This document shows positions 1 to 64,000 of a DNA stretch of 64,000 nt, in pieces. This stretch comes from Pseudidiomarina taiwanensis. GTDB lineage: Bacteria; Pseudomonadota; Gammaproteobacteria; Enterobacterales; Alteromonadaceae. The translations under genes were made by a program, and so were the position numbers. The stretch spans positions 186,001-250,000 of the forward strand of contig NZ_PIQG01000002.1 in assembly GCF_003987435.1 (NCBI RefSeq). The letters are read 5' to 3'. Under the pieces are notes generated by a model. The model ran no database searches. It saw nothing but the letters and a program-made list of their open reading frames with translations, and was not told where the DNA came from. Each line of letters opens with the position of its first letter. Within the stretch, counting starts at the first letter, position 1.

Positions 1-210
1 CGAGCCTCGGGCGATATATAAAAAACGCAGAAAATCTTTTCGACTCCCGCGGTGAGCACCCTCCTCGATATTACTCGGAATACTGACCGCACACCTACGC
101 ATCTGACTTCTTAACCCAAACTTTTCACAGTCTGGGAAATCTCGCGTGAGGTTATATATCTCGCTACACAAATCCATCGCAACCTCAGTCACTATTAACG
201 CTCTTGCCAT
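1..210 (-). CDS. Four-helix-bundle protein (S23/IVP-like), 3' end cut off by window
   Basis: Reading the minus strand from the ATG at 208-210 gives 70 uninterrupted codons to the window edge. The product begins MARALIVTEVAMDLCSEIYN and contains the segments LRSQMRRCAVSIPSNIEEG and SRKDFLRFLYIARGS. These are the hallmark 'RSQ-R-A-SIP-NI-EG' and 'FL-IA-GS' motifs of the four-helix-bundle family first seen in 23S rRNA intervening sequences and related to the Avd accessory protein of diversity-generating retroelements. The biochemical role of the stand-alone versions is unknown. The C-terminal third is outside the window. The gene sits right beside the heptamer repeat array at 269-455, an association worth noting. 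Confidence 0.85.
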   Translation of the reverse strand, partial: MARALIVTEVAMDLCSEIYNLTRDFPDCEKFGLRSQMRRCAVSIPSNIEEGAHRGSRKDFLRFLYIARGS

Positions 211-268
211 TCTCGAACACTCCTTTGTTCAATAGTCCCTGACAGCATAGCTTATACTGGAACAAGAG

Positions 269-455
269 CGTTATTCGTTATTCGTTATTCGTTGGTCGTT
301 ATTCGTTGGTCGTTGGTCGTTGTTCGTTGGTCGTTATTCGTTAGAACGAACAGTGCGAAGCACGTACGAACAGCGCAGCGCACGAATAACGAACAGCGGA
401 GCGCACGAACAACGAACAGCAAAGCGCACGAATAAGGAACAACGATCAACGCTTT
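269..455. repeat. Inverted heptamer array with 20-23 bp tandem units
   Basis: Positions 269-345 are eleven consecutive heptamers of the form CGTTNNT (CGTTATT, CGTTGGT, CGTTGTT). From 346 the complementary sense appears as four degenerate tandem units of 20-23 bp starting ACGAACAG and ending GCGCACGAATA or similar, running to about 442, followed by a decayed copy. ACGAATA and ACGAACA are inverted versions of the left-arm heptamer, so the whole could fold into a long imperfect hairpin. It occupies the gap between the four-helix-bundle gene and the rpsT promoter. A short open frame crossing it is low-complexity and not a gene. Confidence 0.85.
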
Positions 456-461
456 ACACAC

Positions 462-490
462 TTGACTTTAACTGCAAGAGCTGGCATATT
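462..490 (+). promoter_or_regulatory. Candidate sigma-70 promoter for rpsT
   Basis: TTGACT at 462-467 and CATATT at 485-490 are separated by 17 bp, a good -35/-10 pair about 50 bp before the rpsT start and just downstream of the repeat array. This is based on sequence match only. Confidence 0.5.
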
Positions 491-539
491 CCCCGCCCTA
501 TTACTATTGCCGTCTGATAACGAATTTTAGGAGTTCACC

Positions 540-800
540 TTGGCTAATATTAAGTCTGCGAAAAAGCGTGCGGTACAAGCTGAGAAAAACCGTCGCCACA
601 ACGCGAGCCGTCGCTCGATGATGCGTACCCTTTTGAAGAAAGTTGATGCCGCTATTGAAGCTGGCGACAAAACAAATGCACAAGAAGCTTTTGCAAGCTT
701 ACAGCCAGTTCTTGATCGCTACGCAACCCGTGGTTTGATTGGCAAAAACAAAGCGGCACGTCATAAGAGCCGTTTAAGTGCAAAAATTAAAGCACTATAA
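540..800 (+). CDS. rpsT: 30S ribosomal protein S20
   Basis: The 86-residue product is small, Lys/Arg/Ala-rich and opens with [18 protein letters not shown], the diagnostic S20 N-terminus. It ends in the [10 protein letters not shown] helix. S20 binds the 5' domain and helix 44 region of 16S rRNA. The start codon is TTG at 540-542, preceded by AGGAG at 529-533. The E. coli homologue also starts at UUG, which is involved in its autogenous translational control, so the weak start is probably functional and not an annotation artefact. The gene is monocistronic, with a promoter at 462-490 and a terminator immediately downstream. Confidence 0.97.
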
Positions 801-814
801 AAAATAGCTGAATT

Positions 815-845
815 CAAAAAGACCGGCCTCTGGCCGGTTTTTTTG
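815..845 (+). terminator. Intrinsic terminator of rpsT
   Basis: The ACCGGCC-TCT-GGCCGGT stem-loop at 822-838 is followed by a run of T to 844, right after the rpsT stop. Confidence 0.9.
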
Positions 846-931
846 TTTCTTAACGTTAATACACTGTTATCAAAAGCGTGATTTATGTTATGGTTTGCGT
901 CAGGAAATGACACCATAATGTAGGAATCACT

Positions 932-2878
932 ATGTCTTTATTTGTCCGCACGCTGACTGCTTTTGCGCTCACGGTCTCTAGCTTTACATTTATCACCTTG
1001 CCCGCGGCACAGGCTGCTGAAAATCTTATTCCAGTCGAACATTTCTTTGAGCGTTCGACCTATAACGGCGTGTGGATTTCACCGACAGGTCAATACCTTG
1101 CAATCAAAGCCAGTGAGGGGACCCGCGATAGCATCATTATTTACGACCGCCAGGAAAAGAAAGTCGTCAGTAACTTCGCGTTTGGGGACTCCATTCGCTT
1201 TGAAGGCATCTTCTGGGCGAACGATGAGCGTATTGTCTTTACCGGTGCTAAATTCGTGGGTTACCTCGATAATCAAGGTGGCCGGCCAAGTTTGTACGCC
1301 GCCAATGCCGACGGCAGCAATCGCCGTGAGATTTTTCGCGTTGAGCGCTCTGGTTATCGTGTCTTAAACCGCTTGCCGGACGACCCTGAGCATATCTTGA
1401 TAGAAAAACGTCACTTTGCAGATCAAGGCGAAGCGAAGGCTCATTTACTTAATATTTATGATAGTCGTACCTACTTTGTTGGCGAACAGCCGCCAAAAGC
1501 GAACGGCCTCATTTCTGATAATACTGGACGTCTGCGTGCTGCGGTTGCCTACGAAGAAGAGCGTTCAGATGAGTTCGGCAAAGGCACCTCATGGCTTTAT
1601 TATCGCAGTCCAGGCAGTGATGAGTGGAAGGAACTGCAACTCGAGGGGTTTGATGCTCGGCGCGCTGGTTTCGGTGGTTTTTCAGCGGACAACCGCTATG
1701 CCTACTTAATGTCATCACACGATTCTCCGCGCACCGAAGTATTCCAGTTCGATACTGAAACCGGTGAGATGGAGAAAATTGCGAGCGACCCGATTGCCGA
1801 TGTTACGGGTGTAGTGTCTGGTCTTGATGGCGATACTGTTGGCTTTCAGGCAATGCCGAACACGGTTCGTCGCATCTACACAGACGATAGCGCTTCAGCC
1901 AAATTGCTGCAAAGCCTTGAGCAAGCATTCCCAGGTCAAGTGGTCGACTTAACCAGCTTAACTTCCGATCGCAAAACGGCAGTCGTCCATGTCTGGTCCG
2001 CAACCAATCCAGGCGAATATTACTTATTTGATACTGAAACATTGGCTGCGGCCTATATCGCCTCGCCTAAGCCAAAGCTTGATCCAAGCCAAATGGGCGA
2101 AGTCCGCCCGATCGAGGTGGAGGCCCGTGATGGCCTGATGCTACACGGTTACCTGACGTTACCAAATGGCTATCAAGACGGCACGGCACTGCCAACTATT
2201 GTCAATATTCATGGTGGTCCGCACGGTCCACGTGATACTTGGAGCTTTAGCCGCGAAAACCAGTTCTTTGCCAATCGTGGTTACGCGGTATTGCAAATTA
2301 ACTTCCGTGGCTCGGGTGGTTACGGCCAGGAGTTTGAAGAATCAGGCTATCAAAAGTGGGGACGTGAAATGCAAGATGACGTCACCGATGCAACCCTTTG
2401 GGCCATTGAGCAAGGTTTTTCAGACCCTGACCGCATCTGCGTATATGGCGGCAGCTATGGCGGCTACTCTAGCTTAATGGCTGTAATCCGTGAACCCGAC
2501 CTATATCAATGTTCGGTCGGCTACGTTGGCGTTTACTCATTAGAAGTGATGAAAGAAGAAGGTGATATCGTCAGCCGCCGCAGTGGTCGTAAATACCTTG
2601 ACCGCGTACTCGGTGAAGACGTCGCGGTGCTGCGTGCAAACTCGCCAGCGAACAACGTCGATAAAATCAAAGTGCCTTTGTTTATTGTCCACGGTGAAAA
2701 CGATGTTCGCGTGCCAATGGACCAATACTACGCCCTTACTGAAGCCCTCGACGACGCGGGAATTAAGTACAAAAGCATGGTCCGCGAAGAAGGCCACGGC
2801 TTTCAATTAGAAGAAAATTTATACGACTTATATAACGCCTTAGAAGACTTCTTCGGCCAGCACATTGGTGCTAAATAA
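932..2878 (+). CDS. Secreted S9 family prolyl oligopeptidase-type peptidase
   Basis: The 648-residue product has an N-terminal signal peptide (MSLFVRTLTAFALTVSSF to the AQA-A cleavage region), a beta-propeller-like middle and a C-terminal alpha/beta hydrolase domain. The catalytic triad is readable: Ser508 in GGSYGG, Asp591 in HGENDVRVP and His622 in EEGHGF. The oxyanion region HGGPHGPRD is also present. Members of this branch are periplasmic or secreted dipeptidyl or acylaminoacyl peptidases that cut small peptides. AGGA lies about 8 bp before the ATG. It is a paralogue of the peptidase at 7117-9090, sharing the NFRGSGGYG stretch. No terminator hairpin is obvious before the tRNA. Confidence 0.93.
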   Translation: MSLFVRTLTAFALTVSSFTFITLPAAQAAENLIPVEHFFERSTYNGVWISPTGQYLAIKASEGTRDSIIIYDRQEKKVVSNFAFGDSIRFEGIFWANDERIVFTGAKFVGYLDNQGGRPSLYAANADGSNRREIFRVERSGYRVLNRLPDDPEHILIEKRHFADQGEAKAHLLNIYDSRTYFVGEQPPKANGLISDNTGRLRAAVAYEEERSDEFGKGTSWLYYRSPGSDEWKELQLEGFDARRAGFGGFSADNRYAYLMSSHDSPRTEVFQFDTETGEMEKIASDPIADVTGVVSGLDGDTVGFQAMPNTVRRIYTDDSASAKLLQSLEQAFPGQVVDLTSLTSDRKTAVVHVWSATNPGEYYLFDTETLAAAYIASPKPKLDPSQMGEVRPIEVEARDGLMLHGYLTLPNGYQDGTALPTIVNIHGGPHGPRDTWSFSRENQFFANRGYAVLQINFRGSGGYGQEFEESGYQKWGREMQDDVTDATLWAIEQGFSDPDRICVYGGSYGGYSSLMAVIREPDLYQCSVGYVGVYSLEVMKEEGDIVSRRSGRKYLDRVLGEDVAVLRANSPANNVDKIKVPLFIVHGENDVRVPMDQYYALTEALDDAGIKYKSMVREEGHGFQLEENLYDLYNALEDFFGQHIGAK

Positions 2879-2899
2879 GGTTATACTAAGCGCCGCGGC

Positions 2900-2976
2900 G
2901 TTCCCGTAGCTCAGCTGGATAGAGCAGCCCCCTCCTAAGGGGCAGGTCGCAGGTTCGACTCCTGCCGGGAACGCCA
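2900..2976 (+). tRNA. tRNA-Arg (anticodon CCT)
   Basis: A full 77-nt cloverleaf is readable. The acceptor GTTCCCG pairs with CGGGAAC, the D arm is GCTCAGCTGGATAGAGC, the anticodon stem GCCCC/GGGGC encloses CTCCTAA, the T arm GCAGG-TTCGACT-CCTGC is intact, the discriminator is G and CCA is encoded. The CCT anticodon reads AGG (Arg). Confidence 0.97.
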
Positions 2977-3058
2977 GATTGAGTCAAAAATTTCGAACAT
3001 AAGTTGACGCTAAGAGCCGAGGTGGTTACGCTCACAATGTTGATAACCACCTTATAAA

Positions 3059-4060
3059 ATGGGCTCATTATTCATGAAACATTGGACACATTATTGGGGC
3101 ACTTCAGGTGCCCTTAATAGTTTCGCTGAAGGCGAAGCGAATCAAGGCTATGCTAACTCTGTTAAACAATTCTGGGAGAGTATTCTCGCGGAACTACCAA
3201 CTGATGCAACCGTATTAGACGTGGGCTGTGGTAACGGAGCCATTGCGGCTCTTGCGGTGCAATACAGTCAAGCCAACAACAAGCAGTTCAATGTTGAGGG
3301 CGCTGATGCCGCAGCAATTGATCCAACTAAAAATGTCCCAGCAAACCACCCTCTCTCGAGCGCACTCAAACAAGTGCGTTTTCACAGCGAAATGCCAGTC
3401 GAGGAACTTGCCCACGCAAATGACTCAATAGACGCTATCGTGAGTCAATTTGCAATCGAATATAGTGACCTTGATAAAGCCATAGCAAAGTTCTCTGACG
3501 TCGTTAAACCCGGTGGAGTAGTCGCTGCTCTTGTCCACGATTCAACCAGTGGCTTGCTCAAAGATAGCAAGCAAGGTATCGCGATTATTGAGGACGTGTT
3601 AGATAATACGCCCCTATTTTTGCAGGCTGACTTACTCATCAATCTTGCCAAACAAGCGATTCCTCAACTCGGTCAAGAAAAGTGGAACGAGTTCAGCCAC
3701 AACCGAATCCTAGTCAATGCCATTAAGTGGACTATGGATGTGTTACTTGAGCGCTATAGCCAAACACAACAACAAGTTTGGATCCGCGATATCGTTGCAC
3801 GGGTTGCTCGCACGCTCGATTTACTCAATCAAGGACAAGTAGAACAAGCACAGCAATTCCTAAATATGCATTACCACTTGCTGGCGGAACATAAGCAACG
3901 TCTCATCGATCAAGAACAGGCAGCCCTATCTGCAAAAACGATTCAAAGTCGACTCATTAAAAAACTAGAACAAGCCGGTTTTGTCGCAACAGCAGATCGG
4001 ATGGAAGTTGATGGTGATAAGTTTGCTTGGGCTGTGACAGCTCGCAAAATGAGCGCGTAA
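3059..4060 (+). CDS. Class I SAM-dependent methyltransferase
   Basis: The 333-residue product has motif I VLDVGCGNGAIAALA near residue 57 and an acidic motif II region further on. FSDVVKPGGVVAALVHD matches the motif after the fourth strand of class I methyltransferases. The substrate is not evident. The C-terminal half is helical and Gln-rich. Two in-frame ATGs are possible, at 3059 and at 3074 (MKHWTHYWG). Neither has a strong ribosome binding site, but the family-like sequence begins at the second. It is monocistronic with a terminator downstream. Confidence 0.8.
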   Translation: MGSLFMKHWTHYWGTSGALNSFAEGEANQGYANSVKQFWESILAELPTDATVLDVGCGNGAIAALAVQYSQANNKQFNVEGADAAAIDPTKNVPANHPLSSALKQVRFHSEMPVEELAHANDSIDAIVSQFAIEYSDLDKAIAKFSDVVKPGGVVAALVHDSTSGLLKDSKQGIAIIEDVLDNTPLFLQADLLINLAKQAIPQLGQEKWNEFSHNRILVNAIKWTMDVLLERYSQTQQQVWIRDIVARVARTLDLLNQGQVEQAQQFLNMHYHLLAEHKQRLIDQEQAALSAKTIQSRLIKKLEQAGFVATADRMEVDGDKFAWAVTARKMSA

Positions 4061-4089
4061 TTTCTCTCTTAATCTAGTCTTTACCGAAA

Positions 4090-4118
4090 AGCCGCCTGTC
4101 TAGGTGGCTTTTTTTTAT
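4090..4118 (+). terminator. Intrinsic terminator of the methyltransferase gene
   Basis: The GCCGCC-TGTCTA-GGTGGC stem is followed by eight T residues. Confidence 0.8.
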
Positions 4119-4142
4119 GGTTGCTGATTAACACGGATCAAA

Positions 4143-4171
4143 CAAAAAAAAGCGGGGCCGAAGCCCCGCTT
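4143..4171 (-). terminator. Intrinsic terminator of the TonB receptor gene
   Basis: On the minus strand, AAGCGGGGC-TTC-GGCCCCGCTT-type stem is followed by a T-run (seen as A-run 4144-4150 on plus). It lies about 30 bp past the receptor stop. Confidence 0.85.
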
Positions 4172-4200
4172 ATATTCGTCAAACTATGACTTGTTCCAAC

Positions 4201-6879
4201 TTAGAAGTTCTGTTGGAAACGGATGTAGGTGTAACGACCCCAACCGTTGTACAAGCCGTAGTTGTAGTCACGACCACCGAAGCCTACTAACTGAGGAAGC
4301 TTCTCGAACGCGTTCTGCACACCGATAGTGAATTTGTTATCCCACGGAGTATCGTAAGATACTTGGATATCGTGAGTAATCCAGGTACCGATATGACCAG
4401 TACGGCTTACACCGTCAACACCATTTGGATCCGCTGCAGTATTAGTATACTGGTCACCGATCATGTTGAGGTTATAAGCAACGGTGAAGTCGCTGATAGT
4501 GTACGTGTTAGAGAATGTTGCACGTTGACGTGGAACACCTAAGTCACGAACGATGTTACGACCACCGTCGATTGAGTAATCTAAGATATGAGATACTTGC
4601 AAGTTGTTAACCAACGCACCCATATCACCGAAATCCCAATTCGCACGAACGTTTACATCAAGACCTGAAGTTTCAAGCGTACCTTCGTTACCGAAACCAG
4701 CGATGATTTCAGTAATAACGCCTTGAGAGTTACGAGTAACGCTCAAACCAGCTGGGATTGGGTCGCCTGCCAACGTACGGTTGATCAGAGTTTGTGAGTC
4801 GAATGCACGGATACGATCTTCAATTTCGATGTTGTAGTAGTCAACAGCGAAGCTGATGTCGTCAGTCACGTTCATCGCAAGACCAGTTGCGAACTGAGTT
4901 GACTGCTCTGCGCCAAGGTCAGGGTTAGCTACGTAGAACGCAGAAATCTGACATGCCAACGTTGGGTCACCAGCAAGAACTGCACACGACTGAGCGTCGT
5001 TTACAGAGTCTGCAGAGAACGAAGTCTTCTGAGTCAAGATGTCCAGAGTCGGAGCACGGAAACCTTCACCATAAGATGCGCGCCAAATGATATCGTCAGT
5101 GATTGACCATTTCGCACTTACTTTAGGTGAGAAGTTGCCACCGAAGTCTGAGTAACGGTCGTAACGGCCTGCGAAGTTCAATTCGAAATCATAAGTTACT
5201 GGAACCAAGAATTCGAAGAACGCGGCGTTAACTTGACGACCACCACCCACTGAGTTACCAGCAGAACCACCTACAAGACCAGCTTCTGACTGAGAGTCAT
5301 ATTGGTCACTGTAATCTTCGGTGCGGTGCTCGAATCCGAAGAAGCCTTGAATCATACCGGCGTCAGTTTCCATAACGTCGAATGAAGTGTTTGCGTAGTA
5401 CTCGTCGATGTTGAAATCAGAGATACGTGAAGTAGTTACAACACCCGCCGCAAGAACTTCATCTGGGTTCTGGCTTGGGAACTGAAGGTCATAACCGAAA
5501 CGGCAGTTTACTGGGTCGAAAGAACCATCGCCACAATAACCTGGGTTGAAGTTGTTCACGTTAGACCATGCAGTGTTTGCTGCAAGATAACCGTTACCAA
5601 TTTCAGTTGTGTTGTTACGAACACGACGATAACCGAAGTCAACTTCCAAGTCGCCGATCATACCTTCGAAACCAAGCAACAAATCTTTGTTTTTGTTGGT
5701 TACGGTGGTATCACGGTTACCCATAGCTGCGAAACGGTGCCAGATTGTTACTGGTTCGTTTGGACCAATTGCTGGATCGTATGCGATTGCATTCGGGTTA
5801 TTTACACTATCGTAAATCCAGGCATTTGGGTTGGTTGGGTTGTTGTAGCTGTCAGCAGGAGTGATCAAGCTAGAACCATACCAGTAGTTTGAGTCTGGGG
5901 CTGGAGCATAACGACCGAATGATTCAGTTTCGTTGATGCTAGCGTTGCTGTAGAAAGTCCAGTCAGCGTTAATTTGGTGACGGCCTTTAATAAACAATGA
6001 CTCGTTCGCAGAAGAAGCTTCGTTCGCGTTAGTTGCGTTGAAGTTGTATCGACAGATGCTGCCTTGTAGGTAGAAGTTTTCTTCGTTACAAGAACCCGGG
6101 ATACCATCAAACGCGAAAGTCGCTGAAATTGGGAACCAGTTGTTACCGTAAATCGACGCACCAGGGCCAACCCATGGGTACGCGTTTTCGAATACGATGT
6201 CACGCTTGTTCCAAGATACACCACCAAGCAATGAAGTAGTGCCGTCTGATGAACCGAACAATACGCTACCGTTCTCACGGTCACCGCCTTCACGAGGTAC
6301 AGAAACTTCACCCATACCTAATTGAATTTGTGCACCATTGTAGTCTTTACGGGTAATAACGTTGATTACACCACCGATTGCATCTGAACCGTAAACAGCT
6401 GATGCACCGTCAGACAAGATTTCGATACGCTCAACCGCACCGAGTGGGATTGAGTTCAAATCTTGGCTTGAACCAGTTGATGGAGACATAGTCAAACGAC
6501 GACCATCAACAAGTACCAATGAACGTGATGCACCCAAACCACGAAGGTCTACTTGAGATACACCCTGTGCAGAGCTACCAGACTGTGGACGGAATGAACC
6601 AGTCGTGTTGAAAGTGGTGTTACGAATAACGTCAGCAACAGAGATGTCACCTGAAAGGTCGATTGCTTCACGGTCGATAACCGTTACTGGAACCGCGCCT
6701 TCAAGGTCAGTACGCTTGATGCGTGAACCTGTTACCGTGATGCGCTCTTGCGCTTCTTCAGCAGCTTCTTCGTCATCTGCCTGATCCTGCGCGAACGCAG
6801 CACCCGACATCGCTAGAGAAGCGCCGCCGAACATTAATGCTAAGCGGATCGACTTAGCTAATTTATTATTAGTATGCAT
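4201..6879 (-). CDS. TonB-dependent outer-membrane receptor
   Basis: The 892-residue product has a signal peptide (LALMFGGASLAMSGAAFAQ) and a Glu/Ala-rich linker, then the TonB-box region ERITVTGSRIKRTDLEGAVP. A plug domain follows with VDLRGLGASRSLVLVDGRR and ERIEILSDGASAVYGSDAIGG, then a long beta-barrel ending in an aromatic residue (YIRFQQNF), as needed for outer-membrane insertion. This is the large 'GSRIKR' receptor subgroup, common in marine gammaproteobacteria and generally linked to uptake of peptides or other large substrates. It lies between two secreted S9 peptidases, which fits peptide scavenging, but the ligand cannot be read from sequence. It has its own promoter region (6880-7012) and terminator. 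Confidence 0.93.
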   Translation of the reverse strand: MHTNNKLAKSIRLALMFGGASLAMSGAAFAQDQADDEEAAEEAQERITVTGSRIKRTDLEGAVPVTVIDREAIDLSGDISVADVIRNTTFNTTGSFRPQSGSSAQGVSQVDLRGLGASRSLVLVDGRRLTMSPSTGSSQDLNSIPLGAVERIEILSDGASAVYGSDAIGGVINVITRKDYNGAQIQLGMGEVSVPREGGDRENGSVLFGSSDGTTSLLGGVSWNKRDIVFENAYPWVGPGASIYGNNWFPISATFAFDGIPGSCNEENFYLQGSICRYNFNATNANEASSANESLFIKGRHQINADWTFYSNASINETESFGRYAPAPDSNYWYGSSLITPADSYNNPTNPNAWIYDSVNNPNAIAYDPAIGPNEPVTIWHRFAAMGNRDTTVTNKNKDLLLGFEGMIGDLEVDFGYRRVRNNTTEIGNGYLAANTAWSNVNNFNPGYCGDGSFDPVNCRFGYDLQFPSQNPDEVLAAGVVTTSRISDFNIDEYYANTSFDVMETDAGMIQGFFGFEHRTEDYSDQYDSQSEAGLVGGSAGNSVGGGRQVNAAFFEFLVPVTYDFELNFAGRYDRYSDFGGNFSPKVSAKWSITDDIIWRASYGEGFRAPTLDILTQKTSFSADSVNDAQSCAVLAGDPTLACQISAFYVANPDLGAEQSTQFATGLAMNVTDDISFAVDYYNIEIEDRIRAFDSQTLINRTLAGDPIPAGLSVTRNSQGVITEIIAGFGNEGTLETSGLDVNVRANWDFGDMGALVNNLQVSHILDYSIDGGRNIVRDLGVPRQRATFSNTYTISDFTVAYNLNMIGDQYTNTAADPNGVDGVSRTGHIGTWITHDIQVSYDTPWDNKFTIGVQNAFEKLPQLVGFGGRDYNYGLYNGWGRYTYIRFQQNF

Positions 6880-7012
6880 AGTACTCTCCCTGGATCACAG
6901 AGTGTGATTGACTAGGATAAAAACACGCATGCAACGGCGTTATCGCATGCATAACACGAAAGCTATAGAGACCCCAAAGTGCCTAAATAGCAATCGACGT
7001 CTACCGATACTA

Positions 7013-7053
7013 ATAAAAAAAAACCGCATCAGCAAGCGTAAATACGCGGTTTC
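7013..7053 (-). terminator. Intrinsic terminator of the second S9 peptidase gene
   Basis: On the minus strand, AAACCGC and GCGGTTT (plus positions 7046-7052 and 7021-7027) form a stem with an 18-nt loop, followed by a T-run. It lies about 65 bp beyond the stop at 7117. Confidence 0.7.
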
Positions 7054-7116
7054 TTGGGTATTTCTGCAATTAATTTTGCTGTTTTCTTAAACAAATTTGA
7101 AATTTTCGCGAAAATT

Positions 7117-9090
7117 TTATGAATTAAGATGCTTTTCGATAAACGCCAGCATCTTCTGCCAGCGCTCAATATTGTGCTCAGGTCGATAAAAACCATGTCC
7201 TTCGTTTTCTTTGACCATCCACTCAAACACTTTGTTATGCTGCTCTAAGCCTTGCCGCAAGCGCTCTGCGTGGATAATGGGGGCACGATTATCTTGTCCA
7301 CCATGAATCAACAAAATCGGCACTGTCATTTCTTCAGCGCGTAACGCGGGCGATTGCTGCGCACGCTCGACCGCTTCATCAGGCAAGACGCGCTGTAAAT
7401 AATTCTGACCAAAACCCGATTCCGGAATGTCGCCGGTAGTAAATAGCAAATCAAGGTCATAAACCCCAACAAAGCCAATCGCGCACTTAAAACGCTCAGG
7501 CGCACGGATACTTGCCATTGCTGCGGCATAACCCCCATATGACGCACCGTAGATACAAACTTGCTCAGGATTGACTGTACCATCGGCCACCAAGGCATCG
7601 ATACCATTGAGCATATCGTCGATCATCCGGGTGCCCCACTGCTTGTAACCCGCACTTTGGAAATCACGGCCATAGCCGCCGGAGCCACGGAAGTTGGGTT
7701 GCAACACCGCATAGCCTGCTTGTGCTAGCACTTTGGCGTCCATATCCATGTTTAAAATACTATCGCGGACACCATGGGGTCCGCCATGTGGCAACAAAAT
7801 CAACGGCAATTGCTCAGCCTTGCCGTTTGGTGGCAAGGTCAGCATGGCTTCAATCGTAACGCCATCATTGGTGTCATAAAAATAGGTTTGAGTTTGTGCT
7901 AGCGCTGCTTTTTTCAGCCAAGGCCGACTTTCCGCCAAAGGCGCAAGTCGCCGCGCTTCGTTATCATAGATATAAAATGTCGCTGGCGTATTCGCTCCGC
8001 TCACCCGCAATACATGCAAGCGATTATCTTCGGTACTCGAAGTTAACTGCACCTGCTGGTTGGGGAATATTTTGATAAAGGCTTCCAGCGTGCGGCTAAA
8101 TTGAACATCGTTGACGTCATCAAAAAACACCGCATTGACACCGTCCCATTCATAAAATGCGCCCACCACCTCGCGGCTCATTCCACCTCCAGTATTCATA
8201 ATCGGCGCTAAGTCGACTTTCGGATGCAGTGCTAAGGTCTCGGTCTTGCCAGTACGAATATCCAGCGTCGCCAAACCAGAGGTACTCGAGTTCTCATCAC
8301 TCTGACCGATCAAGATATTCGGATCTGCACTGAAGGCGAGCGGCGTAAAGCCTGGCTCATCGGCAACTTGAGTAAGTAATTCGCGCCAGTCGTCATCGCC
8401 CTTGTCGCGTACCAAAAATTGTACTTGGTCGGGCTTTTCTGGGTTCATCCCAAATGCTAAACGCGGTTCGCTATCAGCATCAGTCAGCACCCCAACACTA
8501 CCGCCCTGATAAGCGCGCAGTGGAATCCGACCACGGCGAATTTTACGCCCACTTTCAACATTCATGCGATACAGGTCAATAAACGGCTCTTCTTCTAAGA
8601 ACGGCCGCGTTTGAATCAGCACCCAATCTTCCTCTTCCGGCATCATATCGACCAGTGAAGCAATCGAGAGCTGGCGATCACGAGCACGAGGACCGGTCAA
8701 AATAAAACGCTGACTGCCATCCGCATCAATCCCATAAATCTCACCCGTAGGAATCGGTTGCTCTAGCGCACCTTGCTCACGCGCCATGGTCAGAATCAGC
8801 CGTTCATCATTGGCCCACCAAAATTGCAAGATCGACTGGCCATCGCCGCCCTCGATAATCGCTGAAACTTCCATCTGCTCGCGATTCAAAATGGTTAAGC
8901 CAACATAACCCTCGTCATTACGCCTCGTCGCGGCCAAATAGCGACCGTCAGGTGAGATTTTAATATTGCTAAATTGGCCCGGCTTGGCGAATGCTTCAAG
9001 CGGCAGTTCTGGGCGTTGGGCGAAACTTGAATGAGCGAAGAATAGACTAGCCAAAGCAAGGCCAGCTGTGAGCAGACGGACCATGGTCAA
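7117..9090 (-). CDS. Secreted S9 family prolyl oligopeptidase-type peptidase
   Basis: The 657-residue product has a signal peptide (LLTAGLALASLFFAHSSFAQ), a propeller-like region and a C-terminal hydrolase domain. The catalytic Ser517 is in GASYGG, the Asp is in HGGQDNRAP and the His is in NEGHGF. HGGPHGVRD and NFRGSGGYG match the paralogue at 932-2878 almost word for word, so the pair probably arose by duplication. It is expected to hydrolyse short peptides in the periplasm or outside the cell. Its own terminator separates it from the TonB receptor gene, so the two are not one transcript. Confidence 0.92.
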   Translation of the reverse strand: MTMVRLLTAGLALASLFFAHSSFAQRPELPLEAFAKPGQFSNIKISPDGRYLAATRRNDEGYVGLTILNREQMEVSAIIEGGDGQSILQFWWANDERLILTMAREQGALEQPIPTGEIYGIDADGSQRFILTGPRARDRQLSIASLVDMMPEEEDWVLIQTRPFLEEEPFIDLYRMNVESGRKIRRGRIPLRAYQGGSVGVLTDADSEPRLAFGMNPEKPDQVQFLVRDKGDDDWRELLTQVADEPGFTPLAFSADPNILIGQSDENSSTSGLATLDIRTGKTETLALHPKVDLAPIMNTGGGMSREVVGAFYEWDGVNAVFFDDVNDVQFSRTLEAFIKIFPNQQVQLTSSTEDNRLHVLRVSGANTPATFYIYDNEARRLAPLAESRPWLKKAALAQTQTYFYDTNDGVTIEAMLTLPPNGKAEQLPLILLPHGGPHGVRDSILNMDMDAKVLAQAGYAVLQPNFRGSGGYGRDFQSAGYKQWGTRMIDDMLNGIDALVADGTVNPEQVCIYGASYGGYAAAMASIRAPERFKCAIGFVGVYDLDLLFTTGDIPESGFGQNYLQRVLPDEAVERAQQSPALRAEEMTVPILLIHGGQDNRAPIIHAERLRQGLEQHNKVFEWMVKENEGHGFYRPEHNIERWQKMLAFIEKHLNS

Positions 9091-9162
9091 ATCCCTGTTG
9101 TTTTTATACTTATAAAATCAACATCAGGTTAACACTTGCCTGCGCTGCTGCCTAGTCGAAAA

Positions 9163-9804
9163 TCAGCGTCGTGAAACCTGCGCCAAGCTGCGTGTTGTGG
9201 TGTGCTCTGTGGCGCCATATCGGTAGGCCTGAGCCAAGAAGAGTTCTGCACATGCTAAGGCATCACTTAAGGCGTGATGCGAATTATAATCCGGTAAGCC
9301 ATAGCGTTTACGACAGGCCTGCAAACTTAAACTGCCCCGTTCAATATGGTGTTGTTGACGCTGCATGCGGCGATACTCAAAACGCAAGGTATCGATCAAG
9401 GCTAGCGGCTTAAAGCGAATCCCAAACGGCTTGGCTGCACGCCGTAAAAAGTTCCAATCAAGGGTGATGTTGTGGCACAGCAATATCGCTCCTTCAAGTT
9501 CGCTGGCGAGGGCCTCAAGCGAGCTGCGTAAATCAGAGCTGTTTTCAAAATCTGCGCTTAACAGTCCGTGCACCACTGGTGATTGCTTTAAATCCAGCTC
9601 AGCATGACTGAACAGATGATAATGGGCACTGCCATAATCAATCACTGGCGGCCGCATGGTCAGCCAGCCCATACTTAACAGCTGGTCTTGCTTCACCTCT
9701 AAGCCACTCATCTCAGCATCAAAAGCAATATAGCGCTGTTGCTGCCAAGGTTTTTGCAGTTGCTGTTGGCGCTGCCACCAGTGCTCGACCGCGGTGAACA
9801 TCAC
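9163..9804 (-). CDS. 3'-5' exonuclease, DEDDh (DnaQ-like) family
   Basis: The 213-residue product shows Exo I as YIAFDAEMSGLE (Asp and Glu), Exo II as HNITLDWNFLRR (Asp) and Exo III as HHALSDALACAELF (His and Asp). All four metal ligands and the catalytic His of a DEDDh exonuclease are therefore present. Stand-alone proteins like this act in DNA or RNA trimming. The start overlaps the stop of the upstream CBS-domain gene by four bases (ATGA), so the pair is translationally coupled. The same gene pair is found near acs and crbS in vibrios and relatives, as I recall, which supports a link to the acetate regulon. Confidence 0.88.
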   Translation of the reverse strand: MMFTAVEHWWQRQQQLQKPWQQQRYIAFDAEMSGLEVKQDQLLSMGWLTMRPPVIDYGSAHYHLFSHAELDLKQSPVVHGLLSADFENSSDLRSSLEALASELEGAILLCHNITLDWNFLRRAAKPFGIRFKPLALIDTLRFEYRRMQRQQHHIERGSLSLQACRKRYGLPDYNSHHALSDALACAELFLAQAYRYGATEHTTTRSLAQVSRR

Positions 9805-11687
9805 GCGCCTCCGCGACCAAACTTAAGTGCGACCCCTTGCTGCGAATCACGAATCACCCGAAACGCTGATTTTAATTGGCGCCGGGTCAGAGTGCTTAAA
9901 TCATCTGGGTCCAATGCGTTTTTGGCCGCATCCGTGCCCCATACTTCGAGTTGATGTTGCAACCGGAGCTGAGTTAAAAACTGCCAAGCTTCACCTAGGG
10001 CTTGATTATCGCGCGGCGATAACAACCGACTTTGTTGCAATAACTGCAAACGCTGCAGGGTTTGCGGCGCAGTGAGACCCGCATGTAGGGAATAAGTGCG
10101 CACAATATCGTTAATCACGGCAATACCGTAGCGCTTGATATCAATCAAATCGCTATCTTTACCAGACTCGGTGCCGCGGAAGCGATTAAACAAGCCCAGC
10201 GGCACACTCACGTTATTTTGCAAGCGCGCCAAGTTCCCTAAAAAGAACTCACTTTGTCCAAGTTTCGCGACCTGCTCGCGATAGTTGTTATAAAGCTGCT
10301 TATTACCCATCACCATGCGGCTATCAAAGAAAATTTGGCAATACATCAAGGCCTTCGGGGTCGGGCTCCGTGTCCATTCTCTAAACCGCGCCAGCCAACC
10401 ATCAAGTGGATGCCGACAATCTGGATTGCTCGCCATAATATTGCCAGGACAAAGCGGGATGCCGCACTGATATAGCCCCTGGCAGACAAATTCTGCTAGG
10501 CCCGCGAACCACTGTAATTGCTCTTCGGTTAGATTATCGGCTAATAACAGTCCATTATCTTGGTCTGAACTTAAGGTTTGGTCTTCGCGCCCTTGTGAAC
10601 CAAATGCGAGCCACGCATAACGAGCCGGTGCCACCCCATGTTCGCGCTCATAAAGCTCAATCAGGCGCCGCGTCATGGTATCCGTAAGCGACGCCAACAA
10701 GCGTCCGACCGCACTGCCATGCCCAGCACTTGCAGCAAAGGTACGCATATATACAGGAATTTGAGCTGCCTCAGCGACCAATGCTTCGAGGCTATCGGCT
10801 TTGTTTAAGGCACTGATAAGCATCACCGGTTCACTGCGTTGCTGCCGCATCAAGTCGGTATTAGTCAGCATCCCCAGTGGTTTATCGTCGTCATCAAGCA
10901 CAGGTAAATGGTGCACATTATATTGCGTCATCACCGCTAGCGCGTCGATCAAGGTTTGCTTGCCATAAACAGAGCGCGGAGCCTGGGTCATCACTGCATT
11001 GATATTAAGCGTAAAAGGCAGCCCCTCGGCAACCACGCGGTTGCGTAAGTCGCGGTCAGTTAAAATCCCCACCATCCGCTCATCATCCACCACCATCACC
11101 GAGCTCACCTTGTGCTCACGCATGGCCTGCGCCGCCTCTTGAATACTGGCCGTCGAAGGTAAACTAATCGGCGCTTTTTGAATCACCTCAGCAATGCGTA
11201 AATCCAGTTGGTTATTCGCAATCGGCTCACGCCGCCGACTCGCCTGCCCCGCTTGCAACACGCCACTGCCCGCAGTTTCTTCGAGCAAGCGCCGTTCATG
11301 AGCCCGAATAAAATACTGCTCAAAGGCATTCGACTCGCGCCGCAACTGGTGGAACACCCGCTCGGGCACAATATAAACAATGCCATCATGTACCACCGAT
11401 AACTTGTTCTTCACCTCCCGCCCACTCAACATCGACGGGTAGCCGAACAAATCATACGCCTCAAGATGCTCAATCAAATGACCGTTTGGCAGTAACAAAT
11501 CATAACCACCAGAGCGGACAATATATAAAGCAGGGCTATGCTGTTTAAACAGAGTTTCTACCGTCTGTTCGTTCAGATAAATCGCTTTTAACTGCTGCAC
11601 GCAAGCATTCAAGGTCTCGTCGTTGAGCACATCGAATGGGGGGCAGTTGAGTAAGAAGCGTTTTACATCATCAAATTCCGGCTGCAT
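9801..11687 (-). CDS. cNMP-binding/CBS/DUF294 nucleotidyltransferase-like protein
   Basis: The 628-residue product carries four modules: an N-terminal cyclic-nucleotide-binding-like fold (about 15-125), a CBS pair (about 155-270, with VMVVDDERMVGILTDRDLR and HHLPVLDDDDKPLGMLTNTD), a nucleotidyltransferase-like domain with FGSQGREDQTLSSDQDNGL (GS and D-x-D metal motif) and a C-terminal helical substrate-binding domain. The order matches the GlnD-like DUF294 signalling proteins, whose target is not established. It is co-transcribed with the exonuclease gene. The context suggests a role alongside the neighbouring acetate-sensing genes. Confidence 0.9.
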   Translation of the reverse strand: MQPEFDDVKRFLLNCPPFDVLNDETLNACVQQLKAIYLNEQTVETLFKQHSPALYIVRSGGYDLLLPNGHLIEHLEAYDLFGYPSMLSGREVKNKLSVVHDGIVYIVPERVFHQLRRESNAFEQYFIRAHERRLLEETAGSGVLQAGQASRRREPIANNQLDLRIAEVIQKAPISLPSTASIQEAAQAMREHKVSSVMVVDDERMVGILTDRDLRNRVVAEGLPFTLNINAVMTQAPRSVYGKQTLIDALAVMTQYNVHHLPVLDDDDKPLGMLTNTDLMRQQRSEPVMLISALNKADSLEALVAEAAQIPVYMRTFAASAGHGSAVGRLLASLTDTMTRRLIELYEREHGVAPARYAWLAFGSQGREDQTLSSDQDNGLLLADNLTEEQLQWFAGLAEFVCQGLYQCGIPLCPGNIMASNPDCRHPLDGWLARFREWTRSPTPKALMYCQIFFDSRMVMGNKQLYNNYREQVAKLGQSEFFLGNLARLQNNVSVPLGLFNRFRGTESGKDSDLIDIKRYGIAVINDIVRTYSLHAGLTAPQTLQRLQLLQQSRLLSPRDNQALGEAWQFLTQLRLQHQLEVWGTDAAKNALDPDDLSTLTRRQLKSAFRVIRDSQQGVALKFGRGGA

Positions 11688-11703
11688 AGAAGATCCTAAA
11701 GGC

Positions 11704-11819
11704 GTTAATAGTTATTGGTTATTGGTTATTGGTTATTAGTTATTAGTTATTAGTTAAAACAATAACCATTAACCATTAACCAGTAGCCAGTAACCAATAA
11801 CCAATAACTAATAACCAAA
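11704..11819. repeat. Inverted heptamer array (GTTATTG / CAATAAC)
   Basis: From about 11704 the plus strand reads tandem heptamers of GTTATTG and GTTATTA. After a short AAAAC spacer it reads ACCATTA, ACCAGTA and ACCAATA heptamers, the inverted form. The two arms of roughly 50 bp can pair into a long hairpin. It fills the gap between the CBS-domain gene and the symporter terminator. Its design is the same as the array at 269-455, with a related heptamer. Confidence 0.9.
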
Positions 11820-11845
11820 AAAAGCCCGGCCAGGCCGGGCTTTGT
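11814..11845 (-). terminator. Intrinsic terminator of the symporter operon
   Basis: AAAGCCCGGCC at 11821-11831 and GGCCGGGCTTT at 11833-11843 form a strong stem, with the minus-strand T-run at 11814-11820. Confidence 0.85.
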
Positions 11846-11854
11846 CACAATCAC

Positions 11855-13570
11855 TTAATCGTGAGTCGCTGCTCCGGAGCCGCGAGGATAACGAATCGAT
11901 TCAACCAATTCTTGAATCTCCTCCGGTGCACTTCCCGTCATCTTATGAACAACATACGCGACGATGAAGTTGATCACCATACCCAAAGTACCAATCCCTT
12001 CCGGCGAAATACCGAACAACCAGTTGTCCGCAGTATTCGCTGCTGGGTTGACGAACTTAAAGTAGATGATGTACGCCAGAGTGAAGACGATACCTACGAC
12101 CATACCCGCAATCGCACCTTGCTTGTTCATCTTCTTGTGGAAGATACCCAAGATAATCGCAGGGAAGAAGCTTGCCGCGGCTAAGCCGAAGGCAAAGGCC
12201 ACCACCTGCGCCACGAAGCCGGGCGGATTAATCCCAAAGTAGGTCGAAATCGCCACTGCAACAGCAGCTGCAACCCGCGCCCACATCAATTCCTGCTTGT
12301 CCGAAATATTCGGGGCAAAGGTTCGTTTCAACAAGTCATGAGAGACCGAGGTCGAAATAACCAAGAGCAAACCCGCTGAAGTTGACAATGCCGCAGCTAC
12401 ACCACCGGCTGCTACTAAGGCCACAACCCAAGCTGGTAAATCAGCAATTTCCGGGTTCGCAAGCACCATGATGTCGCGGTCAACGGTCATCTCGTTACGC
12501 TCATCACCTGAGTAGAACATCTTGCCGTCTTCGTTTTTGTCTTCCCAGCTGATCAAACCGGTTTTTTCCCAGTTCTTAATCCAGCTTGGTGCCGACTCAT
12601 ACTCAACCCCTTGCAGGTCTTCACCATTGACGGTGTTGATCAAGTTCACTTTCGCGAACGATGCAATTGAAGGCGCAGTTAAGTAAACCACTGAGATGAA
12701 CACTAACGCCCAACCGGCAGACAGACGCGCATCAGATACCTTAGGCACGGTAAAGAAACGCACAATTACGTGTGGCAAACCAGCGGTACCCACCATCAAG
12801 GCTGCGGTAATCGCAAACATATCGATGGTTGATTTGGTCCCGTCCGTATAGGCCGCCAGGCCAAGCTCAGTTGACAGGCCATCGAGTCGTTGCAGCAGAT
12901 ACTCGCCTGAGCCCGCCACCCCATCAGCGATGGTCGCACCAAAGCCGGTTTGTGGCAGGATGTGACCAGTCATGTAAATCGAGATGAAGATCGCTGGCAC
13001 TAAGTAAGCGAACGCCAGGACCACATATTGAGCAACCTGGGTGTAGGTGATTCCTTTCATACCACCGAGCACGGTGTAGAAGAACACGATCACAGCACCG
13101 ATAAATACCCCGGTTGCGATGTCGACTTCTAAGAAGCGCGAGAAAACGACCCCAACGCCGCGCATTTGCCCGGCAATGTAGGTAAAGCTGATCAAGATCG
13201 CACAAATAACCGCAATGGTACGAGCGGTCTGTGAGTAGTAACGGTCACCAATGAAGTCCGGCACAGTAAACTTACCAAACTTACGTAAGTACGGCGCCAA
13301 ACACATGGCTAAGAGGACGTAACCACCGGTCCAACCCATCAAGTACACACTACCTGAATAGCCGGCGAAAGCGATGATACCCGCCATCGAAATAAACGAT
13401 GCGGCTGACATCCAGTCCGCTGCAGTGGCCATTCCGTTAACAACTGGATGCACGCCACCACTGGCAACATAAAAGTCGTTAGTTGAGCCAGCCCGCGACC
13501 AAATCGCGATACCGATATAGAGCGCAAAGGTCAGGCCAACAATAATAAACGTGAGAGTTTGAATATCCAT
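11855..13570 (-). CDS. Sodium:solute symporter, acetate-permease type
   Basis: The 571-residue product is a multi-pass SSS-family membrane protein with GGMKGITYTQVAQY and GLPHVIVRFFTVP signatures. It has a hydrophilic insertion around residues 310-375 (LQGVEYESAPSWIKNWEKTG) typical of the VC_2705 subgroup. This subgroup resembles ActP and is expected to import acetate or other short carboxylates with Na+. The DUF4212 gene sits 11 bp upstream on the same strand, the usual partner for this subgroup. A palindrome upstream of the pair is shared with acs, which supports acetate as substrate. Confidence 0.9.
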   Translation of the reverse strand: MDIQTLTFIIVGLTFALYIGIAIWSRAGSTNDFYVASGGVHPVVNGMATAADWMSAASFISMAGIIAFAGYSGSVYLMGWTGGYVLLAMCLAPYLRKFGKFTVPDFIGDRYYSQTARTIAVICAILISFTYIAGQMRGVGVVFSRFLEVDIATGVFIGAVIVFFYTVLGGMKGITYTQVAQYVVLAFAYLVPAIFISIYMTGHILPQTGFGATIADGVAGSGEYLLQRLDGLSTELGLAAYTDGTKSTIDMFAITAALMVGTAGLPHVIVRFFTVPKVSDARLSAGWALVFISVVYLTAPSIASFAKVNLINTVNGEDLQGVEYESAPSWIKNWEKTGLISWEDKNEDGKMFYSGDERNEMTVDRDIMVLANPEIADLPAWVVALVAAGGVAAALSTSAGLLLVISTSVSHDLLKRTFAPNISDKQELMWARVAAAVAVAISTYFGINPPGFVAQVVAFAFGLAAASFFPAIILGIFHKKMNKQGAIAGMVVGIVFTLAYIIYFKFVNPAANTADNWLFGISPEGIGTLGMVINFIVAYVVHKMTGSAPEEIQELVESIRYPRGSGAATHD

Positions 13571-13581
13571 CTTTCGGCCCC

Positions 13582-13848
13582 TTACTCTTCGTGAACTTCG
13601 TATTTACTGTCGAGGGCTGCCATGCGCTTCACATAGACAAAAATCAGCACCACGAAAGTAATAATTGACCCTTGCTGAGCAAACCAAAAGCCCAGTTTAA
13701 AGCCAAAGAATTGGAATTGGTTGAGTACGTCAACCAGTAAAATGCCAAAACCGTACGACACCACAAACCACACGGCTAAAAGCTTTAGCACCAGTGATAT
13801 GTTTTCACGCCAGTAGGCTTTTGCGAGGTCTTCGCTTTTGAAAGCCAT
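13582..13848 (-). CDS. DUF4212 small membrane protein, symporter partner
   Basis: The 88-residue product has two hydrophobic segments (LVLKLLAVWFVVSYGFGILL and the GSIITFVVLIFVYVKRM region). The FFGFKLGFWFAQQGS motif is characteristic of DUF4212 (YjcH-like position). It is probably an accessory subunit of the symporter encoded 11 bp downstream. Confidence 0.9.
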   Translation of the reverse strand: MAFKSEDLAKAYWRENISLVLKLLAVWFVVSYGFGILLVDVLNQFQFFGFKLGFWFAQQGSIITFVVLIFVYVKRMAALDSKYEVHEE

Positions 13849-13925
13849 ACGCCCTCCAAGTTGTTCTATTGTTATGGTTGTATTGGTTCACTTAGCAATC
13901 TAGTCGGCAATCTACAACTGCGAAA

Positions 13926-13941
13926 TAAGACATTGGTCTAA
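13926..13941. promoter_or_regulatory. Candidate CrbR operator upstream of the DUF4212/symporter operon
   Basis: TAAGACATTGGTCTAA is an imperfect palindrome, which on the minus strand reads TTAGACCAATGTCTTA. It lies 78-93 bp upstream of the DUF4212 start and nearly matches the site before acs at 24779-24794. A second inverted repeat, GGTC-TGCTT-GACC, follows at 13942-13954. Assignment to CrbR is inferred from the regulon context. Confidence 0.5.
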
Positions 13942-14010
13942 GGTCTGCTTGACCCTGAATTCTGCTAGGGGATACTGTGAGCAGATACAGCGAAGTCTAG
14001 GACGAATAGA

Positions 14011-17000
14011 ATGACAGTATTATTGGTTAGTTCAGCGCTTGCCTACGTGTTTTGTTTATTTGTGATCGCCCACTACGGCGATCGCACCGGTACCGCTGCC
14101 AATAAACTCAGCCGTAATGCCACTGTTTATAGTATGGCGTTAGCGATTTACTGTACCTCGTGGACTTATTATGGTGCGGTGGGAAATGCGGCCGACTATG
14201 GCTGGGCGTTTTTCCCTATCCTGCTGGGCCCTATTTTATTGTTTGTATTCGGCATTAAAGTGCTGGAAAAACTGGTTAGTGTCAGTAAGCAGCAGAACAT
14301 CACCTCCATTGCCGATTTTATTGCCAGCCGTTATGGCAAACGCCAGCGCCTTGCCCTTTTTGTGACGTTAATCGCAGCGCTTGCGACCATCCCTTATATC
14401 GCCCTGCAACTTAAAGCCGTCGGTATGACCTTTACTGTGCTCAGTACCGAGGGTTCGGCTTTGAGTGCTTTTTCAATCAATGAACTGGTCGCCGCCGCCT
14501 TAATGGCCGTGTTCGCCATGCTGTTTGGAACTCGCCATGTCGAAGTCACCGAATACCGTAGCGGCATGATATTAGCCATTGCCTTTGAATCCGCAGTGAA
14601 AATGATTGCGCTGCTGGTCGCCGCTTGGTTCGCTTATGGCTTATTTAGTCAAAACTCTGCTGTAAGCATGATTGAGCACATCAAAACCCTGCCCGCTGAA
14701 GAATGGTCATGGCAGGCTTGGAGCAAGTTCGACTTTATTGTGCAAACCTTTATGGCTGCCGGAGTTATTTTGTGTTTGCCACGGCAATTCCACGTCGCAG
14801 TGGTTGATAACGTTGACGTGAAGCACCTCAAAACCGCGCGCTGGGGCTTCCCTTTATATTTAATCCTGACCTCATTGGCGATTATTCCCATTGCCATTAC
14901 CGGCAATGCATTGCTTGGCAGTAGTGTCGATAGCACCACTTATGCGCTGCAATTGCCGATGCTGGAAAACCAAACCGCACTTGCACTACTAATTTTTATC
15001 GGCGGATTCTCGGCCGCCACGGCAATGGTAGTCATTGCCTCGGTGACCTTAAGTACCATGCTAACTAACGACGTCATCATGCCGTTTATTTTGCAGCGTC
15101 GCCGCCGACTTGCGCTACCGCATCAATTTATTGCCAATAATCAACCGGCTGAAAGCGAAAATTTCCAGCAACAATTGCTGCTTATTCGCCGTATCGCCAT
15201 CGCCTTAACCCTGCTGTTAAGCTACCTCTGCTATTACTTCTGGGCCGCTAATACCGGGCTGGTCAGTATCGGTTTGTTGGCGTTTTCAGTGGTGTTGCAA
15301 CTGCTCCCTGCAATTATCGGTGGCTTATACTGGCGTCGGGGCCATGCCCGTGGAGTTTATATTGGCCTAGGTGCAGGTCTTGTTGCTTGGTTGTTCGCCG
15401 TTGCAGTGCCTATGTATTTACCCCATGAACTGAGTGACACCAGCATCATTACCCGCGGGACCCTGATCAGCCTAGTGGTGAATAGCCTAGCCTACATTAT
15501 CTTTAGTTTCTTGGCCCAGCCACGCTTGATCGATCGGATCCAAGCCACCGCCTTTGTCCAGCCACGGATCAGCCTCAAAGAATACAGCATCGGTAAGCAT
15601 CACCAAGCAACCAATGCCGATATGGTGTTGCTATTGCGCACTTTTTTGGGGCCGCAGCGCTCACAACAATTGCTCGAATACTTCAATCGCGCTGAGCCCG
15701 AACAACCCATCCACGACACCAATATGGATGATGTTGCCAGTCGCAACCTGATTAATTACGTTGAACGGGCCCTCAGTGGTGTGCTTGGGGCGGCGACTGC
15801 GCGCTCGTTAATCGAGGCTGCCCTGCGTGATCGGCGCTTGCACTTAGAAGAAATCGTGCATTTCTTTGATGACACCACGCAAGCGCTGCAAACCCAGCAA
15901 TCGATTTTGTTTAGCTCGCTCGAAAATCTTGCCCAAGGCATCAGCGTGATTGATTCCGAGTTGCGCTTAGTCGCCTGGAATAAGCGCTATTTAGATTTAT
16001 TCGAATACCCCGAGGGCATGGTCAAGCCGGGCCAGCCGATTGCTACTTTGATTCGTTACAATGCCGAGCGCGGTGAATGTGGACCAGGCGAAATTGACGA
16101 GTTAGTCAGTAAACGTTTGCATTACATGCAAGTGGGCTCGCCGCACCGCTTTATTCGCCGCCGCGGCGATGGCCTGGTGATCGAAATGGTCGGGAACCCT
16201 CTGCCTGACGGCGGTTTTGTAACGAGTTTTACCGATATCACCGAACACGTTGAAACGGCACAAGCCCTCGAGGAAGCAAATATTGACCTCGAACAGCGGA
16301 TCAGCACCCGCCAGCGCAAGATTCGTGAGATCAACAATGAGCTCACGGAAGAAATTGAACGTCGCCGCGCTATCGAAGTCGAGCTCAAGCAAGCAAAACG
16401 TGAAGCAGAAGATGCCAATGCCTCGAAAACCCGGTTCTTGGCCCTTGCTAGCCACGATATCTTACAGCCGCTCAACGCCGCTCGGCTCTATTTATCTGCG
16501 GTCGATGAAAAGCAACTCACCGAGCATAACCTGCAATTAATGGGCAAACTCGATACGGCGCTCGCCTCAACCGAGCATTTGCTTTCAACCCTATTGCAGA
16601 TTGCGAAAATGGACCAAGGCGCATTGCAACCGACCTTCAAGCACGTACAGTTACAAAGTATTCTGGCGCCGCTGATCGAAGAATACGGCATGCTAGCCCA
16701 GCAGCGGCAGATTAAATTTAGCGCGCGTTATAAAGATGCTGTGGTCTACACCGACCCGACCTATTTACGCCGGATTGTGCAGAACTTTTTATCCAATGCG
16801 ATTAAATACAATAAAGACCAAGGTCGAGTTTTGTTGGCGGTGCGTGCCCGCCGCGAAGCGATTCTCATCCAGGTCTGGGATACCGGTCCGGGGATTACCG
16901 CGCAGCAACGAGGACGCATATTTGACGCCTTTTATCGCGGCAATAATACCCGCGTCGAAGGGGTTGGCTTAGGCTTGAGCGTCGCCAAACGCATGAGTGA

Positions 17001-17508
17001 GCAGCTGCGCTGTGAACTTACCTTACGCAGTGTCGATGGCCAGGGTAGCTGCTTCTCAGTGAAAGTACCGCTCGGTAACGCCGCCCAAGTCATCCCGAAA
17101 GTGGTGCGCGAGAGTGACGAGCATGGCCCTGCCGATAGTTTACATTTAGTTTGTGTCGATGATGACCCCGAGAATCTCTCGGCAATGCGGGCGTTATTAG
17201 AAAAATGGGGCTGTACCGTCGCCACCTTCAAAACCAGTGCCGATGCCATTGCCTATGCGCGCTCGACCGAACGGCCAGATGGCTTATTGCTAGATTATCA
17301 GTTAAGTGACGACCCACTCGATGGTTTAAGTTTGGCGCGCGAATTGCGCACCATCTGGGGGGATAATGTCGCCGCTGCGCTGATCACCGCGATGCGCGAT
17401 GATAGCGTAAGGCAACAAGCGCGCCAGCAGGGCTTGCACTTTATGCCAAAACCGGTGCGCCCAGCAGCATTAAAGGCGCTACTGAAATATATCCAGCAGC
17501 GTCGTTAA
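14011..17508 (+). CDS. crbS: Hybrid sensor histidine kinase with SSS transporter domain (CrbS-like)
   Basis: The 1165-residue product starts with a 13-TM-like SSS domain (about 1-500), then a linker, a PAS domain (about 625-740, FSSLENLAQGISVIDSELRLVAWNKRY), a coiled coil, HisKA with FLALASHDILQPLNAARL (His815), HATPase (NFLSNAIKYN, DTGPGI, GVGLGLSVAKRM) and a C-terminal receiver with LLLDYQL (Asp1095). This is the CbrA/CrbS architecture. In Vibrio cholerae, CrbS with the LuxR-type CrbR switches on acs during the acetate switch. Both the kinase and the regulator, and their presumed targets, are in this window, so crbS is the best call. It is transcribed divergently from the symporter operon. 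Confidence 0.88.
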   Translation: MTVLLVSSALAYVFCLFVIAHYGDRTGTAANKLSRNATVYSMALAIYCTSWTYYGAVGNAADYGWAFFPILLGPILLFVFGIKVLEKLVSVSKQQNITSIADFIASRYGKRQRLALFVTLIAALATIPYIALQLKAVGMTFTVLSTEGSALSAFSINELVAAALMAVFAMLFGTRHVEVTEYRSGMILAIAFESAVKMIALLVAAWFAYGLFSQNSAVSMIEHIKTLPAEEWSWQAWSKFDFIVQTFMAAGVILCLPRQFHVAVVDNVDVKHLKTARWGFPLYLILTSLAIIPIAITGNALLGSSVDSTTYALQLPMLENQTALALLIFIGGFSAATAMVVIASVTLSTMLTNDVIMPFILQRRRRLALPHQFIANNQPAESENFQQQLLLIRRIAIALTLLLSYLCYYFWAANTGLVSIGLLAFSVVLQLLPAIIGGLYWRRGHARGVYIGLGAGLVAWLFAVAVPMYLPHELSDTSIITRGTLISLVVNSLAYIIFSFLAQPRLIDRIQATAFVQPRISLKEYSIGKHHQATNADMVLLLRTFLGPQRSQQLLEYFNRAEPEQPIHDTNMDDVASRNLINYVERALSGVLGAATARSLIEAALRDRRLHLEEIVHFFDDTTQALQTQQSILFSSLENLAQGISVIDSELRLVAWNKRYLDLFEYPEGMVKPGQPIATLIRYNAERGECGPGEIDELVSKRLHYMQVGSPHRFIRRRGDGLVIEMVGNPLPDGGFVTSFTDITEHVETAQALEEANIDLEQRISTRQRKIREINNELTEEIERRRAIEVELKQAKREAEDANASKTRFLALASHDILQPLNAARLYLSAVDEKQLTEHNLQLMGKLDTALASTEHLLSTLLQIAKMDQGALQPTFKHVQLQSILAPLIEEYGMLAQQRQIKFSARYKDAVVYTDPTYLRRIVQNFLSNAIKYNKDQGRVLLAVRARREAILIQVWDTGPGITAQQRGRIFDAFYRGNNTRVEGVGLGLSVAKRMSEQLRCELTLRSVDGQGSCFSVKVPLGNAAQVIPKVVRESDEHGPADSLHLVCVDDDPENLSAMRALLEKWGCTVATFKTSADAIAYARSTERPDGLLLDYQLSDDPLDGLSLARELRTIWGDNVAAALITAMRDDSVRQQARQQGLHFMPKPVRPAALKALLKYIQQRR

Positions 17509-17512
17509 ACAT

Positions 17513-17977
17513 TTAGTAAGTTGCAGCGGGTAAAGCCCGACAATAACCATCAATAAACACCAATTTCGGCTCGGGAATCACCTCACACGTGCCGACAATA
17601 CCTTGCTGTGCATCAAAACCTTGGCGCATTTCGCTATACTCAGTAACTAAAGCGAGTAGTTGCGTCTCATCTACACTACTGACCGAATAAGCCAAATAAT
17701 ATTCCGGCCCGCCACAAGGGCGACTGCCCACCGCAACGACTCGGCACTGTTGCGCCGACTGCGCCACAGCGGTCCCCGCCATAGAGCGAATCTCTTTATC
17801 AAGTTGCGAGAGCTTTTCTACTTGCTCAGCAACCGTTAACCCCTGCTTCTCTGCCGTAAGTGTCGGGTCAGCCTGTGACTTAACTTGTTCGTCTGCGGCA
17901 GTTGGAGCCTCGCTACACCCCACAGCAGCGAGCAAAAGCAAACCGATGCTCACCTTTAAAAAATTTAATCCTTTCAT
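17513..17977 (-). CDS. Hypothetical lipoprotein
   Basis: The start at 17977 is chosen because GGAG at 17984-17987 has a 6-nt spacing to this ATG. Two upstream in-frame ATGs have no usable site. The product of about 154 residues has a lipoprotein signal (LLLLAAVGCSEAPTA, Cys as lipidation site), a low-complexity stretch and several further Cys residues. I do not recognise the family. It is convergent with crbS with only 4 bp between stops. No functional clue comes from context. Confidence 0.7.
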   Translation of the reverse strand: MKGLNFLKVSIGLLLLAAVGCSEAPTAADEQVKSQADPTLTAEKQGLTVAEQVEKLSQLDKEIRSMAGTAVAQSAQQCRVVAVGSRPCGGPEYYLAYSVSSVDETQLLALVTEYSEMRQGFDAQQGIVGTCEVIPEPKLVFIDGYCRALPAATY

Positions 17978-18008
17978 TTTCATCTCCATTGAAAATTAAT
18001 GTTTCAAT

Positions 18009-18043
18009 AAAAAACCCGCCCCAACTAGATTGGCGCGGGCTTT
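18009..18043 (-). terminator. Intrinsic terminator of the subtilase gene
   Basis: On the minus strand, GCCCGCGCCA and TGGGGCGGGT form a stem, followed by TTTTTTATT. It lies 26 bp past the stop. Confidence 0.75.
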
Positions 18044-18068
18044 AACTTTGGTCAAGTAGCTAAGCGAC

Positions 18069-21000
18069 TTAAACTTGTTTTAACGTCATTTTACGACGGC
18101 GTAACCAAACCAGTGGTAACGCCAACAAGCCTAACCAAGCTGCAAATGAGCCACCCTTATTAACAGGTAGAACAGTGATCGTAACAGAAGCAGTATCTGA
18201 AAGTTCACCGTCTGTTGCCGTCACACCAACAGTAAAGGTTGTTTGTTGACCAACTTCTGGAGCAGTAAAGGTATTACTCGTGCCACCAGAACCCGCCAAT
18301 CCAGTCCCAGACCAGGTAATGTTGATGATATCACCGTTTTCGTCAGTCGCAGTTGCAGTCAAGTTAACAGTGTTACCAGGGTTCACAGTTGTCGCTGAGG
18401 CACTCAGGCTTACCTCTGGCGCACTGTTAGTAACATTAATGGTTACTGTTTCAGTGGCAGTAGCGTTGCCTGCTTCGTCCACACCACGATAGCTGAACAC
18501 GACCTCACCAGTGTAGTCAGCAGCTGGAGTAAAGGTCACCATACCTGCTTCTTCACTCAGAGTACCCTGCGCTGCTTCTGGCTCGGTGACGAACTCTAGG
18601 CTCATCGCACCATCTGGCATAATGCGCTGGAGCGACCCTGCAGCGAAGCTGCGATCACCAGTTGCGGCCGTCATGAGCGTGAGCAAGTCACGGCCAGCTG
18701 CGTCTAGAATCGGATTCATATCCACTTCCAGTGCAACATTTTTCGGCGTGCCTGCACTCAGTGCTTCAGCATCAGAAAGGTATGGAACCGTTACATCATA
18801 CTCTATTAGAGTCTCTGCTCGTTCACCTTTGTTCGCTTCAACACGATATAAAGTGCCAGCTGTCGGATAGGTTCCTTCACCATCGAAGTACTGCTGTACC
18901 CCAAAGGTTCCATCACTACTCTCAACCCCTACAGTCAGGAATTCCGGTGCTGCACCCAAGGCGATGTAGTTTAGGTAAACTTCGTCAGTGCCGAGGCGGA
19001 ACCAGTAAGCAAAGGAATAACGTTCACCTGAGTCATCTCCCCATACCCGAGCATTATTGAACTCCCAGATGAACCAGAAATCAGGTAATGCTTCGGAACC
19101 GAAGTTATAGACGCCATAACGGATTTCACTATTGGCTTCGCCACCAATTTCAAGATCCGTCCAGAACGGCGCCCAAATGCCATTTGGTGGTGCCTCGTTA
19201 GGAATAGAATCATTGAACCAGCTGTTCGCCATCGCACCACTTTGTGAACCGACACCCACCAAACCATTCATTGGTAAGGTAACAGTGTCGTAGACGACTC
19301 CATCCACTACGACGCCACCCCAGTTACCTACTGGGAAGGTATACACTTGCTCATCACAACCTGCGGCACATAGCGAAGTGCCAGCACCTGCGGCAAATAA
19401 GCTAAATCCAGCTGGGAGTGGACCCGTTGCACCTGATTCAAATGCTGTTTCATTTGCAGCATTAGTTTGGGTACCGGTCCATGAGAGGGTTTTGCCATCT
19501 TCAGTTAGAGTGTAATCGGCAGGCGAAGAGCGAGTTGTGCTTACCACAATTGAATCTTCATCAAGCACTGCTCCATCAGGAATCGCAACCGTTAAGCTAA
19601 CCGGTTCTTCACTATCACCCAAAGCAACCTTCGCAGTCATAGTATACGGTGAACCGATTTCAGCAACTCCAGCAGTTTGATCCACTGATGCAATCGCTGG
19701 GTTGTCTGCTTTGCTCGCATAAACAGCGATCGGCATACGCACATCCGTCGCACTGCCATTGCTTTCCAATAAAACTTCACCAAAAGTCCAGCCAACATCA
19801 GCAAAACTTGTATCGATCGTCAAGTTAAGCTCAACCGAACCGTCTGCAGCGACAGTAATATCAGTTGCAGAAAGTTCTGCCGTGACATTCGGATCACGCA
19901 TAGTCACGCTAGCAGTCCAATTCGTCGCAGCACCAGAAATATCGGTAATGGTACGATCAAAGGTACAGCTTATCGCACATGATGCAGTAGCAAATGACGG
20001 GTCATCGACTACCACTGCAACGTTTGCAGCTCGCGCAAGGTCAAGTCGACCTGCACCCACATCGAATGGGTCACTCGGCGTAACACCATCCGTCTTAACT
20101 AAACCGCCAACAGTTGACGTCATTAAGATTGACTTCAGTGCTTGCGAATCAACACCGTGATGTTGCTTCATCAATGCTGCTGCACCTGTAACATGAGGTG
20201 CTGCCATTGAAGTACCACTTAACAGCGCAACACCGCCATCAGTGGCAGCAGAGAGGATGTTCGTCCCGGGTGCGGCGATATTCGGCTTCAAGAAATCCGG
20301 ATTACCGTTAGGTCCGCGCGAACTACTATTCGCTACGATATCAGCATTGTTTGGATCGGTATAAGGCTGAGCTGGAGTAACCGTGGCTGTGTCGCCAGGT
20401 GCCCAAGCGTCTAAAATAGACAAACCATCCGCTTTGCTGATCATCAACCCTGGTAATGTTGATTCCCCCATCCCCATGTAGGTTGCTGGGCGATCATCAC
20501 TGTAGACGATAATACCCTCAGCGCCAGCTGCTTCAGCATTGTTCGCTTTTGCTTCAAAGGTACAGGTACCACGCGAAATCAACGCCCACTGCCCCGTGAA
20601 ACTGCCTTCCGGAAAAGCTTCACATGCCTCAGCATTCTCGGCATCGACTACAATTGCAGCGTTAACTTCACCAGTGATCGTCTCTTCTACTAAGGTATTC
20701 GCAGCTTCGAGAGCTCGAATACCTGTCAACCCAGACACAGAAATGTAGTTAACAAATTCACGACCATGAGTCGTATTGGCAACGGTCAAACCATCTTCGA
20801 TACAGCTCGGGCAACCAATCGTTTGTGCTCCCGGACCACTGTTACCGGCAGAGGTAACGGTCAATACGCCGGCAGCGTTAATCGCTTCGAAAATGGGCTT
20901 GTAAACGCTATCTTCTGGGGCTGATCCAGCGCCACCACCCCATGAGTTGTTGATCACGTCTGCGCCGTCAGCAAGAGCGTACTCAAGCATTGGTACGAGC

Positions 21001-21953
21001 ATCGCGTTTGAACCACTGCCTTGTCCTGCCGGGGTGCGGAACAAACCTTTATACGCCATCAGATAAGCGCCTGGTGCAACCCCTGAGAAATTGACTGCAA
21101 CGCCACCGATATCTGTCGTTACCGGGTTACCAACTGCAGTCCCCGCTACGTGCGTGCCGTGGCCGCCGTAATCTTTCGGGCTCATGTACTCGTTTTCGTT
21201 CACGGTAAAGGTTGGCTCAGCGTAACGCGCAACAATAAGTTTATCGTTACAGAAGTCAGGCACTTCAGCACAATAGTCATCGGTGACCGGTCGCTCGGCT
21301 AACGGCGTATGGCCATTAGCGGCAAACATCGGATGGTCTGGGGTAATCCCGCCATCGATAACCGCCACCTTGATGCCAGCACCGGCGCTGGATTGACCGC
21401 CAAGTGCCTGCCAAACGGCTGGACTGTTGATTAAGTCATTTGAAGCATCCATGTTGGCGTAAACCATTTCGTTTTCATAAACGCGTTTTACACCCGGAAT
21501 GCCTGCGAGTTGTTCTTTAATGTCGTCTTTGCCCGGTACTTTAATAACCATACCGTTCATAGTCAGAGTTAGGTTTTGCGCAACCTCAAGCCCTTTAAAC
21601 TTGCTTTGCATCACGCTTACAACAGCGCGTTGTTGTTGGAGCAGGAAGTCTTGGTAGGTTTTAGTCGCCTCGGCATCCGCGTCGAATTTATCTTTCCCTT
21701 GAGCAGCGGCAGAAGTCGCTTTAAGACCATTAATACCACCGTGATAGACTGCTGCAGCAGGAGCTTCAAGCTGCACGATATAATACGTAGGAAACTCTTG
21801 TTGCAAATGAGTTTTTGCAACTTTTTCTTGTGCTTGAACCGTCCGATCGAGAATCGGGCCCACATCAGTAACAGGCGTGAGTTGCTGCGCAACTGCACCA
21901 CCCGCCGCTAACGATGAGGCAACGGCCAAGGCCAATACTGAGACCTTGTTCAT
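18069..21953 (-). CDS. Secreted S8 subtilisin-like serine protease with GlyGly-CTERM anchor
   Basis: The start at 21953 (MNKVSVLALAVASSLAAGG) has AGGA 8-10 nt upstream and gives 1294 residues with a clean signal peptide. A longer in-frame start at 22001 would put 16 odd residues before it. Domains in order: I9 propeptide (about 50-165), peptidase S8 with Asp200 (VAVIDGG), His265 (GGHGTHVAG) and Ser582 (SGTSMAAPH), an inserted PA domain (SRGTCTFEAKANNAEAAGA), a fibronectin-like region, and Ig/cadherin-type repeats. At the C-terminus, GGSFAAWLGLLALPLVWLRR fits GlyGly-CTERM, the signal cut by rhombosortase for surface release or anchoring. It is an extracellular protein degrader lying between crbS and crbR. 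Confidence 0.93.
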   Translation of the reverse strand: MNKVSVLALAVASSLAAGGAVAQQLTPVTDVGPILDRTVQAQEKVAKTHLQQEFPTYYIVQLEAPAAAVYHGGINGLKATSAAAQGKDKFDADAEATKTYQDFLLQQQRAVVSVMQSKFKGLEVAQNLTLTMNGMVIKVPGKDDIKEQLAGIPGVKRVYENEMVYANMDASNDLINSPAVWQALGGQSSAGAGIKVAVIDGGITPDHPMFAANGHTPLAERPVTDDYCAEVPDFCNDKLIVARYAEPTFTVNENEYMSPKDYGGHGTHVAGTAVGNPVTTDIGGVAVNFSGVAPGAYLMAYKGLFRTPAGQGSGSNAMLVPMLEYALADGADVINNSWGGGAGSAPEDSVYKPIFEAINAAGVLTVTSAGNSGPGAQTIGCPSCIEDGLTVANTTHGREFVNYISVSGLTGIRALEAANTLVEETITGEVNAAIVVDAENAEACEAFPEGSFTGQWALISRGTCTFEAKANNAEAAGAEGIIVYSDDRPATYMGMGESTLPGLMISKADGLSILDAWAPGDTATVTPAQPYTDPNNADIVANSSSRGPNGNPDFLKPNIAAPGTNILSAATDGGVALLSGTSMAAPHVTGAAALMKQHHGVDSQALKSILMTSTVGGLVKTDGVTPSDPFDVGAGRLDLARAANVAVVVDDPSFATASCAISCTFDRTITDISGAATNWTASVTMRDPNVTAELSATDITVAADGSVELNLTIDTSFADVGWTFGEVLLESNGSATDVRMPIAVYASKADNPAIASVDQTAGVAEIGSPYTMTAKVALGDSEEPVSLTVAIPDGAVLDEDSIVVSTTRSSPADYTLTEDGKTLSWTGTQTNAANETAFESGATGPLPAGFSLFAAGAGTSLCAAGCDEQVYTFPVGNWGGVVVDGVVYDTVTLPMNGLVGVGSQSGAMANSWFNDSIPNEAPPNGIWAPFWTDLEIGGEANSEIRYGVYNFGSEALPDFWFIWEFNNARVWGDDSGERYSFAYWFRLGTDEVYLNYIALGAAPEFLTVGVESSDGTFGVQQYFDGEGTYPTAGTLYRVEANKGERAETLIEYDVTVPYLSDAEALSAGTPKNVALEVDMNPILDAAGRDLLTLMTAATGDRSFAAGSLQRIMPDGAMSLEFVTEPEAAQGTLSEEAGMVTFTPAADYTGEVVFSYRGVDEAGNATATETVTINVTNSAPEVSLSASATTVNPGNTVNLTATATDENGDIINITWSGTGLAGSGGTSNTFTAPEVGQQTTFTVGVTATDGELSDTASVTITVLPVNKGGSFAAWLGLLALPLVWLRRRKMTLKQV

Positions 21954-22116
21954 AGGTTCTTCCTTTAAAGTTGTATAATTATTATGATTGCATATGCACA
22001 AATCAGTGCAGTGTTAACTTAGCAAGGAAACAAGCCGATTTGTAGGCCTTAGTACGAAAAAATGTTACGAAAGGTTTAAGGGAACTGGTCTGACATCAAA
22101 AATGCAATAGCTGATG

Positions 22117-22767
22117 TTAAGAATTAGTAGGTTCTTCTAGTTGTAAACGTTCGGCCAAAAGAACCGCCTGAGTGCGGCTGTATACCCCAAGCTTACGGAA
22201 GATCGCGGTAATGTGGGCCTTCACTGTGGCCTCGGTAATATTCAGCTGATAAGCGATTTGTTTGTTCAACAAACCTTCATGAAGTAGGTACAAGACGCGG
22301 TACTGTTGCGGAGTCAAATCGGCAACTTTTCTTGCCAACTCTTGGTCCTCTGCGCTAAGTTCATCGAGCCGCCCACGCACCGCTTCTGGCACCCAGGTAT
22401 CGCCTTGCATAATCACATCAATCGCTTCGGCAATTTGCGCCGAAGGTAACGATTTGGGAATAAATCCAAGGGCACCAAAACCGATGCACTTGGCGATCAC
22501 TTGGCTGTCGTCTGAGCCAGAAATAACTGCAATAGGTAATAACGGAAAGTCTTCACGAATGCGAATTAAACCATAAAAGTCGCCGCTGCCCGGCATGTGC
22601 AGGTCGAGCAGCAGCAAATCAAGATCGTCATCCGACGCAAGCGCGGCCAAGGTCGAATCAAGGTCGCCCGTCTCACGTAAACTCAAGTCTGGATAGTGGT
22701 TCGCGAGGGCACCTTGCAGTGCCTCGCGAAACAGCGGGTGATCATCCGCGATTAAAAACTTTGCCAT
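22117..22767 (-). CDS. crbR: LuxR-family response regulator (CrbR-like)
   Basis: The 216-residue product has an N-terminal receiver (MAKFLIADDHPLF; phosphoacceptor Asp55 in LLLLDLHMPG) and a C-terminal LuxR HTH (LTPQQYRVLYLLHEGLLNKQI to ATVKAHITAIFRKLGV). It lies 4 bp downstream of acs in the same direction, so it is likely co-transcribed. With the CrbS-like kinase 5 kb away, it is the probable activator of acs and the symporter operon. The palindrome at 24779-24794 and 13926-13941 is the candidate binding site. Confidence 0.88.
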   Translation of the reverse strand: MAKFLIADDHPLFREALQGALANHYPDLSLRETGDLDSTLAALASDDDLDLLLLDLHMPGSGDFYGLIRIREDFPLLPIAVISGSDDSQVIAKCIGFGALGFIPKSLPSAQIAEAIDVIMQGDTWVPEAVRGRLDELSAEDQELARKVADLTPQQYRVLYLLHEGLLNKQIAYQLNITEATVKAHITAIFRKLGVYSRTQAVLLAERLQLEEPTNS

Positions 22768-22771
22768 AGAT

Positions 22772-24715
22772 TCATTTGTTTAATCGATGCTCGATTAATG
22801 AATCTACCACAGTCGGATCGGCAAGCGTAGAGGTATCCCCCAAGTTTTCAAACTCATTGGCTGCAATTTTGCGCAAAATCCGCCGCATAATCTTACCTGA
22901 GCGAGTTTTCGGTAGATCCGGTGCCCAGTGGATAAAATCAGGTGTTGCAATTGGACTTAACTCAGAGCGCACCCAATTACGCACCTCAGTGGTAAGCTCG
23001 TCACTCACCTCGGTACCGGCCATGGCAATAATATAAACATAAATGCCCTGACCTTTCAGATCATGCGGATAACCCACCACCGCCGCTTCTGAAATAGCTG
23101 GATGCTCAACCAACACACTCTCGATTTCAGCCGTGCCCAAACGGTGTCCAGAAACGTTCAAAACATCATCAACCCGACCGGTAATCCAGTAATAACTATC
23201 CTCATCGCGACGGGCGCCGTCACCGGTAAAGTAGTTGTTTTTGTACGCAGAGAAATAAGTCTGCTCGAATCGGTCATGGTCGCCCCACAGGGTACGGGCT
23301 TGGCCTGGCCAGGAATCTTTGATGATCAAATTGCCCTCAGTAGCCCCCTCAAGCTCATTACCCTCAGCATCGACCAGCGCCGGTTGGATACCGAAGAAAG
23401 GTCGCGTCGCCGAACCAGGTTTAAGAGCCGTCGCACCCGGCAGAGGCGTGATCATGATGCCGCCGGTCTCAGTTTGCCACCAAGTATCGACGATCGGACA
23501 ACGGCTATCGCCCATCACTTTGTAATACCACTCCCAGGCTTCAGGGTTAATCGGCTCACCCACCGAACCCATGGTCCGTAGCGAGGTCCGCTTGGAGGTC
23601 TCAGCCGCAGCTGTGCCCTTGGCCATTAAGGCGCGAATCGCAGTCGGGGCGGTATACAAAATATTGACCTGGTGTTTATCAATGACATCACCAATCCGGC
23701 CTACGCCTGGGTAAGTCGGCAAACCTTCAAAAATAAGCGTGGTTGCCCCATTTGCAAGCGGCCCATAGACAATATAACTATGGCCGGTAATCCAACCCAC
23801 ATCGGCGGCGCACCAGTACACGTCATCTTCGTGGTAATCAAAGACATATTCATGGGTCATCGACGCCCACACCATATAGCCACCTGTGGTGTGTAAGACG
23901 CCCTTCGGCTTACCCGTTGAACCCGAAGTGTAAAGAATAAACAGCGGGTCTTCGGCATTCATCACCGTCGGCTGGCACTCATTGCTGACATCTTTGATCA
24001 ACTGCTCCCACCAGACATCGCGGCTCTCAGTAAACGCCACCTCGCCACCGGTGACTTTCTTCACCACCACATGCTCAACCGTTGGGCAACGGTCATTGAC
24101 AAGGGCTTCATCGACATTCGCTTTCAATGCTGTGGTCTTGCCGCCACGGCGACCTTCATCGGCGGTAATAATGACTTTTACGCCGCAATCATTGACTCGA
24201 TCAGCAATCGCATTCGGTGAGAAGCCACCAAAAATGACCGTGTGGACGGCACCAATACGAGCGCAGGCAAGCATGGCGTAGGCTGCTTCGGGTACCATCG
24301 GCATATAAATCGCCACCCGATCACCCTTCTCCACCCCAAGCTTTTTTAAACCATTGGCGAAGCGCGAGACTTCTTGATGAAGCTGACGATAGGTAATCTC
24401 TTCACTCACCGAAGGGTCATCCCCCTCCCAGATAATTGCAGTTTTGTCCGCGCGTTCTGCGAGGTGACGGTCAACACAGTTATAGCAAGCATTTAGGGTG
24501 CCATCTGCAAACCATTGAATCGACACGTTACCCGGCGCGAAGCTGGTTTGTTTCACTTGCGTATAAGGACTAAACCAACTGATCCGTTGTCCATGTTCCG
24601 CCCAAAAACTCTCTGGGTCACGAACACTGTGCTCGTACATCGCCAAATACTGCTCGTTGTTCACATGCGCGCGCGCCTTGGCTTGCTCTGGAACCGGGTG
24701 AATTTCGTGCTGCAT
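22772..24715 (-). CDS. acs: Acetyl-CoA synthetase
   Basis: The start at 24715 ([20 protein letters not shown]) has a perfect AGGAGG at 24720-24725. The longer in-frame start at 24748 lacks one. The 647-residue length is normal for Acs. Motifs include [20 protein letters not shown] (ATP loop), [18 protein letters not shown] (adenylate pocket), [13 protein letters not shown] (hinge) and [15 protein letters not shown] with the C-terminal catalytic Lys that is regulated by acetylation in homologues. It converts acetate, ATP and CoA to acetyl-CoA in the cytoplasm. It is likely under CrbS/CrbR control through the palindrome 64 bp upstream. Confidence 0.97.
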
Positions 24716-24778
24716 ACAACCTCCTGATGCCTTTAATTTTATGCCCACTACCTTGTGATAATGCGGGCTGCAACGCCA

Positions 24779-24794
24779 TTAGACCATAGTCTAG
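24779..24794. promoter_or_regulatory. Candidate CrbR operator between acs and the porin gene
   Basis: TTAGACCATAGTCTAG is a near-perfect palindrome lying 64-79 bp upstream of acs and about 80 bp upstream of the divergent porin start. It matches the site at 13926-13941 in 13 of 16 positions on the minus reading. One site could serve both genes. Confidence 0.5.
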
Positions 24795-24872
24795 ATTGAT
24801 AATTCTGTGCAAGCGTCCGATGCTTTTAGAGCAAAATCATAATAACGATCCAAAATAATGGAGAACAGCAAG

Positions 24873-26033
24873 ATGTTAAAACGCTATCAGAAATCACTGA
24901 TTGCCAGCGCAGTTGTCGGCAGTCTTGCCTTCACCTCGGCAGCACAAGCAGCCGAACCTGAATTTAGCTTCGGCGGCTATGTGAAACTTGACGCCTTCAT
25001 GAGCGACTACAGCGATGGTTCAGCCCCAGCAAGTGGTAACCTTGGTCGCCAATTTTACATCCCCAGCCTTACCCCAGTGGGCGGTACGGGGGATGATGCG
25101 ATCTCTGATTTCCATGCGCGGCAATCGCGGTTATTTATGGATGTCACTCAAGAATTAAGTAACGGCGAGAGCGTCGCTGCACACGTTGAAATTGACTTTC
25201 TCACCATGCCTGATGGCAACGAGCGGGTTAGTAGCTCATATGCCCCACGAATCCGCCAGGCTTATATTAAATACGGCAACTGGACCGTCGGTCAGGCTTG
25301 GTCAAACTTTATGAACCTAAGCACCTTGCCTGAGGCAGTGGACTTTATCGGCACCACCGATGGCGTCGCGTTCAACCGCCAACCATTGATTAAATACAGT
25401 GATGGCGGCTGGAGCTTCTCGATCGAAAACCCAGAAACCACCGTCAGCCCGAATGGCGGCGGCGCACGGATCACCTCAAGCGATGGCGTGATGCCTGACT
25501 TTACCGCCAAATATACTGGCAAATCAGGTGATTTAAGCTACAGCGTTGCCGGTATTTTGCGCCAGTTGGCGTATGACGTGGATGGCGATAGCAGCGATGA
25601 AACCACGGGCGCTTACGGGGTCTCGCTATCAGCCAAATACATGCTTGGTGATGACGACATTCGCGCCTCATTTACCATGGGCTCAGGTCTTGGTCGTTAT
25701 CTTGGCTTGAATACCTTTAATGATGCCGTGATCGACGCCAATGGTGAGCTTGAAGCAATCGATGTGATGGGCGTAACCCTTGCCTACCGGCATGTTTGGA
25801 GCGAAACCTCACGCTCAAGCTTTACCTACAGCCGCGGCTGGGCTGATAACGACACGGCCTTAATTGGCACCGGCACCACCGAGAGCACTCAGCGTATTGG
25901 CGTGAACTACATGTACTCACCAGATAAAGCGTTAACGTTTGGAGTTGAGTTATCGCAAGCCACACGCGAGCTCGATAATGGCGTAGATGGCGATATGACA
26001 CGTCTGCACTTTATGGCGATGTATAAATTTTAA
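24873..26033 (+). CDS. DcaP-type outer-membrane porin
   Basis: The start at 24873 (MLKRYQKSLIASAVVGS) is chosen over 24858 because GGAG lies 8 bp before it. The 386-residue product has a signal peptide ending AAQA-A and then EFSFGGYVKLDAFMSDYSDG, the N-terminal barrel signature of the DcaP family, which forms trimeric porins for carboxylates. The C-terminus RLHFMAMYKF ends in Phe as barrel proteins do. It is divergent from acs and shares its upstream region, so it may feed acetate or other acids into the periplasm under the same control. Confidence 0.88.
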   Translation: MLKRYQKSLIASAVVGSLAFTSAAQAAEPEFSFGGYVKLDAFMSDYSDGSAPASGNLGRQFYIPSLTPVGGTGDDAISDFHARQSRLFMDVTQELSNGESVAAHVEIDFLTMPDGNERVSSSYAPRIRQAYIKYGNWTVGQAWSNFMNLSTLPEAVDFIGTTDGVAFNRQPLIKYSDGGWSFSIENPETTVSPNGGGARITSSDGVMPDFTAKYTGKSGDLSYSVAGILRQLAYDVDGDSSDETTGAYGVSLSAKYMLGDDDIRASFTMGSGLGRYLGLNTFNDAVIDANGELEAIDVMGVTLAYRHVWSETSRSSFTYSRGWADNDTALIGTGTTESTQRIGVNYMYSPDKALTFGVELSQATRELDNGVDGDMTRLHFMAMYKF

Positions 26034-26050
26034 AGTGTGTTTAACGAGTG

Positions 26051-26079
26051 AAAGCCCCGCCTAGCGGGGCTTTTTTTTA
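26051..26079 (+). terminator. Intrinsic terminator of the porin gene
   Basis: The AAAGCCCCGC-CTA-GCGGGGCTTT stem is followed by a T-run. Confidence 0.9.
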
Positions 26080-26120
26080 TCTGTGCCTCAATGAAAAGTA
26101 ACCTTAAAAAGCGTATGGTT

Positions 26121-26139
26121 GCAAATGCGAATCATTATC
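26121..26139. promoter_or_regulatory. Fur box upstream of the lipoprotein/TonB/peroxidase operon
   Basis: GCAAATGCGAATCATTATC matches 15 of 19 positions of the classical Fur consensus, including the complete right half AATCATTATC. A further CATT extends the hexamer pattern. It lies about 40 bp before the lipoprotein start, where a repressor would cover the promoter. Confidence 0.7.
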
Positions 26140-26176
26140 ATTAAGATTAACTCCAATTCAGCTTGGAGGAAACCCA

Positions 26177-28906
26177 ATGAGAGCAATTCGAAGTGCGGCA
26201 TTTATCGCCCTATCGCTTAGTTTAGTTGGCTGCGGTGGCAGCGGCAGTGAAGACATTGAAACATTGGTCGTTCAAGCCTCAGTTGCCGAGGACACGCGGC
26301 TACAGCAGGCGCTGCCCTTTAGTGGCACGCCGATTATTATCAGTGCTCCAAGCAACGGCCAGATGAGTGTCGGCGCGGGACAATTTGATTACACCCCGGC
26401 AACTGACTTTAACGGGCTAGATAGTGCTCTAATTGAAGCAGGCACCACTCGCTACTCGATTCAAATTGAAGTGACGCCGGTAAATGACGCGCCACGTTTG
26501 CGTTCAAATGAAGTACAAGTATCCGCGGCTGAGGTGATGCAGGGGCAACTGATTGCCGAAGATGTGGAAGGCGACCCGGTAGTATTTAGTGTTATCGAAG
26601 CACCGGCTAATGGGGTATTAGAGTTAGCCAGTAACGGCGAATTTGAATATCGCCTTGATGATTTAAGCCTACCCTTTAGCTCGTTTATGGTGCGCCTTGA
26701 TGATGGCCAGGATAGTAATGATTTCTCAGTTGAATTACGCCCAGCTTATGTCACCAACGCGGATAAAGCGGCTTATTACTACCGCTCGGATAAATCGCAT
26801 TTGCGCCGAGCACTCGAGCGGCTAGAACCCATTAATGACGACGTGCAAACCTCCACGGCATACACAGCACTGGCAGTCGGCTTTGCCAAAGCGGCGTTAG
26901 ACAGCCAGGTTGAGGATATTTTTGTTACACATCTAAATGGCCAACAAGCGCGAGCCAACGCATTGCGCGATATTGCTGATGTGTATGAAAGTACCGACTC
27001 TTTGGCGCGCGCCGCCACGACTCGTGCGGAGGCGCTGCAACTGTATGCAACCTTTATTGCCGATAACGGCATTGAGAACTTAAGCTCGAGTGATGCAAGC
27101 TTTTTGCTCGGCCTGCTAAATGACCAAGTCGCAGCCGGTGACAGCTCGGGCGCTGAACAAACCATTCAACAGCTGCAGTTGTACACGGATGTTTTAGGCG
27201 GAATTGAGCAAGAATATAGCACCGCCTATGGGCGCTTGATTACCGCATATCGCAACCAAGTGCGTGATGCGCTTGAGGTGTATCAGAGCAGTGGGCTTGA
27301 AAATGATCGCTTAACTGCACTGGCGGCGATTGAGCGATTTGCTGCAGTTGTCGCTGCGACAGGCTACCAAGTTCTTAGCCGCGGTGACTTTGCCGGCCAA
27401 CGCGCATTTCGACTCGCACCTTTATATGCGGTGCAAGCCGTTGAATATTATTTCTTAATCGGCGAACTCGAGCGCGCCCGCGAGCAGTTAGCCGAAACCT
27501 TGAGTTATTACAGCGAGGTGACCTACGATTATGCGCGACCAGCCAAACCCTATGCCGAGACCTCGCGCTTAGATTATCAATTCCCATTGGTCGATGCCGC
27601 AGCATATTTTGCTCTGCTCTACCCAACTGCGACCGAGAATGTGGCGCTGGCTTTAATTCCGGTAGCGGACAGCGACTATGCGCGAGCAGAGAATGCCATC
27701 GCTGATGCCGAAGCCCTGGGTATAGTGTTGCGCGGGGGCTCAGTGAATACCGCGATTGATCTGCTGCGTGAACGCTATGCGGGAGATTTACGCGACTTGC
27801 AAACACGCTTGAGTCGCAATACCGCAGCCAGCCCGTATTTAGGCGCTCAGCTCTTGTTACTTGGCTATGAAGACGAAGCCGCCCTGGCCTTACAAGCAGG
27901 GCTGGAGGTGCTCGCCAGCAGTGCCTATTGGAATGAGAATGGCTCGAGCACCTTATACATGACCGGCACCCGTGGCTGCTTGAAATATGTCGAACTCTTC
28001 GACGCAGTGGCAAGCTTGGATGCAACAGAAGCCGCGGCAGTGTGCGAGCGCATGGCGGTGGACCATTTTGCCGAGATTAATGGAGCTGTGAGCCTTGCCG
28101 ATGTGATGTTAGCGGGTTTAGATGCGGCAGCGGCGTGGCAAATGCTTGGTTTTAATGTCGAGGCACAGGCACTGTTGCAACAACGAGCGGACTGGCTTGA
28201 TGCGGTTGCGGGACAGGTCGCCGCGGTGGATGTGGCGGAGTACGAACGCGCCGTCGCGTTGGCGATGGTGGCGCAAAGGACGGTGGATGCCGCGGCTGTC
28301 GATGCGGCGTTGGCAGTGCTACAACGGAGCATCGAGCGGATCGATTCGGCAGTTGAATTAACAGCATTAGAGCGCTTTGAGTGGCTGCTTGATAGCTTAG
28401 AAATTGTCGCTAGCTTGGATTATACTGATGATTCAATTTTCGACCGTGCCAGCATACTGCAGCAACTACGTAGCGGTTTCTATTTAGCAGCGCAGTACCC
28501 TGCTTGGATGGCCAGCGCTGATGCGTTAGTCAGTGGTTTAGTTGAGCAGTTGTCCGCAACTTATGTACAGCTTGCGGCCCTTGATCAAGTAGACCAAGCC
28601 GAGCGCTATGTTGAGCTATTGGCGGATGCCCGCGCCTATGAAGGTGCGACCAACGTGCTTGCGAGCGCGCCACTTGGAGTGGCTGAGCAAATTGCCTTAA
28701 CGGCCTTGCTAAGCGAACGCCAAGCCTTACAAGATGACTTTCCGCGCAGCCCGATAGCGACCGTCGACACCGATGCCGATGGCCTCGCCAACTTCTTAGC
28801 CGTTAATGCCAGCGAATCACAACTTGCTGACAACGACATCCCAACCGACAACGACGCCGACAACGATGGAGTAGCCGATGCTGACGACCTCACTCCTCTT
28901 GGCTAG
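26177..28906 (+). CDS. Large outer-membrane-type lipoprotein with Ig-like and Asp-rich domains
   Basis: The 909-residue product has a lipoprotein signal (LSLSLVGCGGSGSED). Residues about 30-190 contain two cadherin-like Ig repeats (YTPATDFNGLDS, VTPVNDAPRL). A long helical, Ala-rich region (about 195-850) looks like tandem TPR-style hairpins. The C-terminal 45 residues (DTDADGLANF, DNDADNDGVADADDLTPLG) resemble thrombospondin type 3 calcium-binding repeats. I do not recognise a named family for the whole. GGAGG precedes the start, and a Fur box lies upstream. It overlaps the TonB receptor gene by 29 bp, so it probably works with that receptor in iron-limited growth. Confidence 0.8.
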   Translation: MRAIRSAAFIALSLSLVGCGGSGSEDIETLVVQASVAEDTRLQQALPFSGTPIIISAPSNGQMSVGAGQFDYTPATDFNGLDSALIEAGTTRYSIQIEVTPVNDAPRLRSNEVQVSAAEVMQGQLIAEDVEGDPVVFSVIEAPANGVLELASNGEFEYRLDDLSLPFSSFMVRLDDGQDSNDFSVELRPAYVTNADKAAYYYRSDKSHLRRALERLEPINDDVQTSTAYTALAVGFAKAALDSQVEDIFVTHLNGQQARANALRDIADVYESTDSLARAATTRAEALQLYATFIADNGIENLSSSDASFLLGLLNDQVAAGDSSGAEQTIQQLQLYTDVLGGIEQEYSTAYGRLITAYRNQVRDALEVYQSSGLENDRLTALAAIERFAAVVAATGYQVLSRGDFAGQRAFRLAPLYAVQAVEYYFLIGELERAREQLAETLSYYSEVTYDYARPAKPYAETSRLDYQFPLVDAAAYFALLYPTATENVALALIPVADSDYARAENAIADAEALGIVLRGGSVNTAIDLLRERYAGDLRDLQTRLSRNTAASPYLGAQLLLLGYEDEAALALQAGLEVLASSAYWNENGSSTLYMTGTRGCLKYVELFDAVASLDATEAAAVCERMAVDHFAEINGAVSLADVMLAGLDAAAAWQMLGFNVEAQALLQQRADWLDAVAGQVAAVDVAEYERAVALAMVAQRTVDAAAVDAALAVLQRSIERIDSAVELTALERFEWLLDSLEIVASLDYTDDSIFDRASILQQLRSGFYLAAQYPAWMASADALVSGLVEQLSATYVQLAALDQVDQAERYVELLADARAYEGATNVLASAPLGVAEQIALTALLSERQALQDDFPRSPIATVDTDADGLANFLAVNASESQLADNDIPTDNDADNDGVADADDLTPLG

Positions 28907-31652
28907 CCTAGCAGGGGCAGCCCCTCCTGAAACAGAGGGGGCAGCCCCTCTTAAAATAGGGGGGGCAGCCCCTACCCTTTTTGCGGGGGCAACGCCTCTG
29001 CAGCCCGCGGTAGAACTGAACCCAAAGGGGGGGGCAGCCCCTCCTGAAAAAAGGCTTACATCGGCTGAAAAAGAAGGGGCTGCCCCTTCTGGAGTGGAGG
29101 GGGCTGCCCCCTCTTTTGAGGTGATGGAGCGGATTATTGTGTTGGGGCGCAAATATGCGCCGGAGAGTATGAGTGTGCATGGGGAGTACGACTTGAGCCG
29201 GGAGTTTATCGAGGGGCAGCCCCTGGGTAATGGCAACATTAGTGATATGCTCACAATCTTGCCGGGCATCCAAGGCAGTGAGAGTTCGGTTACGGCATCA
29301 CTGCAGGCGGAGATCCGTGCTCAGCTATTTTCGATCTCAGGAGCACAGCCCTGGCAAACCGGCTTTTACTTTAACGGCGTGAAGAACAATTCACGCCTTG
29401 ACCCGGCAGCATCCGAGCGCTCCCCCGCACAAATAAACGATGTGCAAGGGCATCCACAAGCGACCTTTATCAACGCCGAATTGGTTGAAAGCGTGAGCGT
29501 GTACGATAGCAATATCCCAGCTCGCTTTGGCGGCTTTTCAGGAGGCGTGGTTGATGTAAAAGCGCGTAGCAATCGCGTCAGTGAACCGCGTTTCAGCCTA
29601 ACCGTCCGCGCGAGTGACTCGGCGTGGAATCGTTATGAAATCATCGACGAACGCCGCTACAACGGCACCGATGAAGCACAAAATGAGTTAGACGAGACCC
29701 TACAACAACCCGAGTTTTCCAAACGCACGGTGAATTTAAGTGGTGCAACCCCAATCGGCGAAGATTACGCCCTTAATTTCAGCTTGAGCCGCACTACATC
29801 AACCATCACCGAACTCTCGCTGCGCCAGCCAGAATTAACCAAACGCGAGTCAGTCAGCAGCGCTGTACATTTCACCAGTTTTAATTGGTGGTTCGATGAA
29901 GTGACCATAAGCGCCAGCCACTCGCCCTATCAGGGCCAATACTTATTAACCGACGTAGCCCGCTCAAATTTCGATATCGATGGCGGCGGCTCCACAGCCA
30001 GCGCCCGAGCCAGTAAACAGTTCGATAAGTTTAAGCTTGAGACACAAGTAAACTATAGCTTCTCAGAAAACAGCCGCCGCGCACCCAACAGTTACCTGCC
30101 CTGGTATCGCGCGCCAGGTAAAGATTGGGGCTTAAATATTGGCGAAATCCCCTTCAGCGTGGAAGGCGGCTACGGTGACATCGATAAAGAACAAGAAGCC
30201 GTGAGCTTCGAGCTGCGCCTGCAGCCCAACCCATGGCAATGGGGGCGAGCAGAGCACCAACTCGAATTTGGCGTACAAAGTGATTACACCGAACTCCGTC
30301 GCTTCCGCCGCGAAACCGGCTTGGTGTACAACAGCCCATACCGCGATGCCAACATCGACTGCCGCGGCCAAACCCTTGATTGTATTGAACAAAGCTTCGC
30401 CATTAGCCTGGCAGAGCTTGCCGCACAACTCGGCGGCGCCATTGACTTTAGTAACCCCGAGCACGTTGCCGCCTACCAACAAAACTTGCTCACGCGCGGC
30501 CAAGCCTTCCAATACCGCCGTGTTTATCCACTGGAAAACATCCTAGTCGATTTAACCGAAGCGAGCGCCTATTTAGAGCACGACATTCGCTATCAAGATT
30601 GGCAGTTTAACCTAGGTTTACGCGCCGATTACGATAATTTTCTCGAGCAATTTAACATCGCTCCGCGGCTACAAATAGGTCGCGATTTTGGCAGCAATAA
30701 GCGCTTAATTATCGGCGCCAACCGCTACTACGCGGCGAATCTTTTAACCTATAAAATTCGCGAACAGCAACGCAGCTACATCACTCAATATCGGCCTTTA
30801 AGTGCCGGTGTGGTGCAAGATTGGACCACCTCAGCCACGGCCCAGCGGTTTCGCTATCGCTTTGACGATGTGCGCACACCCTACAGCGACGAAGCCAGCA
30901 TCGCCTGGAAGCAATATCTAGGGGGCGGCGTATTTAGCATCAAAGCCGTGCAGCGCTGGCAGCGCGATCAACTGAGTCGCGGTGATAGTATCGAACGCGA
31001 TGGCTTGACCGAAATTTTCCAAACCAATGGCGGCAGTGGTCAGCATCAACGCCTGACCTTGTCGTATCAAAAGCAGTTTGGCGACCATGGTATCTGGGCC
31101 CACACCAGCTACACCCGCAACGAAACAGACGCAGAATCGTACGATGCCAGCGTCGACAACACACCAGAAGACGAAATTGTCTTTTTCGCCCGCCCCGGCG
31201 CTAACGGTATGCTCAACTACCAACTGGTCAGCCTAGACGACCTCACGCGTCTGCAAAGCGACTTCTCACGCCCGCTCACAGCTACAATCGCGCTGAGAAG
31301 CTTTTGGAGTGATAGCTGGTCAACTAGCCTTAATGCCCGTTATGTTGGCGAGTATGAAAGCGCCGAAAACACCGGCTTATTACGCGAAATCTCGCGCGGT
31401 GATGTAATTTGTAGCGACTGCGATATCAGCGCATTGAATTACCCCGTGTACGAACAAGTCACCCGTCGGGCTCGCACCTTATTCGACCTTTCAGCGCAGT
31501 ACAACTGGCAAATTAACGCCGCACACGCACTGCGCTTTACTATGGAAATCAGCAATTTACTTGATGCTCGCACCTACGCTATCGGCGCAAATCAGGCCGG
31601 CATCGAAACCGGTCGCGCCTTTTGGTTTGGAGTAAGCTATGCGTGGCAATAA
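28878..31652 (+). CDS. TonB-dependent receptor with GAAP-repeat N-terminal extension
   Basis: The 924-residue product starts inside the preceding gene. A short hydrophobic leader (MLTTSLLLASLAGAAP) is followed by about 75 residues in which GAAP recurs at about 8- and 15-residue intervals, each encoded by the GGGGCWGCCCC palindrome. The conserved receptor sequence begins near MERIIVLGRKYAPESM, with plug motifs GNGNISDMLTILPGIQG and RFGGFSGGVVDVKARS. A beta-barrel follows, ending WFGVSYAWQ with an aromatic-rich end. It is likely an iron or haem transporter given the Fur box and the peroxidase partner. The repeat-encoded leader makes the export signal unusual. Confidence 0.9.
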   Translation: MLTTSLLLASLAGAAPPETEGAAPLKIGGAAPTLFAGATPLQPAVELNPKGGAAPPEKRLTSAEKEGAAPSGVEGAAPSFEVMERIIVLGRKYAPESMSVHGEYDLSREFIEGQPLGNGNISDMLTILPGIQGSESSVTASLQAEIRAQLFSISGAQPWQTGFYFNGVKNNSRLDPAASERSPAQINDVQGHPQATFINAELVESVSVYDSNIPARFGGFSGGVVDVKARSNRVSEPRFSLTVRASDSAWNRYEIIDERRYNGTDEAQNELDETLQQPEFSKRTVNLSGATPIGEDYALNFSLSRTTSTITELSLRQPELTKRESVSSAVHFTSFNWWFDEVTISASHSPYQGQYLLTDVARSNFDIDGGGSTASARASKQFDKFKLETQVNYSFSENSRRAPNSYLPWYRAPGKDWGLNIGEIPFSVEGGYGDIDKEQEAVSFELRLQPNPWQWGRAEHQLEFGVQSDYTELRRFRRETGLVYNSPYRDANIDCRGQTLDCIEQSFAISLAELAAQLGGAIDFSNPEHVAAYQQNLLTRGQAFQYRRVYPLENILVDLTEASAYLEHDIRYQDWQFNLGLRADYDNFLEQFNIAPRLQIGRDFGSNKRLIIGANRYYAANLLTYKIREQQRSYITQYRPLSAGVVQDWTTSATAQRFRYRFDDVRTPYSDEASIAWKQYLGGGVFSIKAVQRWQRDQLSRGDSIERDGLTEIFQTNGGSGQHQRLTLSYQKQFGDHGIWAHTSYTRNETDAESYDASVDNTPEDEIVFFARPGANGMLNYQLVSLDDLTRLQSDFSRPLTATIALRSFWSDSWSTSLNARYVGEYESAENTGLLREISRGDVICSDCDISALNYPVYEQVTRRARTLFDLSAQYNWQINAAHALRFTMEISNLLDARTYAIGANQAGIETGRAFWFGVSYAWQ
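28914..29110. repeat. GGGGCWGCCCC palindrome cluster in the TonB receptor gene
   Basis: Exact 11-bp copies start at 28914, 28938, 28962, 29031, 29076 and 29100, with a degenerate copy (GGGGCAACGCC) at 28986. Spacings are 24, 24, 24, 45, 45 and 24 bp, all multiples of three, keeping GAAP in frame. The central base is A in the first part and T in the last two. A further exact copy at 29213-29223 is read as EGQP. Confidence 0.95.
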
Positions 31653-32880
31653 TCGCTTGTTACAACTTTTCGGACAAACCTTGATTTTGAGCAGTCCGTT
31701 AATCGCCCTGTTGGGCTTAGTCTTAGTCGCGGTTTTAGTCGCGCCAATGGCTCACGCCGCGAAAAAACCAGAGGGGGCTGCCCCTTTTCTCGAGTCGCTA
31801 TATACAAGGCTTGCAGAGGTGCCGGGGCTAGCACAAGGGGGAGGGGCAGCCCCTTCTCAAAACAAGGGGCTGCCCCCTCTTTTGTGGTTCGAGGAGCTAG
31901 TGGGAGAAGAGCTCTGGCAGGCGTATTTGAAACCGCAACCGCAGTGGCCGACAATGCATCCGGGGGCGAGCGAAGATCTCGCACCTTTACCCGCACCACC
32001 TGCGCAGCCGCCCAAACTTGTGGCCTTAGGCGCACAATTGTTCCACGACCCGATTTTATCGCGCGATAATACCGTCAGTTGCGCCAGTTGCCATATCGCT
32101 GAGCATGCTTTTGCTGACACGCGGCGTAATAGCCCCGGAGTCGATGGCCGTATCGGCAAACGCAACTCACCCACCCTGCTCGACGCCCACCTCTGGCAGA
32201 GCTTTTTCTGGGATAGCCGCAGCCCAACCCTTATCGATCAGGCCGCGCACCCGCTCCACGATCCGCTTGAAATGGACCTTGACCCACACGAAGCAGCGCG
32301 GCGCGCCAGCGCAAAGTATCAACAAGACTTAAGCTGGGATGAGATTGCCATCGCCCTCGCCAGCTTCCAAATGTCGCTCAGCGCGTACAATGATCCGAAC
32401 AATCGTTTAGATGCATTCTTACATGCCGTTGCGGCAAAAGATTACACCACCGCGCGACAAACACTTACCGACCAAGAACTGCATGGCTTACATTTGTATC
32501 GCACCAAAGCCGGGTGCATTCAATGTCATGGTGGGGCATTGCTCTCAGATCAGCGCCATCACAATATGGGGCTACATTATTACGGGCGCCGTTTTGAAGA
32601 TCTGGGTTTATTTGAAATAACTCAAAAAGTTGAGGACATGGGCAAATTTCGCACCCCTAGCTTAAGACATCTGCACAAAACAAAGCCTTGGATGCACAAT
32701 GGCTTATTCACTCAACTCGATGGAATTGTGCGCATGTATAGCATGGGTGGGCCCCGTCCGAAACGGCCGCAAAACCTACCGCTGATGCTGCCCTACCCGC
32801 AGACTAGCGAGCTTTTAAATCGCTTTGAAATAAACCCTGATGAGCGCCAAGCCTTGGTCGCCTTTCTAGAACTACTCTGA
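31639..32880 (+). CDS. Di-haem cytochrome c peroxidase / MauG family protein
   Basis: The 413-residue product has a signal peptide (LIALLGLVLVAVLVAPMAHA) and two haem c motifs, CASCH at 148-152 and CIQCH at 293-297. The spacing and the region WDSRSPTLIDQAAHPLHDPLEM are typical of the CcpA/MauG family. It acts in the periplasm, reducing peroxide or oxidising a partner protein. It overlaps the end of the TonB receptor gene by 14 bp. Residues about 45-83 (EGAAPFLES, GGAAPSQNKGLPPLLW) are encoded by three copies of the palindrome and lie between signal peptide and catalytic domain. Pairing of such a peroxidase with a Fur-controlled receptor suggests oxidative handling of the imported iron compound. 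Confidence 0.9.
   Translation: MRGNNRLLQLFGQTLILSSPLIALLGLVLVAVLVAPMAHAAKKPEGAAPFLESLYTRLAEVPGLAQGGGAAPSQNKGLPPLLWFEELVGEELWQAYLKPQPQWPTMHPGASEDLAPLPAPPAQPPKLVALGAQLFHDPILSRDNTVSCASCHIAEHAFADTRRNSPGVDGRIGKRNSPTLLDAHLWQSFFWDSRSPTLIDQAAHPLHDPLEMDLDPHEAARRASAKYQQDLSWDEIAIALASFQMSLSAYNDPNNRLDAFLHAVAAKDYTTARQTLTDQELHGLHLYRTKAGCIQCHGGALLSDQRHHNMGLHYYGRRFEDLGLFEITQKVEDMGKFRTPSLRHLHKTKPWMHNGLFTQLDGIVRMYSMGGPRPKRPQNLPLMLPYPQTSELLNRFEINPDERQALVAFLELL
31774..31876. repeat. GGGGCWGCCCC copies in the peroxidase gene
   Basis: Exact copies start at 31774, 31843 and 31866 (spacings 69 and 23 bp). The 23-bp spacing shifts the reading of the repeat from GAAP to KGLP without breaking the gene. Confidence 0.95.
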
Positions 32881-33608
32881 CACTTTCACTTGGTTGCGGC
32901 CATTATGCTTGGCCTCATAAAGCGCCTGGTCGGCCCGCTCGATCACCTCGTTGAGGGTCTCACTAGGCCGTAGTTGGGCCACCCCAAGTGAAACCGTTAC
33001 CTGCGGTATTTTCTCAAACCGAAGAGCGGCAATAGCTTCGCGGAGCTTCTCGCTAATATGAGCAGCGTCCGCCAAAGAGCAATCATGAAACAACACCAAG
33101 AACTCCTCACCACCCCAACGGATCACCGAATCACTGCTGCGCCTCGGCGCAAGGTACTAGTCAAAATATCCAATTTAACCATATCTTTATAGCGCTGCGT
33201 TTCAACTTCGCGGCTGGTGATATCACGAAAAATACAGACAAAATGCTCAATCTCGCCATGCTCATCCAGTAGCGGGGTAATGGTCTGATCACAATGGATA
33301 AGTCGCCCGTCTTTACGCCGATTGATAAACACAGCTTGGTAACTATTGCCCGCCATAATAGTCTGCCAGAGGCGCTGGTAGAAATCAGAGCTATGCTCGC
33401 CCGTTTTTATCAGTGATCATGACCGCATCAGACGCGGGTTTTGCCCAAGTAATTCCGCCTGCGAGTAGCCCGTCATGCGACAAAAGGCGGGGTTGGCAAA
33501 CACTATTTTGTGATCACGACCGTTATGCCCGGCATCCGTTACCACTACCGAGTTAAACGATTGCTCCACAGCAGCACGCAACGCCTCACTATCCAAATGC
33601 CAATTCAT
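32872..33608 (-). pseudogene. Broken PAS-GGDEF diguanylate cyclase
   Basis: The start MNWHLDSEALRAAVEQSFNS leads into a PAS domain (NGRDHKIVFANPAFCRMTGYS). The frame then meets a TGA inside an 18-bp insertion bounded by direct CTGAT repeats (plus positions 33409-33413 and 33427-33431). Without it the text would read NPRLIKTGEHSSDFYQRLW. The PAS end and PAC follow (FVCIFRDITSREVETQRY), then DILTSTLRR. About 55-60 residues of the GGDEF domain are missing there, and the frame shifts before VIRWGGEEFLVLFHD and the normal C-terminal end. With a stop, a deletion and a frameshift, it cannot make c-di-GMP as one protein. Confidence 0.85.
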
Positions 33609-33695
33609 CTATATCGAGCCCCTCTGCCCGCAAAAATTGCGTCACTTATCTCAGTAACTATAGGTAATGATTTAAAAAATCTTCAGGTTTGTTTG

Positions 33696-33709
33696 TTGAT
33701 CTAGAACAA
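33696..33709. promoter_or_regulatory. FNR/CRP-like box upstream of the cytochrome c' gene
   Basis: TTGAT-CTAG-AACAA differs from the FNR consensus TTGAT-N4-ATCAA at one position. It lies about 185 bp before the cytochrome c' start, consistent with oxygen control of these electron-transfer genes. Confidence 0.4.
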
Positions 33710-33816
33710 AGGTAACAATGCAAACTGCGTCATAATGTCCTAATTTAATTTAAGACTTTCTAAAGTAAGCCAAGTTAAGATGCTTAAAGTTAAGGACATT
33801 CGAGGTCAGCGTAGAG

Positions 33817-33849
33817 GGGGCAGCCCCTGCCAAAAAAGGGGGCAGCCCC
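33817..33849. repeat. Intergenic GGGGCAGCCCC pair
   Basis: Exact copies at 33817-33827 and 33839-33849, spaced 22 bp in the same orientation, lie in the leader before the cytochrome c' gene. They could form a stem in the 5' untranslated region. Confidence 0.95.
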
Positions 33850-33892
33850 TGCTTCTTTGAAAGTAAATAGCTTTATATTTTAGAGGTTTAAC

Positions 33893-34360
33893 ATGGTGAC
33901 TATCGTTAAAAACAGGAGGGGCAGCCCCTTACTTTTAGCTGGGCTTTTGGTGGCTCTGAGTGGAGGGGCTGCCCCTCTTGTTTTGGGTGACAAAGCGTGG
34001 GCGGCGAGTCCTCAGCCAAGCATGCTAATCGAGGTAAGCGCCGACACGCATGATTACATCAAATACCGCATGCGGGCGATGCTAGAAACCTACACCAAGG
34101 TATCTGCAGCCACCGAACATAACGACACGGAGCAAGTTCGAACACTCATTCGCAGCTTTCTACAAGCCAATAAAAACGGACGCCCTGCCAATATGGACAG
34201 CGAACTCCCAGAAGCATTTCGCGCGATGAATCGCGGGGTGATGCAGCAATGGCGCGAAATGGCTACTACCCAGGACGCCACTAGTGTGCGCCAACAGAGC
34301 CTGCAACTCCTCAATACTTGCAATGCCTGCCACAACACTTTTGCGTTGAAAAAGCTCTAA
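33893..34360 (+). CDS. Cytochrome c' family protein
   Basis: The 155-residue product has an N-terminal leader, a four-helix-type body and a C-terminal haem motif CNACH (TCNACHNTFALKKL), the position diagnostic of cytochrome c'. These periplasmic proteins bind NO and are linked to nitrosative stress. The leader is odd: NRRGSPLLLAGLLVALSGGAAPLVLGD contains two palindrome copies (33918 and 33965), read as RGSP and GAAP around the hydrophobic core. It begins the series leading to the PepSY lipoprotein and cytochrome b genes. A hairpin made of two repeats follows the stop. Confidence 0.85.
   Translation: MVTIVKNRRGSPLLLAGLLVALSGGAAPLVLGDKAWAASPQPSMLIEVSADTHDYIKYRMRAMLETYTKVSAATEHNDTEQVRTLIRSFLQANKNGRPANMDSELPEAFRAMNRGVMQQWREMATTQDATSVRQQSLQLLNTCNACHNTFALKKL
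33918..33975. repeat. GGGGCWGCCCC copies in the cytochrome c' signal peptide
   Basis: Copies start at 33918 (CAG centre) and 33965 (CTG centre), 47 bp apart. Each is translated in a different frame (RGSP and GAAP). Confidence 0.95.
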
Positions 34361-34365
34361 AAAGG

Positions 34366-34404
34366 CAGGGGCAGCCCCTCCTTTTTTGAGGGGCTGCCCC
34401 TTTT
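34366..34404 (+). terminator. Terminator built from two opposed GGGGCWGCCCC repeats
   Basis: Copies at 34368-34378 (CAG) and 34390-34400 (CTG) with their flanks form AGGGGCAGCCCCTC / GAGGGGCTGCCCCT. This is a perfect 14-bp stem around a T-rich loop, followed by TTTTT. It lies a few bp after the cytochrome c' stop. Confidence 0.75.
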
Positions 34405-34467
34405 TCTTGAACATGCGCGGTGGCGCAAGTAAAGTGAACATATCTAACAACAGTGAGGGAGATCACC

Positions 34468-34746
34468 ATGAATGTATTGAAGCTTTCAGCAAGTGTAGCG
34501 GGCGTCATGCTCTTAGTTGGGTGTGGGGCGCAATCGACAACTGTGTGCACCGACGCACCGATGAGCGAGTGGCTCGATCAAACCGCATTTCAACAACAGT
34601 TACTGAGCGATGGCTATCAAATTAGCGAGTTTAAAGTAACCGACGGTCAATGCTATGAAATCTATGGCTTTAATCCAGCCGGCGAAAAAGTAGAAATCTA
34701 CTTTAATCCAGTCGACGGTTCGGTTGTTAAAGAAGAAAAAGAATAA
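34468..34746 (+). CDS. Small PepSY-domain lipoprotein
   Basis: The start at 34468 (MNVLKLSASVAGVMLLVGCG) follows GGAG with good spacing. An upstream ATG at 34453 has no site. The 92-residue product has a lipobox (LVGCG) and a PepSY-like body (LLSDGYQISEFKVTDGQCYEIYGF, then EIYFNPVDGSVV). Such small proteins are often encoded beside cytochrome b and c genes. It ends 3 bp before the cytochrome b gene. Confidence 0.8.
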   Translation: MNVLKLSASVAGVMLLVGCGAQSTTVCTDAPMSEWLDQTAFQQQLLSDGYQISEFKVTDGQCYEIYGFNPAGEKVEIYFNPVDGSVVKEEKE

Positions 34747-34749
34747 GCT

Positions 34750-35262
34750 ATGAACGCGAGCAGCAGCGTCTGGGACCCACTGGTTCGCATTATTCATTGG
34801 GCACTGGTGCTCGCCTTCACGCTTAATTACTTCATCCTCGAACCCGGCAACGATAGCCACCAAATTATCGGCTACTGCGCCGTCGCACTCGTTTTAACCC
34901 GCGTCGTCTGGGGCGTTATCGGTAGCACCAACGCCCGCTTCAGCAGCTTTGTCCGCGGTCCAGGCGCAGTCATTGCCCATCTGCGCGAGTTCAAACAGCC
35001 ACCAGAATCTGGCCACAACCCGGCAGCAGGCTGGATGATTCTATTGCTACTCATACTTGTTGCAAGCCTCGGCGTCACCGGCTTCTTAATGCAAGAGGTC
35101 GATTATTTCTGGGGCAACCAGACCCTCGAAGTTATCCACAGTTGGATGGCTGACACACTGTTCGTCGCTGTGCTCATCCATATTGCAGCCGCCGTCATAT
35201 TCAGTATCATCTGGCGCCGAAACCTTATTCGCAGCATGGTCACAGGCAAATATGGAAAATAA
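34750..35262 (+). CDS. Cytochrome b (b561/Ni-hydrogenase type) membrane protein
   Basis: The 170-residue product has four hydrophobic helices. It opens with WDPLVRIIHWALVLAFTLNY, with the first His haem ligand in the family position, and carries later His residues in EVIHSWMADTLFVAVLIHIA. It is a two-haem inner-membrane cytochrome b that passes quinol electrons to a periplasmic partner. The preceding PepSY protein and cytochrome c' are the obvious candidates. Its last codons overlap the cysC start, so the sulfur genes are translationally linked to it. Confidence 0.88.
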   Translation: MNASSSVWDPLVRIIHWALVLAFTLNYFILEPGNDSHQIIGYCAVALVLTRVVWGVIGSTNARFSSFVRGPGAVIAHLREFKQPPESGHNPAAGWMILLLLILVASLGVTGFLMQEVDYFWGNQTLEVIHSWMADTLFVAVLIHIAAAVIFSIIWRRNLIRSMVTGKYGK

Positions 35263-35797
35263 CAGCGCCCCAACCATTTGGCTCACCGGGCTATCCGGCT
35301 CGGGCAAAACCACCATCGCCAAGGCGCTACAAGCAGAATTGCAGCAGCGCCAGCAAAACTGCTACCTGCTAGATGGCGATATCCTGCGCCAGGGCCTTAA
35401 CAGCGATCTTGGTTTTACCGAGCACGATCGCCACGAGAACCTACGCCGCACCGGAGAGCTCTGCAAAATTCTCACAGACGCCGGATTAATCGTTATCGCC
35501 GCTCTGATTAGCCCGTACGCAAAAGATCGCGCCGCGATTCGGCAAAAGCTTACACCAAACTACGTCGAAGTCTTCGTCGATACGCCCCTTCAAACCTGTA
35601 TCGAACGCGACCCCAAAGGCCTATACAAAAAGGCACAACAAGGCGAAATCAAAAACTTCACCGGCTTAGACGCTCCCTATGAAGCGCCGCAAGAGCCAGA
35701 AATTCACATCGACACAGCAAAACTAACGCCAGCGCAAGCTGTCGCAAAAATCATCCAGTACCTAGTTGAAAAAGGCCAGCTAAGCCCATGTCAGTGA
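35252..35797 (+). CDS. cysC: Adenylylsulfate kinase
   Basis: The start at 35252 (MENNSAPTIWLTGLSGSGKT) gives 181 residues, standard for CysC. An upstream in-frame start would add 23 residues read from cytochrome b. Motifs: P-loop GLSGSGKTT, DGDILRQGLNSDLGF (APS binding), RRTGELCKIL, and EVFVDTPLQTCIERDPKGLYKKA (lid). It phosphorylates APS to PAPS. With cysD, cysN and cysQ following it forms a PAPS production set. Confidence 0.95.
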   Translation: MENNSAPTIWLTGLSGSGKTTIAKALQAELQQRQQNCYLLDGDILRQGLNSDLGFTEHDRHENLRRTGELCKILTDAGLIVIAALISPYAKDRAAIRQKLTPNYVEVFVDTPLQTCIERDPKGLYKKAQQGEIKNFTGLDAPYEAPQEPEIHIDTAKLTPAQAVAKIIQYLVEKGQLSPCQ

Positions 35798-36561
35798 ACG
35801 AAAATCTGCTCGCAGACGTCAGCCATATCGCCACCCAAGCCGGCGAAAAGATCATGCAAATATACAATGCGCCAGACTTCCAAGCGCGCATCGCGACGCA
35901 AAGCAAAGCCGACGACAGTCCCCTCACCCAAGCCGACCTTGCCGCGCATCGGCACATCACCGAGGCACTACAAAGCCTTAGGCATGAGCACGCCGAGCTG
36001 CCACAATTATCAGAAGAATCTGAGCACATCTCATGGCAACAACGCCAAAACTGGGAAAGCTACTGGCTTATCGACCCGCTCGACGGCACCAAAGAGTTCA
36101 TCAAGCGCAACGGCGAATTTACCGTGAATATCGCACTTATCCACAAGGGGCTGCCCCTCCTGGGGTGTGTCTACGCACCGGCGCTGAAAACCATATACAG
36201 CGGGGCTTTCGGGGTGGGTAGCTACAAAAATCAAGAGGCCATTCAGGCGCGCCAAACGAACCCTGAAAAGTTGCGGGTGGTGGGTTCGCGTTCGCATCCT
36301 TCGCCAGAATTGAGCGACTACCTAACCAACCTAAAACGCCCCTATGAACTCGTCGAAATGGGTAGCTCACTCAAATTATGCTTAATTGCCGAGAGCGCCG
36401 CCGACCTCTACCCAAGGCTTGGCCCCACATCCGAGTGGGATACCGCCGCCGCCCATGCTATCGTAAGCGCAGCTGGCGGCAGCGTTGAGCAGCTCAATGG
36501 CCAACCGCTGCGGTATAATCAGAGCGAGTCATTACTCAACCCCCATTTTGTCGCCCGATAG
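35788..36561 (+). CDS. cysQ: 3'(2'),5'-bisphosphate nucleotidase CysQ
   Basis: The 257-residue product is an inositol-monophosphatase-fold enzyme. Metal motifs are seen at [34 protein letters not shown] and [17 protein letters not shown]. It hydrolyses PAP left after sulfotransfer and so recycles the PAPS pool. It overlaps cysC by 10 bp. One palindrome copy (36147-36157) encodes KGLP in [13 protein letters not shown], a stretch where homologues have similar residues and equal length. Here the repeat replaces sequence and does not insert. Confidence 0.94.
36147..36157. repeat. GGGGCTGCCCC copy inside cysQ
   Basis: This single exact copy lies in a conserved part of cysQ, read as KGLP with no apparent length change in the protein. 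Confidence 0.9.
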
Positions 36562-36590
36562 CAGAGCCCAAGAGAAAACATAGAACAACC

Positions 36591-37490
36591 ATGAGCAGCA
36601 ATCACCTACAACAACTTGAAGCCGAAGCCATTCACATTTTCCGTGAAGTCGCCGCTGAATTTGCGAAGCCGGTGATGCTTTACTCGATCGGCAAGGACAG
36701 CTCGGTATTGTTGCATCTGGCACGCAAGGCATTCGCACCGGGACGCATTCCCTTCCCTTTGCTGCATATCGATACCACCTGGAAATTCAAAGAGATGATT
36801 GCCTTTCGCGATAATCTCGCTGAGCAGTTGCAACTTGAGCTGCTCACCCACACCAATCAGCAAGGCCTCGAGCAAGGCATCAATCCGATCAGCAGTGGCA
36901 GCGCAGTGCACACGGATATCATGAAGACTCAAGCGCTCAAGCAGGCGCTTGATCATTATCAGTTTGACGCCGCATTTGGCGGTGCACGGCGCGATGAGGA
37001 AAAGTCACGAGCAAAAGAGCGGGTTTATAGTTTTCGCGACCAACACCATAGATGGGACCCGAAAAATCAGCGCCCAGAGCTATGGAACCTCTACAATGGT
37101 CGCATCCACAAGGGCGAGAGCATCCGCGTGTTTCCGCTTAGCAACTGGACCGAACTTGATATTTGGCAGTACATCGAACAAGAAAACATCGCCATCCCCG
37201 AGCTCTATTTCGCCAAACCGCGCCCGGTTGTAAAGCGTAACGGCCAACTCATTATGGTCGATGATGAGCGATTACCCCTCGAAAAAAACGAACAAGCGCA
37301 GGTGAAAATGGTGCGATTTCGCACACTAGGATGCTACCCACTGACCGCTGCGATTGAATCAGAGGCAACCACAGTCGCGGCCATAATTGAAGAAATGCTC
37401 AGCGCTACAACCTCCGAGCGCGAGGGTCGCATGATCGACCACGACAGCGCCGCCTCGATGGAAGCGAAGAAGCGGGAGGGATATTTCTGA
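36591..37490 (+). CDS. cysD: Sulfate adenylyltransferase subunit 2
   Basis: The 299-residue product has the PP-loop [17 protein letters not shown] and [21 protein letters not shown], both hallmarks of CysD. It makes APS from ATP and sulfate together with CysN. The stop overlaps the cysN start (TGATG), so the two subunits are coupled. Confidence 0.96.
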
Positions 37491-38809
37491 TGGAATTGCT
37501 CCGATTTATTACCTGCGGTAGCGTCGATGACGGCAAGAGCACCCTGATTGGACGGTTGCTGCATGACAGCCAAAAAGTCTACACCGACCAACTCAATGCG
37601 CTACACAAAAATGCCGCCGGTGAGGTCGATCTCGCACACCTAGTCGACGGCCTGCAAAGCGAGCGTGAACAAGGCATCACCATCGATGTGGCGTACCGCT
37701 ATTTCAGCACCGAGAAGCGCAAATTTATCATCGCTGACACCCCAGGCCATGAGCAGTACACCCGCAATATGGCGACCGGCGCCAGCACTAGCGATCTCGC
37801 GATTATCCTCATCGATGCGGACAAGGGCGTGCTGCAACAAACGCGTCGGCATAGTTACATCGTTAGCTTACTTGGCATTAAGCATGTCATCGTGGCGGTG
37901 AACAAAATGGATTTGGTCGATTTCTCACAAGCCGCTTATAAAGCTATCCAGAGCGACTATCTTAAACTTGCCGGTCATCTCGATATTCCGGACATCCATT
38001 TTGTGCCGATATCAGCGCTAAAAGGCGACAATGTCGTCCACAAAAGTACGAATACACCTTGGTTCCGCGGGCGCACCTTGCTGTCGTACCTCGAGACGCT
38101 ACCCATTCAGCGTCAACGCGACGGCAACTTCCGCTTTCCGGTGCAATATGTGAACCGTCCGGATGCGAATTTCCGCGGCTACGCGGGGACGATCGTATCG
38201 GGCAGCGTGCGCGTTGGCGATACCATTCGCACCTTACCGAGCGGGCAAATCAGTACCGTGAAAAGCATCGTCACCTATGACGGTGAACTTGAGTACGCGG
38301 CGGCTCCGCAGGCGGTGACGCTTACCTTGAACGACGAAATTGATATCAGCCGTGGTGATGTGATTGCGGAGAAAGATGCATTGCCGAATACCAGCTCGCG
38401 ATTGCGCGCGAAAATGGTCTGGCTGCATCAACAAGCCCTAACTCCCGGGCGAGAATACCTAGTGAAGATGGGCTGTAAAGTCACGCGGGGCTATTGCGAG
38501 ACGGTGAAGAATCGGGTCGACGTGAATAGCCAAATTGAGCAGCCGGCGGGCGAGCTTGGCCTGAATGAAATCGGCACGGTTGATATGCATATGCTTGAGC
38601 CGGTCGTATTTGACCGTTACAAGAAAAATAAGGCGATGGGCGCGTTTATCCTAATCGACCCCGTAAGCAACGCCACAGTCGGGGCCGGTATGGTCGCCGC
38701 GCCGTTGGCCGAAAAGGACAGCGAGCCGCACCGCGCCGGATTTATCGAACGCGCACTCAACCGCCTCGTCCGCCGCCTCTACCCACACTGGGGCGCCCGC
38801 CCCGTTTAG
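37490..38809 (+). CDS. cysN: Sulfate adenylyltransferase subunit 1 (GTPase)
   Basis: The 439-residue product is an EF-Tu-like GTPase with G1 [14 protein letters not shown], switch region [16 protein letters not shown]3 [12 protein letters not shown] and G4 NKMDLVD, followed by the beta-barrel domains. It is about 35 residues shorter than the E. coli enzyme, mainly at the N-terminus, starting directly with the G1 strand. GTP hydrolysis drives APS synthesis by CysD. No PAPS reductase or sulfite reductase follows. The set therefore looks aimed at PAPS supply, for example for sulfated glycans, although assimilation genes could be elsewhere. Confidence 0.95.
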
Positions 38810-39441
38810 CTAAATTCGCGCTCGTGAAACCAAAGGTTAAACGCCCATTTTTCACCGGCTGCTACCGGGCATCCGGCATGTAAACTTTGCGGGTGCACGT
38901 CGGTGCTTCCAAAGACTACATTACTAAAAATAAGCAAACGCCCAAATTTTGGTGCAACTTTAATACCTAGCTTGGGGAATTCAGTCTCGCCACCGGCGCT
39001 CACATCATTTAAATAACCCAGAGCGGTCCATAAGCGTTGCCCTCCGCGAGCGGTACAACGTTGACCGCGCTCGGTGGACATATCATACGAATCAAAATGG
39101 GCACGATACTGTTGCTCAGGGCCATAATGAATCACTTGAAACGACTCAGCATGTGAGAGCGGCTTATCGATAGCCTGCGCAACACGTTCCGCTAATTGCA
39201 GGCTAAGCTGGTTACAATCGTGACTCACCCAGTGCACGCTATTGGTGCGACCGTCACTGATCGAACCGGCATTATCGTCACTTACTCGCGCCCGCTGCAT
39301 TTTATCACGAGCGATTTGAACCAAATTTTCCGCTTCGGCTGCAGTGAAAAAGTCATCAATAACAAAAACGTAAGGGTTATCATGTAACTGGTGAATTTGA
39401 TATACGGGTGAATTCGCTGCCGACATCTTGAGCTCCGTCAC
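38806..39441 (-). CDS. 2OG-Fe(II) oxygenase, prolyl 4-hydroxylase-like
   Basis: The 211-residue product has the iron ligands His and Asp in YRAHFDSYD and the distal His in [22 protein letters not shown], where Lys binds 2-oxoglutarate. [12 protein letters not shown]-type N-terminal segments match bacterial P4H-like enzymes. The substrate is unknown. It is convergent with cysN, overlapping by 4 bp. Confidence 0.87.
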
Positions 39442-39447
39442 AAATGT

Positions 39448-40851
39448 TTATCTATTACTAGCAAATTTAACACGAATATCAAAGCGCGAGCGAATTTTCG
39501 CAGCTAAAGCGGCTTGTGCTTGTTCCGTCCCATGTACCAAGCGCACTTCGCCAACGGCGCCAGCGGCGCTGCCGATAAAATCCAATAGCTCAGCTTGGTC
39601 AGCATGAGCAGAGTAGCCGCCTAAGGTATACACTCCAGCACGGATATCCACGCGCTCGCCGTCCAAGATAACGTAGCCACCATCGGGCCCATAACGCTGA
39701 ATATCGCGGCCAGGGGTGCCGGCAGCTTGGTAGCCGACAAAAACCACATCCGTGCGCTCGTCCGGGAGCATCGCGCGCAAGTAATTCACGATCCGCCCGC
39801 CAGTACACATGCCCGAAGCAGCAAGCACAATACAAGGGTCACCCGAAGCCGCTAGGTAATCCAAAATACGCTCATGCTCAGCATGGCTCTCGACCACCAG
39901 CAGACGCTCAAAATTCAGCGGATGGCGGTCATCGCCAAGGCGCGCCCGCGACTGCGCATCCCAAAGTGGCTTCAAGCGCCGATACATGGCGGTATAGCGC
40001 GATGCCAAAGGCGAATCCAGAATCACCGTCATCTTGCGCCAGCGCTCGTCTTGCGCGGCATAGCGATGAATCAAATCCTCCAATTCATACAGTAGCTCTT
40101 GGGTGCGACCAATGCTAAAGGCCGGAACAAGTACAGTGCCACCATTGGCAAACGCCCGCTCCACCACCAAGCGCAAGCGCTCGGCGCGGTCAGCACGGGA
40201 TTCATGCAGGCGGTCGCCATAGGTACTCTCAAGCACCAGCACATCGGCCCGCTCAAGCGGCGCCGGGTCGTTTAAAAGCGGCGTACCCCTGCAGCCAATA
40301 TCGCCGCTAAACACCACCCGTCGACCATCGGCAACATCAAACTCGACGTAAGCCGAGCCAAGAATATGCCCGGCCTCACGCAAGCGCATCTGCAACGGCT
40401 CAGCCTCCAGCGAAACCTCAACCCACTCATCATAGCCGACCGGTCGCAGCCACTCATGCAGCAAGCGCAACATCGCCGCTACCGCCTCAGCGCCCGCCCC
40501 CATACCGACCTTCATAGCATCTTCAATTACCAAAGGTAGCAATGCCGCAGTCGCCTCAGTACAGTAAATCGGCGCCCGAAATCCGGCCATAAACAACCAA
40601 GGTAAGCGCCCACAGTGGTCGATATGACAGTGAGTAAGCACTAACCCACGCACCGCATCCAGCGCGAACTCAATCTCCTGCCCCGCCGAATCCCTCGAAC
40701 CCGAACCAGACCCCGCAAAAGCAACCTCCGCCCCCTGAAACAGTCCGCAATCGATCAGCAGCGAATCACGATCGGTAACAAAGAACTCATGGCAAGAGCC
40801 CGTCACGCCATCCCCGGCGCCGTGGTGAAGAATTTGCAAAGTAACCTCCAT
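39448..40851 (-). CDS. Metallo-beta-lactamase fold RNA exonuclease (beta-CASP)
   Basis: The 467-residue product has the MBL motif THCHIDHCGRLPWL near residue 95 and the beta-CASP block (LVPAFSIGRTQELLYEL, then SGMCTGGRIVNYLR). A C-terminal HxH-type strand GYSAHADQAELLDF completes the site. These enzymes (CPSF-like YsaA/Ysh1 group) are RNA-processing nucleases. It lies 6 bp upstream of the 2OG oxygenase gene on the same strand. A palindrome copy lies just upstream of its start. Confidence 0.9.
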   Translation of the reverse strand: MEVTLQILHHGAGDGVTGSCHEFFVTDRDSLLIDCGLFQGAEVAFAGSGSGSRDSAGQEIEFALDAVRGLVLTHCHIDHCGRLPWLFMAGFRAPIYCTEATAALLPLVIEDAMKVGMGAGAEAVAAMLRLLHEWLRPVGYDEWVEVSLEAEPLQMRLREAGHILGSAYVEFDVADGRRVVFSGDIGCRGTPLLNDPAPLERADVLVLESTYGDRLHESRADRAERLRLVVERAFANGGTVLVPAFSIGRTQELLYELEDLIHRYAAQDERWRKMTVILDSPLASRYTAMYRRLKPLWDAQSRARLGDDRHPLNFERLLVVESHAEHERILDYLAASGDPCIVLAASGMCTGGRIVNYLRAMLPDERTDVVFVGYQAAGTPGRDIQRYGPDGGYVILDGERVDIRAGVYTLGGYSAHADQAELLDFIGSAAGAVGEVRLVHGTEQAQAALAAKIRSRFDIRVKFASNR

Positions 40852-40869
40852 GTTTGTACGAGAAATTTA

Positions 40870-40888
40870 AGGAGGGGCTGCCCCTCCT
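40870..40888. repeat. Extended 19-bp palindrome containing GGGGCTGCCCC
   Basis: AGGAGGGGC-T-GCCCCTCCT is a perfect palindrome about the central T at 40879. It lies between the flippase stop (40907) and the nuclease start (40851). It is the last copy of the family in the window. Confidence 0.95.
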
Positions 40889-40906
40889 AGATTGCTTTTC
40901 CAGGGT

Positions 40907-42223
40907 TCACACCGAACTCAAAGCAACAAAGCACGCCAACCCAGCAGCGAACCATACCAATGAAATGATCTTGCTAGCGCCAATCGGTTGCCATAAGATC
41001 GACGCCATAACCGTCTTAACTGTCCAAAATACCAGTGCCCCAAGCAGCAGACTAACAATCGCACCAGCTGCGGCATAAACAGGGATCAGCCACCATGCGA
41101 AAAACAATTGCAGCGCCAACCCAGAAACCATAGCCAAAGGGCTCACCCAAGTCACGCGGCGCAACTCAATCCCAATTGCGGAAACACGCTGTAGCGCCAT
41201 GAGAATCGGCTTCAAAGCAGTCGCTGCAACAAGATATGGCACTTGTTCATAACTTGCCGGTAACACCCACCACAACACTACACTTGCGAGTGCCGCAACC
41301 ACAACAAAGCACAGCGCCAGCAGTGTTAGTTGCAATGCCCGACGAGGTAACCAAGGTAACTCACCAGAACTCTGATAAGATTTGTAAACCTCAGGTAACC
41401 ACACCGTATTAAATACCTGACCAGCCATACTACCAACACTGCCAACAGCCACTGCCATAGCATATATCGCCATCGAACTGAGACCGTGCCAAGCAGTTAA
41501 CAGCACCGCACCCAAAGCGCCCATTGCCCAATACAACCCCTCAGACAGTAGCAAGGGTCGTGCATAGGTCAACATCGCACCAAATCGCTGCCGCCATACC
41601 GCAGCAAACCAATCGCGGCGCAGCGCAAACGCCTGGCTCAACTGAGTTCGAATTAACCACAATAACACAGCAGTATTAAGCAGCTCCGCAACAAACCATA
41701 ATGTCAGCAATTGCTGAGCAGAGCGCAATCCTTGACCGTTGCTAAACCACCACATCGCAAGCAGCAACAGCAACCAAACCACCCGACCACCAATTTGCAT
41801 CAAAGCAAAAGCTCGCGCTAACTGGCTTAACCGTAAAAAGCTCGTGCCCCACTGCATTATCATTAATATAGGCAGCATGAACCAGATCGCTGAGGGCGGG
41901 CTAAACCCACTAAAGATGCTAACCATCGGCGCGGTGAGCGCAAACATTACAACTGCAATAAGCCCACCTAAAACGAGTGCAACAATAAATAATTGGGCAA
42001 GTAGTTGTTGCTGCTCCGGCACAGATAATTCATGAAAATCTCGCACCAAAGCATGCCCCAAGCCCTGCCCTGCTAGCAGCACCCCAAACCCCAATGCGAG
42101 TTGCCACAAAGCAAATTGAGCCAATAATTCAGGCGCCACGAGCCAGCTCATTAAAGGCAAAGTCACAGCCCGCAAAGCCAAACTAACAGAAGTGCTTAAA
42201 CCAAACGATACCAATGTTATCAC
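40907..42223 (-). CDS. Polysaccharide flippase-like membrane protein (MOP superfamily)
   Basis: The 438-residue product is strongly hydrophobic with about 12 predicted membrane spans. The N-terminus MITLVSFGLSTSVSLALRAVTLPL matches the first helix of Wzx-type translocases. It is divergent from the 861-residue fusion gene with only 93 bp between starts and is separate from the main O-antigen cluster. It probably flips a lipid-linked unit made or modified by its neighbours. Confidence 0.82.
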   Translation of the reverse strand: MITLVSFGLSTSVSLALRAVTLPLMSWLVAPELLAQFALWQLALGFGVLLAGQGLGHALVRDFHELSVPEQQQLLAQLFIVALVLGGLIAVVMFALTAPMVSIFSGFSPPSAIWFMLPILMIMQWGTSFLRLSQLARAFALMQIGGRVVWLLLLLAMWWFSNGQGLRSAQQLLTLWFVAELLNTAVLLWLIRTQLSQAFALRRDWFAAVWRQRFGAMLTYARPLLLSEGLYWAMGALGAVLLTAWHGLSSMAIYAMAVAVGSVGSMAGQVFNTVWLPEVYKSYQSSGELPWLPRRALQLTLLALCFVVVAALASVVLWWVLPASYEQVPYLVAATALKPILMALQRVSAIGIELRRVTWVSPLAMVSGLALQLFFAWWLIPVYAAAGAIVSLLLGALVFWTVKTVMASILWQPIGASKIISLVWFAAGLACFVALSSV

Positions 42224-42316
42224 TTTAGTTATTCCATAAAAATTTAAGCACTAATTTATTGAACATAATGGAAATATCTGCGTTAATATTGTTAAACAAA
42301 ACCAATATAGCAAATC

Positions 42317-44902
42317 ATGGCAGTCGTTAGTCAGATTTTGATACTAGCTGCAGGTAATTCGCAGCGATTTCGTGCAACCGCTCCAACAGCAATCGTACAA
42401 CAATTTCAACACAAAGCATTAGTTCCTATCTGGGATAGTCGCGGTAGCTTGATGCTGCTGCTGGACCACTTAGTAGAGCTTGGAGTTGAACCTAACCACA
42501 TTTACATCGCGACAGGCTGTGCTGCTCCTCTGCTTAGTGCGACCGTAACTCATCGTCATCCACAGCTCAAGTGTCTTGCGCCACACACAGATTTTACCAA
42601 GCGAAGCATGATGCAAACCTTACAGCACAGTTTCCGGCAATTGCCTCAGCGACCAACATGGGTACTCTTTGCGGATACCCTCTATAGCAGAGAGTTTTTA
42701 GACAAAACCGTTGCCCAACCATTAACTCGCAGCACAATTGCTTGCACTAAACTGCGCGACGACGAGCAAACGCCAACCGAGGTTACAGTAACAGTAGCAG
42801 CGAACAAAGTTCACGCGTTCGATTCAACCGAGGTGCCAACCCACACCATGGCTCACGCCGTATTCTGGCCAGCACCACAAACGATCCACGAGCTAATGTC
42901 GGCCCCGAGTCAACAGAAGCAATGGCAAGTTTTAGCGCGGCAGCAAGAGCCTGTGGAAGTGATTGAGGTTCCTGAGTTTGCAGCAACTGATATCGATACC
43001 TATGCCGACTTGCTCGCTTTGCGCCCACAAGTGAATGAGCAAGTACTCGATTATTTTGAGCATAATCTCAATAAAGATAAACGCAGCGATGCCAACGCCG
43101 ACCAAATGGACGGCTCTTACTACTTTAAACAATGTGAGTCAGAACAAGCCGCCCGTCACGAAGCCGCTGTACTTAGGTTGCTCCAAAAGCACTTGCCAAA
43201 CTACACCCCCGCTCTAGTTCGTTGTAAAGGGCGAGAATTAGTGGTTGAGGCCGTGCGTGGCATCCGTCTTTATGACTTGCTACGGCAATTGCAGCAACCC
43301 AAATATAGCGAGATTAAAGCCTGTCTTATGCAGCGTTGCAACGAACGCCTGCAGGCAATCCAAGCTGTTCTTGAACAGCACAAGAATACTCTCACCCAAG
43401 AGCCTTACCCATTTCAACAACAAGTAGGGCAACTGCTGGGAAGTATCTGTCAGTTATTAGATATCAAAGCACCCGCTACCCAAGAGCTCGCAAAACTTGA
43501 GCAGCAGTGGAACCAGCTTTGCTGTATTCCATTTCGGGATGCAACGCCCAAAAACATAATTCTTGCCGACCCCGAGTTGTGCTCGACGCTAAACCATCAA
43601 GAGCGCCAAAATAATCTGCAGCAACGACTCGACGGTTCCATCACCTATTGGCAGCAACTACCAATTATGGATATCGACTTCACCAGCACGAAACATCTAA
43701 GCAGTCGCGATGATGACCTGCTTAGCCTTCATAGCCATGCGGTACAATTTAAGTTTGCGCCAGGTCAACCGAACTTGGGCGAAGCCCATCAAATTCCCGA
43801 GCCCTTAACATTATTGGTGCGATATTTACGCTTTGGTGGGCGCAAGTTTATGTACAAGTTGTTAAACCCTAGCGGCTATCGACAACGCTTTCGTTACGAC
43901 GACCCACAGTTTTACTTCGAGGCTTTGGTCCGTTTCCTTGCCAATGACTTCGCTCAAGACTTCCCAAGCACCTTTCGTTGTTTGGTGGAAATTCGCAATA
44001 AAGCAGCGCTTTGGCAAGGAGTTATGCCAAATCTAAATGCGTTCGAATACAGCCAGGCACAACCCCGCTATTGGCAAGAGAGTCCGCTCGAGTTTACCCA
44101 GCTAGACACGTTATACAAATTAATCGTCAGACGCCCCTATCGGCGCAGTGCTGTGGCAAAAGACCTAAGCGATGATATTTATCGTAAACTGGCTGCGGCT
44201 ATCGCCACTCAAGAGCCGATTAAATTTAGCGTACCGTTTGGCGGCTATAAACATCCCGACGCGCCTGCTAGTCCAAAACCTAATTTAGCAGAGACATTTT
44301 GGCTTGAATACCTACGTGAATATGCCGCACCATTGGCAGAGCTCCACACCGCAGGAGTTGAATTTACGCTAACCTATACCAGTGGTGTAATCGAAAACAT
44401 TAATGGCATTTCGCAAGCGGACCAACAAGCTTATCTTGAAGAACTTGAGGCGCTCTGTGACCAATTAAGTTGCGACAAGATCCGCATTGGTTTGTTTGAT
44501 ATCGCGCAATTAATTGGCGGCACTGAACAGGCACGCAAGCAGATGTTCAAAACCTATGAAACGTTTATACAGACTGGACGGGTGGCAAATGATGAGGCGC
44601 TTAAAAGTGCACAGAGAAATCTACAGTCGTCACGACCTGCAGAGCACGCTGCGCTATTGTGTGAAGCGATGGAGAGCTTGCCGGCGCGCCGTAACTTTAA
44701 TAAATACTCAGAGCATATACAGATAAGCAATAAAAAAGACGCGCTATGCCTGCATTTGGGCTCGTGCCAGACTTCGGTGGTACAGCCTTGGGTTGGGGTA
44801 GGGGTTTATGATGAAAAGGGGCGCCGCCGTATTTTATCGGTGCGACAATGGCGGGAGAGTCAGCTCTCTGGTATACCAAATTCTACGTGCATACCTAAGT
44901 GA
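42317..44902 (+). CDS. Three-domain fusion: LicC-like nucleotidyltransferase, LicA/APH-like kinase, DIT1/PvcA-like C-terminus
   Basis: The 861-residue product divides into three parts. Residues 1-235 look like a nucleotidyltransferase: ILILAAGNSQRFRA, KALVPIWD and VLFADTLYS at the metal-binding position. Residues 255-480 look like a choline-kinase/APH fold: Lys271 in YYFKQ, Glu282, a Brenner-type motif FRDATPKNII with Asp408 and Asn413, and MDIDF with Asp452/Asp454. Residues about 600-861 resemble isonitrile synthases: PIKFSVPFGGYKHP, AETFWLEYLREYAAPLAELH, ISQADQQAYLEELEAL and a late PWVGVGVYDEKGR. The first two domains would mimic LicC-LicA, activating a small alcohol as CDP derivative, and a LicD-type gene lies tail to tail. 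The third assignment rests on pattern memory and is the least certain. Confidence 0.7.
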   Translation: MAVVSQILILAAGNSQRFRATAPTAIVQQFQHKALVPIWDSRGSLMLLLDHLVELGVEPNHIYIATGCAAPLLSATVTHRHPQLKCLAPHTDFTKRSMMQTLQHSFRQLPQRPTWVLFADTLYSREFLDKTVAQPLTRSTIACTKLRDDEQTPTEVTVTVAANKVHAFDSTEVPTHTMAHAVFWPAPQTIHELMSAPSQQKQWQVLARQQEPVEVIEVPEFAATDIDTYADLLALRPQVNEQVLDYFEHNLNKDKRSDANADQMDGSYYFKQCESEQAARHEAAVLRLLQKHLPNYTPALVRCKGRELVVEAVRGIRLYDLLRQLQQPKYSEIKACLMQRCNERLQAIQAVLEQHKNTLTQEPYPFQQQVGQLLGSICQLLDIKAPATQELAKLEQQWNQLCCIPFRDATPKNIILADPELCSTLNHQERQNNLQQRLDGSITYWQQLPIMDIDFTSTKHLSSRDDDLLSLHSHAVQFKFAPGQPNLGEAHQIPEPLTLLVRYLRFGGRKFMYKLLNPSGYRQRFRYDDPQFYFEALVRFLANDFAQDFPSTFRCLVEIRNKAALWQGVMPNLNAFEYSQAQPRYWQESPLEFTQLDTLYKLIVRRPYRRSAVAKDLSDDIYRKLAAAIATQEPIKFSVPFGGYKHPDAPASPKPNLAETFWLEYLREYAAPLAELHTAGVEFTLTYTSGVIENINGISQADQQAYLEELEALCDQLSCDKIRIGLFDIAQLIGGTEQARKQMFKTYETFIQTGRVANDEALKSAQRNLQSSRPAEHAALLCEAMESLPARRNFNKYSEHIQISNKKDALCLHLGSCQTSVVQPWVGVGVYDEKGRRRILSVRQWRESQLSGIPNSTCIPK

Positions 44903-45729
44903 CGCTCGGCTGGTGGTGGCGGTTGCATGTAGTCACCATAAAGGTTACTCAACACCTGATGGTAATTGTGTGGTACAGGGAAATCGAAATCATAAAGATC
45001 GGCTGTAACAGTGTCAGTAATCGAGTTCAGCGGTCGAATCCGAGGTAAACGTTGTTTAGCGGCTCGAGGCATGGATACCAAACAAGCAACATAACCGGTT
45101 GGTTTTTTCTTGCGTGAATAGAAAGTGACTAGCCGATAATAAAGCTTCATGAAGGTACTTTTAGGAACCACTCGGAGAATATGATAAGCAAGCCAAGCAA
45201 TTGATTGTTGCCAGAGTGGACGTCTATTTTTAAATAAACGCTTTTGCGCTCCAACAAGACGCAACAGTACAAGTAGTTTGAAGTTGGCGCAAAGCCACAT
45301 ATGGAACCTGCCAAGCAAACTATTCGGTTGCACCGCATCAAATGGGAAAACATCCACTGCAATCCCCTCATGAGTCGTCGGGTTTGGCAGTTGCTCTGGC
45401 ACATTCTCTGAAATCCGCCGAGTGCCGCGCAGACGCAGCTTGGTCACCAATGAAAAATAACTCTCTTCACTTAGCCAGTGTTGTAGAAAGTATCGCTTGG
45501 GTAAGCTCTGCTCAGCCACTCGCATAAAACGATCAAAGTCTGCCCGCGGTAAACAAATATCAGCATCTTTATCCCATCCAATTAATTGCTGCTCACGAAT
45601 CGCACCAAGCAAGGTGCCAGCTGCCAACTGATAATTCAGCTTATGACTTCGGCATAAGGTATCAAGATCGACCAACATCTCTAGTAAAGCAGCGTGTAAA
45701 GCAGGGTTTTGAGACGTGGATTTAGGCAT
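44860..45729 (-). CDS. LicD family phosphotransferase
   Basis: The 289-residue product has the LicD core QLAAGTLLGAIREQQLIGWD, then DKDADICLPRADFDRFM with the metal-binding acidic cluster. LicD proteins transfer phosphocholine or similar phospho-alcohols from CDP donors to glycans. The 3' end overlaps the convergent fusion gene by 43 bp. Beside a LicC/LicA-like fusion it completes an activation-and-transfer set. The donor may be something other than choline. Confidence 0.88.
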   Translation of the reverse strand: MPKSTSQNPALHAALLEMLVDLDTLCRSHKLNYQLAAGTLLGAIREQQLIGWDKDADICLPRADFDRFMRVAEQSLPKRYFLQHWLSEESYFSLVTKLRLRGTRRISENVPEQLPNPTTHEGIAVDVFPFDAVQPNSLLGRFHMWLCANFKLLVLLRLVGAQKRLFKNRRPLWQQSIAWLAYHILRVVPKSTFMKLYYRLVTFYSRKKKPTGYVACLVSMPRAAKQRLPRIRPLNSITDTVTADLYDFDFPVPHNYHQVLSNLYGDYMQPPPPAERHLGMHVEFGIPES

Positions 45730-45927
45730 TGTGACTTTCCCCTGACTTATATCGTTCTTCCGATGTTTTTTATATTATGCGGCAGGAGCGTTGCTATGGC
45801 TACTGCGGATTGGGGCATGATGTAGAGAGGAGGTATAAGGAGCGATCTACCGCCGCTCAGTGACATCCATGGTATCAGGATTCGGGATCAGCCCGATAAA
45901 GCGGGCGAGGCTGAGTAGCGTCACCAC

Positions 45928-47832
45928 CTAGCTACTCCGCGCCCCATTCTTCCACAACAAATCATTCACCTCGCTCTCGGTTGGGGCATAGCCGCAAGGT
46001 GCGCTTAATAACAGCTCACGCAACCTTTCGATGCGGAAGTTTTGGCAAGCATCGTCGAGTTCTTCGAGAAGCTTGGCGGTCTCGTCCCAGGGCAGGAAGT
46101 CTTCGATGGCGCGGCAGATGCGTTCGTGGTCGCAATCGACTACGTTGTCGCCAATCAATAGCTCTTCGTAGAGTTTTTCACCTGGGCGCAGACCGCTGTA
46201 TGATATTTCGATATCGCCGTGGGGGTTATTCTCGTCACGTACTTCTAGGCCCGATAAATGAATCATTTTCTTAGCAAGGTCGATAATTTTCACCGGCTCG
46301 CCCATATCAAGCACAAACACGTCACCGGATGAACCCATGGTGCCGGCTTGAATCACCAACTGCGCGGCCTCAGGAATAGTCATAAAATAACGGGTAATCT
46401 CTGGGTGGGTGACAGTGACCGGACCGCCCGCTTCAATTTGCTGCTTGAATAACGGTACCACTGAGCCTGACGAGCCAAGCACGTTACCAAAACGAACCAT
46501 ACAAAAACGTGTAGACGGCGAACGCTCAGCCAGTGATTGCAACACCAGTTCAGATAAGCGCTTGGTCGTACCCATCACATTGGTGGGGCGCACGGCTTTA
46601 TCGGTTGAAATGAGTACAAACTGCTCAACTCCTGCTTTGACTGCCGCTTCTGCGGTATGCCAGGTGCCAAAGACGTTGTTGCGTACCCCTTCGACCATAT
46701 TAAATTCAACCAGCGGCACATGTTTGTAGGCCGCCGCGTGATAGACAGTTTGTACTTTAAAGGTTTGCATCACCGCTTCGATACGGTTGCGGCGCTGCAC
46801 AGTGCCAATAATCGGATGGATGTCGCACTCGATGCCATGACGTTTGGCTAAACGGCGCAACTCGTTATCGATGCTATATAAACCAAACTCACTGAGTTCG
46901 TACAACACCAAGGTTTTTGGTTTTTGCTGGATAATCTGGCGACACAACTCGGAGCCAATCGAACCACCAGCCCCGGTCACCAACACCACTTTACCTTGAA
47001 TATGCTGGGCCATCAGTTTTGGATTGGGGGCAACCGGGTCGCGCCCGAGTAAATCCTCGATTTGCACATCTTGCAATGCATCGATGGCGACATCGCCTTC
47101 AACCATATCGGCCATGCCAGGCACGGTTTGCACTTTGACATTCAGCGGTTCAAGGCTTTCTAGAATTTGTTTACGCACAGCGCGTGATGCCGATGGCAGC
47201 GCTAACAGAATACGTTCGACGTGTTTGTTTTCGATCGCATCCGCAACTTGCTCTGGTGAAATAACAGGAATACCTAGAATGGTTGAGCTTTGCAGGGTTG
47301 CATCATCGTCCACAAAGACCACCGGCTGATATTGCTCGCCATTGATTAACGCTTGTGCGAGTTGTCGCCCTGCAGAGCCGGCGCCATAAATCATCACCCG
47401 GACTTTCTGACGGCTAACCATACGTTGATACATTTCCCGCATGGCTAAGCGGCTACCGCCAATGATAAGCAAGGCGAATAAGCCGTAGTTGACGATGCCA
47501 CTAAGTGGCATATCGACTGAGAACAGACGCGTTAATGCCCATAGCCAAAGCGTCGAGACAAATACACCCAACACCACCAAAGCCAAAGCACGCACACTTA
47601 CATATCGCACCACTGCGCGATAAAGGCCGAGTTTCACGAAAACAGCAGTCGAGCCGATCACTAATAGCCCGAAAATAAGCAGGAAGATTCCCGGGTGTAT
47701 CGGCATCACCGCGCCATTACTTAGTAAGTATGCACTGACCAAAGCAACGAGCATGGCGCCTGCATCGGCAAAAAGACTCACAAAACGCTTCGCCGTGCGC
47801 GGCAACTGTAAGATTTTAAGTAATGCGTTCAC
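45928..47832 (-). CDS. Membrane-bound nucleotide-sugar 4,6-dehydratase (WbpM/CapD-like)
   Basis: The 634-residue product has four N-terminal membrane helices, a CoA-binding-like middle (VMIYGAGSAGRQLAQAL) and a C-terminal SDR domain with VTGAGGSIGSELCRQI, YHAAAYKHVPLVE and LISTDKAVRPTNVMG. This is the WbpM/FlaA1 long form, which forms UDP-2-acetamido-2,6-dideoxy-4-keto sugars, the entry to QuiNAc or bacillosamine. It is the last gene of the cluster, following a terminator at 47922-47950, so it likely has its own promoter. Confidence 0.93.
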   Translation of the reverse strand: MNALLKILQLPRTAKRFVSLFADAGAMLVALVSAYLLSNGAVMPIHPGIFLLIFGLLVIGSTAVFVKLGLYRAVVRYVSVRALALVVLGVFVSTLWLWALTRLFSVDMPLSGIVNYGLFALLIIGGSRLAMREMYQRMVSRQKVRVMIYGAGSAGRQLAQALINGEQYQPVVFVDDDATLQSSTILGIPVISPEQVADAIENKHVERILLALPSASRAVRKQILESLEPLNVKVQTVPGMADMVEGDVAIDALQDVQIEDLLGRDPVAPNPKLMAQHIQGKVVLVTGAGGSIGSELCRQIIQQKPKTLVLYELSEFGLYSIDNELRRLAKRHGIECDIHPIIGTVQRRNRIEAVMQTFKVQTVYHAAAYKHVPLVEFNMVEGVRNNVFGTWHTAEAAVKAGVEQFVLISTDKAVRPTNVMGTTKRLSELVLQSLAERSPSTRFCMVRFGNVLGSSGSVVPLFKQQIEAGGPVTVTHPEITRYFMTIPEAAQLVIQAGTMGSSGDVFVLDMGEPVKIIDLAKKMIHLSGLEVRDENNPHGDIEISYSGLRPGEKLYEELLIGDNVVDCDHERICRAIEDFLPWDETAKLLEELDDACQNFRIERLRELLLSAPCGYAPTESEVNDLLWKNGARSS

Positions 47833-47921
47833 TGATTGCTTCCGTGTGAGTTAGTCCGTGGGTCTGTTGTATTGATTCTCTGCAAGCATTGTAGCCTTGT
47901 TAAAACAGTGTAACAAGTGTG

Positions 47922-47950
47922 AAAAGGGCGCCGAATGGCGCCCTTTTTAA
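47922..47950 (-). terminator. Intrinsic terminator after the sugar transferase gene
   Basis: AGGGCGCC-GAAT-GGCGCCCT forms a stem with T/A runs on both sides, so it could work in either direction. It separates the main cluster from the WbpM-like gene. Confidence 0.8.
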
Positions 47951-47972
47951 CCGATCACAAAAGTCGAGACGT

Positions 47973-48545
47973 TTATTTGCTAACACGATCACCTTGCCCC
48001 GCTCCAAATACAGTCATAAAAATATATTTAAAATAGGCTTTAACCGTTAAATTCCTCACCATTTTCGCATCAGTTTCAGCCAGTAAAACAGGAATAGACA
48101 TATCAATTTCACTCACTTGCGCCAGCCCGGTAATACCCGGACGAGCCTCTAGCACACCACGCGAGCGGCGCTCTTCAATAAGCTCTTCTTGATTGAACAG
48201 ACATGGACGCGGGCCTACTAAACTCATTTCACCTTTCAAAACGTTCCACAGCTGAGGTAATTCATCAAGTTTAGTACGTCGTAAAAAATGGCCAAACTTA
48301 GTAATGGATGCCGAACTAGCTAAGTGCGAAGCGACCGATGCGGTATCGACGCGCATGGTCCGAAATTTCACCAAAGTAAACGGACGCCCATGACGCCCCA
48401 CCCTCTCTTGACGAAATAAGGGTGACCCGGTGTCAAATAAACCGATGACAAACAAAATAACTAGTATGGGAAAGCCTACAATTAATCCTAGTAGCGAAAA
48501 AAAGAAATCAAACAAGCGAATCACGAACCATCTCCTTGAGTACAT
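47973..48545 (-). CDS. Initiating phosphoglycosyl transferase (PglC/WbpL-position, small WbaP type)
   Basis: The 190-residue product is a monotopic PGT. It has one re-entrant N-terminal helix (FDFFFSLLGLIVGFPILVIL), then PLFRQERVGRHGRPFTLVKFRTM, and KLDELPQLWNVLKGEMSLVGPRP with the catalytic Asp-Glu. It moves a phospho-sugar to undecaprenyl phosphate to start the repeat unit. It overlaps the upstream epimerase gene by 38 bp. Confidence 0.93.
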   Translation of the reverse strand: MYSRRWFVIRLFDFFFSLLGLIVGFPILVILFVIGLFDTGSPLFRQERVGRHGRPFTLVKFRTMRVDTASVASHLASSASITKFGHFLRRTKLDELPQLWNVLKGEMSLVGPRPCLFNQEELIEERRSRGVLEARPGITGLAQVSEIDMSIPVLLAETDAKMVRNLTVKAYFKYIFMTVFGAGQGDRVSK

Positions 48546-49473
48546 CTTCCAGCTTGACGCGTGGCGTCCAGCCTAAAACCTGTTGGGTATGTTTTATATC
48601 CACCTGTAGCGAACCTAAAAGACGCTCAGCGATTGCTCTTTTGCCCAATACTCGCGCAGCGAAGGAAAGTAACCCTGGTGGGCATGGAAGTAATCGAGGC
48701 TTCTTGCCGTATGCACGGGTCATTGCCGACAACAATTCAGGAGTGGATACATCGGCGTCATCACTGACCATAAATGTCTGATTACCTGCATTTGGGTGGC
48801 TAACACAGGTGACGATTAAATCGACCAGATTATCCAAAGCAACCATACTGCGCTTATTCCGAACCGATGCCAGTGGCAAGGGTAAATTGCGTTGCGCAAG
48901 ACGCATCATTGCAGCAAAGTTTGCTTTGACTCCCGGACCATACACCAACGGCGGTCGAATGATAGTGACCTCCATGCCGGTGCGAGCAGCAATTTCGCGT
49001 AGCCCTTCTTCGGTTAATGCTTTTGAGGTTAAATCATAATCTATTGGATTAATTTTGCAGCCATCACGGTACTTGATGATTAACTTGTTTTCACGATGGT
49101 TGATATTGGCGCTGCTAATATACACAAATCTCTTTGCCCCATGCGCAGCTAAACGCTCTGCCAAAGTTAGCGTCCCATTGGTATTAACCCTTATGAACAT
49201 TGATAGAGGGAAGCGTTTCTCTGATGGCGTCTTATGTGCCATTCCTGCGCAATGCACAAACACATCAAGCTCTGGAACCGAAAAACTTAAACAAGTAACT
49301 CTCTCTAGGTCTAAAAAGTGATGCGATGAGTTCGGACTAGGACTCGAATATCGCGTAAATGGCGTAAGTTTTAACCCCTTTTTTTGGAGGCGCTTATAAA
49401 TTTCATTGCCAATAAACCCTGTTACCCCCGAAACTCCAACTTTCAAATCAAACACTTCCAATCTATTAACCAA
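48508..49473 (-). CDS. NAD-dependent nucleotide-sugar epimerase/reductase (SDR)
   Basis: The 321-residue product has VSGVTGFIGNEIYKRL (NAD loop), FVHCAGMAHKT, VYISSANIN and a YDLTSKALTEE Tyr-x3-Lys pair, so the SDR catalytic residues are present. WbpV and RmlD-like reductases of 4-keto sugars are the closest functional group by context. It may act on the WbpM product. Overlap with the sugar transferase suggests coupling. Confidence 0.85.
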   Translation of the reverse strand: MVNRLEVFDLKVGVSGVTGFIGNEIYKRLQKKGLKLTPFTRYSSPSPNSSHHFLDLERVTCLSFSVPELDVFVHCAGMAHKTPSEKRFPLSMFIRVNTNGTLTLAERLAAHGAKRFVYISSANINHRENKLIIKYRDGCKINPIDYDLTSKALTEEGLREIAARTGMEVTIIRPPLVYGPGVKANFAAMMRLAQRNLPLPLASVRNKRSMVALDNLVDLIVTCVSHPNAGNQTFMVSDDADVSTPELLSAMTRAYGKKPRLLPCPPGLLSFAARVLGKRAIAERLLGSLQVDIKHTQQVLGWTPRVKLEDVLKEMVRDSLV

Positions 49474-49536
49474 CGAAATTAAACTTTAATCACTAATTGA
49501 CGAAAATTAGACTATTAGTTTTTACGCTACAATGCG

Positions 49537-50676
49537 CTATTGCATTATCGTCGAAATGATTTTTTCATTAATCAGCTTCACGTCGAATTTACGTATCGCC
49601 ATTTGTCTGCTCTCGGCACCCATTTTATCTATTAGTGTTGGTTCTTCTACAAAGTTCATCATCGCATTAACCAGTTCCGCTACATCTTTGGTCGGAATAA
49701 GATATCCATTAGCTCCCACCTCCACCGTCTCTCGGCATCCTGGCGCATCGGTAGTAATAATAGGCATACTCATTGACATTGCTTCCAAAGCTGATTTTGG
49801 TGTACCTTCCCTGTAGGAAGGTAAAACAAAAACATTGCATTGCTCATAGACCTGTTTCATATCATTGCGGTGGCCTAAAAACTTAATCGTATTAACTTTC
49901 TCGTAGCATTCCAATCGACTTTTCTCTACGTTAGCGGGATTATCATCTGCTCCTCCCACGACCCAAAACTCAATCAGCTCTCTACTCTTACTAATTTGAA
50001 CCGCTGCTTCTAGATACTCAAGAATGCCTTTAGTCCTCAATAAACGTCCTACAAACAAAAACCGAATAGGCGGCACACAATTTTTTTTACGGCCAGTTTT
50101 AAACTTTTGTGTGCAAACGCCAGAGCCATTGATCAATACAGCCTTAGATTGTGATAACAACTTATTCTCGCTAAAAAACTGTAAATCGTCTCGATTTTGA
50201 AAAAAAACCTTCTCATTCCTAATTAATGCAAGCCTGTATAAAGACTTAAAAAAATTCCCCTTAAGACTCCAAATTTCAGTTACGCCAGCGAGTGCATGAC
50301 CTAAACCTGTAATATTCGAGAATACCTTTGTCTTTCGCGAAAATAGCGCAGCTATTGAGCCATAAAGATTTGCTTTGATGGTAAAGTTCAAAATAGCATA
50401 GGGCTTAAGCTTCCTAACCGTATTTGAAATGGACATGATACAACGAAGCTCTCCAAACAATGAATCCGACGTACGCTCTATCTTCAACGGTATATGCATG
50501 ACACCCATTTTTTTGAAGCTCGCCAAAGAATTTGTTTCAGAAATAAGGCTACATTCTGATGGACAAAGCACCGTGACTCTGTGGCCCAAAGAAATTAACT
50601 CCTCTATGAGTTCCGTACGAAAGTTTATTACCGTAAAGGGTGAGTTTGCTAAAATTAATATGTCATAACTATTCAT
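49537..50676 (-). CDS. Glycosyltransferase family 4 (PglA-like)
   Basis: The 379-residue product has VFSNITGLGHALAG in the acceptor domain and the GT-B donor site RFLFVGRLLRTKGILEYL ... VFVLPSYREGTPKSALEAMSM. The NITGLG motif is frequent in transferases adding the second sugar to bacillosamine- or FucNAc-type starters. Its coding sequence overlaps the polymerase gene by 8 bp. Confidence 0.9.
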   Translation of the reverse strand: MNSYDILILANSPFTVINFRTELIEELISLGHRVTVLCPSECSLISETNSLASFKKMGVMHIPLKIERTSDSLFGELRCIMSISNTVRKLKPYAILNFTIKANLYGSIAALFSRKTKVFSNITGLGHALAGVTEIWSLKGNFFKSLYRLALIRNEKVFFQNRDDLQFFSENKLLSQSKAVLINGSGVCTQKFKTGRKKNCVPPIRFLFVGRLLRTKGILEYLEAAVQISKSRELIEFWVVGGADDNPANVEKSRLECYEKVNTIKFLGHRNDMKQVYEQCNVFVLPSYREGTPKSALEAMSMSMPIITTDAPGCRETVEVGANGYLIPTKDVAELVNAMMNFVEEPTLIDKMGAESRQMAIRKFDVKLINEKIISTIMQ

Positions 50677-51925
50677 TATTTAAAGTTTTGGTATCCAGTA
50701 TGTATAAAACAACGAAAAAGGTAGTAAACCCAATGAGATAGCTCAAATTATTGTTAATTGATACTATTATAAAAGGTACCAAAACCGATAAGGCCTCAAA
50801 CTTCTGCCCTCTTCTTAACCGAGAGATCAGCGGTAAAAATATGCAGTAGATAAACAAACCACCGAGCCACCCCAGAATACTCAATGTATCAAAGATAAAA
50901 GAGTGGTGAGTAATTATTTGATAGAACCTGTCGCTCTCCTGACTAAAAATCAAACCGAATGGGAAGTAGCTAAAGGAATTAACAACGCCCTGAAGAAGGA
51001 CCCCCTCTCTCGTTGTGATGGCACTAAGATCATTCCCATAAGCAAGGTATTCAATGAGAATCGTCAGTCGCTCGCCTGTTAAACTACTTCCAAAAATCGT
51101 TTCAATAACACCCAGTATCTCCGGTGCCCAAAGTGTTATTCCAGAAAAAGTAGTTATACCAACCACTGAACTAAAAAATAACAACGGTATATAAATTGAT
51201 TTTAACTTAGATGTTTGTACGTGCTTAAAGGCAATAATGATTACACCAACAATCATCATTACAAGAGCGGTGAAGTAGTTAGACTTTAAAATAACAGCAG
51301 TCATTAAGGTAAGAAGCGTTATGCAGAGAAGACCCTTAAACGGCTTTCTGATAAATCCCACTTCTAGAGTTCGACTGATTAAGAGAGGCACAACAATGAC
51401 TAGGGAATATATGAAATCATACCCGCCAATCCCCTGACTCAATATGTCCAAAGTCCTTTCGCCGGAAGACTTGATTGCGCGACTGATAAATGCATTCCTT
51501 TCCAACGCTATCAACGTTTCTATTGATGTTAATAAAACAAAAGGAATAATGAGTAAAAGAATATACTTTGTAATGTGTTGTCTAGAAGTGCTTTTATTGA
51601 AATCGTAAAAGAGAAAGAACATTAAGATTGAGGAAAGCGATATAAAACGTCGCATTAAAACAATGTTTTGTGCAAGGAAGGGTACTAATATGATTAGTGC
51701 TATAACTATAAAAACCACCAGTCGAAACTTGGTCGGAAATAAGAAGTAGGCAGGTCGTGTCGAGAAGGTGATCAGTACCCAGGCTGACGCAAAGAGGACA
51801 TACCAAATAACGTAGTTTCCGATCATGGAAATAAGCTTAGGGTAAATAAGTGGCAAAACAGCAAAAAAAACAATAACTATCAACAGGATATCAAACACAG
51901 TGAGCCGAGCAATTTTAAGTCTCAT
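50669..51925 (-). CDS. wzy: O-antigen polymerase-like membrane protein (Wzy)
   Basis: The 418-residue product is very hydrophobic with about 11 spans and a central loop (FGSSLTGERLTILIEYL) similar to the RxxY/SGR-type loops of Wzy. Sequence is very divergent, as normal for Wzy, so the call rests on topology and location between glycosyltransferase genes. The region is AT-rich relative to flanking chromosome. Confidence 0.75.
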   Translation of the reverse strand: MRLKIARLTVFDILLIVIVFFAVLPLIYPKLISMIGNYVIWYVLFASAWVLITFSTRPAYFLFPTKFRLVVFIVIALIILVPFLAQNIVLMRRFISLSSILMFFLFYDFNKSTSRQHITKYILLLIIPFVLLTSIETLIALERNAFISRAIKSSGERTLDILSQGIGGYDFIYSLVIVVPLLISRTLEVGFIRKPFKGLLCITLLTLMTAVILKSNYFTALVMMIVGVIIIAFKHVQTSKLKSIYIPLLFFSSVVGITTFSGITLWAPEILGVIETIFGSSLTGERLTILIEYLAYGNDLSAITTREGVLLQGVVNSFSYFPFGLIFSQESDRFYQIITHHSFIFDTLSILGWLGGLFIYCIFLPLISRLRRGQKFEALSVLVPFIIVSINNNLSYLIGFTTFFVVLYILDTKTLNNE

Positions 51926-51940
51926 TTTTAATTTAACATC

Positions 51941-53041
51941 CTAGCATTTACTGTAAATTTGTCTTAACTCTTCTATGATTCGAGCATGATCGAACACTTT
52001 CATAACGTGTTTACGAGCATTGTTCCCAAAAACTAATCGAAGATTTTTAGATTCAGCCAACCGAGTTATTGCACCCCGATAGTCTTTATAACTATCAGTA
52101 CCGACAAGTAAACCACTTTCTTCATCAATAACAATTTCTGGAATACCACCTGTTCTTTTCGCTATCACGGGTAATTCACAAAATCCGGCCTCAATTATCG
52201 AGTTACCGAGTGTTTCATGTTTACTGCAGCTTATGAAGACATCTGCAGATAAGAGGTAAGGTATTACATCTTCTATATATTCGAACATGTGTACATTACA
52301 TGTCACATCACTTTTAATACTCAATTCCAAGATCCGTGAATACTCCGGTCCCGAGCCTAAAATCAGGAGGTGAACATTTTCACTAAAGACTTTTGATTCT
52401 ATTAGTTTAAAAAGAATATCGGCACCTTTATCTTTAGTCACCCTGCCGGTGTAGATAAATACTAATGCTTCATCAGATATTTTAAGTTGCTTTCTTATTA
52501 AAGATCTAAATTTCTGTTTGTCTAAAAAGTTATCTCGCAAACGATCGCTTGGCGGAAGATTATAGATAACTCCTTTAAACTTATGTTTAAACCAATTAAA
52601 TCTGCCCCAATTAGATACATAACGGCTATTGGCATAAATCATGTTGCTAAACAATAATGATGCAAATTCATAAATAGCTAATACAATTTTTTTTGTAATC
52701 CCTATGTCATTAGCTTCTAAACTACTTCCTCTAACTGCGCAAACGCTTTTAACTCCGCATATATAACAGGCTAATGAAACGTAGAATCCCTCTAATTGAA
52801 GACCACTAAAATGCACAAGGTCGGGTCGTTCTTCTTTTATTCTAGTGTATAGAGTTTTTATCAACCTGAAGTTGAAAACTCCAAGCTTCCCCTTTGGAAT
52901 CACTAGCGATTCAAATTGGAATTCACTTGCTAATTGAGAAATCAAAATTCTCTTATGACTATTGAAAGGGCCGCTCCCATCAGCTCCTTCACGAAACGTA
53001 AGGAGAATTTTTTTAGAGTTGCATCGATTATTTAAAGTCAT
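51941..53041 (-). CDS. Glycosyltransferase family 4
   Basis: The 366-residue product has the GT-B donor domain features FIYTGRVTKDKGADILFKLI, LLILGSGPEY and SCSKHETLGNSIIEAGFCELP with the Glu-x7-Glu motif. An N-terminal DLVHFSGLQLEG block belongs to the acceptor half. It is one of the enzymes building the repeat unit. AT-rich codon use fits horizontal origin. Confidence 0.88.
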   Translation of the reverse strand: MTLNNRCNSKKILLTFREGADGSGPFNSHKRILISQLASEFQFESLVIPKGKLGVFNFRLIKTLYTRIKEERPDLVHFSGLQLEGFYVSLACYICGVKSVCAVRGSSLEANDIGITKKIVLAIYEFASLLFSNMIYANSRYVSNWGRFNWFKHKFKGVIYNLPPSDRLRDNFLDKQKFRSLIRKQLKISDEALVFIYTGRVTKDKGADILFKLIESKVFSENVHLLILGSGPEYSRILELSIKSDVTCNVHMFEYIEDVIPYLLSADVFISCSKHETLGNSIIEAGFCELPVIAKRTGGIPEIVIDEESGLLVGTDSYKDYRGAITRLAESKNLRLVFGNNARKHVMKVFDHARIIEELRQIYSKC

Positions 53042-53058
53042 ATTCTCAACTTTTTACT

Positions 53059-54177
53059 CTATATGAGTCGCTCTATCTCGGCTAAATAATTCCTATAATC
53101 AAAGTAATCATTAAGCTCGGAAATTCTATTCTTTTTGTCTTTAATAGATAAATCAAGATTAGACATTTGACTTGGTTTATCTACAAGCGTTACGTTCTCA
53201 AATCCTGCAAAGTTTCCAATATCACTAGTTGAATTAGTTATGATATTTACACCCATCGTAAAAGCTTCTGTAAACTTAGTTGGGAACCCAGCATTATTTG
53301 CTCTTGTAGATTTGCGGAAGAATACTAGATAATCGCAATGAGAAAGATATTCTAAAACCGCTGTATGTTGGATGCGCCCAACAAATACTATCGATAAAGA
53401 GTAAGCATATTGTTGAATTTCACTCTTTACTTTAGGAGTTATATCTCCTGCTATAATAATATTCACCGAACTCTTTATAGAAGAAGGTTCATTTGCCAAG
53501 AAGTACAAGATATCAAATAGCGAATCTTTTCCTTCACCCATATCTCCACCGTAAAAAAGATTAATCTTTTTTTTAGCAACTCCGTTCGGAGGGCTACTTT
53601 CCATGGCTAGGAGCCACTTAGAGTCTTGTATATCAATTAATGGCGGAATTAATATCGAATTTCGCTGATAATACTTATTTAGTAAAGAGCTTATACTTAT
53701 CACACGATATGCAAACTTATTTAAGACCCGCATTCTACAACTGACATCTATCTGTTTCATCAGTTTTTTAACAACACTATCTCCCAAGCTGTCATACCAT
53801 TCTGTGCAATCTGCTATGACTTTTACCCTGCTAAATTTTGCTACTAAAAAGATAGGAACATAGAATACTACCGGTAAATTATAAACGATAATATGCGTGC
53901 AATTTCGATGTAAGACATGTTTTAAACCGCATATAAAATCGCGGAATAATATCGAGGCCTTCTGAAAAGAACTCTTTGCCTCTGGCTCGCTATTTTCAAC
54001 CCTCTCTACATCAGCAATTTTAACTAGACGCCCCTCATGTATGTAGCTAACTTCCCCACCAAGTTCTCGAATAGCTTTTCCGATGTTTAATACTCTGTGT
54101 GCAGCAGCATTCCGGTCTGGTAACCGAAAAGCTCCAATGTAGATAAATCGACTTTTTTCCATTTTACTACCAATCAT
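53059..54177 (-). CDS. Glycosyltransferase (GT-B, family 4-like)
   Basis: The 372-residue product has RFIYIGAFRLPDRNAAAHRV at the N-terminus and NLFYGGDMGEGKDSLFDIL, VFVGRIQHTAVLEYL and NAGFPTKFTEAFTMG in the donor half. Start choice is unclear: ATG at 54177 lies inside the end of the FucNAc synthesis gene, while MEKSRF at 54162 is a plausible alternative with a weak site. The sugar specificity cannot be read. Confidence 0.8.
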   Translation of the reverse strand: MIGSKMEKSRFIYIGAFRLPDRNAAAHRVLNIGKAIRELGGEVSYIHEGRLVKIADVERVENSEPEAKSSFQKASILFRDFICGLKHVLHRNCTHIIVYNLPVVFYVPIFLVAKFSRVKVIADCTEWYDSLGDSVVKKLMKQIDVSCRMRVLNKFAYRVISISSLLNKYYQRNSILIPPLIDIQDSKWLLAMESSPPNGVAKKKINLFYGGDMGEGKDSLFDILYFLANEPSSIKSSVNIIIAGDITPKVKSEIQQYAYSLSIVFVGRIQHTAVLEYLSHCDYLVFFRKSTRANNAGFPTKFTEAFTMGVNIITNSTSDIGNFAGFENVTLVDKPSQMSNLDLSIKDKKNRISELNDYFDYRNYLAEIERLI

Positions 54178-55321
54178 ACCTAGAAAAACTATCCATATTC
54201 TTCCAATGTGGCGTTAACTTAGCCGTACCAGTGATCAGACGCACTACTCGCTCAGATGTATTCCGAACCTTATACTCTTCTGGAACTTCACGTTCTGTGC
54301 CAGAAAATACGTCACGTTGCGCGACTGCAAGTCGAACCCCTTCGATAAGGGTGTCAACATCAAGTCCTGTAAGCGCAATAGCGCCTGTATCTAGAGCCTC
54401 GGGGCGTTCAATTGAACGACGCATGGTAACTGCTGGGAAGTTCAGGATTGATGATTCTTCGCTGATAGTTCCACTGTCAGAAATGGCACAAAATGCTTCC
54501 ATTTGAAGCTTGTTGTAATCGAAGAAGCCGAACGGTTTCAAAAAGCGAATACCTTCACTTGAGTCTGCAAGTCCGATTTTCTCGAGTCGGTTGCGCGTCC
54601 GTGGATGCGTCGAAACAACAACTGGATAACCATATTCATCATGTAGGGCATTTAAGGCGGCCACAACTTTATGCAGGTTCTCTTTGCTGTCGACATTCTC
54701 TTCGCGATGAACACTGACAATAAAGAACTTTTTGGCTTCTAGATTTAACTGTTCAAGCACATTTGAGGCTTCAATCGAAGGCAGCACATGCTCTAAGACC
54801 TCACGCATTGGCGAGCCAGTTAAATAAATAAAGCGATGTGACAAACCTTCGCTAAGCAAATGACGACGCGCGTGCTCGGTGTAAACCAAATTAAAGTCAG
54901 CGAGGTGGTCAACCAACTTACGGTTGATCTCTTCAGGTACGTTTGCGTCGAAGCTACGGTTACCGGCTTCCATATGATAGGTAGGCACCTTCATTCGCTT
55001 GGCCATCATTGTGGCTACTGCGCTATTGGTATCGCCTAATACCAATACTGCATCTGGTTTTTCTTCAAGGATCACCTGCTCGGTCTTAATTAAGATATCA
55101 CCAAGACTTTTACCTAAGCTTGAAGTGTCAACATTCAAAAAATGGTCAGGCTGACGTACGCCAAGCTCTTCGAAAAATACTTCGTTTAACTCATAATCAT
55201 AATTTTGGCCCGTATGCACTATTTTATGCTCAACAACTTGGTCTAACGCGGCCATTACGCGCGATAAACGGATAATTTCAGGGCGTGTCCCTAAAATCGT
55301 CATTACCTTTAGCTTTTTCAT
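54167..55321 (-). CDS. UDP-N-acetyl-L-fucosamine-forming 2-epimerase (WbjD/CapG type)
   Basis: The 384-residue product is a non-hydrolysing UDP-HexNAc 2-epimerase (TILGTRPEIIRLSRV, HTGQNYDYELN, HMEAGNRSFDANVPEEINRK, SDSGTISEESS). On its own it could be WecB, but it directly follows CapE and CapF homologues, so the final step to UDP-L-FucNAc is the better call. It acts in the cytoplasm. Confidence 0.9.
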   Translation of the reverse strand: MKKLKVMTILGTRPEIIRLSRVMAALDQVVEHKIVHTGQNYDYELNEVFFEELGVRQPDHFLNVDTSSLGKSLGDILIKTEQVILEEKPDAVLVLGDTNSAVATMMAKRMKVPTYHMEAGNRSFDANVPEEINRKLVDHLADFNLVYTEHARRHLLSEGLSHRFIYLTGSPMREVLEHVLPSIEASNVLEQLNLEAKKFFIVSVHREENVDSKENLHKVVAALNALHDEYGYPVVVSTHPRTRNRLEKIGLADSSEGIRFLKPFGFFDYNKLQMEAFCAISDSGTISEESSILNFPAVTMRRSIERPEALDTGAIALTGLDVDTLIEGVRLAVAQRDVFSGTEREVPEEYKVRNTSERVVRLITGTAKLTPHWKNMDSFSRYDW

Positions 55322-55345
55322 GCCGAATTACTCTTGACTAGATTC

Positions 55346-56500
55346 TTACTGTTTAAGTTCTGGAGGCTGCACAGGCGCTGCATAAGTATCAGGGTTTTCG
55401 CGATCAAATATCTCATTGGCCCAGAGCATCACGATCATTTCATCGTCACCCACGTTGGTAATATCATGACTCCAGCCTGGTGCGGTTTCGACAATTTCTA
55501 GTGTGTCACCATCAGTGAACAATTCATAAAACTCATCTGTGGCCATGTGGCGAAAACAGAAGCGTGCCTTACCTTTTATTACTAGGAACTTTTCATTTTT
55601 GGTATGGTGATAATGACCGCCACGCGTGATGCCAGGATGTGCTGTGAAAAACGAAAACTGTCCAGAGTCTTTAGTTTTCAGCATTTCGACAAATACGCCC
55701 CGCTCGTCACCATATTGAGGCACTTTGTACGAGAAGCTCTCAGTGGGCAAATAGCTAACGTAGGTTGAATAGAGTTTTCGGGTAAAGCCGTCCCCTACTC
55801 GTTCTGTCACAAGGCTAGTACGGCTTGCCTTGAAATCGGAAAGTGCTTGAGCAATTTCACCAACAGTGGCGGTATAGAGAGGCTCTACTTCACCATACTT
55901 AACTTCTTTAGAAGCCTGATTTGCGCTCATTTGGCGCGCTATGCGAACTAACTCGGCACAAACATCGTCTACATACACCAGTTTGACTTCCGCACTCTCG
56001 TCATTGATTTGTATGGGGAGATCACGACAGATGTTGTGGCAGAAGGTCGCTACCATTGAGTTATAATTGGGTCTGCACCACTTACCGAACACGTTAGTCA
56101 GTCTATAAACACGCACGACGACATCATTACGAGCACCGTATTCGGTCACCGCTTTCTCTGCATTTAACTTACTATTACCGTATGGATTATCACGTTCTGC
56201 TTGAATAGAAGATAAATAGATAATCGGAATCGCACGGCCTGTGCTCTCCTTTACTGATTCAACCTTCGAAATTAAAGCCTGAGTTAAATCGGCATTTCCT
56301 TTCGCAAACTCATCTTCAGTTTCGGGTCGATTAACCCCTGCCAAATGCACAACACAATCAACACCTTCTAAAAGCGCAGGAAGATCATCCAAAGTGTTTT
56401 GGCGGGTGAAGGTTACATAGTCGACATCACTCATCTCATCCAAATGGACGGTTAGGTTCTTGCCGACAAAGCCATTCGCACCTGTAATTAAAAGCTTCAT
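55346..56500 (-). CDS. Bifunctional NAD-dependent reductase/epimerase with cupin domain (WbjC/CapF)
   Basis: The 384-residue product has an N-terminal SDR (LLITGANGFVGKNLTVHL) and a C-terminal cupin with zinc-site residues in GITRGGHYHHTKNEKFLVI, followed by the DITNVGDDEMIVMLWANEIFD ending. This two-domain layout is specific to CapF/WbjC, the second enzyme to UDP-L-FucNAc. It lies 11 bp downstream of the CapE-like gene. Confidence 0.93.
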   Translation of the reverse strand: MKLLITGANGFVGKNLTVHLDEMSDVDYVTFTRQNTLDDLPALLEGVDCVVHLAGVNRPETEDEFAKGNADLTQALISKVESVKESTGRAIPIIYLSSIQAERDNPYGNSKLNAEKAVTEYGARNDVVVRVYRLTNVFGKWCRPNYNSMVATFCHNICRDLPIQINDESAEVKLVYVDDVCAELVRIARQMSANQASKEVKYGEVEPLYTATVGEIAQALSDFKASRTSLVTERVGDGFTRKLYSTYVSYLPTESFSYKVPQYGDERGVFVEMLKTKDSGQFSFFTAHPGITRGGHYHHTKNEKFLVIKGKARFCFRHMATDEFYELFTDGDTLEIVETAPGWSHDITNVGDDEMIVMLWANEIFDRENPDTYAAPVQPPELKQ

Positions 56501-56511
56501 GAAAACTCCGT

Positions 56512-57546
56512 TTAGCCTTCAGGGTTGATGTATTCGCCTTTTGCGAATGCACGCATAAAATCAAGCTTCATTAATAACTTCTCCATACCTTCAACATCCA
56601 ATCGCTCTGTATTGTGCGAATTGTAGTCTTCGACAAGATCAATACGCGTATCGCCTTGCTCAACGTACTTTGAATAATTTAGATCACGTAGATCAGGTGG
56701 AACTCGATAATAATTTCCCATGTCTTCTGCACAGACCATTTCTTCACGTGAAAGCAGTGCTTCAAATAATTTTTCGCCATGGCGAGTACCTAGCACTTCA
56801 ATTGGATGTTCTTCTTTGCCAGCAACCGATAAAACAGCCTTGGCAAGTGTTTCGATTGTCGCGGCAGGCGCTTTTTGCACGAAAATATCGCCGTTAGTGC
56901 CATGCTCAAATGCGTAGAGAACCAAATCAACAGCATCATCAAGTGTCATCATGAAACGCGTCATATTTGGGTCGGTGATCGTTAAAGGCTTTCCAGCACG
57001 AATCTGATCCACAAACAAAGGAATAACCGAGCCGCGAGAAGCCATAACATTCCCATAACGCGTGCCACAAATAATGGTCTTCGTATCGTCAACATTGCGC
57101 GACTTGGCTACCATCACTTTTTCCATCATGGCTTTCGATATTCCCATTGCGTTGATAGGATAAACTGCTTTATCAGTACTTAGACAGACAACACGTTTAA
57201 CGCCGTTCTGAATAGCTGCCTCTAATACGTTCTCGGTACCAAGAACATTTGTTTTGACTGCTTCCATTGGATGGAATTCACATGAGGGAACCTGTTTTAA
57301 GGCAGCGGCATGATAGATAAAATCGACCCCGCGTGTTGCATTCAATACACTTTGATAGTCGCGGACGTCACCGATATAGAACTTAAGCTTGCGATGATTA
57401 TACATTTTACGCATATCATCTTGCTTTTTTTCATCACGACTAAAAATACGGATCTCTCTAAAATCTAGCTCTATGAATCTTCGTAGGACGGCATTACCAA
57501 AGGACCCTGTGCCACCGGAAATAAAAATACTTTTATTTGAAAACAT
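56512..57546 (-). CDS. UDP-GlcNAc 4,6-dehydratase/5-epimerase (WbjB/CapE)
   Basis: The 344-residue product is a soluble SDR with FISGGTGSFGNAVLRRF, YHAAALKQVPSCEFHPMEA and CLSTDKAVYPINAMGISKAMMEK. This matches the short FlaA1-like dehydratases. With the two following genes it forms the three-enzyme route from UDP-GlcNAc to UDP-L-FucNAc. Confidence 0.93.
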   Translation of the reverse strand: MFSNKSIFISGGTGSFGNAVLRRFIELDFREIRIFSRDEKKQDDMRKMYNHRKLKFYIGDVRDYQSVLNATRGVDFIYHAAALKQVPSCEFHPMEAVKTNVLGTENVLEAAIQNGVKRVVCLSTDKAVYPINAMGISKAMMEKVMVAKSRNVDDTKTIICGTRYGNVMASRGSVIPLFVDQIRAGKPLTITDPNMTRFMMTLDDAVDLVLYAFEHGTNGDIFVQKAPAATIETLAKAVLSVAGKEEHPIEVLGTRHGEKLFEALLSREEMVCAEDMGNYYRVPPDLRDLNYSKYVEQGDTRIDLVEDYNSHNTERLDVEGMEKLLMKLDFMRAFAKGEYINPEG

Positions 57547-57604
57547 TACAAATCCTCAAATCGATTGATTATTGAATTCAAAATCAATAGTAAAAAGTTT
57601 GACA

Positions 57605-58162
57605 CTATAGCCTTGTATAGCCAATTATCCTTTCATGTTCTCTAATTTCTTCTTGATTAAACCTAAATTTTATAACTTTGGCTGGATTTCCAGCGACTAT
57701 CGCATAAGGCGGTACCGATTTGGTAACAACTGAACCTGCGCCAACAATCGCCCCCTTGCCTATTGATACATTTGCCAAAATAATTGAGCCTGCACCTATC
57801 CAAGTATCTGAATCGATATTAACAACACCATCATCATGATTCTTGTCTTTACGATAGTCCCTTAATTTAATTCCAATCACCTTGTACTGATGATTTCCAC
57901 CGTGAATATGAACTCGCGGACCGAACATAACATCATTACCAATCAAAATGCGCCCATGTTTACTTTGAAAACAGCAATTGCGTCCGATGCTTACATTATC
58001 TCCAATAAAAATGGTGTCTTCCGTAAAGTGACACCCTTGCCCAATCCAAACATTTGCTCCAACTTTTTGAAATTTTGAAAGCTTGTATTGCTTGATAAAA
58101 AAAGACCAAAGGCGGTGAAAGGCATTTAGAATTCTACCTACCACACTATAAATAGTAATCAT
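57605..58162 (-). CDS. Left-handed beta-helix acyltransferase
   Basis: The 185-residue product is built of hexapeptide repeats (VWIGQGCHFTED, IFIGDNVSIGRN, SIGKGAIVGAGSVVTKSVPPYAIVAGNPAKVI). The C-terminal PAKVI block and the His in HIHGGNHQY are typical of sugar O-acetyltransferases (WcaF/CatB-like). It probably acetylates a repeat-unit sugar. Confidence 0.9.
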   Translation of the reverse strand: MITIYSVVGRILNAFHRLWSFFIKQYKLSKFQKVGANVWIGQGCHFTEDTIFIGDNVSIGRNCCFQSKHGRILIGNDVMFGPRVHIHGGNHQYKVIGIKLRDYRKDKNHDDGVVNIDSDTWIGAGSIILANVSIGKGAIVGAGSVVTKSVPPYAIVAGNPAKVIKFRFNQEEIREHERIIGYTRL

Positions 58163-59111
58163 TGAAAAACCTCACATACATTATCAGACTAACAAATCTC
58201 TTATTGCTTAAAGCACATACCCTTGGGAGACGTACCTAGCGCGATACCAAAACCCACAAAAAACAGAAATACAACAGAAGCAATGCAATAAACGTATGTG
58301 TAGCTGAGAGAATAATATTTTATACCCATGAATTACAGCTTTAGAACTGTTGTGCCAAAGAGTTTTATTCGAATTACATCTATTGTTAATGTTAAATGTT
58401 CTATGAAAATATTATTTTGAAATATGACGCCTTCATAGATACGGTCAATATTTCTTTCATTGATTCTTTTAAAAGACTCAAAGATTTTCAGAATTAATAA
58501 TATTTCTGGCATATCATTCACAATAGTATGAGACTTTTATGTCTTCGATAAAATAGCAAAGCCCCTTGTTTGATACTTACCCTTATTGTACCTACAATAA
58601 AGTTATGATTAGAATTACTACCAGCCCAATCGCCCTCAAATATCGCAAGAGCAAAGTCCAATAGTTCCATAGTCACCCCTGCACGGCATTCCATTACTAC
58701 TGCTGTGCCCTCACTCTAATTAATCTTCTGTAACTGCTCGAATTTGGTAAGTCTAGAATAAACGACTTGTATGTAAGTTAACTACAAGTTATTCGTTACG
58801 AGTAAAGCGCCGAGACTATAATTATAATTTGGAACCATATGTTCAATCTATTTAGCGGCTCAAACTCGATCTTGTTCACTCAAAAACACTAAATTAGATA
58901 TGGTCTTTTTAAAGCAATATGAAGGTTAGGTCAGAGTAGCCAAATATATTTTATTTTTTATTAAGTTTAAATCAAAAAGTGCATAATTTTTTAATCGCCA
59001 ACGATAATATCAATTTGCTCAAAATAGCAGTCGTCTTTAATTATTCATTTATCTGACAAATGACTCTTGTCGGAAAAGACCTGTAGCTCCCCTTTTAAAT
59101 ATATTGTGCCC
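58163..59111 (-). other. AT-rich gap with possible gene remnants
   Basis: No convincing intact gene is seen. Minus-strand fragments look like decayed coding sequence: about 58550-58690 (MELLDFALAIFEGDW...), 58333-58521 (a 62-residue frame, EILLILKIFESFKRINERN) and 58202-58330 (a 42-residue frame with one hydrophobic segment, ASVVFLFFVGFGIALG). They may be pieces of one or two lost cluster genes. I do not recognise the family. From 58740 to 59111 I see only AT-rich sequence with no signals. Confidence 0.3.
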
Positions 59112-60077
59112 TTATGGGTGGCCATTACTATCAATGTTATACTTATTAGATATCAGAATTCTAATCTTGGTTCCTATTGAATAAAGAAAAATAAGTAAAA
59201 CATATATATAAGATTCAGGATATAATAATGATTTTTTAAAAAAAACTAAAAGTGTTTCGCTATTTCTTTTTTTTAAAGCTTGGATAATTGCGTTACCGAT
59301 AAACTTAGATTTTATTTTTCTTGGCGCTAAACAGTAGCGCTCCGCAACTTGACGAACACGTTCATAGTGGACGATCAGATTTCTAGATGTATTATCGTCG
59401 TGAATATTTCGAATGAAGGATACATTTGGATCAAAGTCGAACTCACCTCCGTGCGTGACCAACTCATTAAAAACCTTTATACTAAACACCCAGTCATCAG
59501 CAATTAAATCTACATCAAACGGTTGGATTTTCTTCAGAAAATCCGCCCTAGCTAGTACCCCCTGGATGAATAGAACAGGGGCTGGGGATGTCAAATACCT
59601 GAGGACTTTCTTTGCATCACCGCACCTCATAAGATCGATCGTTTCTGCTGAATGGCAACGCGTGCCAAGATCACCGGATACACAATTAACGCCGTCCGAG
59701 TAACTGATTTTGAGCTTTGGGTTAGTCGCAAATTTTTCCAACTGTCGAGAAAATCGGTTCTGCGAGAAATAGTCATCACCGGATAGGAATGCAATAAAGT
59801 CCCCATCGGCAAGATTGAGCATCATCAAAAAATTTTTTGCTATCGCTGTTACTCCCTCATGCCTCTTGGCCAAAAACTTTATCGAAACTGGCGAGGTTTT
59901 GATAAAGTTTTCAATAACATCAACGGTACCATCTGACGACCCATCGTCAGTTAGTATAATTTCAAGGTTGTAATTATCTGACTGCTGCTCGACAACGCTT
60001 TCCAGCGCTCTTTCGATGAACTGAGCCTGATTGAAGGTGAGAATGAGTATACTAATTTTTGATTTATAGAACGGCAA
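59112..60077 (-). CDS. Glycosyltransferase family 2
   Basis: The 321-residue product has the GT-A nucleotide site ISILILTFNQAQFIERAL, then ILTDDGSSDGTVDVI and FIAFLSGDDYFS with the metal-binding Asp pair. It is followed by an acceptor region and a C-terminal hydrophobic segment (YVLLIFLYSIGTKIRIL). It adds one sugar of the repeat unit. It is followed by the remnant gap and preceded by IS debris. Confidence 0.9.
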   Translation of the reverse strand: MPFYKSKISILILTFNQAQFIERALESVVEQQSDNYNLEIILTDDGSSDGTVDVIENFIKTSPVSIKFLAKRHEGVTAIAKNFLMMLNLADGDFIAFLSGDDYFSQNRFSRQLEKFATNPKLKISYSDGVNCVSGDLGTRCHSAETIDLMRCGDAKKVLRYLTSPAPVLFIQGVLARADFLKKIQPFDVDLIADDWVFSIKVFNELVTHGGEFDFDPNVSFIRNIHDDNTSRNLIVHYERVRQVAERYCLAPRKIKSKFIGNAIIQALKKRNSETLLVFFKKSLLYPESYIYVLLIFLYSIGTKIRILISNKYNIDSNGHP

Positions 60078-60224
60078 TTTATCGATTTCCTGATTTATAG
60101 TCTTGAGCGCAGAGGAGTTCCTTTTGAATTTTCACAAATACAACCCGTGAGTTCACTAAGTGTACTGATAAGCGTCCAAAATGTAATGAAGCCTTAATTA
60201 AGTTGTTTTTCAAGATAGTTGAAA

Positions 60225-60830
60225 CTATTTTATTATCCAAGCGGCCTGTTTTTGGTCCGGCTTAACCGACGGTTTTTCCGGGTTTAATGTTGTCGGGCCG
60301 ACAGGTTCTCAGTTGCGAACGTCTCGTTTTCCCCAGCAACTTGGGTTAGTTGTCTTTGCTTTTTCCAAGCGCTGTTTGTGTTTAGCTAATATGACTTCAT
60401 CTTGTCCAGTATGACTGGTGATGTGGGATTACGAAGCGTAATTTACTGTGCTTATGCTAGTAGTTACACCAGCGCGTGAACTTTTAAGTACCCGTTCAAA
60501 CGAGCCTCTTCTTGACTTTTAAAGCCCTGAGAAGGCCATTCAGGACGATATTTACACGTTTTGAACAGGGATCCTGAAAACGGATTGTCGTTGCTTACAC
60601 ACAGCCGAATGTGTGATATTGTAACACCAAGTTGATACGCATGGTTTGTGATTTAATCGGGGCGCCATTATCTGAGTGCAGCAGAACACCTGAGTGTAAA
60701 TGCACTTCTTATGAGCTAGACTTTATTTTTTGTACACTATCAACCTTATTAGCGACTTCGATTTCCATCACTTTCTCGATAATGGCTGTACTCTTATCGG
60801 AAACATCAGTCCAAAAATATCAGCCTATGG
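60225..60830 (-). pseudogene. Decayed IS3-family transposase (OrfB) remnant
   Basis: Minus-strand pieces in shifted frames rebuild the C-terminal rve part of an IS3-type OrfB. They read, in order, a TDVSDKSTAIIEKVMEIEV segment, VLLHSDNGAPIKSQTMRI, then after a shift SNDNPFSGSLFKTCKYRPEW and QGFKSQEEARLNGYL. After another gap come ILAKHKQRLEKAKTTNPSCW and TTLNPEKPS, the classic C-terminal tail. At least three in-frame stops and a frameshift are present. The 5' part is missing and the Wzx gene ends at its border, so the insertion was truncated or rearranged. Confidence 0.88.
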
Positions 60831-60831
60831 C

Positions 60832-62259
60832 TCAAAATCTTGCCATTAAGCGCTTAGTGTAAGATATAAACGTTTCTACTTTCAAAATTAAAAGCATAGC
60901 AATATAGATAAGTATACCGATTGTTATTTTTAAAGCCAACTCAATAATAAGACTTTGGTAATCAATAAGACATACGAAAAAGAACATTACCAATGCTGAT
61001 AAAAAAATCTTCCAAGCAACCTTCAACTGAGATAGCGCTCCGAATCCGAACAATTTACCTGGGTAATAAGCATTAATAAAAAAACTAATCGCATAAGTAA
61101 TCAATACGGCCCATGCTATAGCATTAATACCGAAAGGCGCGGATATTAAAACTGCTGCGAAAGTTATCGGCAATTTAAATAGATCAACTTTCAAGAACAA
61201 ATCCGACCTACCAATCGCATTTAATATATTCAAGTTTATGCTACTTATCGGCGTCATCACACGAGCGAAACACAGAATCATTACAACTGGCACTATCGCG
61301 CGCCATTCCTCTCCTAATACAATCAAAACGAAAGGTTCAGCTATAGCAGCGAGACCAAACATTGCAGGAAGTGTAATCAACATTGTTACTTCTAGTAACT
61401 GCTTGTAGATTCTTACCATTCTCTCTCTATCATCACTTACCGAAGTCATTATCGGATAAGTCACACGCTGTAAGACGCTACTTATAACCCCAGAAGCTCG
61501 CTGAGCAAGCTGTGTTGATTGCGTTAAATAGCCTACTTGAGTTGCGTTAAAGTAGCGCCCAGTTAACAACACATATAGATTGTTTACTATTTGAGCTACC
61601 AACCCTGCAACGAGTAGTTTAGAACCAAAACCAAAGAGTTGACGCGAGGACTCGATAGAGAATTCAAACTTAGGTATCCATTTACACCGCCACCAAAGGG
61701 CAGCAACGTTAACTGAAGACTTTACAATGTTCATCCAAACCAACGACCAATGCTCAAATCCATTTATTGCAAGAGCTATTCCTATTGTAGCTCCCAAAAT
61801 AGTCGAAATCGAATTCGCTATCGTAATACTTTTAAAGTCTATTTTTATCGATAGCTTAGCAATGGCAACAACGCTAAAAGCATTTATAATCAGGACGAGA
61901 AATAAGATTCTCGATATCTCAATGAGTCTTGATTCGCTGTAAAACTCAGCAATTACCGGTGCAAAAAGAAATAAAGAACCATAAAGTACGGTACTTATCG
62001 AGAGGTTTATAAAGAATACTGTCGAGAAGTCTTGGCTAGTAGCGTATTTGCTTCTCTGAATCAAAGCTTGTGAAAAACCGCTGTTGATAAGACTTTGAGC
62101 TACTGCTACGAAGATAGCGAGCATACCGACTAAGCCGAAACTTTCAGGGCCCAATATTCTTGCCATATAAGCGAGAACAAAAAACATTCCTGCCTGATTG
62201 ACAAGTGTATCTAACAGCGTCCAAGACATGCCATGGACGGCTTTTTTTCTTAAAGACAT
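60832..62259 (-). CDS. wzx: Wzx-type lipid-linked oligosaccharide flippase
   Basis: The 475-residue product has 12-14 hydrophobic spans and starts MSLRKKAVHGMSWTLLDTLV, a common MOP/WzxC N-terminus, with RILGPESFGLVGMLAIFVAV in the first helices. It exports the repeat unit across the inner membrane. It lies between the cytidylyltransferase gene and IS debris at its 3' end. Confidence 0.9.
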   Translation of the reverse strand: MSLRKKAVHGMSWTLLDTLVNQAGMFFVLAYMARILGPESFGLVGMLAIFVAVAQSLINSGFSQALIQRSKYATSQDFSTVFFINLSISTVLYGSLFLFAPVIAEFYSESRLIEISRILFLVLIINAFSVVAIAKLSIKIDFKSITIANSISTILGATIGIALAINGFEHWSLVWMNIVKSSVNVAALWWRCKWIPKFEFSIESSRQLFGFGSKLLVAGLVAQIVNNLYVLLTGRYFNATQVGYLTQSTQLAQRASGVISSVLQRVTYPIMTSVSDDRERMVRIYKQLLEVTMLITLPAMFGLAAIAEPFVLIVLGEEWRAIVPVVMILCFARVMTPISSINLNILNAIGRSDLFLKVDLFKLPITFAAVLISAPFGINAIAWAVLITYAISFFINAYYPGKLFGFGALSQLKVAWKIFLSALVMFFFVCLIDYQSLIIELALKITIGILIYIAMLLILKVETFISYTKRLMARF

Positions 62260-62279
62260 TGTTATTGGTACCTTGGCGC

Positions 62280-63068
62280 TCAGGCACCGCAGTTGAATAA
62301 ATCGAACATACCCTCTTTTAACGTTTCATTAAAAAAGTTAAGGTCCTCTACAGTGTCTATCTCTAGCCAACCACTCTCAACTGAAACCGCTTTGACCGGC
62401 CAACCCAGATTGATAAGGTGTTGTAAAAAGCTAGTGAGGTACATATTGTTGAAATCTTTACCATCGTAATCTGCGTTACGATCCATGCCTTCCCATGTTT
62501 TAACGAGCTCTCTTGCTTTATCAGCAGAAACTTTAATTAAGCCCATATATTGTCCTTGAATCTCATCATAGGAATTTGCCTTTTTACCAAGTTCTTTGAT
62601 GAGATCACCTTCTAACTTCAGGGTTTCTGCGTCATCAAGTGGATTCTCCATGCGTAATGACCACAAGCGCTTCCACTCCTTGTCGATGGTTAAACAAATA
62701 TCAGCTTTGGCTGCAAGGATAGCATCGAGAATCCGTTGTTCATAAACGATATCACCATAGGTAATTAACACATCAGAACTCCCGTCAAAAAGCTTTTTAG
62801 CACACATCAGCGTGCTTACCATATTGGTTATCGCATAATCTGGATTCAAAATTTTTTTAACTCCTTTACGTACAAGCTTATCTTCTTGATAGCCCGCGAC
62901 AAGAGTGATATCGGTAACTCCTGCAACTTTAAAAGCATCCAACTGATAGTCCACTAGCGATTTACCACATAGCTCAACCATACATTTCGGCTTATCATTC
63001 GTGTACGGTCGTAAGCGCGTGCCCTGACCAGCTGCGAGTATAATGACTCTAATTGAGTTACTACCCAT
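62280..63068 (-). CDS. CTP:phosphoglutamine cytidylyltransferase-like (Cj1416 type)
   Basis: The 262-residue product is a nucleotidyltransferase with VIILAAGQGTRLRPYTNDKP, a metal-site DVLITYGDIVYEQ, WKRLWSLRMENPLDDAET and a NSYDEIQGQYMGLIKVS segment. LicC-type phosphocholine cytidylyltransferases are similar. The overlapping class I amidotransferase and PEP-swivel genes, however, match Campylobacter jejuni Cj1418-1417-1416. In that pathway phosphoglutamine is linked to CMP, and the amidotransferase-like enzyme then releases cytidine diphosphoramidate. It overlaps the hydrolase gene by 8 bp. Confidence 0.8.
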   Translation of the reverse strand: MGSNSIRVIILAAGQGTRLRPYTNDKPKCMVELCGKSLVDYQLDAFKVAGVTDITLVAGYQEDKLVRKGVKKILNPDYAITNMVSTLMCAKKLFDGSSDVLITYGDIVYEQRILDAILAAKADICLTIDKEWKRLWSLRMENPLDDAETLKLEGDLIKELGKKANSYDEIQGQYMGLIKVSADKARELVKTWEGMDRNADYDGKDFNNMYLTSFLQHLINLGWPVKAVSVESGWLEIDTVEDLNFFNETLKEGMFDLFNCGA

Positions 63069-63717
63069 TTGATTTCAAATCCTTGTCTTGAAAATTTTCA
63101 TTCTGAAAGTGAGCTTTAATAAGTGCTAGGTCGCTTGCCTTAAAAGGGTTTTCACGCTCGGGGTGCCACATAATACCGAGCCACCTTTTTTCCTTATGAC
63201 GAAACGCCTCTACGATATTATCTTCGGTGGTCGCCAACACTTCAAAAGTGTTTGGACAATCAACCCGCAATATCGCTTGATTATGATAAGAATTAACTTC
63301 ATCAAAATTGTGCTCGCGCGCCCATTGCCCATTCAGTATATGTATTGTCGCAACATGTCCCGAACAATCTCGAAGAAGGCCACCTGAAACATGAAATAAG
63401 AATTGCATCCCTCGACAAACACCTAACACAGGAAGATCATGACGGTCTGCGTATAAAAGCGCCTCCTTTTCAATGGCGTCGCGGAAAGGCGCCGAACCAA
63501 TATCATTACCGCCACTTAAAATTAAGCCGTCTATACCAATTTCAGCCAGAAAACCTGAAACATCAGTTAAATGGCTAGGTAGAACAATTGGTAAGAAACC
63601 GATTTGTTCTAGCAGCTCAGTCCACTTCGTATCGAGCGCATCGCGCCACTCTTCTCTTCCGGCGACTTTATCGTACCGTTGACTTATTGCGATAAGCTTT
63701 TTGGTAGCTTTAGTCAT
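63061..63717 (-). CDS. Class I glutamine amidotransferase-like hydrolase (gamma-glutamyl-CDP-amidate hydrolase, Cj1417 type)
   Basis: The 218-residue product has ISQRYDKV at the N-terminus, GLILSGGNDIG (oxyanion loop), nucleophile Cys in VLGVCRGMQFLFH and the His-Glu pair in IMWHPERENPF. The general family is gamma-glutamyl-GABA hydrolase. Being sandwiched between a cytidylyltransferase and a PEP-swivel protein with overlapping ends points to the Cj1417 role, cutting glutamate from gamma-glutamyl-CDP-amidate. The start overlaps the upstream stop (TAATG). Confidence 0.8.
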   Translation of the reverse strand: MTKATKKLIAISQRYDKVAGREEWRDALDTKWTELLEQIGFLPIVLPSHLTDVSGFLAEIGIDGLILSGGNDIGSAPFRDAIEKEALLYADRHDLPVLGVCRGMQFLFHVSGGLLRDCSGHVATIHILNGQWAREHNFDEVNSYHNQAILRVDCPNTFEVLATTEDNIVEAFRHKEKRWLGIMWHPERENPFKASDLALIKAHFQNENFQDKDLKSNG

Positions 63718-64000
63718 TAACGCAAAGCTCGCATTACACTGTTTGCGGGATCGAGTTCTATCTCTTGAGCTTGAGAGAGCTGTTTGAACAATTGTTCACC
63801 GATGCCAATAGCCGCTGGTAAACCAAATTCAGCAGAACGAATAGCCATGTGGGAATTAGCGCCTCCATACATCGTAATCAACCCAGCAATTCCTTGTCCG
63901 AACAACCAATCATAGCCCGGGTCTGCTTGAGGAATAAGCACGACCTTATCTTGAACGTTCACATCATGCTGTTCTGTCCCGTGTAAATGCATACATTCTG
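63717..64000 (-). CDS. L-glutamine kinase-like protein, C-terminal phosphohistidine domain (partial, Cj1418 type)
   Basis: The gene enters from beyond the window, and about 94 C-terminal codons are visible. KVVLIPQADPGYDWLFGQGI and MYGGANSHMAIRSAEFGLP form the PEP-utilising mobile domain, with the phosphoacceptor His in SHMAI. PEP synthases, phosphotransferases and the Campylobacter L-glutamine kinase Cj1418 share it. The ATP-grasp half lies outside, so the substrate is inferred from its overlapping neighbours. Confidence 0.78.
   Translation of the reverse strand, partial: ECMHLHGTEQHDVNVQDKVVLIPQADPGYDWLFGQGIAGLITMYGGANSHMAIRSAEFGLPAAIGIGEQLFKQLSQAQEIELDPANSVMRALR

What the first reader, a model, noticed from the sequence alone, without database searches (positions are those of the whole stretch)
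42317..44902. Fusion of LicC-like, LicA-like and isonitrile-synthase-like domains
One 861-residue protein appears to hold a nucleotidyltransferase (1-235), a choline-kinase/APH-type kinase with Lys271, Asp408/Asn413 and Asp452/Asp454, and a C-terminal region (600-861) whose landmarks follow the DIT1/PvcA isonitrile synthase pattern (PIKFSVPFGGYKHP, AETFWLEYL, QAYLEELEAL, PWVGVGV). If right, a ribulose-phosphate-using type of domain is joined to a CDP-alcohol activation enzyme, which I do not know from any described pathway. The product could be a new phospho-alcohol or isonitrile-bearing group for a surface glycan.
Basis: partly seen in the sequence, partly recalled or inferred. Interest (0 to 1): 0.85.

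Follow-up and report, generated by a model that had tools for sequence, protein, structure and literature searches.

The report
Three-enzyme fusion beside a LicD gene
One bacterial protein joins an enzyme part of the phosphocholine-activation type, a probable kinase part and a distant relative of the enzymes that make isonitriles, and it lies beside a LicD-type transferase gene, which suggests an undescribed chemical group being made and hung on a cell-surface sugar.

Summary
The ORF is real: 861 aa at 42317-44902; a Thiocapsa imhoffii protein of 883 aa keeps the same three parts at 48% identity. N-part: MobA/LicC-type nucleotidyltransferase. Middle: looks like an APH/protein-kinase-like kinase, but weakly (Pfam APH E 0.008, FRDATPKN loop; two profile tests negative). 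C-part: a true homologue of isonitrile synthases (profile E 4.6e-9 to PIsnA; the eight Foldseek hits at E <= 0.001 are all PvcA/PIsnA). But only 7 of 58 residues invariant in six canonical-type enzymes are kept in all four members of its branch (13 of 58 in the window protein), so an isonitrile product is not shown. The gene is part of a cassette: divergent membrane protein, fusion, overlapping convergent LicD; in Thiocapsa the same cassette has 49.8% GC between adjoining flanks of 61.6 and 63.2%, which points to horizontal transfer. Best reading: a Lic-type pathway that makes, phosphorylates and CDP-activates an unusual amine-derived alcohol for LicD transfer to a glycan. Whole fusion seen in two genomes, its end in a third.

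The parts
42317..44902 (+). Fusion gene, 861 aa: nucleotidyltransferase - probable kinase - isonitrile-synthase-like domain
   Evidence: full-length homologue of 883 aa in Thiocapsa imhoffii (L006:8204-10855)
42317..43021 (+). Residues 1-235: MobA/LicC-type nucleotidyltransferase domain (ILAAG..RF, K33, FAD120, D225/D227 identical in the two orthologues; roles of these residues recalled)
   Evidence: Pfam NTP_transf_3 E 6.3e-5, under the cut-off (window); 3.1e-7, over the cut-off (Thiocapsa); alignment
43031..44056 (+). Residues 239-580: probable APH/protein-kinase-like kinase (K271, E282, RG 314-315, FRDATPKN 406-413, DID 452-454)
   Evidence: Pfam APH E 0.008, Corramycin phosphotransferase N-lobe E 0.16, motif in 5 of 20000 shuffles; against: (Thiocapsa region)
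44060..44899 (+). Residues 582-861: isonitrile-synthase-like domain, 'GGYK' branch (P640, K645, E659, H677, G680, Y706, H813, S816, S820, Q823, W825, D832)
44860..45729 (-). LicD-family phosphotransferase gene, convergent with the fusion gene and overlapping its last 43 bases
   Evidence: Pfam LicD E 4.8e-30; 61% identical to the Thiocapsa and 66% to the G116 neighbour
40907..42223 (-). Polytopic membrane protein, 438 aa, divergent from the fusion gene; position and size suggest a MOP/Wzx-type flippase but no family matched
   Evidence: 27% identical, E 5e-25, to the Thiocapsa cassette protein; no match in NCBIfam, PHROGs, PDB or Pfam; hydropathy
42224..42316 (.). 93-bp divergent intergenic region between membrane-protein and fusion genes (71 bp in Thiocapsa)
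39448..40851 (-). Beta-CASP/RMMBL metallo-hydrolase; missing with the cassette at the corresponding place of G098 and not in the Thiocapsa cassette: probably a passenger, not a part

Best explanation
The protein is a three-domain enzyme of a Lic-type pathway. The kinase domain phosphorylates the hydroxyl of a small amine-bearing alcohol (ethanolamine, serinol, serine or homoserine are natural candidates), the N-terminal domain transfers CMP from CTP to give a CDP-alcohol, and the product of the overlapping LicD gene moves the phospho-alcohol to a glycan that the divergent membrane protein may export. The C-terminal domain has the fold of isonitrile synthases, which join an amine nitrogen to a carbon of ribulose-5-phosphate, and modifies the amine of the alcohol before or after activation. 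The product could be an isonitrile, a formamide or another pentulose-derived N-substituent. Shown here: the gene, its homologue, the homology of the first and third domains, the LicD neighbour and the conserved cassette. Inferred: kinase activity, order of steps, substrate, CTP as donor, glycan acceptor, and use of ribulose-5-phosphate.
For: Nucleotidyltransferase. Isonitrile-synthase homology: hhalign of 4 branch members against 6 canonical-type enzymes, probability 94.2, E 1.2e-7 over 108 columns; PDB hmmsearch E 4.6e-9, 6.2e-9 (PIsnA) and 2.2e-8 (PvcA), next hit E 0.072 of 177,635 sequences; the branch profile finds the window and 3 further proteins in 398 genomes, and those 3 are Pfam DIT1_PvcA proteins at 277-286 bits; Foldseek, 8 chains at E <= 0.001, four of PvcA and four of PIsnA, probability 1.00. 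The branch keeps its own polar residues in four genera (K645, E659, H677, H813, S816, S820, Q823, W825, D832), which argues for retained catalysis. Cassette of membrane protein, fusion and LicD in the same order and orientation in the window and Thiocapsa, with LicD also in G116. The LicD-family enzyme Mf1 takes CDP-choline and CDP-ethanolamine (PMC11982090, passages). Lic-1 and TacF precedents: PMC10434233, PMC13385700 (passages). Stand-alone branch members in Rhizobium and Streptacidiphilus sit with a class-III aminotransferase (annotated as diaminobutyrate transaminase in the Rhizobium record; 57% identical between the two) and an MFS protein (44%), which fits an amine substrate.
Against: The kinase call is weak: the full-length scan gave no APH hit at E <= 1, the Thiocapsa region none at E <= 10, hhalign with choline-kinase-like proteins 0.5%, and a 7-sequence choline-kinase-like HMM ranked the window region 31st and the Thiocapsa region 193rd among 754 listed decoys and shuffles. 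51 of 58 canonical isonitrile-synthase invariants are not kept throughout the branch. The full-length AlphaFold model failed (pLDDT 36.7); the C-domain model is moderate (64.2), its residues 211-280, which hold the H813-D832 motif, have block means of 31-50, and the Foldseek superpositions are loose (rmsd 7.9-8.6, TM about 0.5). The Thiocapsa cassette is not in an evident glycan cluster in the 58 kb read, apart from one nucleotide-sugar-epimerase-like gene about 14 kb away (by eye; only ORFs of 250 aa or more were listed in the outer parts). The membrane protein matches no flippase family.
Confidence: 0.55

Rival explanations
1. Isonitrile reading in full: the C-domain makes an isonitrile from the amine of ethanolamine, serine or a similar compound and ribulose-5-phosphate, and LicD hangs a phospho-isocyano-alcohol on a surface glycan.
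For: Same superfamily and fold as PvcA/PIsnA, with R609, P640, K645, E659, G680, Y706 and W825 kept; the IsnA family's known reaction uses ribulose-5-phosphate and an amine (PMC7949033, abstract and passages).
Against: Most signature residues are lost or changed in the fused members (13 of 58 kept in the window protein). Ligand contacts in PIsnA could not be read: no paper found.
Confidence: 0.2
2. The C-domain is a catalytic relative with a different product, for example N-formylation or simple condensation of a pentulose phosphate with an amine, and the rest of the pathway is as in the best explanation.
For: Retained fold with a different set of kept polar residues. Yeast Dit1 of the same family is drawn as making N-formyl tyrosine in a legend of PMC5974471, though its authors call the product unknown and propose an isocyanide precursor (passages).
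Against: No direct data on the product.
Confidence: 0.4
3. The C-domain has lost catalysis and only binds the substrate or regulates the CDP-alcohol synthetase; the protein is a LicC-LicA-like bifunctional enzyme with an inert tail.
For: Loss of most canonical signature residues.
Against: H, S, Q, W, D and K residues are kept between fused and stand-alone members that are only 21-24% identical; stand-alone members lie in biosynthetic-looking clusters.
Confidence: 0.15
4. The middle domain is not a kinase but an unrelated helical domain; the fusion then joins only a nucleotidyltransferase and an isonitrile-synthase relative, and the phosphate-bearing substrate comes from elsewhere.
For: Negative profile tests; the best Pfam hit of the region is a helical model, BREX_BrxC_helical (E 0.0015 window, 3.1e-5 Thiocapsa, 24.7 against a cut-off of 27 bits).
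Against: Catalytic-loop and DxD motif order, with RGIRLYDLLRQL and PFRDATPKNIIL among the longest identical runs of the two orthologues; Pfam APH and Corramycin phosphotransferase matches.
Confidence: 0.3

Closest known systems
Lic-1 pathway (LicA choline kinase, LicC cytidylyltransferase, LicD transferase) and, in pneumococcus, flippase TacF
   Same: Nucleotidyltransferase of the LicC superfamily, probable kinase, and a LicD gene; a polytopic membrane protein as third partner, as TacF is for phosphocholine teichoic acid (PMC10434233, PMC13385700, passages).
   Different: LicC- and LicA-like parts are in one chain with an isonitrile-synthase-like domain; no recognised choline permease in the cassette; similarity to choline kinases not shown by profile.
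LicCA bifunctional protein of Treponema (recalled; Kent et al. 2004 seen only as a reference-list entry)
   Same: Cytidylyltransferase and kinase in one chain (recalled).
   Different: No third domain; serves phosphatidylcholine synthesis (recalled).
PvcA/IsnA isonitrile synthases (PF05141)
   Same: Fold and N-half sequence.
   Different: Only 7 of 58 canonical invariants kept in the branch; no TauD-type dioxygenase among the cassette genes, whereas 5 of the 6 canonical-type genes used here have one next door; fused to other enzymes. ICS proteins in bacteria are commonly single-domain or fused to a dioxygenase (PMC5974471 section 7).
PntC-Ppm fusions of phosphonate biosynthesis
   Same: A MobA/LicC-type cytidylyltransferase fused to an enzyme that makes its unusual substrate, with LicD-like genes nearby in some loci (PMC6697681, passages).
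   Different: Partner is PEP mutase, product a phosphonate; no kinase.
Stand-alone 'GGYK' relatives in Rhizobium leguminosarum plasmids and Streptacidiphilus jeojiense
   Same: Same branch of the isonitrile-synthase superfamily, same invariant motifs.
   Different: 21-24% identical to the fused domains, single domain, beside aminotransferase and MFS genes; no Lic-type gene seen in the stretches listed.

Membership tests
Isonitrile synthase (PF05141, PvcA/IsnA) | Profile match over Pfam's curated cut-off | tested here: inconclusive
   25.2 bits against 26.4 for the window protein; 26.5 when neighbours in the frame are added; no hit at E <= 1 for the Thiocapsa protein; canonical-type enzymes score 277-286
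Isonitrile synthase (PF05141, PvcA/IsnA) | Fold of PvcA | tested here: met
   Foldseek top 8 chains all PvcA/PIsnA, E 8.2e-8 to 5.8e-6, TM about 0.5, rmsd 7.9-8.6; model of moderate confidence, weak in its last 70 residues
Isonitrile synthase (PF05141, PvcA/IsnA) | Invariant signature residues of canonical-type enzymes | tested here: not met
   7 of 58 invariant columns identical in all four branch members; 5 of 25 within the hhalign-supported part; 13 of 58 in the window protein. The alignment of the C-terminal half is uncertain
Isonitrile synthase (PF05141, PvcA/IsnA) | Isonitrile from amine and ribulose-5-phosphate | not testable with these tools
   needs enzyme assay
LicC/MobA-type nucleotidyltransferase (PF12804) | Profile match | tested here: met
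   31.1 bits against 27 in Thiocapsa; 23.6, under the cut-off, in the window protein; no PDB match for the pair profile at E <= 1
LicC/MobA-type nucleotidyltransferase (PF12804) | CTP as donor, phospho-alcohol as acceptor | not testable with these tools
   needs enzyme assay
Choline kinase / APH kinases (PF01633, PF01636) | Profile match | tested here: inconclusive
   APH E 0.008, 16.4 against 23.2 bits, window region only; negative
Choline kinase / APH kinases (PF01633, PF01636) | Ordered Lys, catalytic D-x4-N, and DxD metal site | tested here: met
   K271, D408/N413, D452/D454, identical in the two full orthologues; pattern chosen after seeing the sequence, and present in only 3 of 7 choline-kinase-like controls
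LicD (PF04991), neighbour gene | Profile match over cut-off | tested here: met
   105.8, 93.1 and 97.9 bits against 22.6 in window, Thiocapsa and G116
Lic-1 pathway | LicB choline permease with the other lic genes | tested here: inconclusive
   No recognised permease among the cassette genes, but the membrane protein is unassigned and the rest of the genome was not searched for LicB
MOP/Wzx flippase (membrane protein 40907-42223) | Profile match to a flippase family | tested here: not met
   No Pfam, PHROGs or PDB match; no hhalign signal with the window's own Wzx-like protein

The most novel reading that the evidence does not exclude
A bacterial surface glycan carries phosphodiester-linked isocyano-alcohol groups: one polypeptide makes the isonitrile from ribulose-5-phosphate and an amino-alcohol, phosphorylates it and activates it with CTP, LicD transfers it, and the whole trait moves between families as a three-gene cassette. 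I know of no isonitrile in a cell-surface polysaccharide and of none carried as a CDP-activated headgroup.
Probability: 0.15. Interest if true: 0.92.

Novelty: new variant of a known kind. Interest (0 to 1): 0.7.

Why it matters
If right, Lic-type decoration is not limited to choline, ethanolamine and phosphonates: bacteria can build an unusual amine-derived headgroup and activate it within one protein. It also shows a 'GGYK' branch of the isonitrile-synthase superfamily with a changed set of conserved residues, found both fused to a CDP-activation enzyme and alone in natural-product-like clusters, which makes the question 'what else can this fold do with a pentulose phosphate and an amine' directly testable. 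A metal-binding or bioorthogonally reactive surface group would be of interest to glycobiology and chemical biology.

Tried and rejected
Full-length AlphaFold on two sequences: pLDDT 36.7, not used. Search of the kinase region in 249 genomes gave five weak hits besides the window; the one I opened lay in an element that looks like IS21 (by eye), and all five were dropped, four of them unopened. Viral-contig scans with the full protein, the C-domain, the kinase region and canonical-type enzymes: no relatives confirmed. Phages: none. The first whole-collection scan with the full protein missed even Thiocapsa, so pattern scans under-count this family. The 855-aa protein of G170 with a choline-kinase match looks like a different fusion and was set aside. 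PF25792 (BrxC helical; E 0.0015 window, 3.1e-5 Thiocapsa, both under its cut-off), XopZ (E 0.001, Thiocapsa only) and other weak hits to the middle region are judged chance matches of helical sequence; this is a judgement, not a test. The 2OG-Fe(II) oxygenase at 38806-39441 was considered as a PvcB-like partner and rejected: another oxygenase family (PF13640, not TauD), present in 12 of 26 genus genomes, of which only the window and G116 gave a fusion match. Of four genus genomes read beside that oxygenase gene only G098 kept a second window gene there (wbpM-like); G105, G116 and G117 were uninformative. Papers: no paper joining isonitrile or isocyanide with LicD or CDP-choline among the 12 listed of 913; the 5 papers naming PF05141 or DIT1_PvcA were seen as a listing, two of them also in passages or a section.
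Full report
Observation. Pfam gives DIT1_PvcA at residues 651-748 (E 1.4e-5; 25.2 bits, cut-off 26.4) and NTP_transf_3 at 8-209 (E 6.3e-5; 23.6, cut-off 27).

Relatives. The full protein matched in 1 of 98 sampled genomes of the window's family (itself), 2 of 26 of the genus (itself and a 98-codon end piece in G116), 1 of 369 sampled of the class (itself), and 1 of 210 of the Thiocapsa family (Thiocapsa itself). A pattern scan of the 84,980-species collection with the C-domain gave 42 pattern matches and 3 relatives: Thiocapsa imhoffii, Rhizobium leguminosarum Vaf-46 and Streptacidiphilus jeojiense. Plasmid records gave 4 Rhizobium leguminosarum matches, phages none. The first scan with the whole protein found none, not even Thiocapsa, so rarity is partly a limit of the method. 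The whole fusion is thus seen in two genomes and its end in a third.

Architecture is real. The Thiocapsa protein (883 aa) aligns end to end at 48% identity. The identical runs of 10 or more residues are LTLLVRYLRFGGRKF (from 497), NLAETFWLEYLREY (656), PIKFSVPFGGYKHP (634), PFRDATPKNIIL (405), RGIRLYDLLRQL (314) and TWVLFADTLY (114): each of the three parts holds at least one.

Cassette. In the window the fusion (+) is flanked by a divergent membrane-protein gene (40907-42223, -) 93 bp away and by a convergent LicD gene (44860-45729, -) whose 3' end overlaps the fusion by 43 bp. In Thiocapsa the same order and orientation are kept (gap 71 bp, overlap 29 bp); in G116 the LicD overlap is 32 bp and the rest of the fusion lies off the contig. 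The LicD proteins are 60-66% identical and over the Pfam cut-off; the membrane proteins are 27% identical (E 5e-25) and of no recognised family. The Thiocapsa cassette has 49.8% GC; the adjoining stretches have 61.6 and 63.2%, and the next ones out 63.7 and 56.1%. In the related genome G098 the 2OG-oxygenase gene is directly followed by the wbpM-like gene, so the window's stretch with metallo-hydrolase, membrane protein, fusion and LicD is missing at that place; three other genus genomes read there were uninformative. The G116 copy lies beside pgl- and zwf-like genes (named by eye). The cassette is thus accessory, and horizontal transfer is the likely explanation.

Nucleotidyltransferase. NTP_transf_3 is over the cut-off in Thiocapsa (31.1 bits). 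Residues ILAAG, K33, D120, D225 and D227 are identical in the two orthologues (their roles are recalled from the family). A profile of the two found no PDB match at E <= 1.

Kinase. Evidence for: Pfam APH E 0.008 over residues 28-182 of the window region, an APH-type N-lobe match to Corramycin phosphotransferase at E 0.16, and an ordered D-x4-N, DxD pattern found in 5 of 20,000 shuffles of the region and 0 of 233 decoy ORFs, but in only 3 of 7 of my choline-kinase-like set, and chosen after the fact. Evidence against: no APH hit for the Thiocapsa region at E <= 10, hhalign with five choline-kinase-like proteins 0.5%, a seven-sequence HMM no better than shuffles (ranks 31 and 193 among 754 listed). 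I call it probable, not shown.

Isonitrile-synthase-like domain. A profile of four branch members (window, Thiocapsa, Streptacidiphilus, Rhizobium) finds PIsnA (E 4.6e-9, 6.2e-9) and PvcA (2.2e-8) as the only PDB sequences under E 0.07. In 398 genomes it finds the window and three more proteins, each a Pfam DIT1_PvcA protein at 277-286 bits. An AlphaFold model from four sequences (pLDDT 64.2, pTM 0.63; residues 211-280 of the domain at block means of 31-50) gives as its Foldseek hits at E <= 0.001 eight chains: four of PvcA and four of PIsnA, the latter solved with L-tyrosine or the isonitrile product (TM about 0.5, rmsd 7.9-8.6). So descent is settled and the fold well supported. Function is not: of 58 columns invariant in the six canonical-type enzymes 7 are identical in all four branch members (R609, P640, K645, E659, G680, Y706, W825), and 13 in the window protein; within the part that hhalign supports the count is 5 of 25; the alignment of the C-terminal half is uncertain. 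In the fused members the ICSDG, RLSIHPQ, S-x-K and TPWH blocks are lost or changed; the stand-alone members keep S-D of ICSDG. The branch keeps its own set (P640-F-G-G-Y-K645, H677, H813-x-G-S816, S820, Q823, W825, D832) although fused and stand-alone members are only 21-24% identical. I read this as an enzyme with another substrate or product rather than a dead domain.

Stand-alone branch members. In a Rhizobium plasmid the 350-aa relative lies with a class-III aminotransferase annotated as diaminobutyrate transaminase, a methyltransferase, MetK, an MFS protein and, further on, a weak HAD-like match; in Streptacidiphilus with a lysine/ornithine N-hydroxylase, a cupin-MetRS protein, DAO, haem-oxygenase-like, ATP-grasp, carbamoyltransferase, class-III aminotransferase and MFS genes. 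Aminotransferase, MFS and the relative are shared at 57, 44 and 51% identity. This points to small non-aromatic amines as substrates of the branch.

Mechanism. Isonitrile synthases of the IsnA type join the amine of L-Trp/L-Tyr to a carbon of ribulose-5-phosphate (PMC7949033, abstract and passages). In Lic-1, LicA phosphorylates choline, LicC makes CDP-choline and LicD transfers phosphocholine to glycans (PMC10434233, passages); TacF flips phosphocholine-modified units (PMC13385700, passages); the LicD-family enzyme Mf1 also uses CDP-ethanolamine (PMC11982090, passages). Nucleotidyltransferases fused to PEP mutase are common in phosphonate clusters (PMC6697681, passages). Put together, the fusion most likely makes a CDP-activated, N-modified amino-alcohol for LicD. 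The N-modification (isonitrile, formamide or other) is open.

Novelty. PF05141 proteins of bacteria in print are commonly single-domain or fused to a dioxygenase (PMC5974471 section 7), fungal ones also to NRPS-like modules (PMC10153163, passages). My searches (two searches showed 15 of 197 and 12 of 913 papers) listed no paper that I could see to be about a fusion with a nucleotidyltransferase or kinase; the library lacks most subscription journals. I file it as a new variant of Lic-type activation with a divergent isonitrile-synthase relative, not as an isonitrile synthase.

Noticed in passing
window 62280-63717 (-) and the next gene outside the window (L035:3718-6786): LicC-like nucleotidyltransferase, class-I amidotransferase/peptidase C26, and a 1022-aa PPDK_N/PEP-utilizer protein in a row. 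This resembles the Campylobacter Cj1416-Cj1418 set for capsular phosphoramidate (gene roles as a set from PMC11800397 passages; the match is my inference), so the same surface locus may carry a second rare phosphate decoration.
   Followed up: partly
L035:6905-7777 (-): A formyl-transferase-like gene (PF00551, E 1.5e-9) next to the phosphoramidate-like set.
   Followed up: no
L008:4271-18911: Streptacidiphilus cluster with N-hydroxylase, cupin-MetRS and DAO (a hydrazine-type trio, recalled), a haem-oxygenase-like protein, carbamoyltransferase and the GGYK relative: a natural-product-like locus whose product I do not know; not looked for in the literature.
   Followed up: partly
L002:7547-12900 and hits H9/H10 (NZ_CP016290.1, NZ_CP018235.1): The GGYK relative is on Rhizobium leguminosarum plasmids; in two Vavilovia formosa records it matches in two pieces under two annotated proteins, and in L007 the frame asked for holds stops, so the gene appears interrupted there.
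   Followed up: no
L004:268-2969: In G116 the fusion/LicD pair lies beside pgl- and zwf-like genes (by eye), on the route to ribulose-5-phosphate; probably a coincidence of position.
   Followed up: no
L048:3993-11998: In G098 the place of the window's surface locus holds very long FG-GAP/VCBS-like repeat proteins after wbpM, quite different from the window (repeat names by eye).
   Followed up: no
L006:6789-11795: Low-GC cassette (49.8%) in a higher-GC Thiocapsa genome, a few kilobases from CRISPR- and CHAT-like genes (names by eye).
   Followed up: partly
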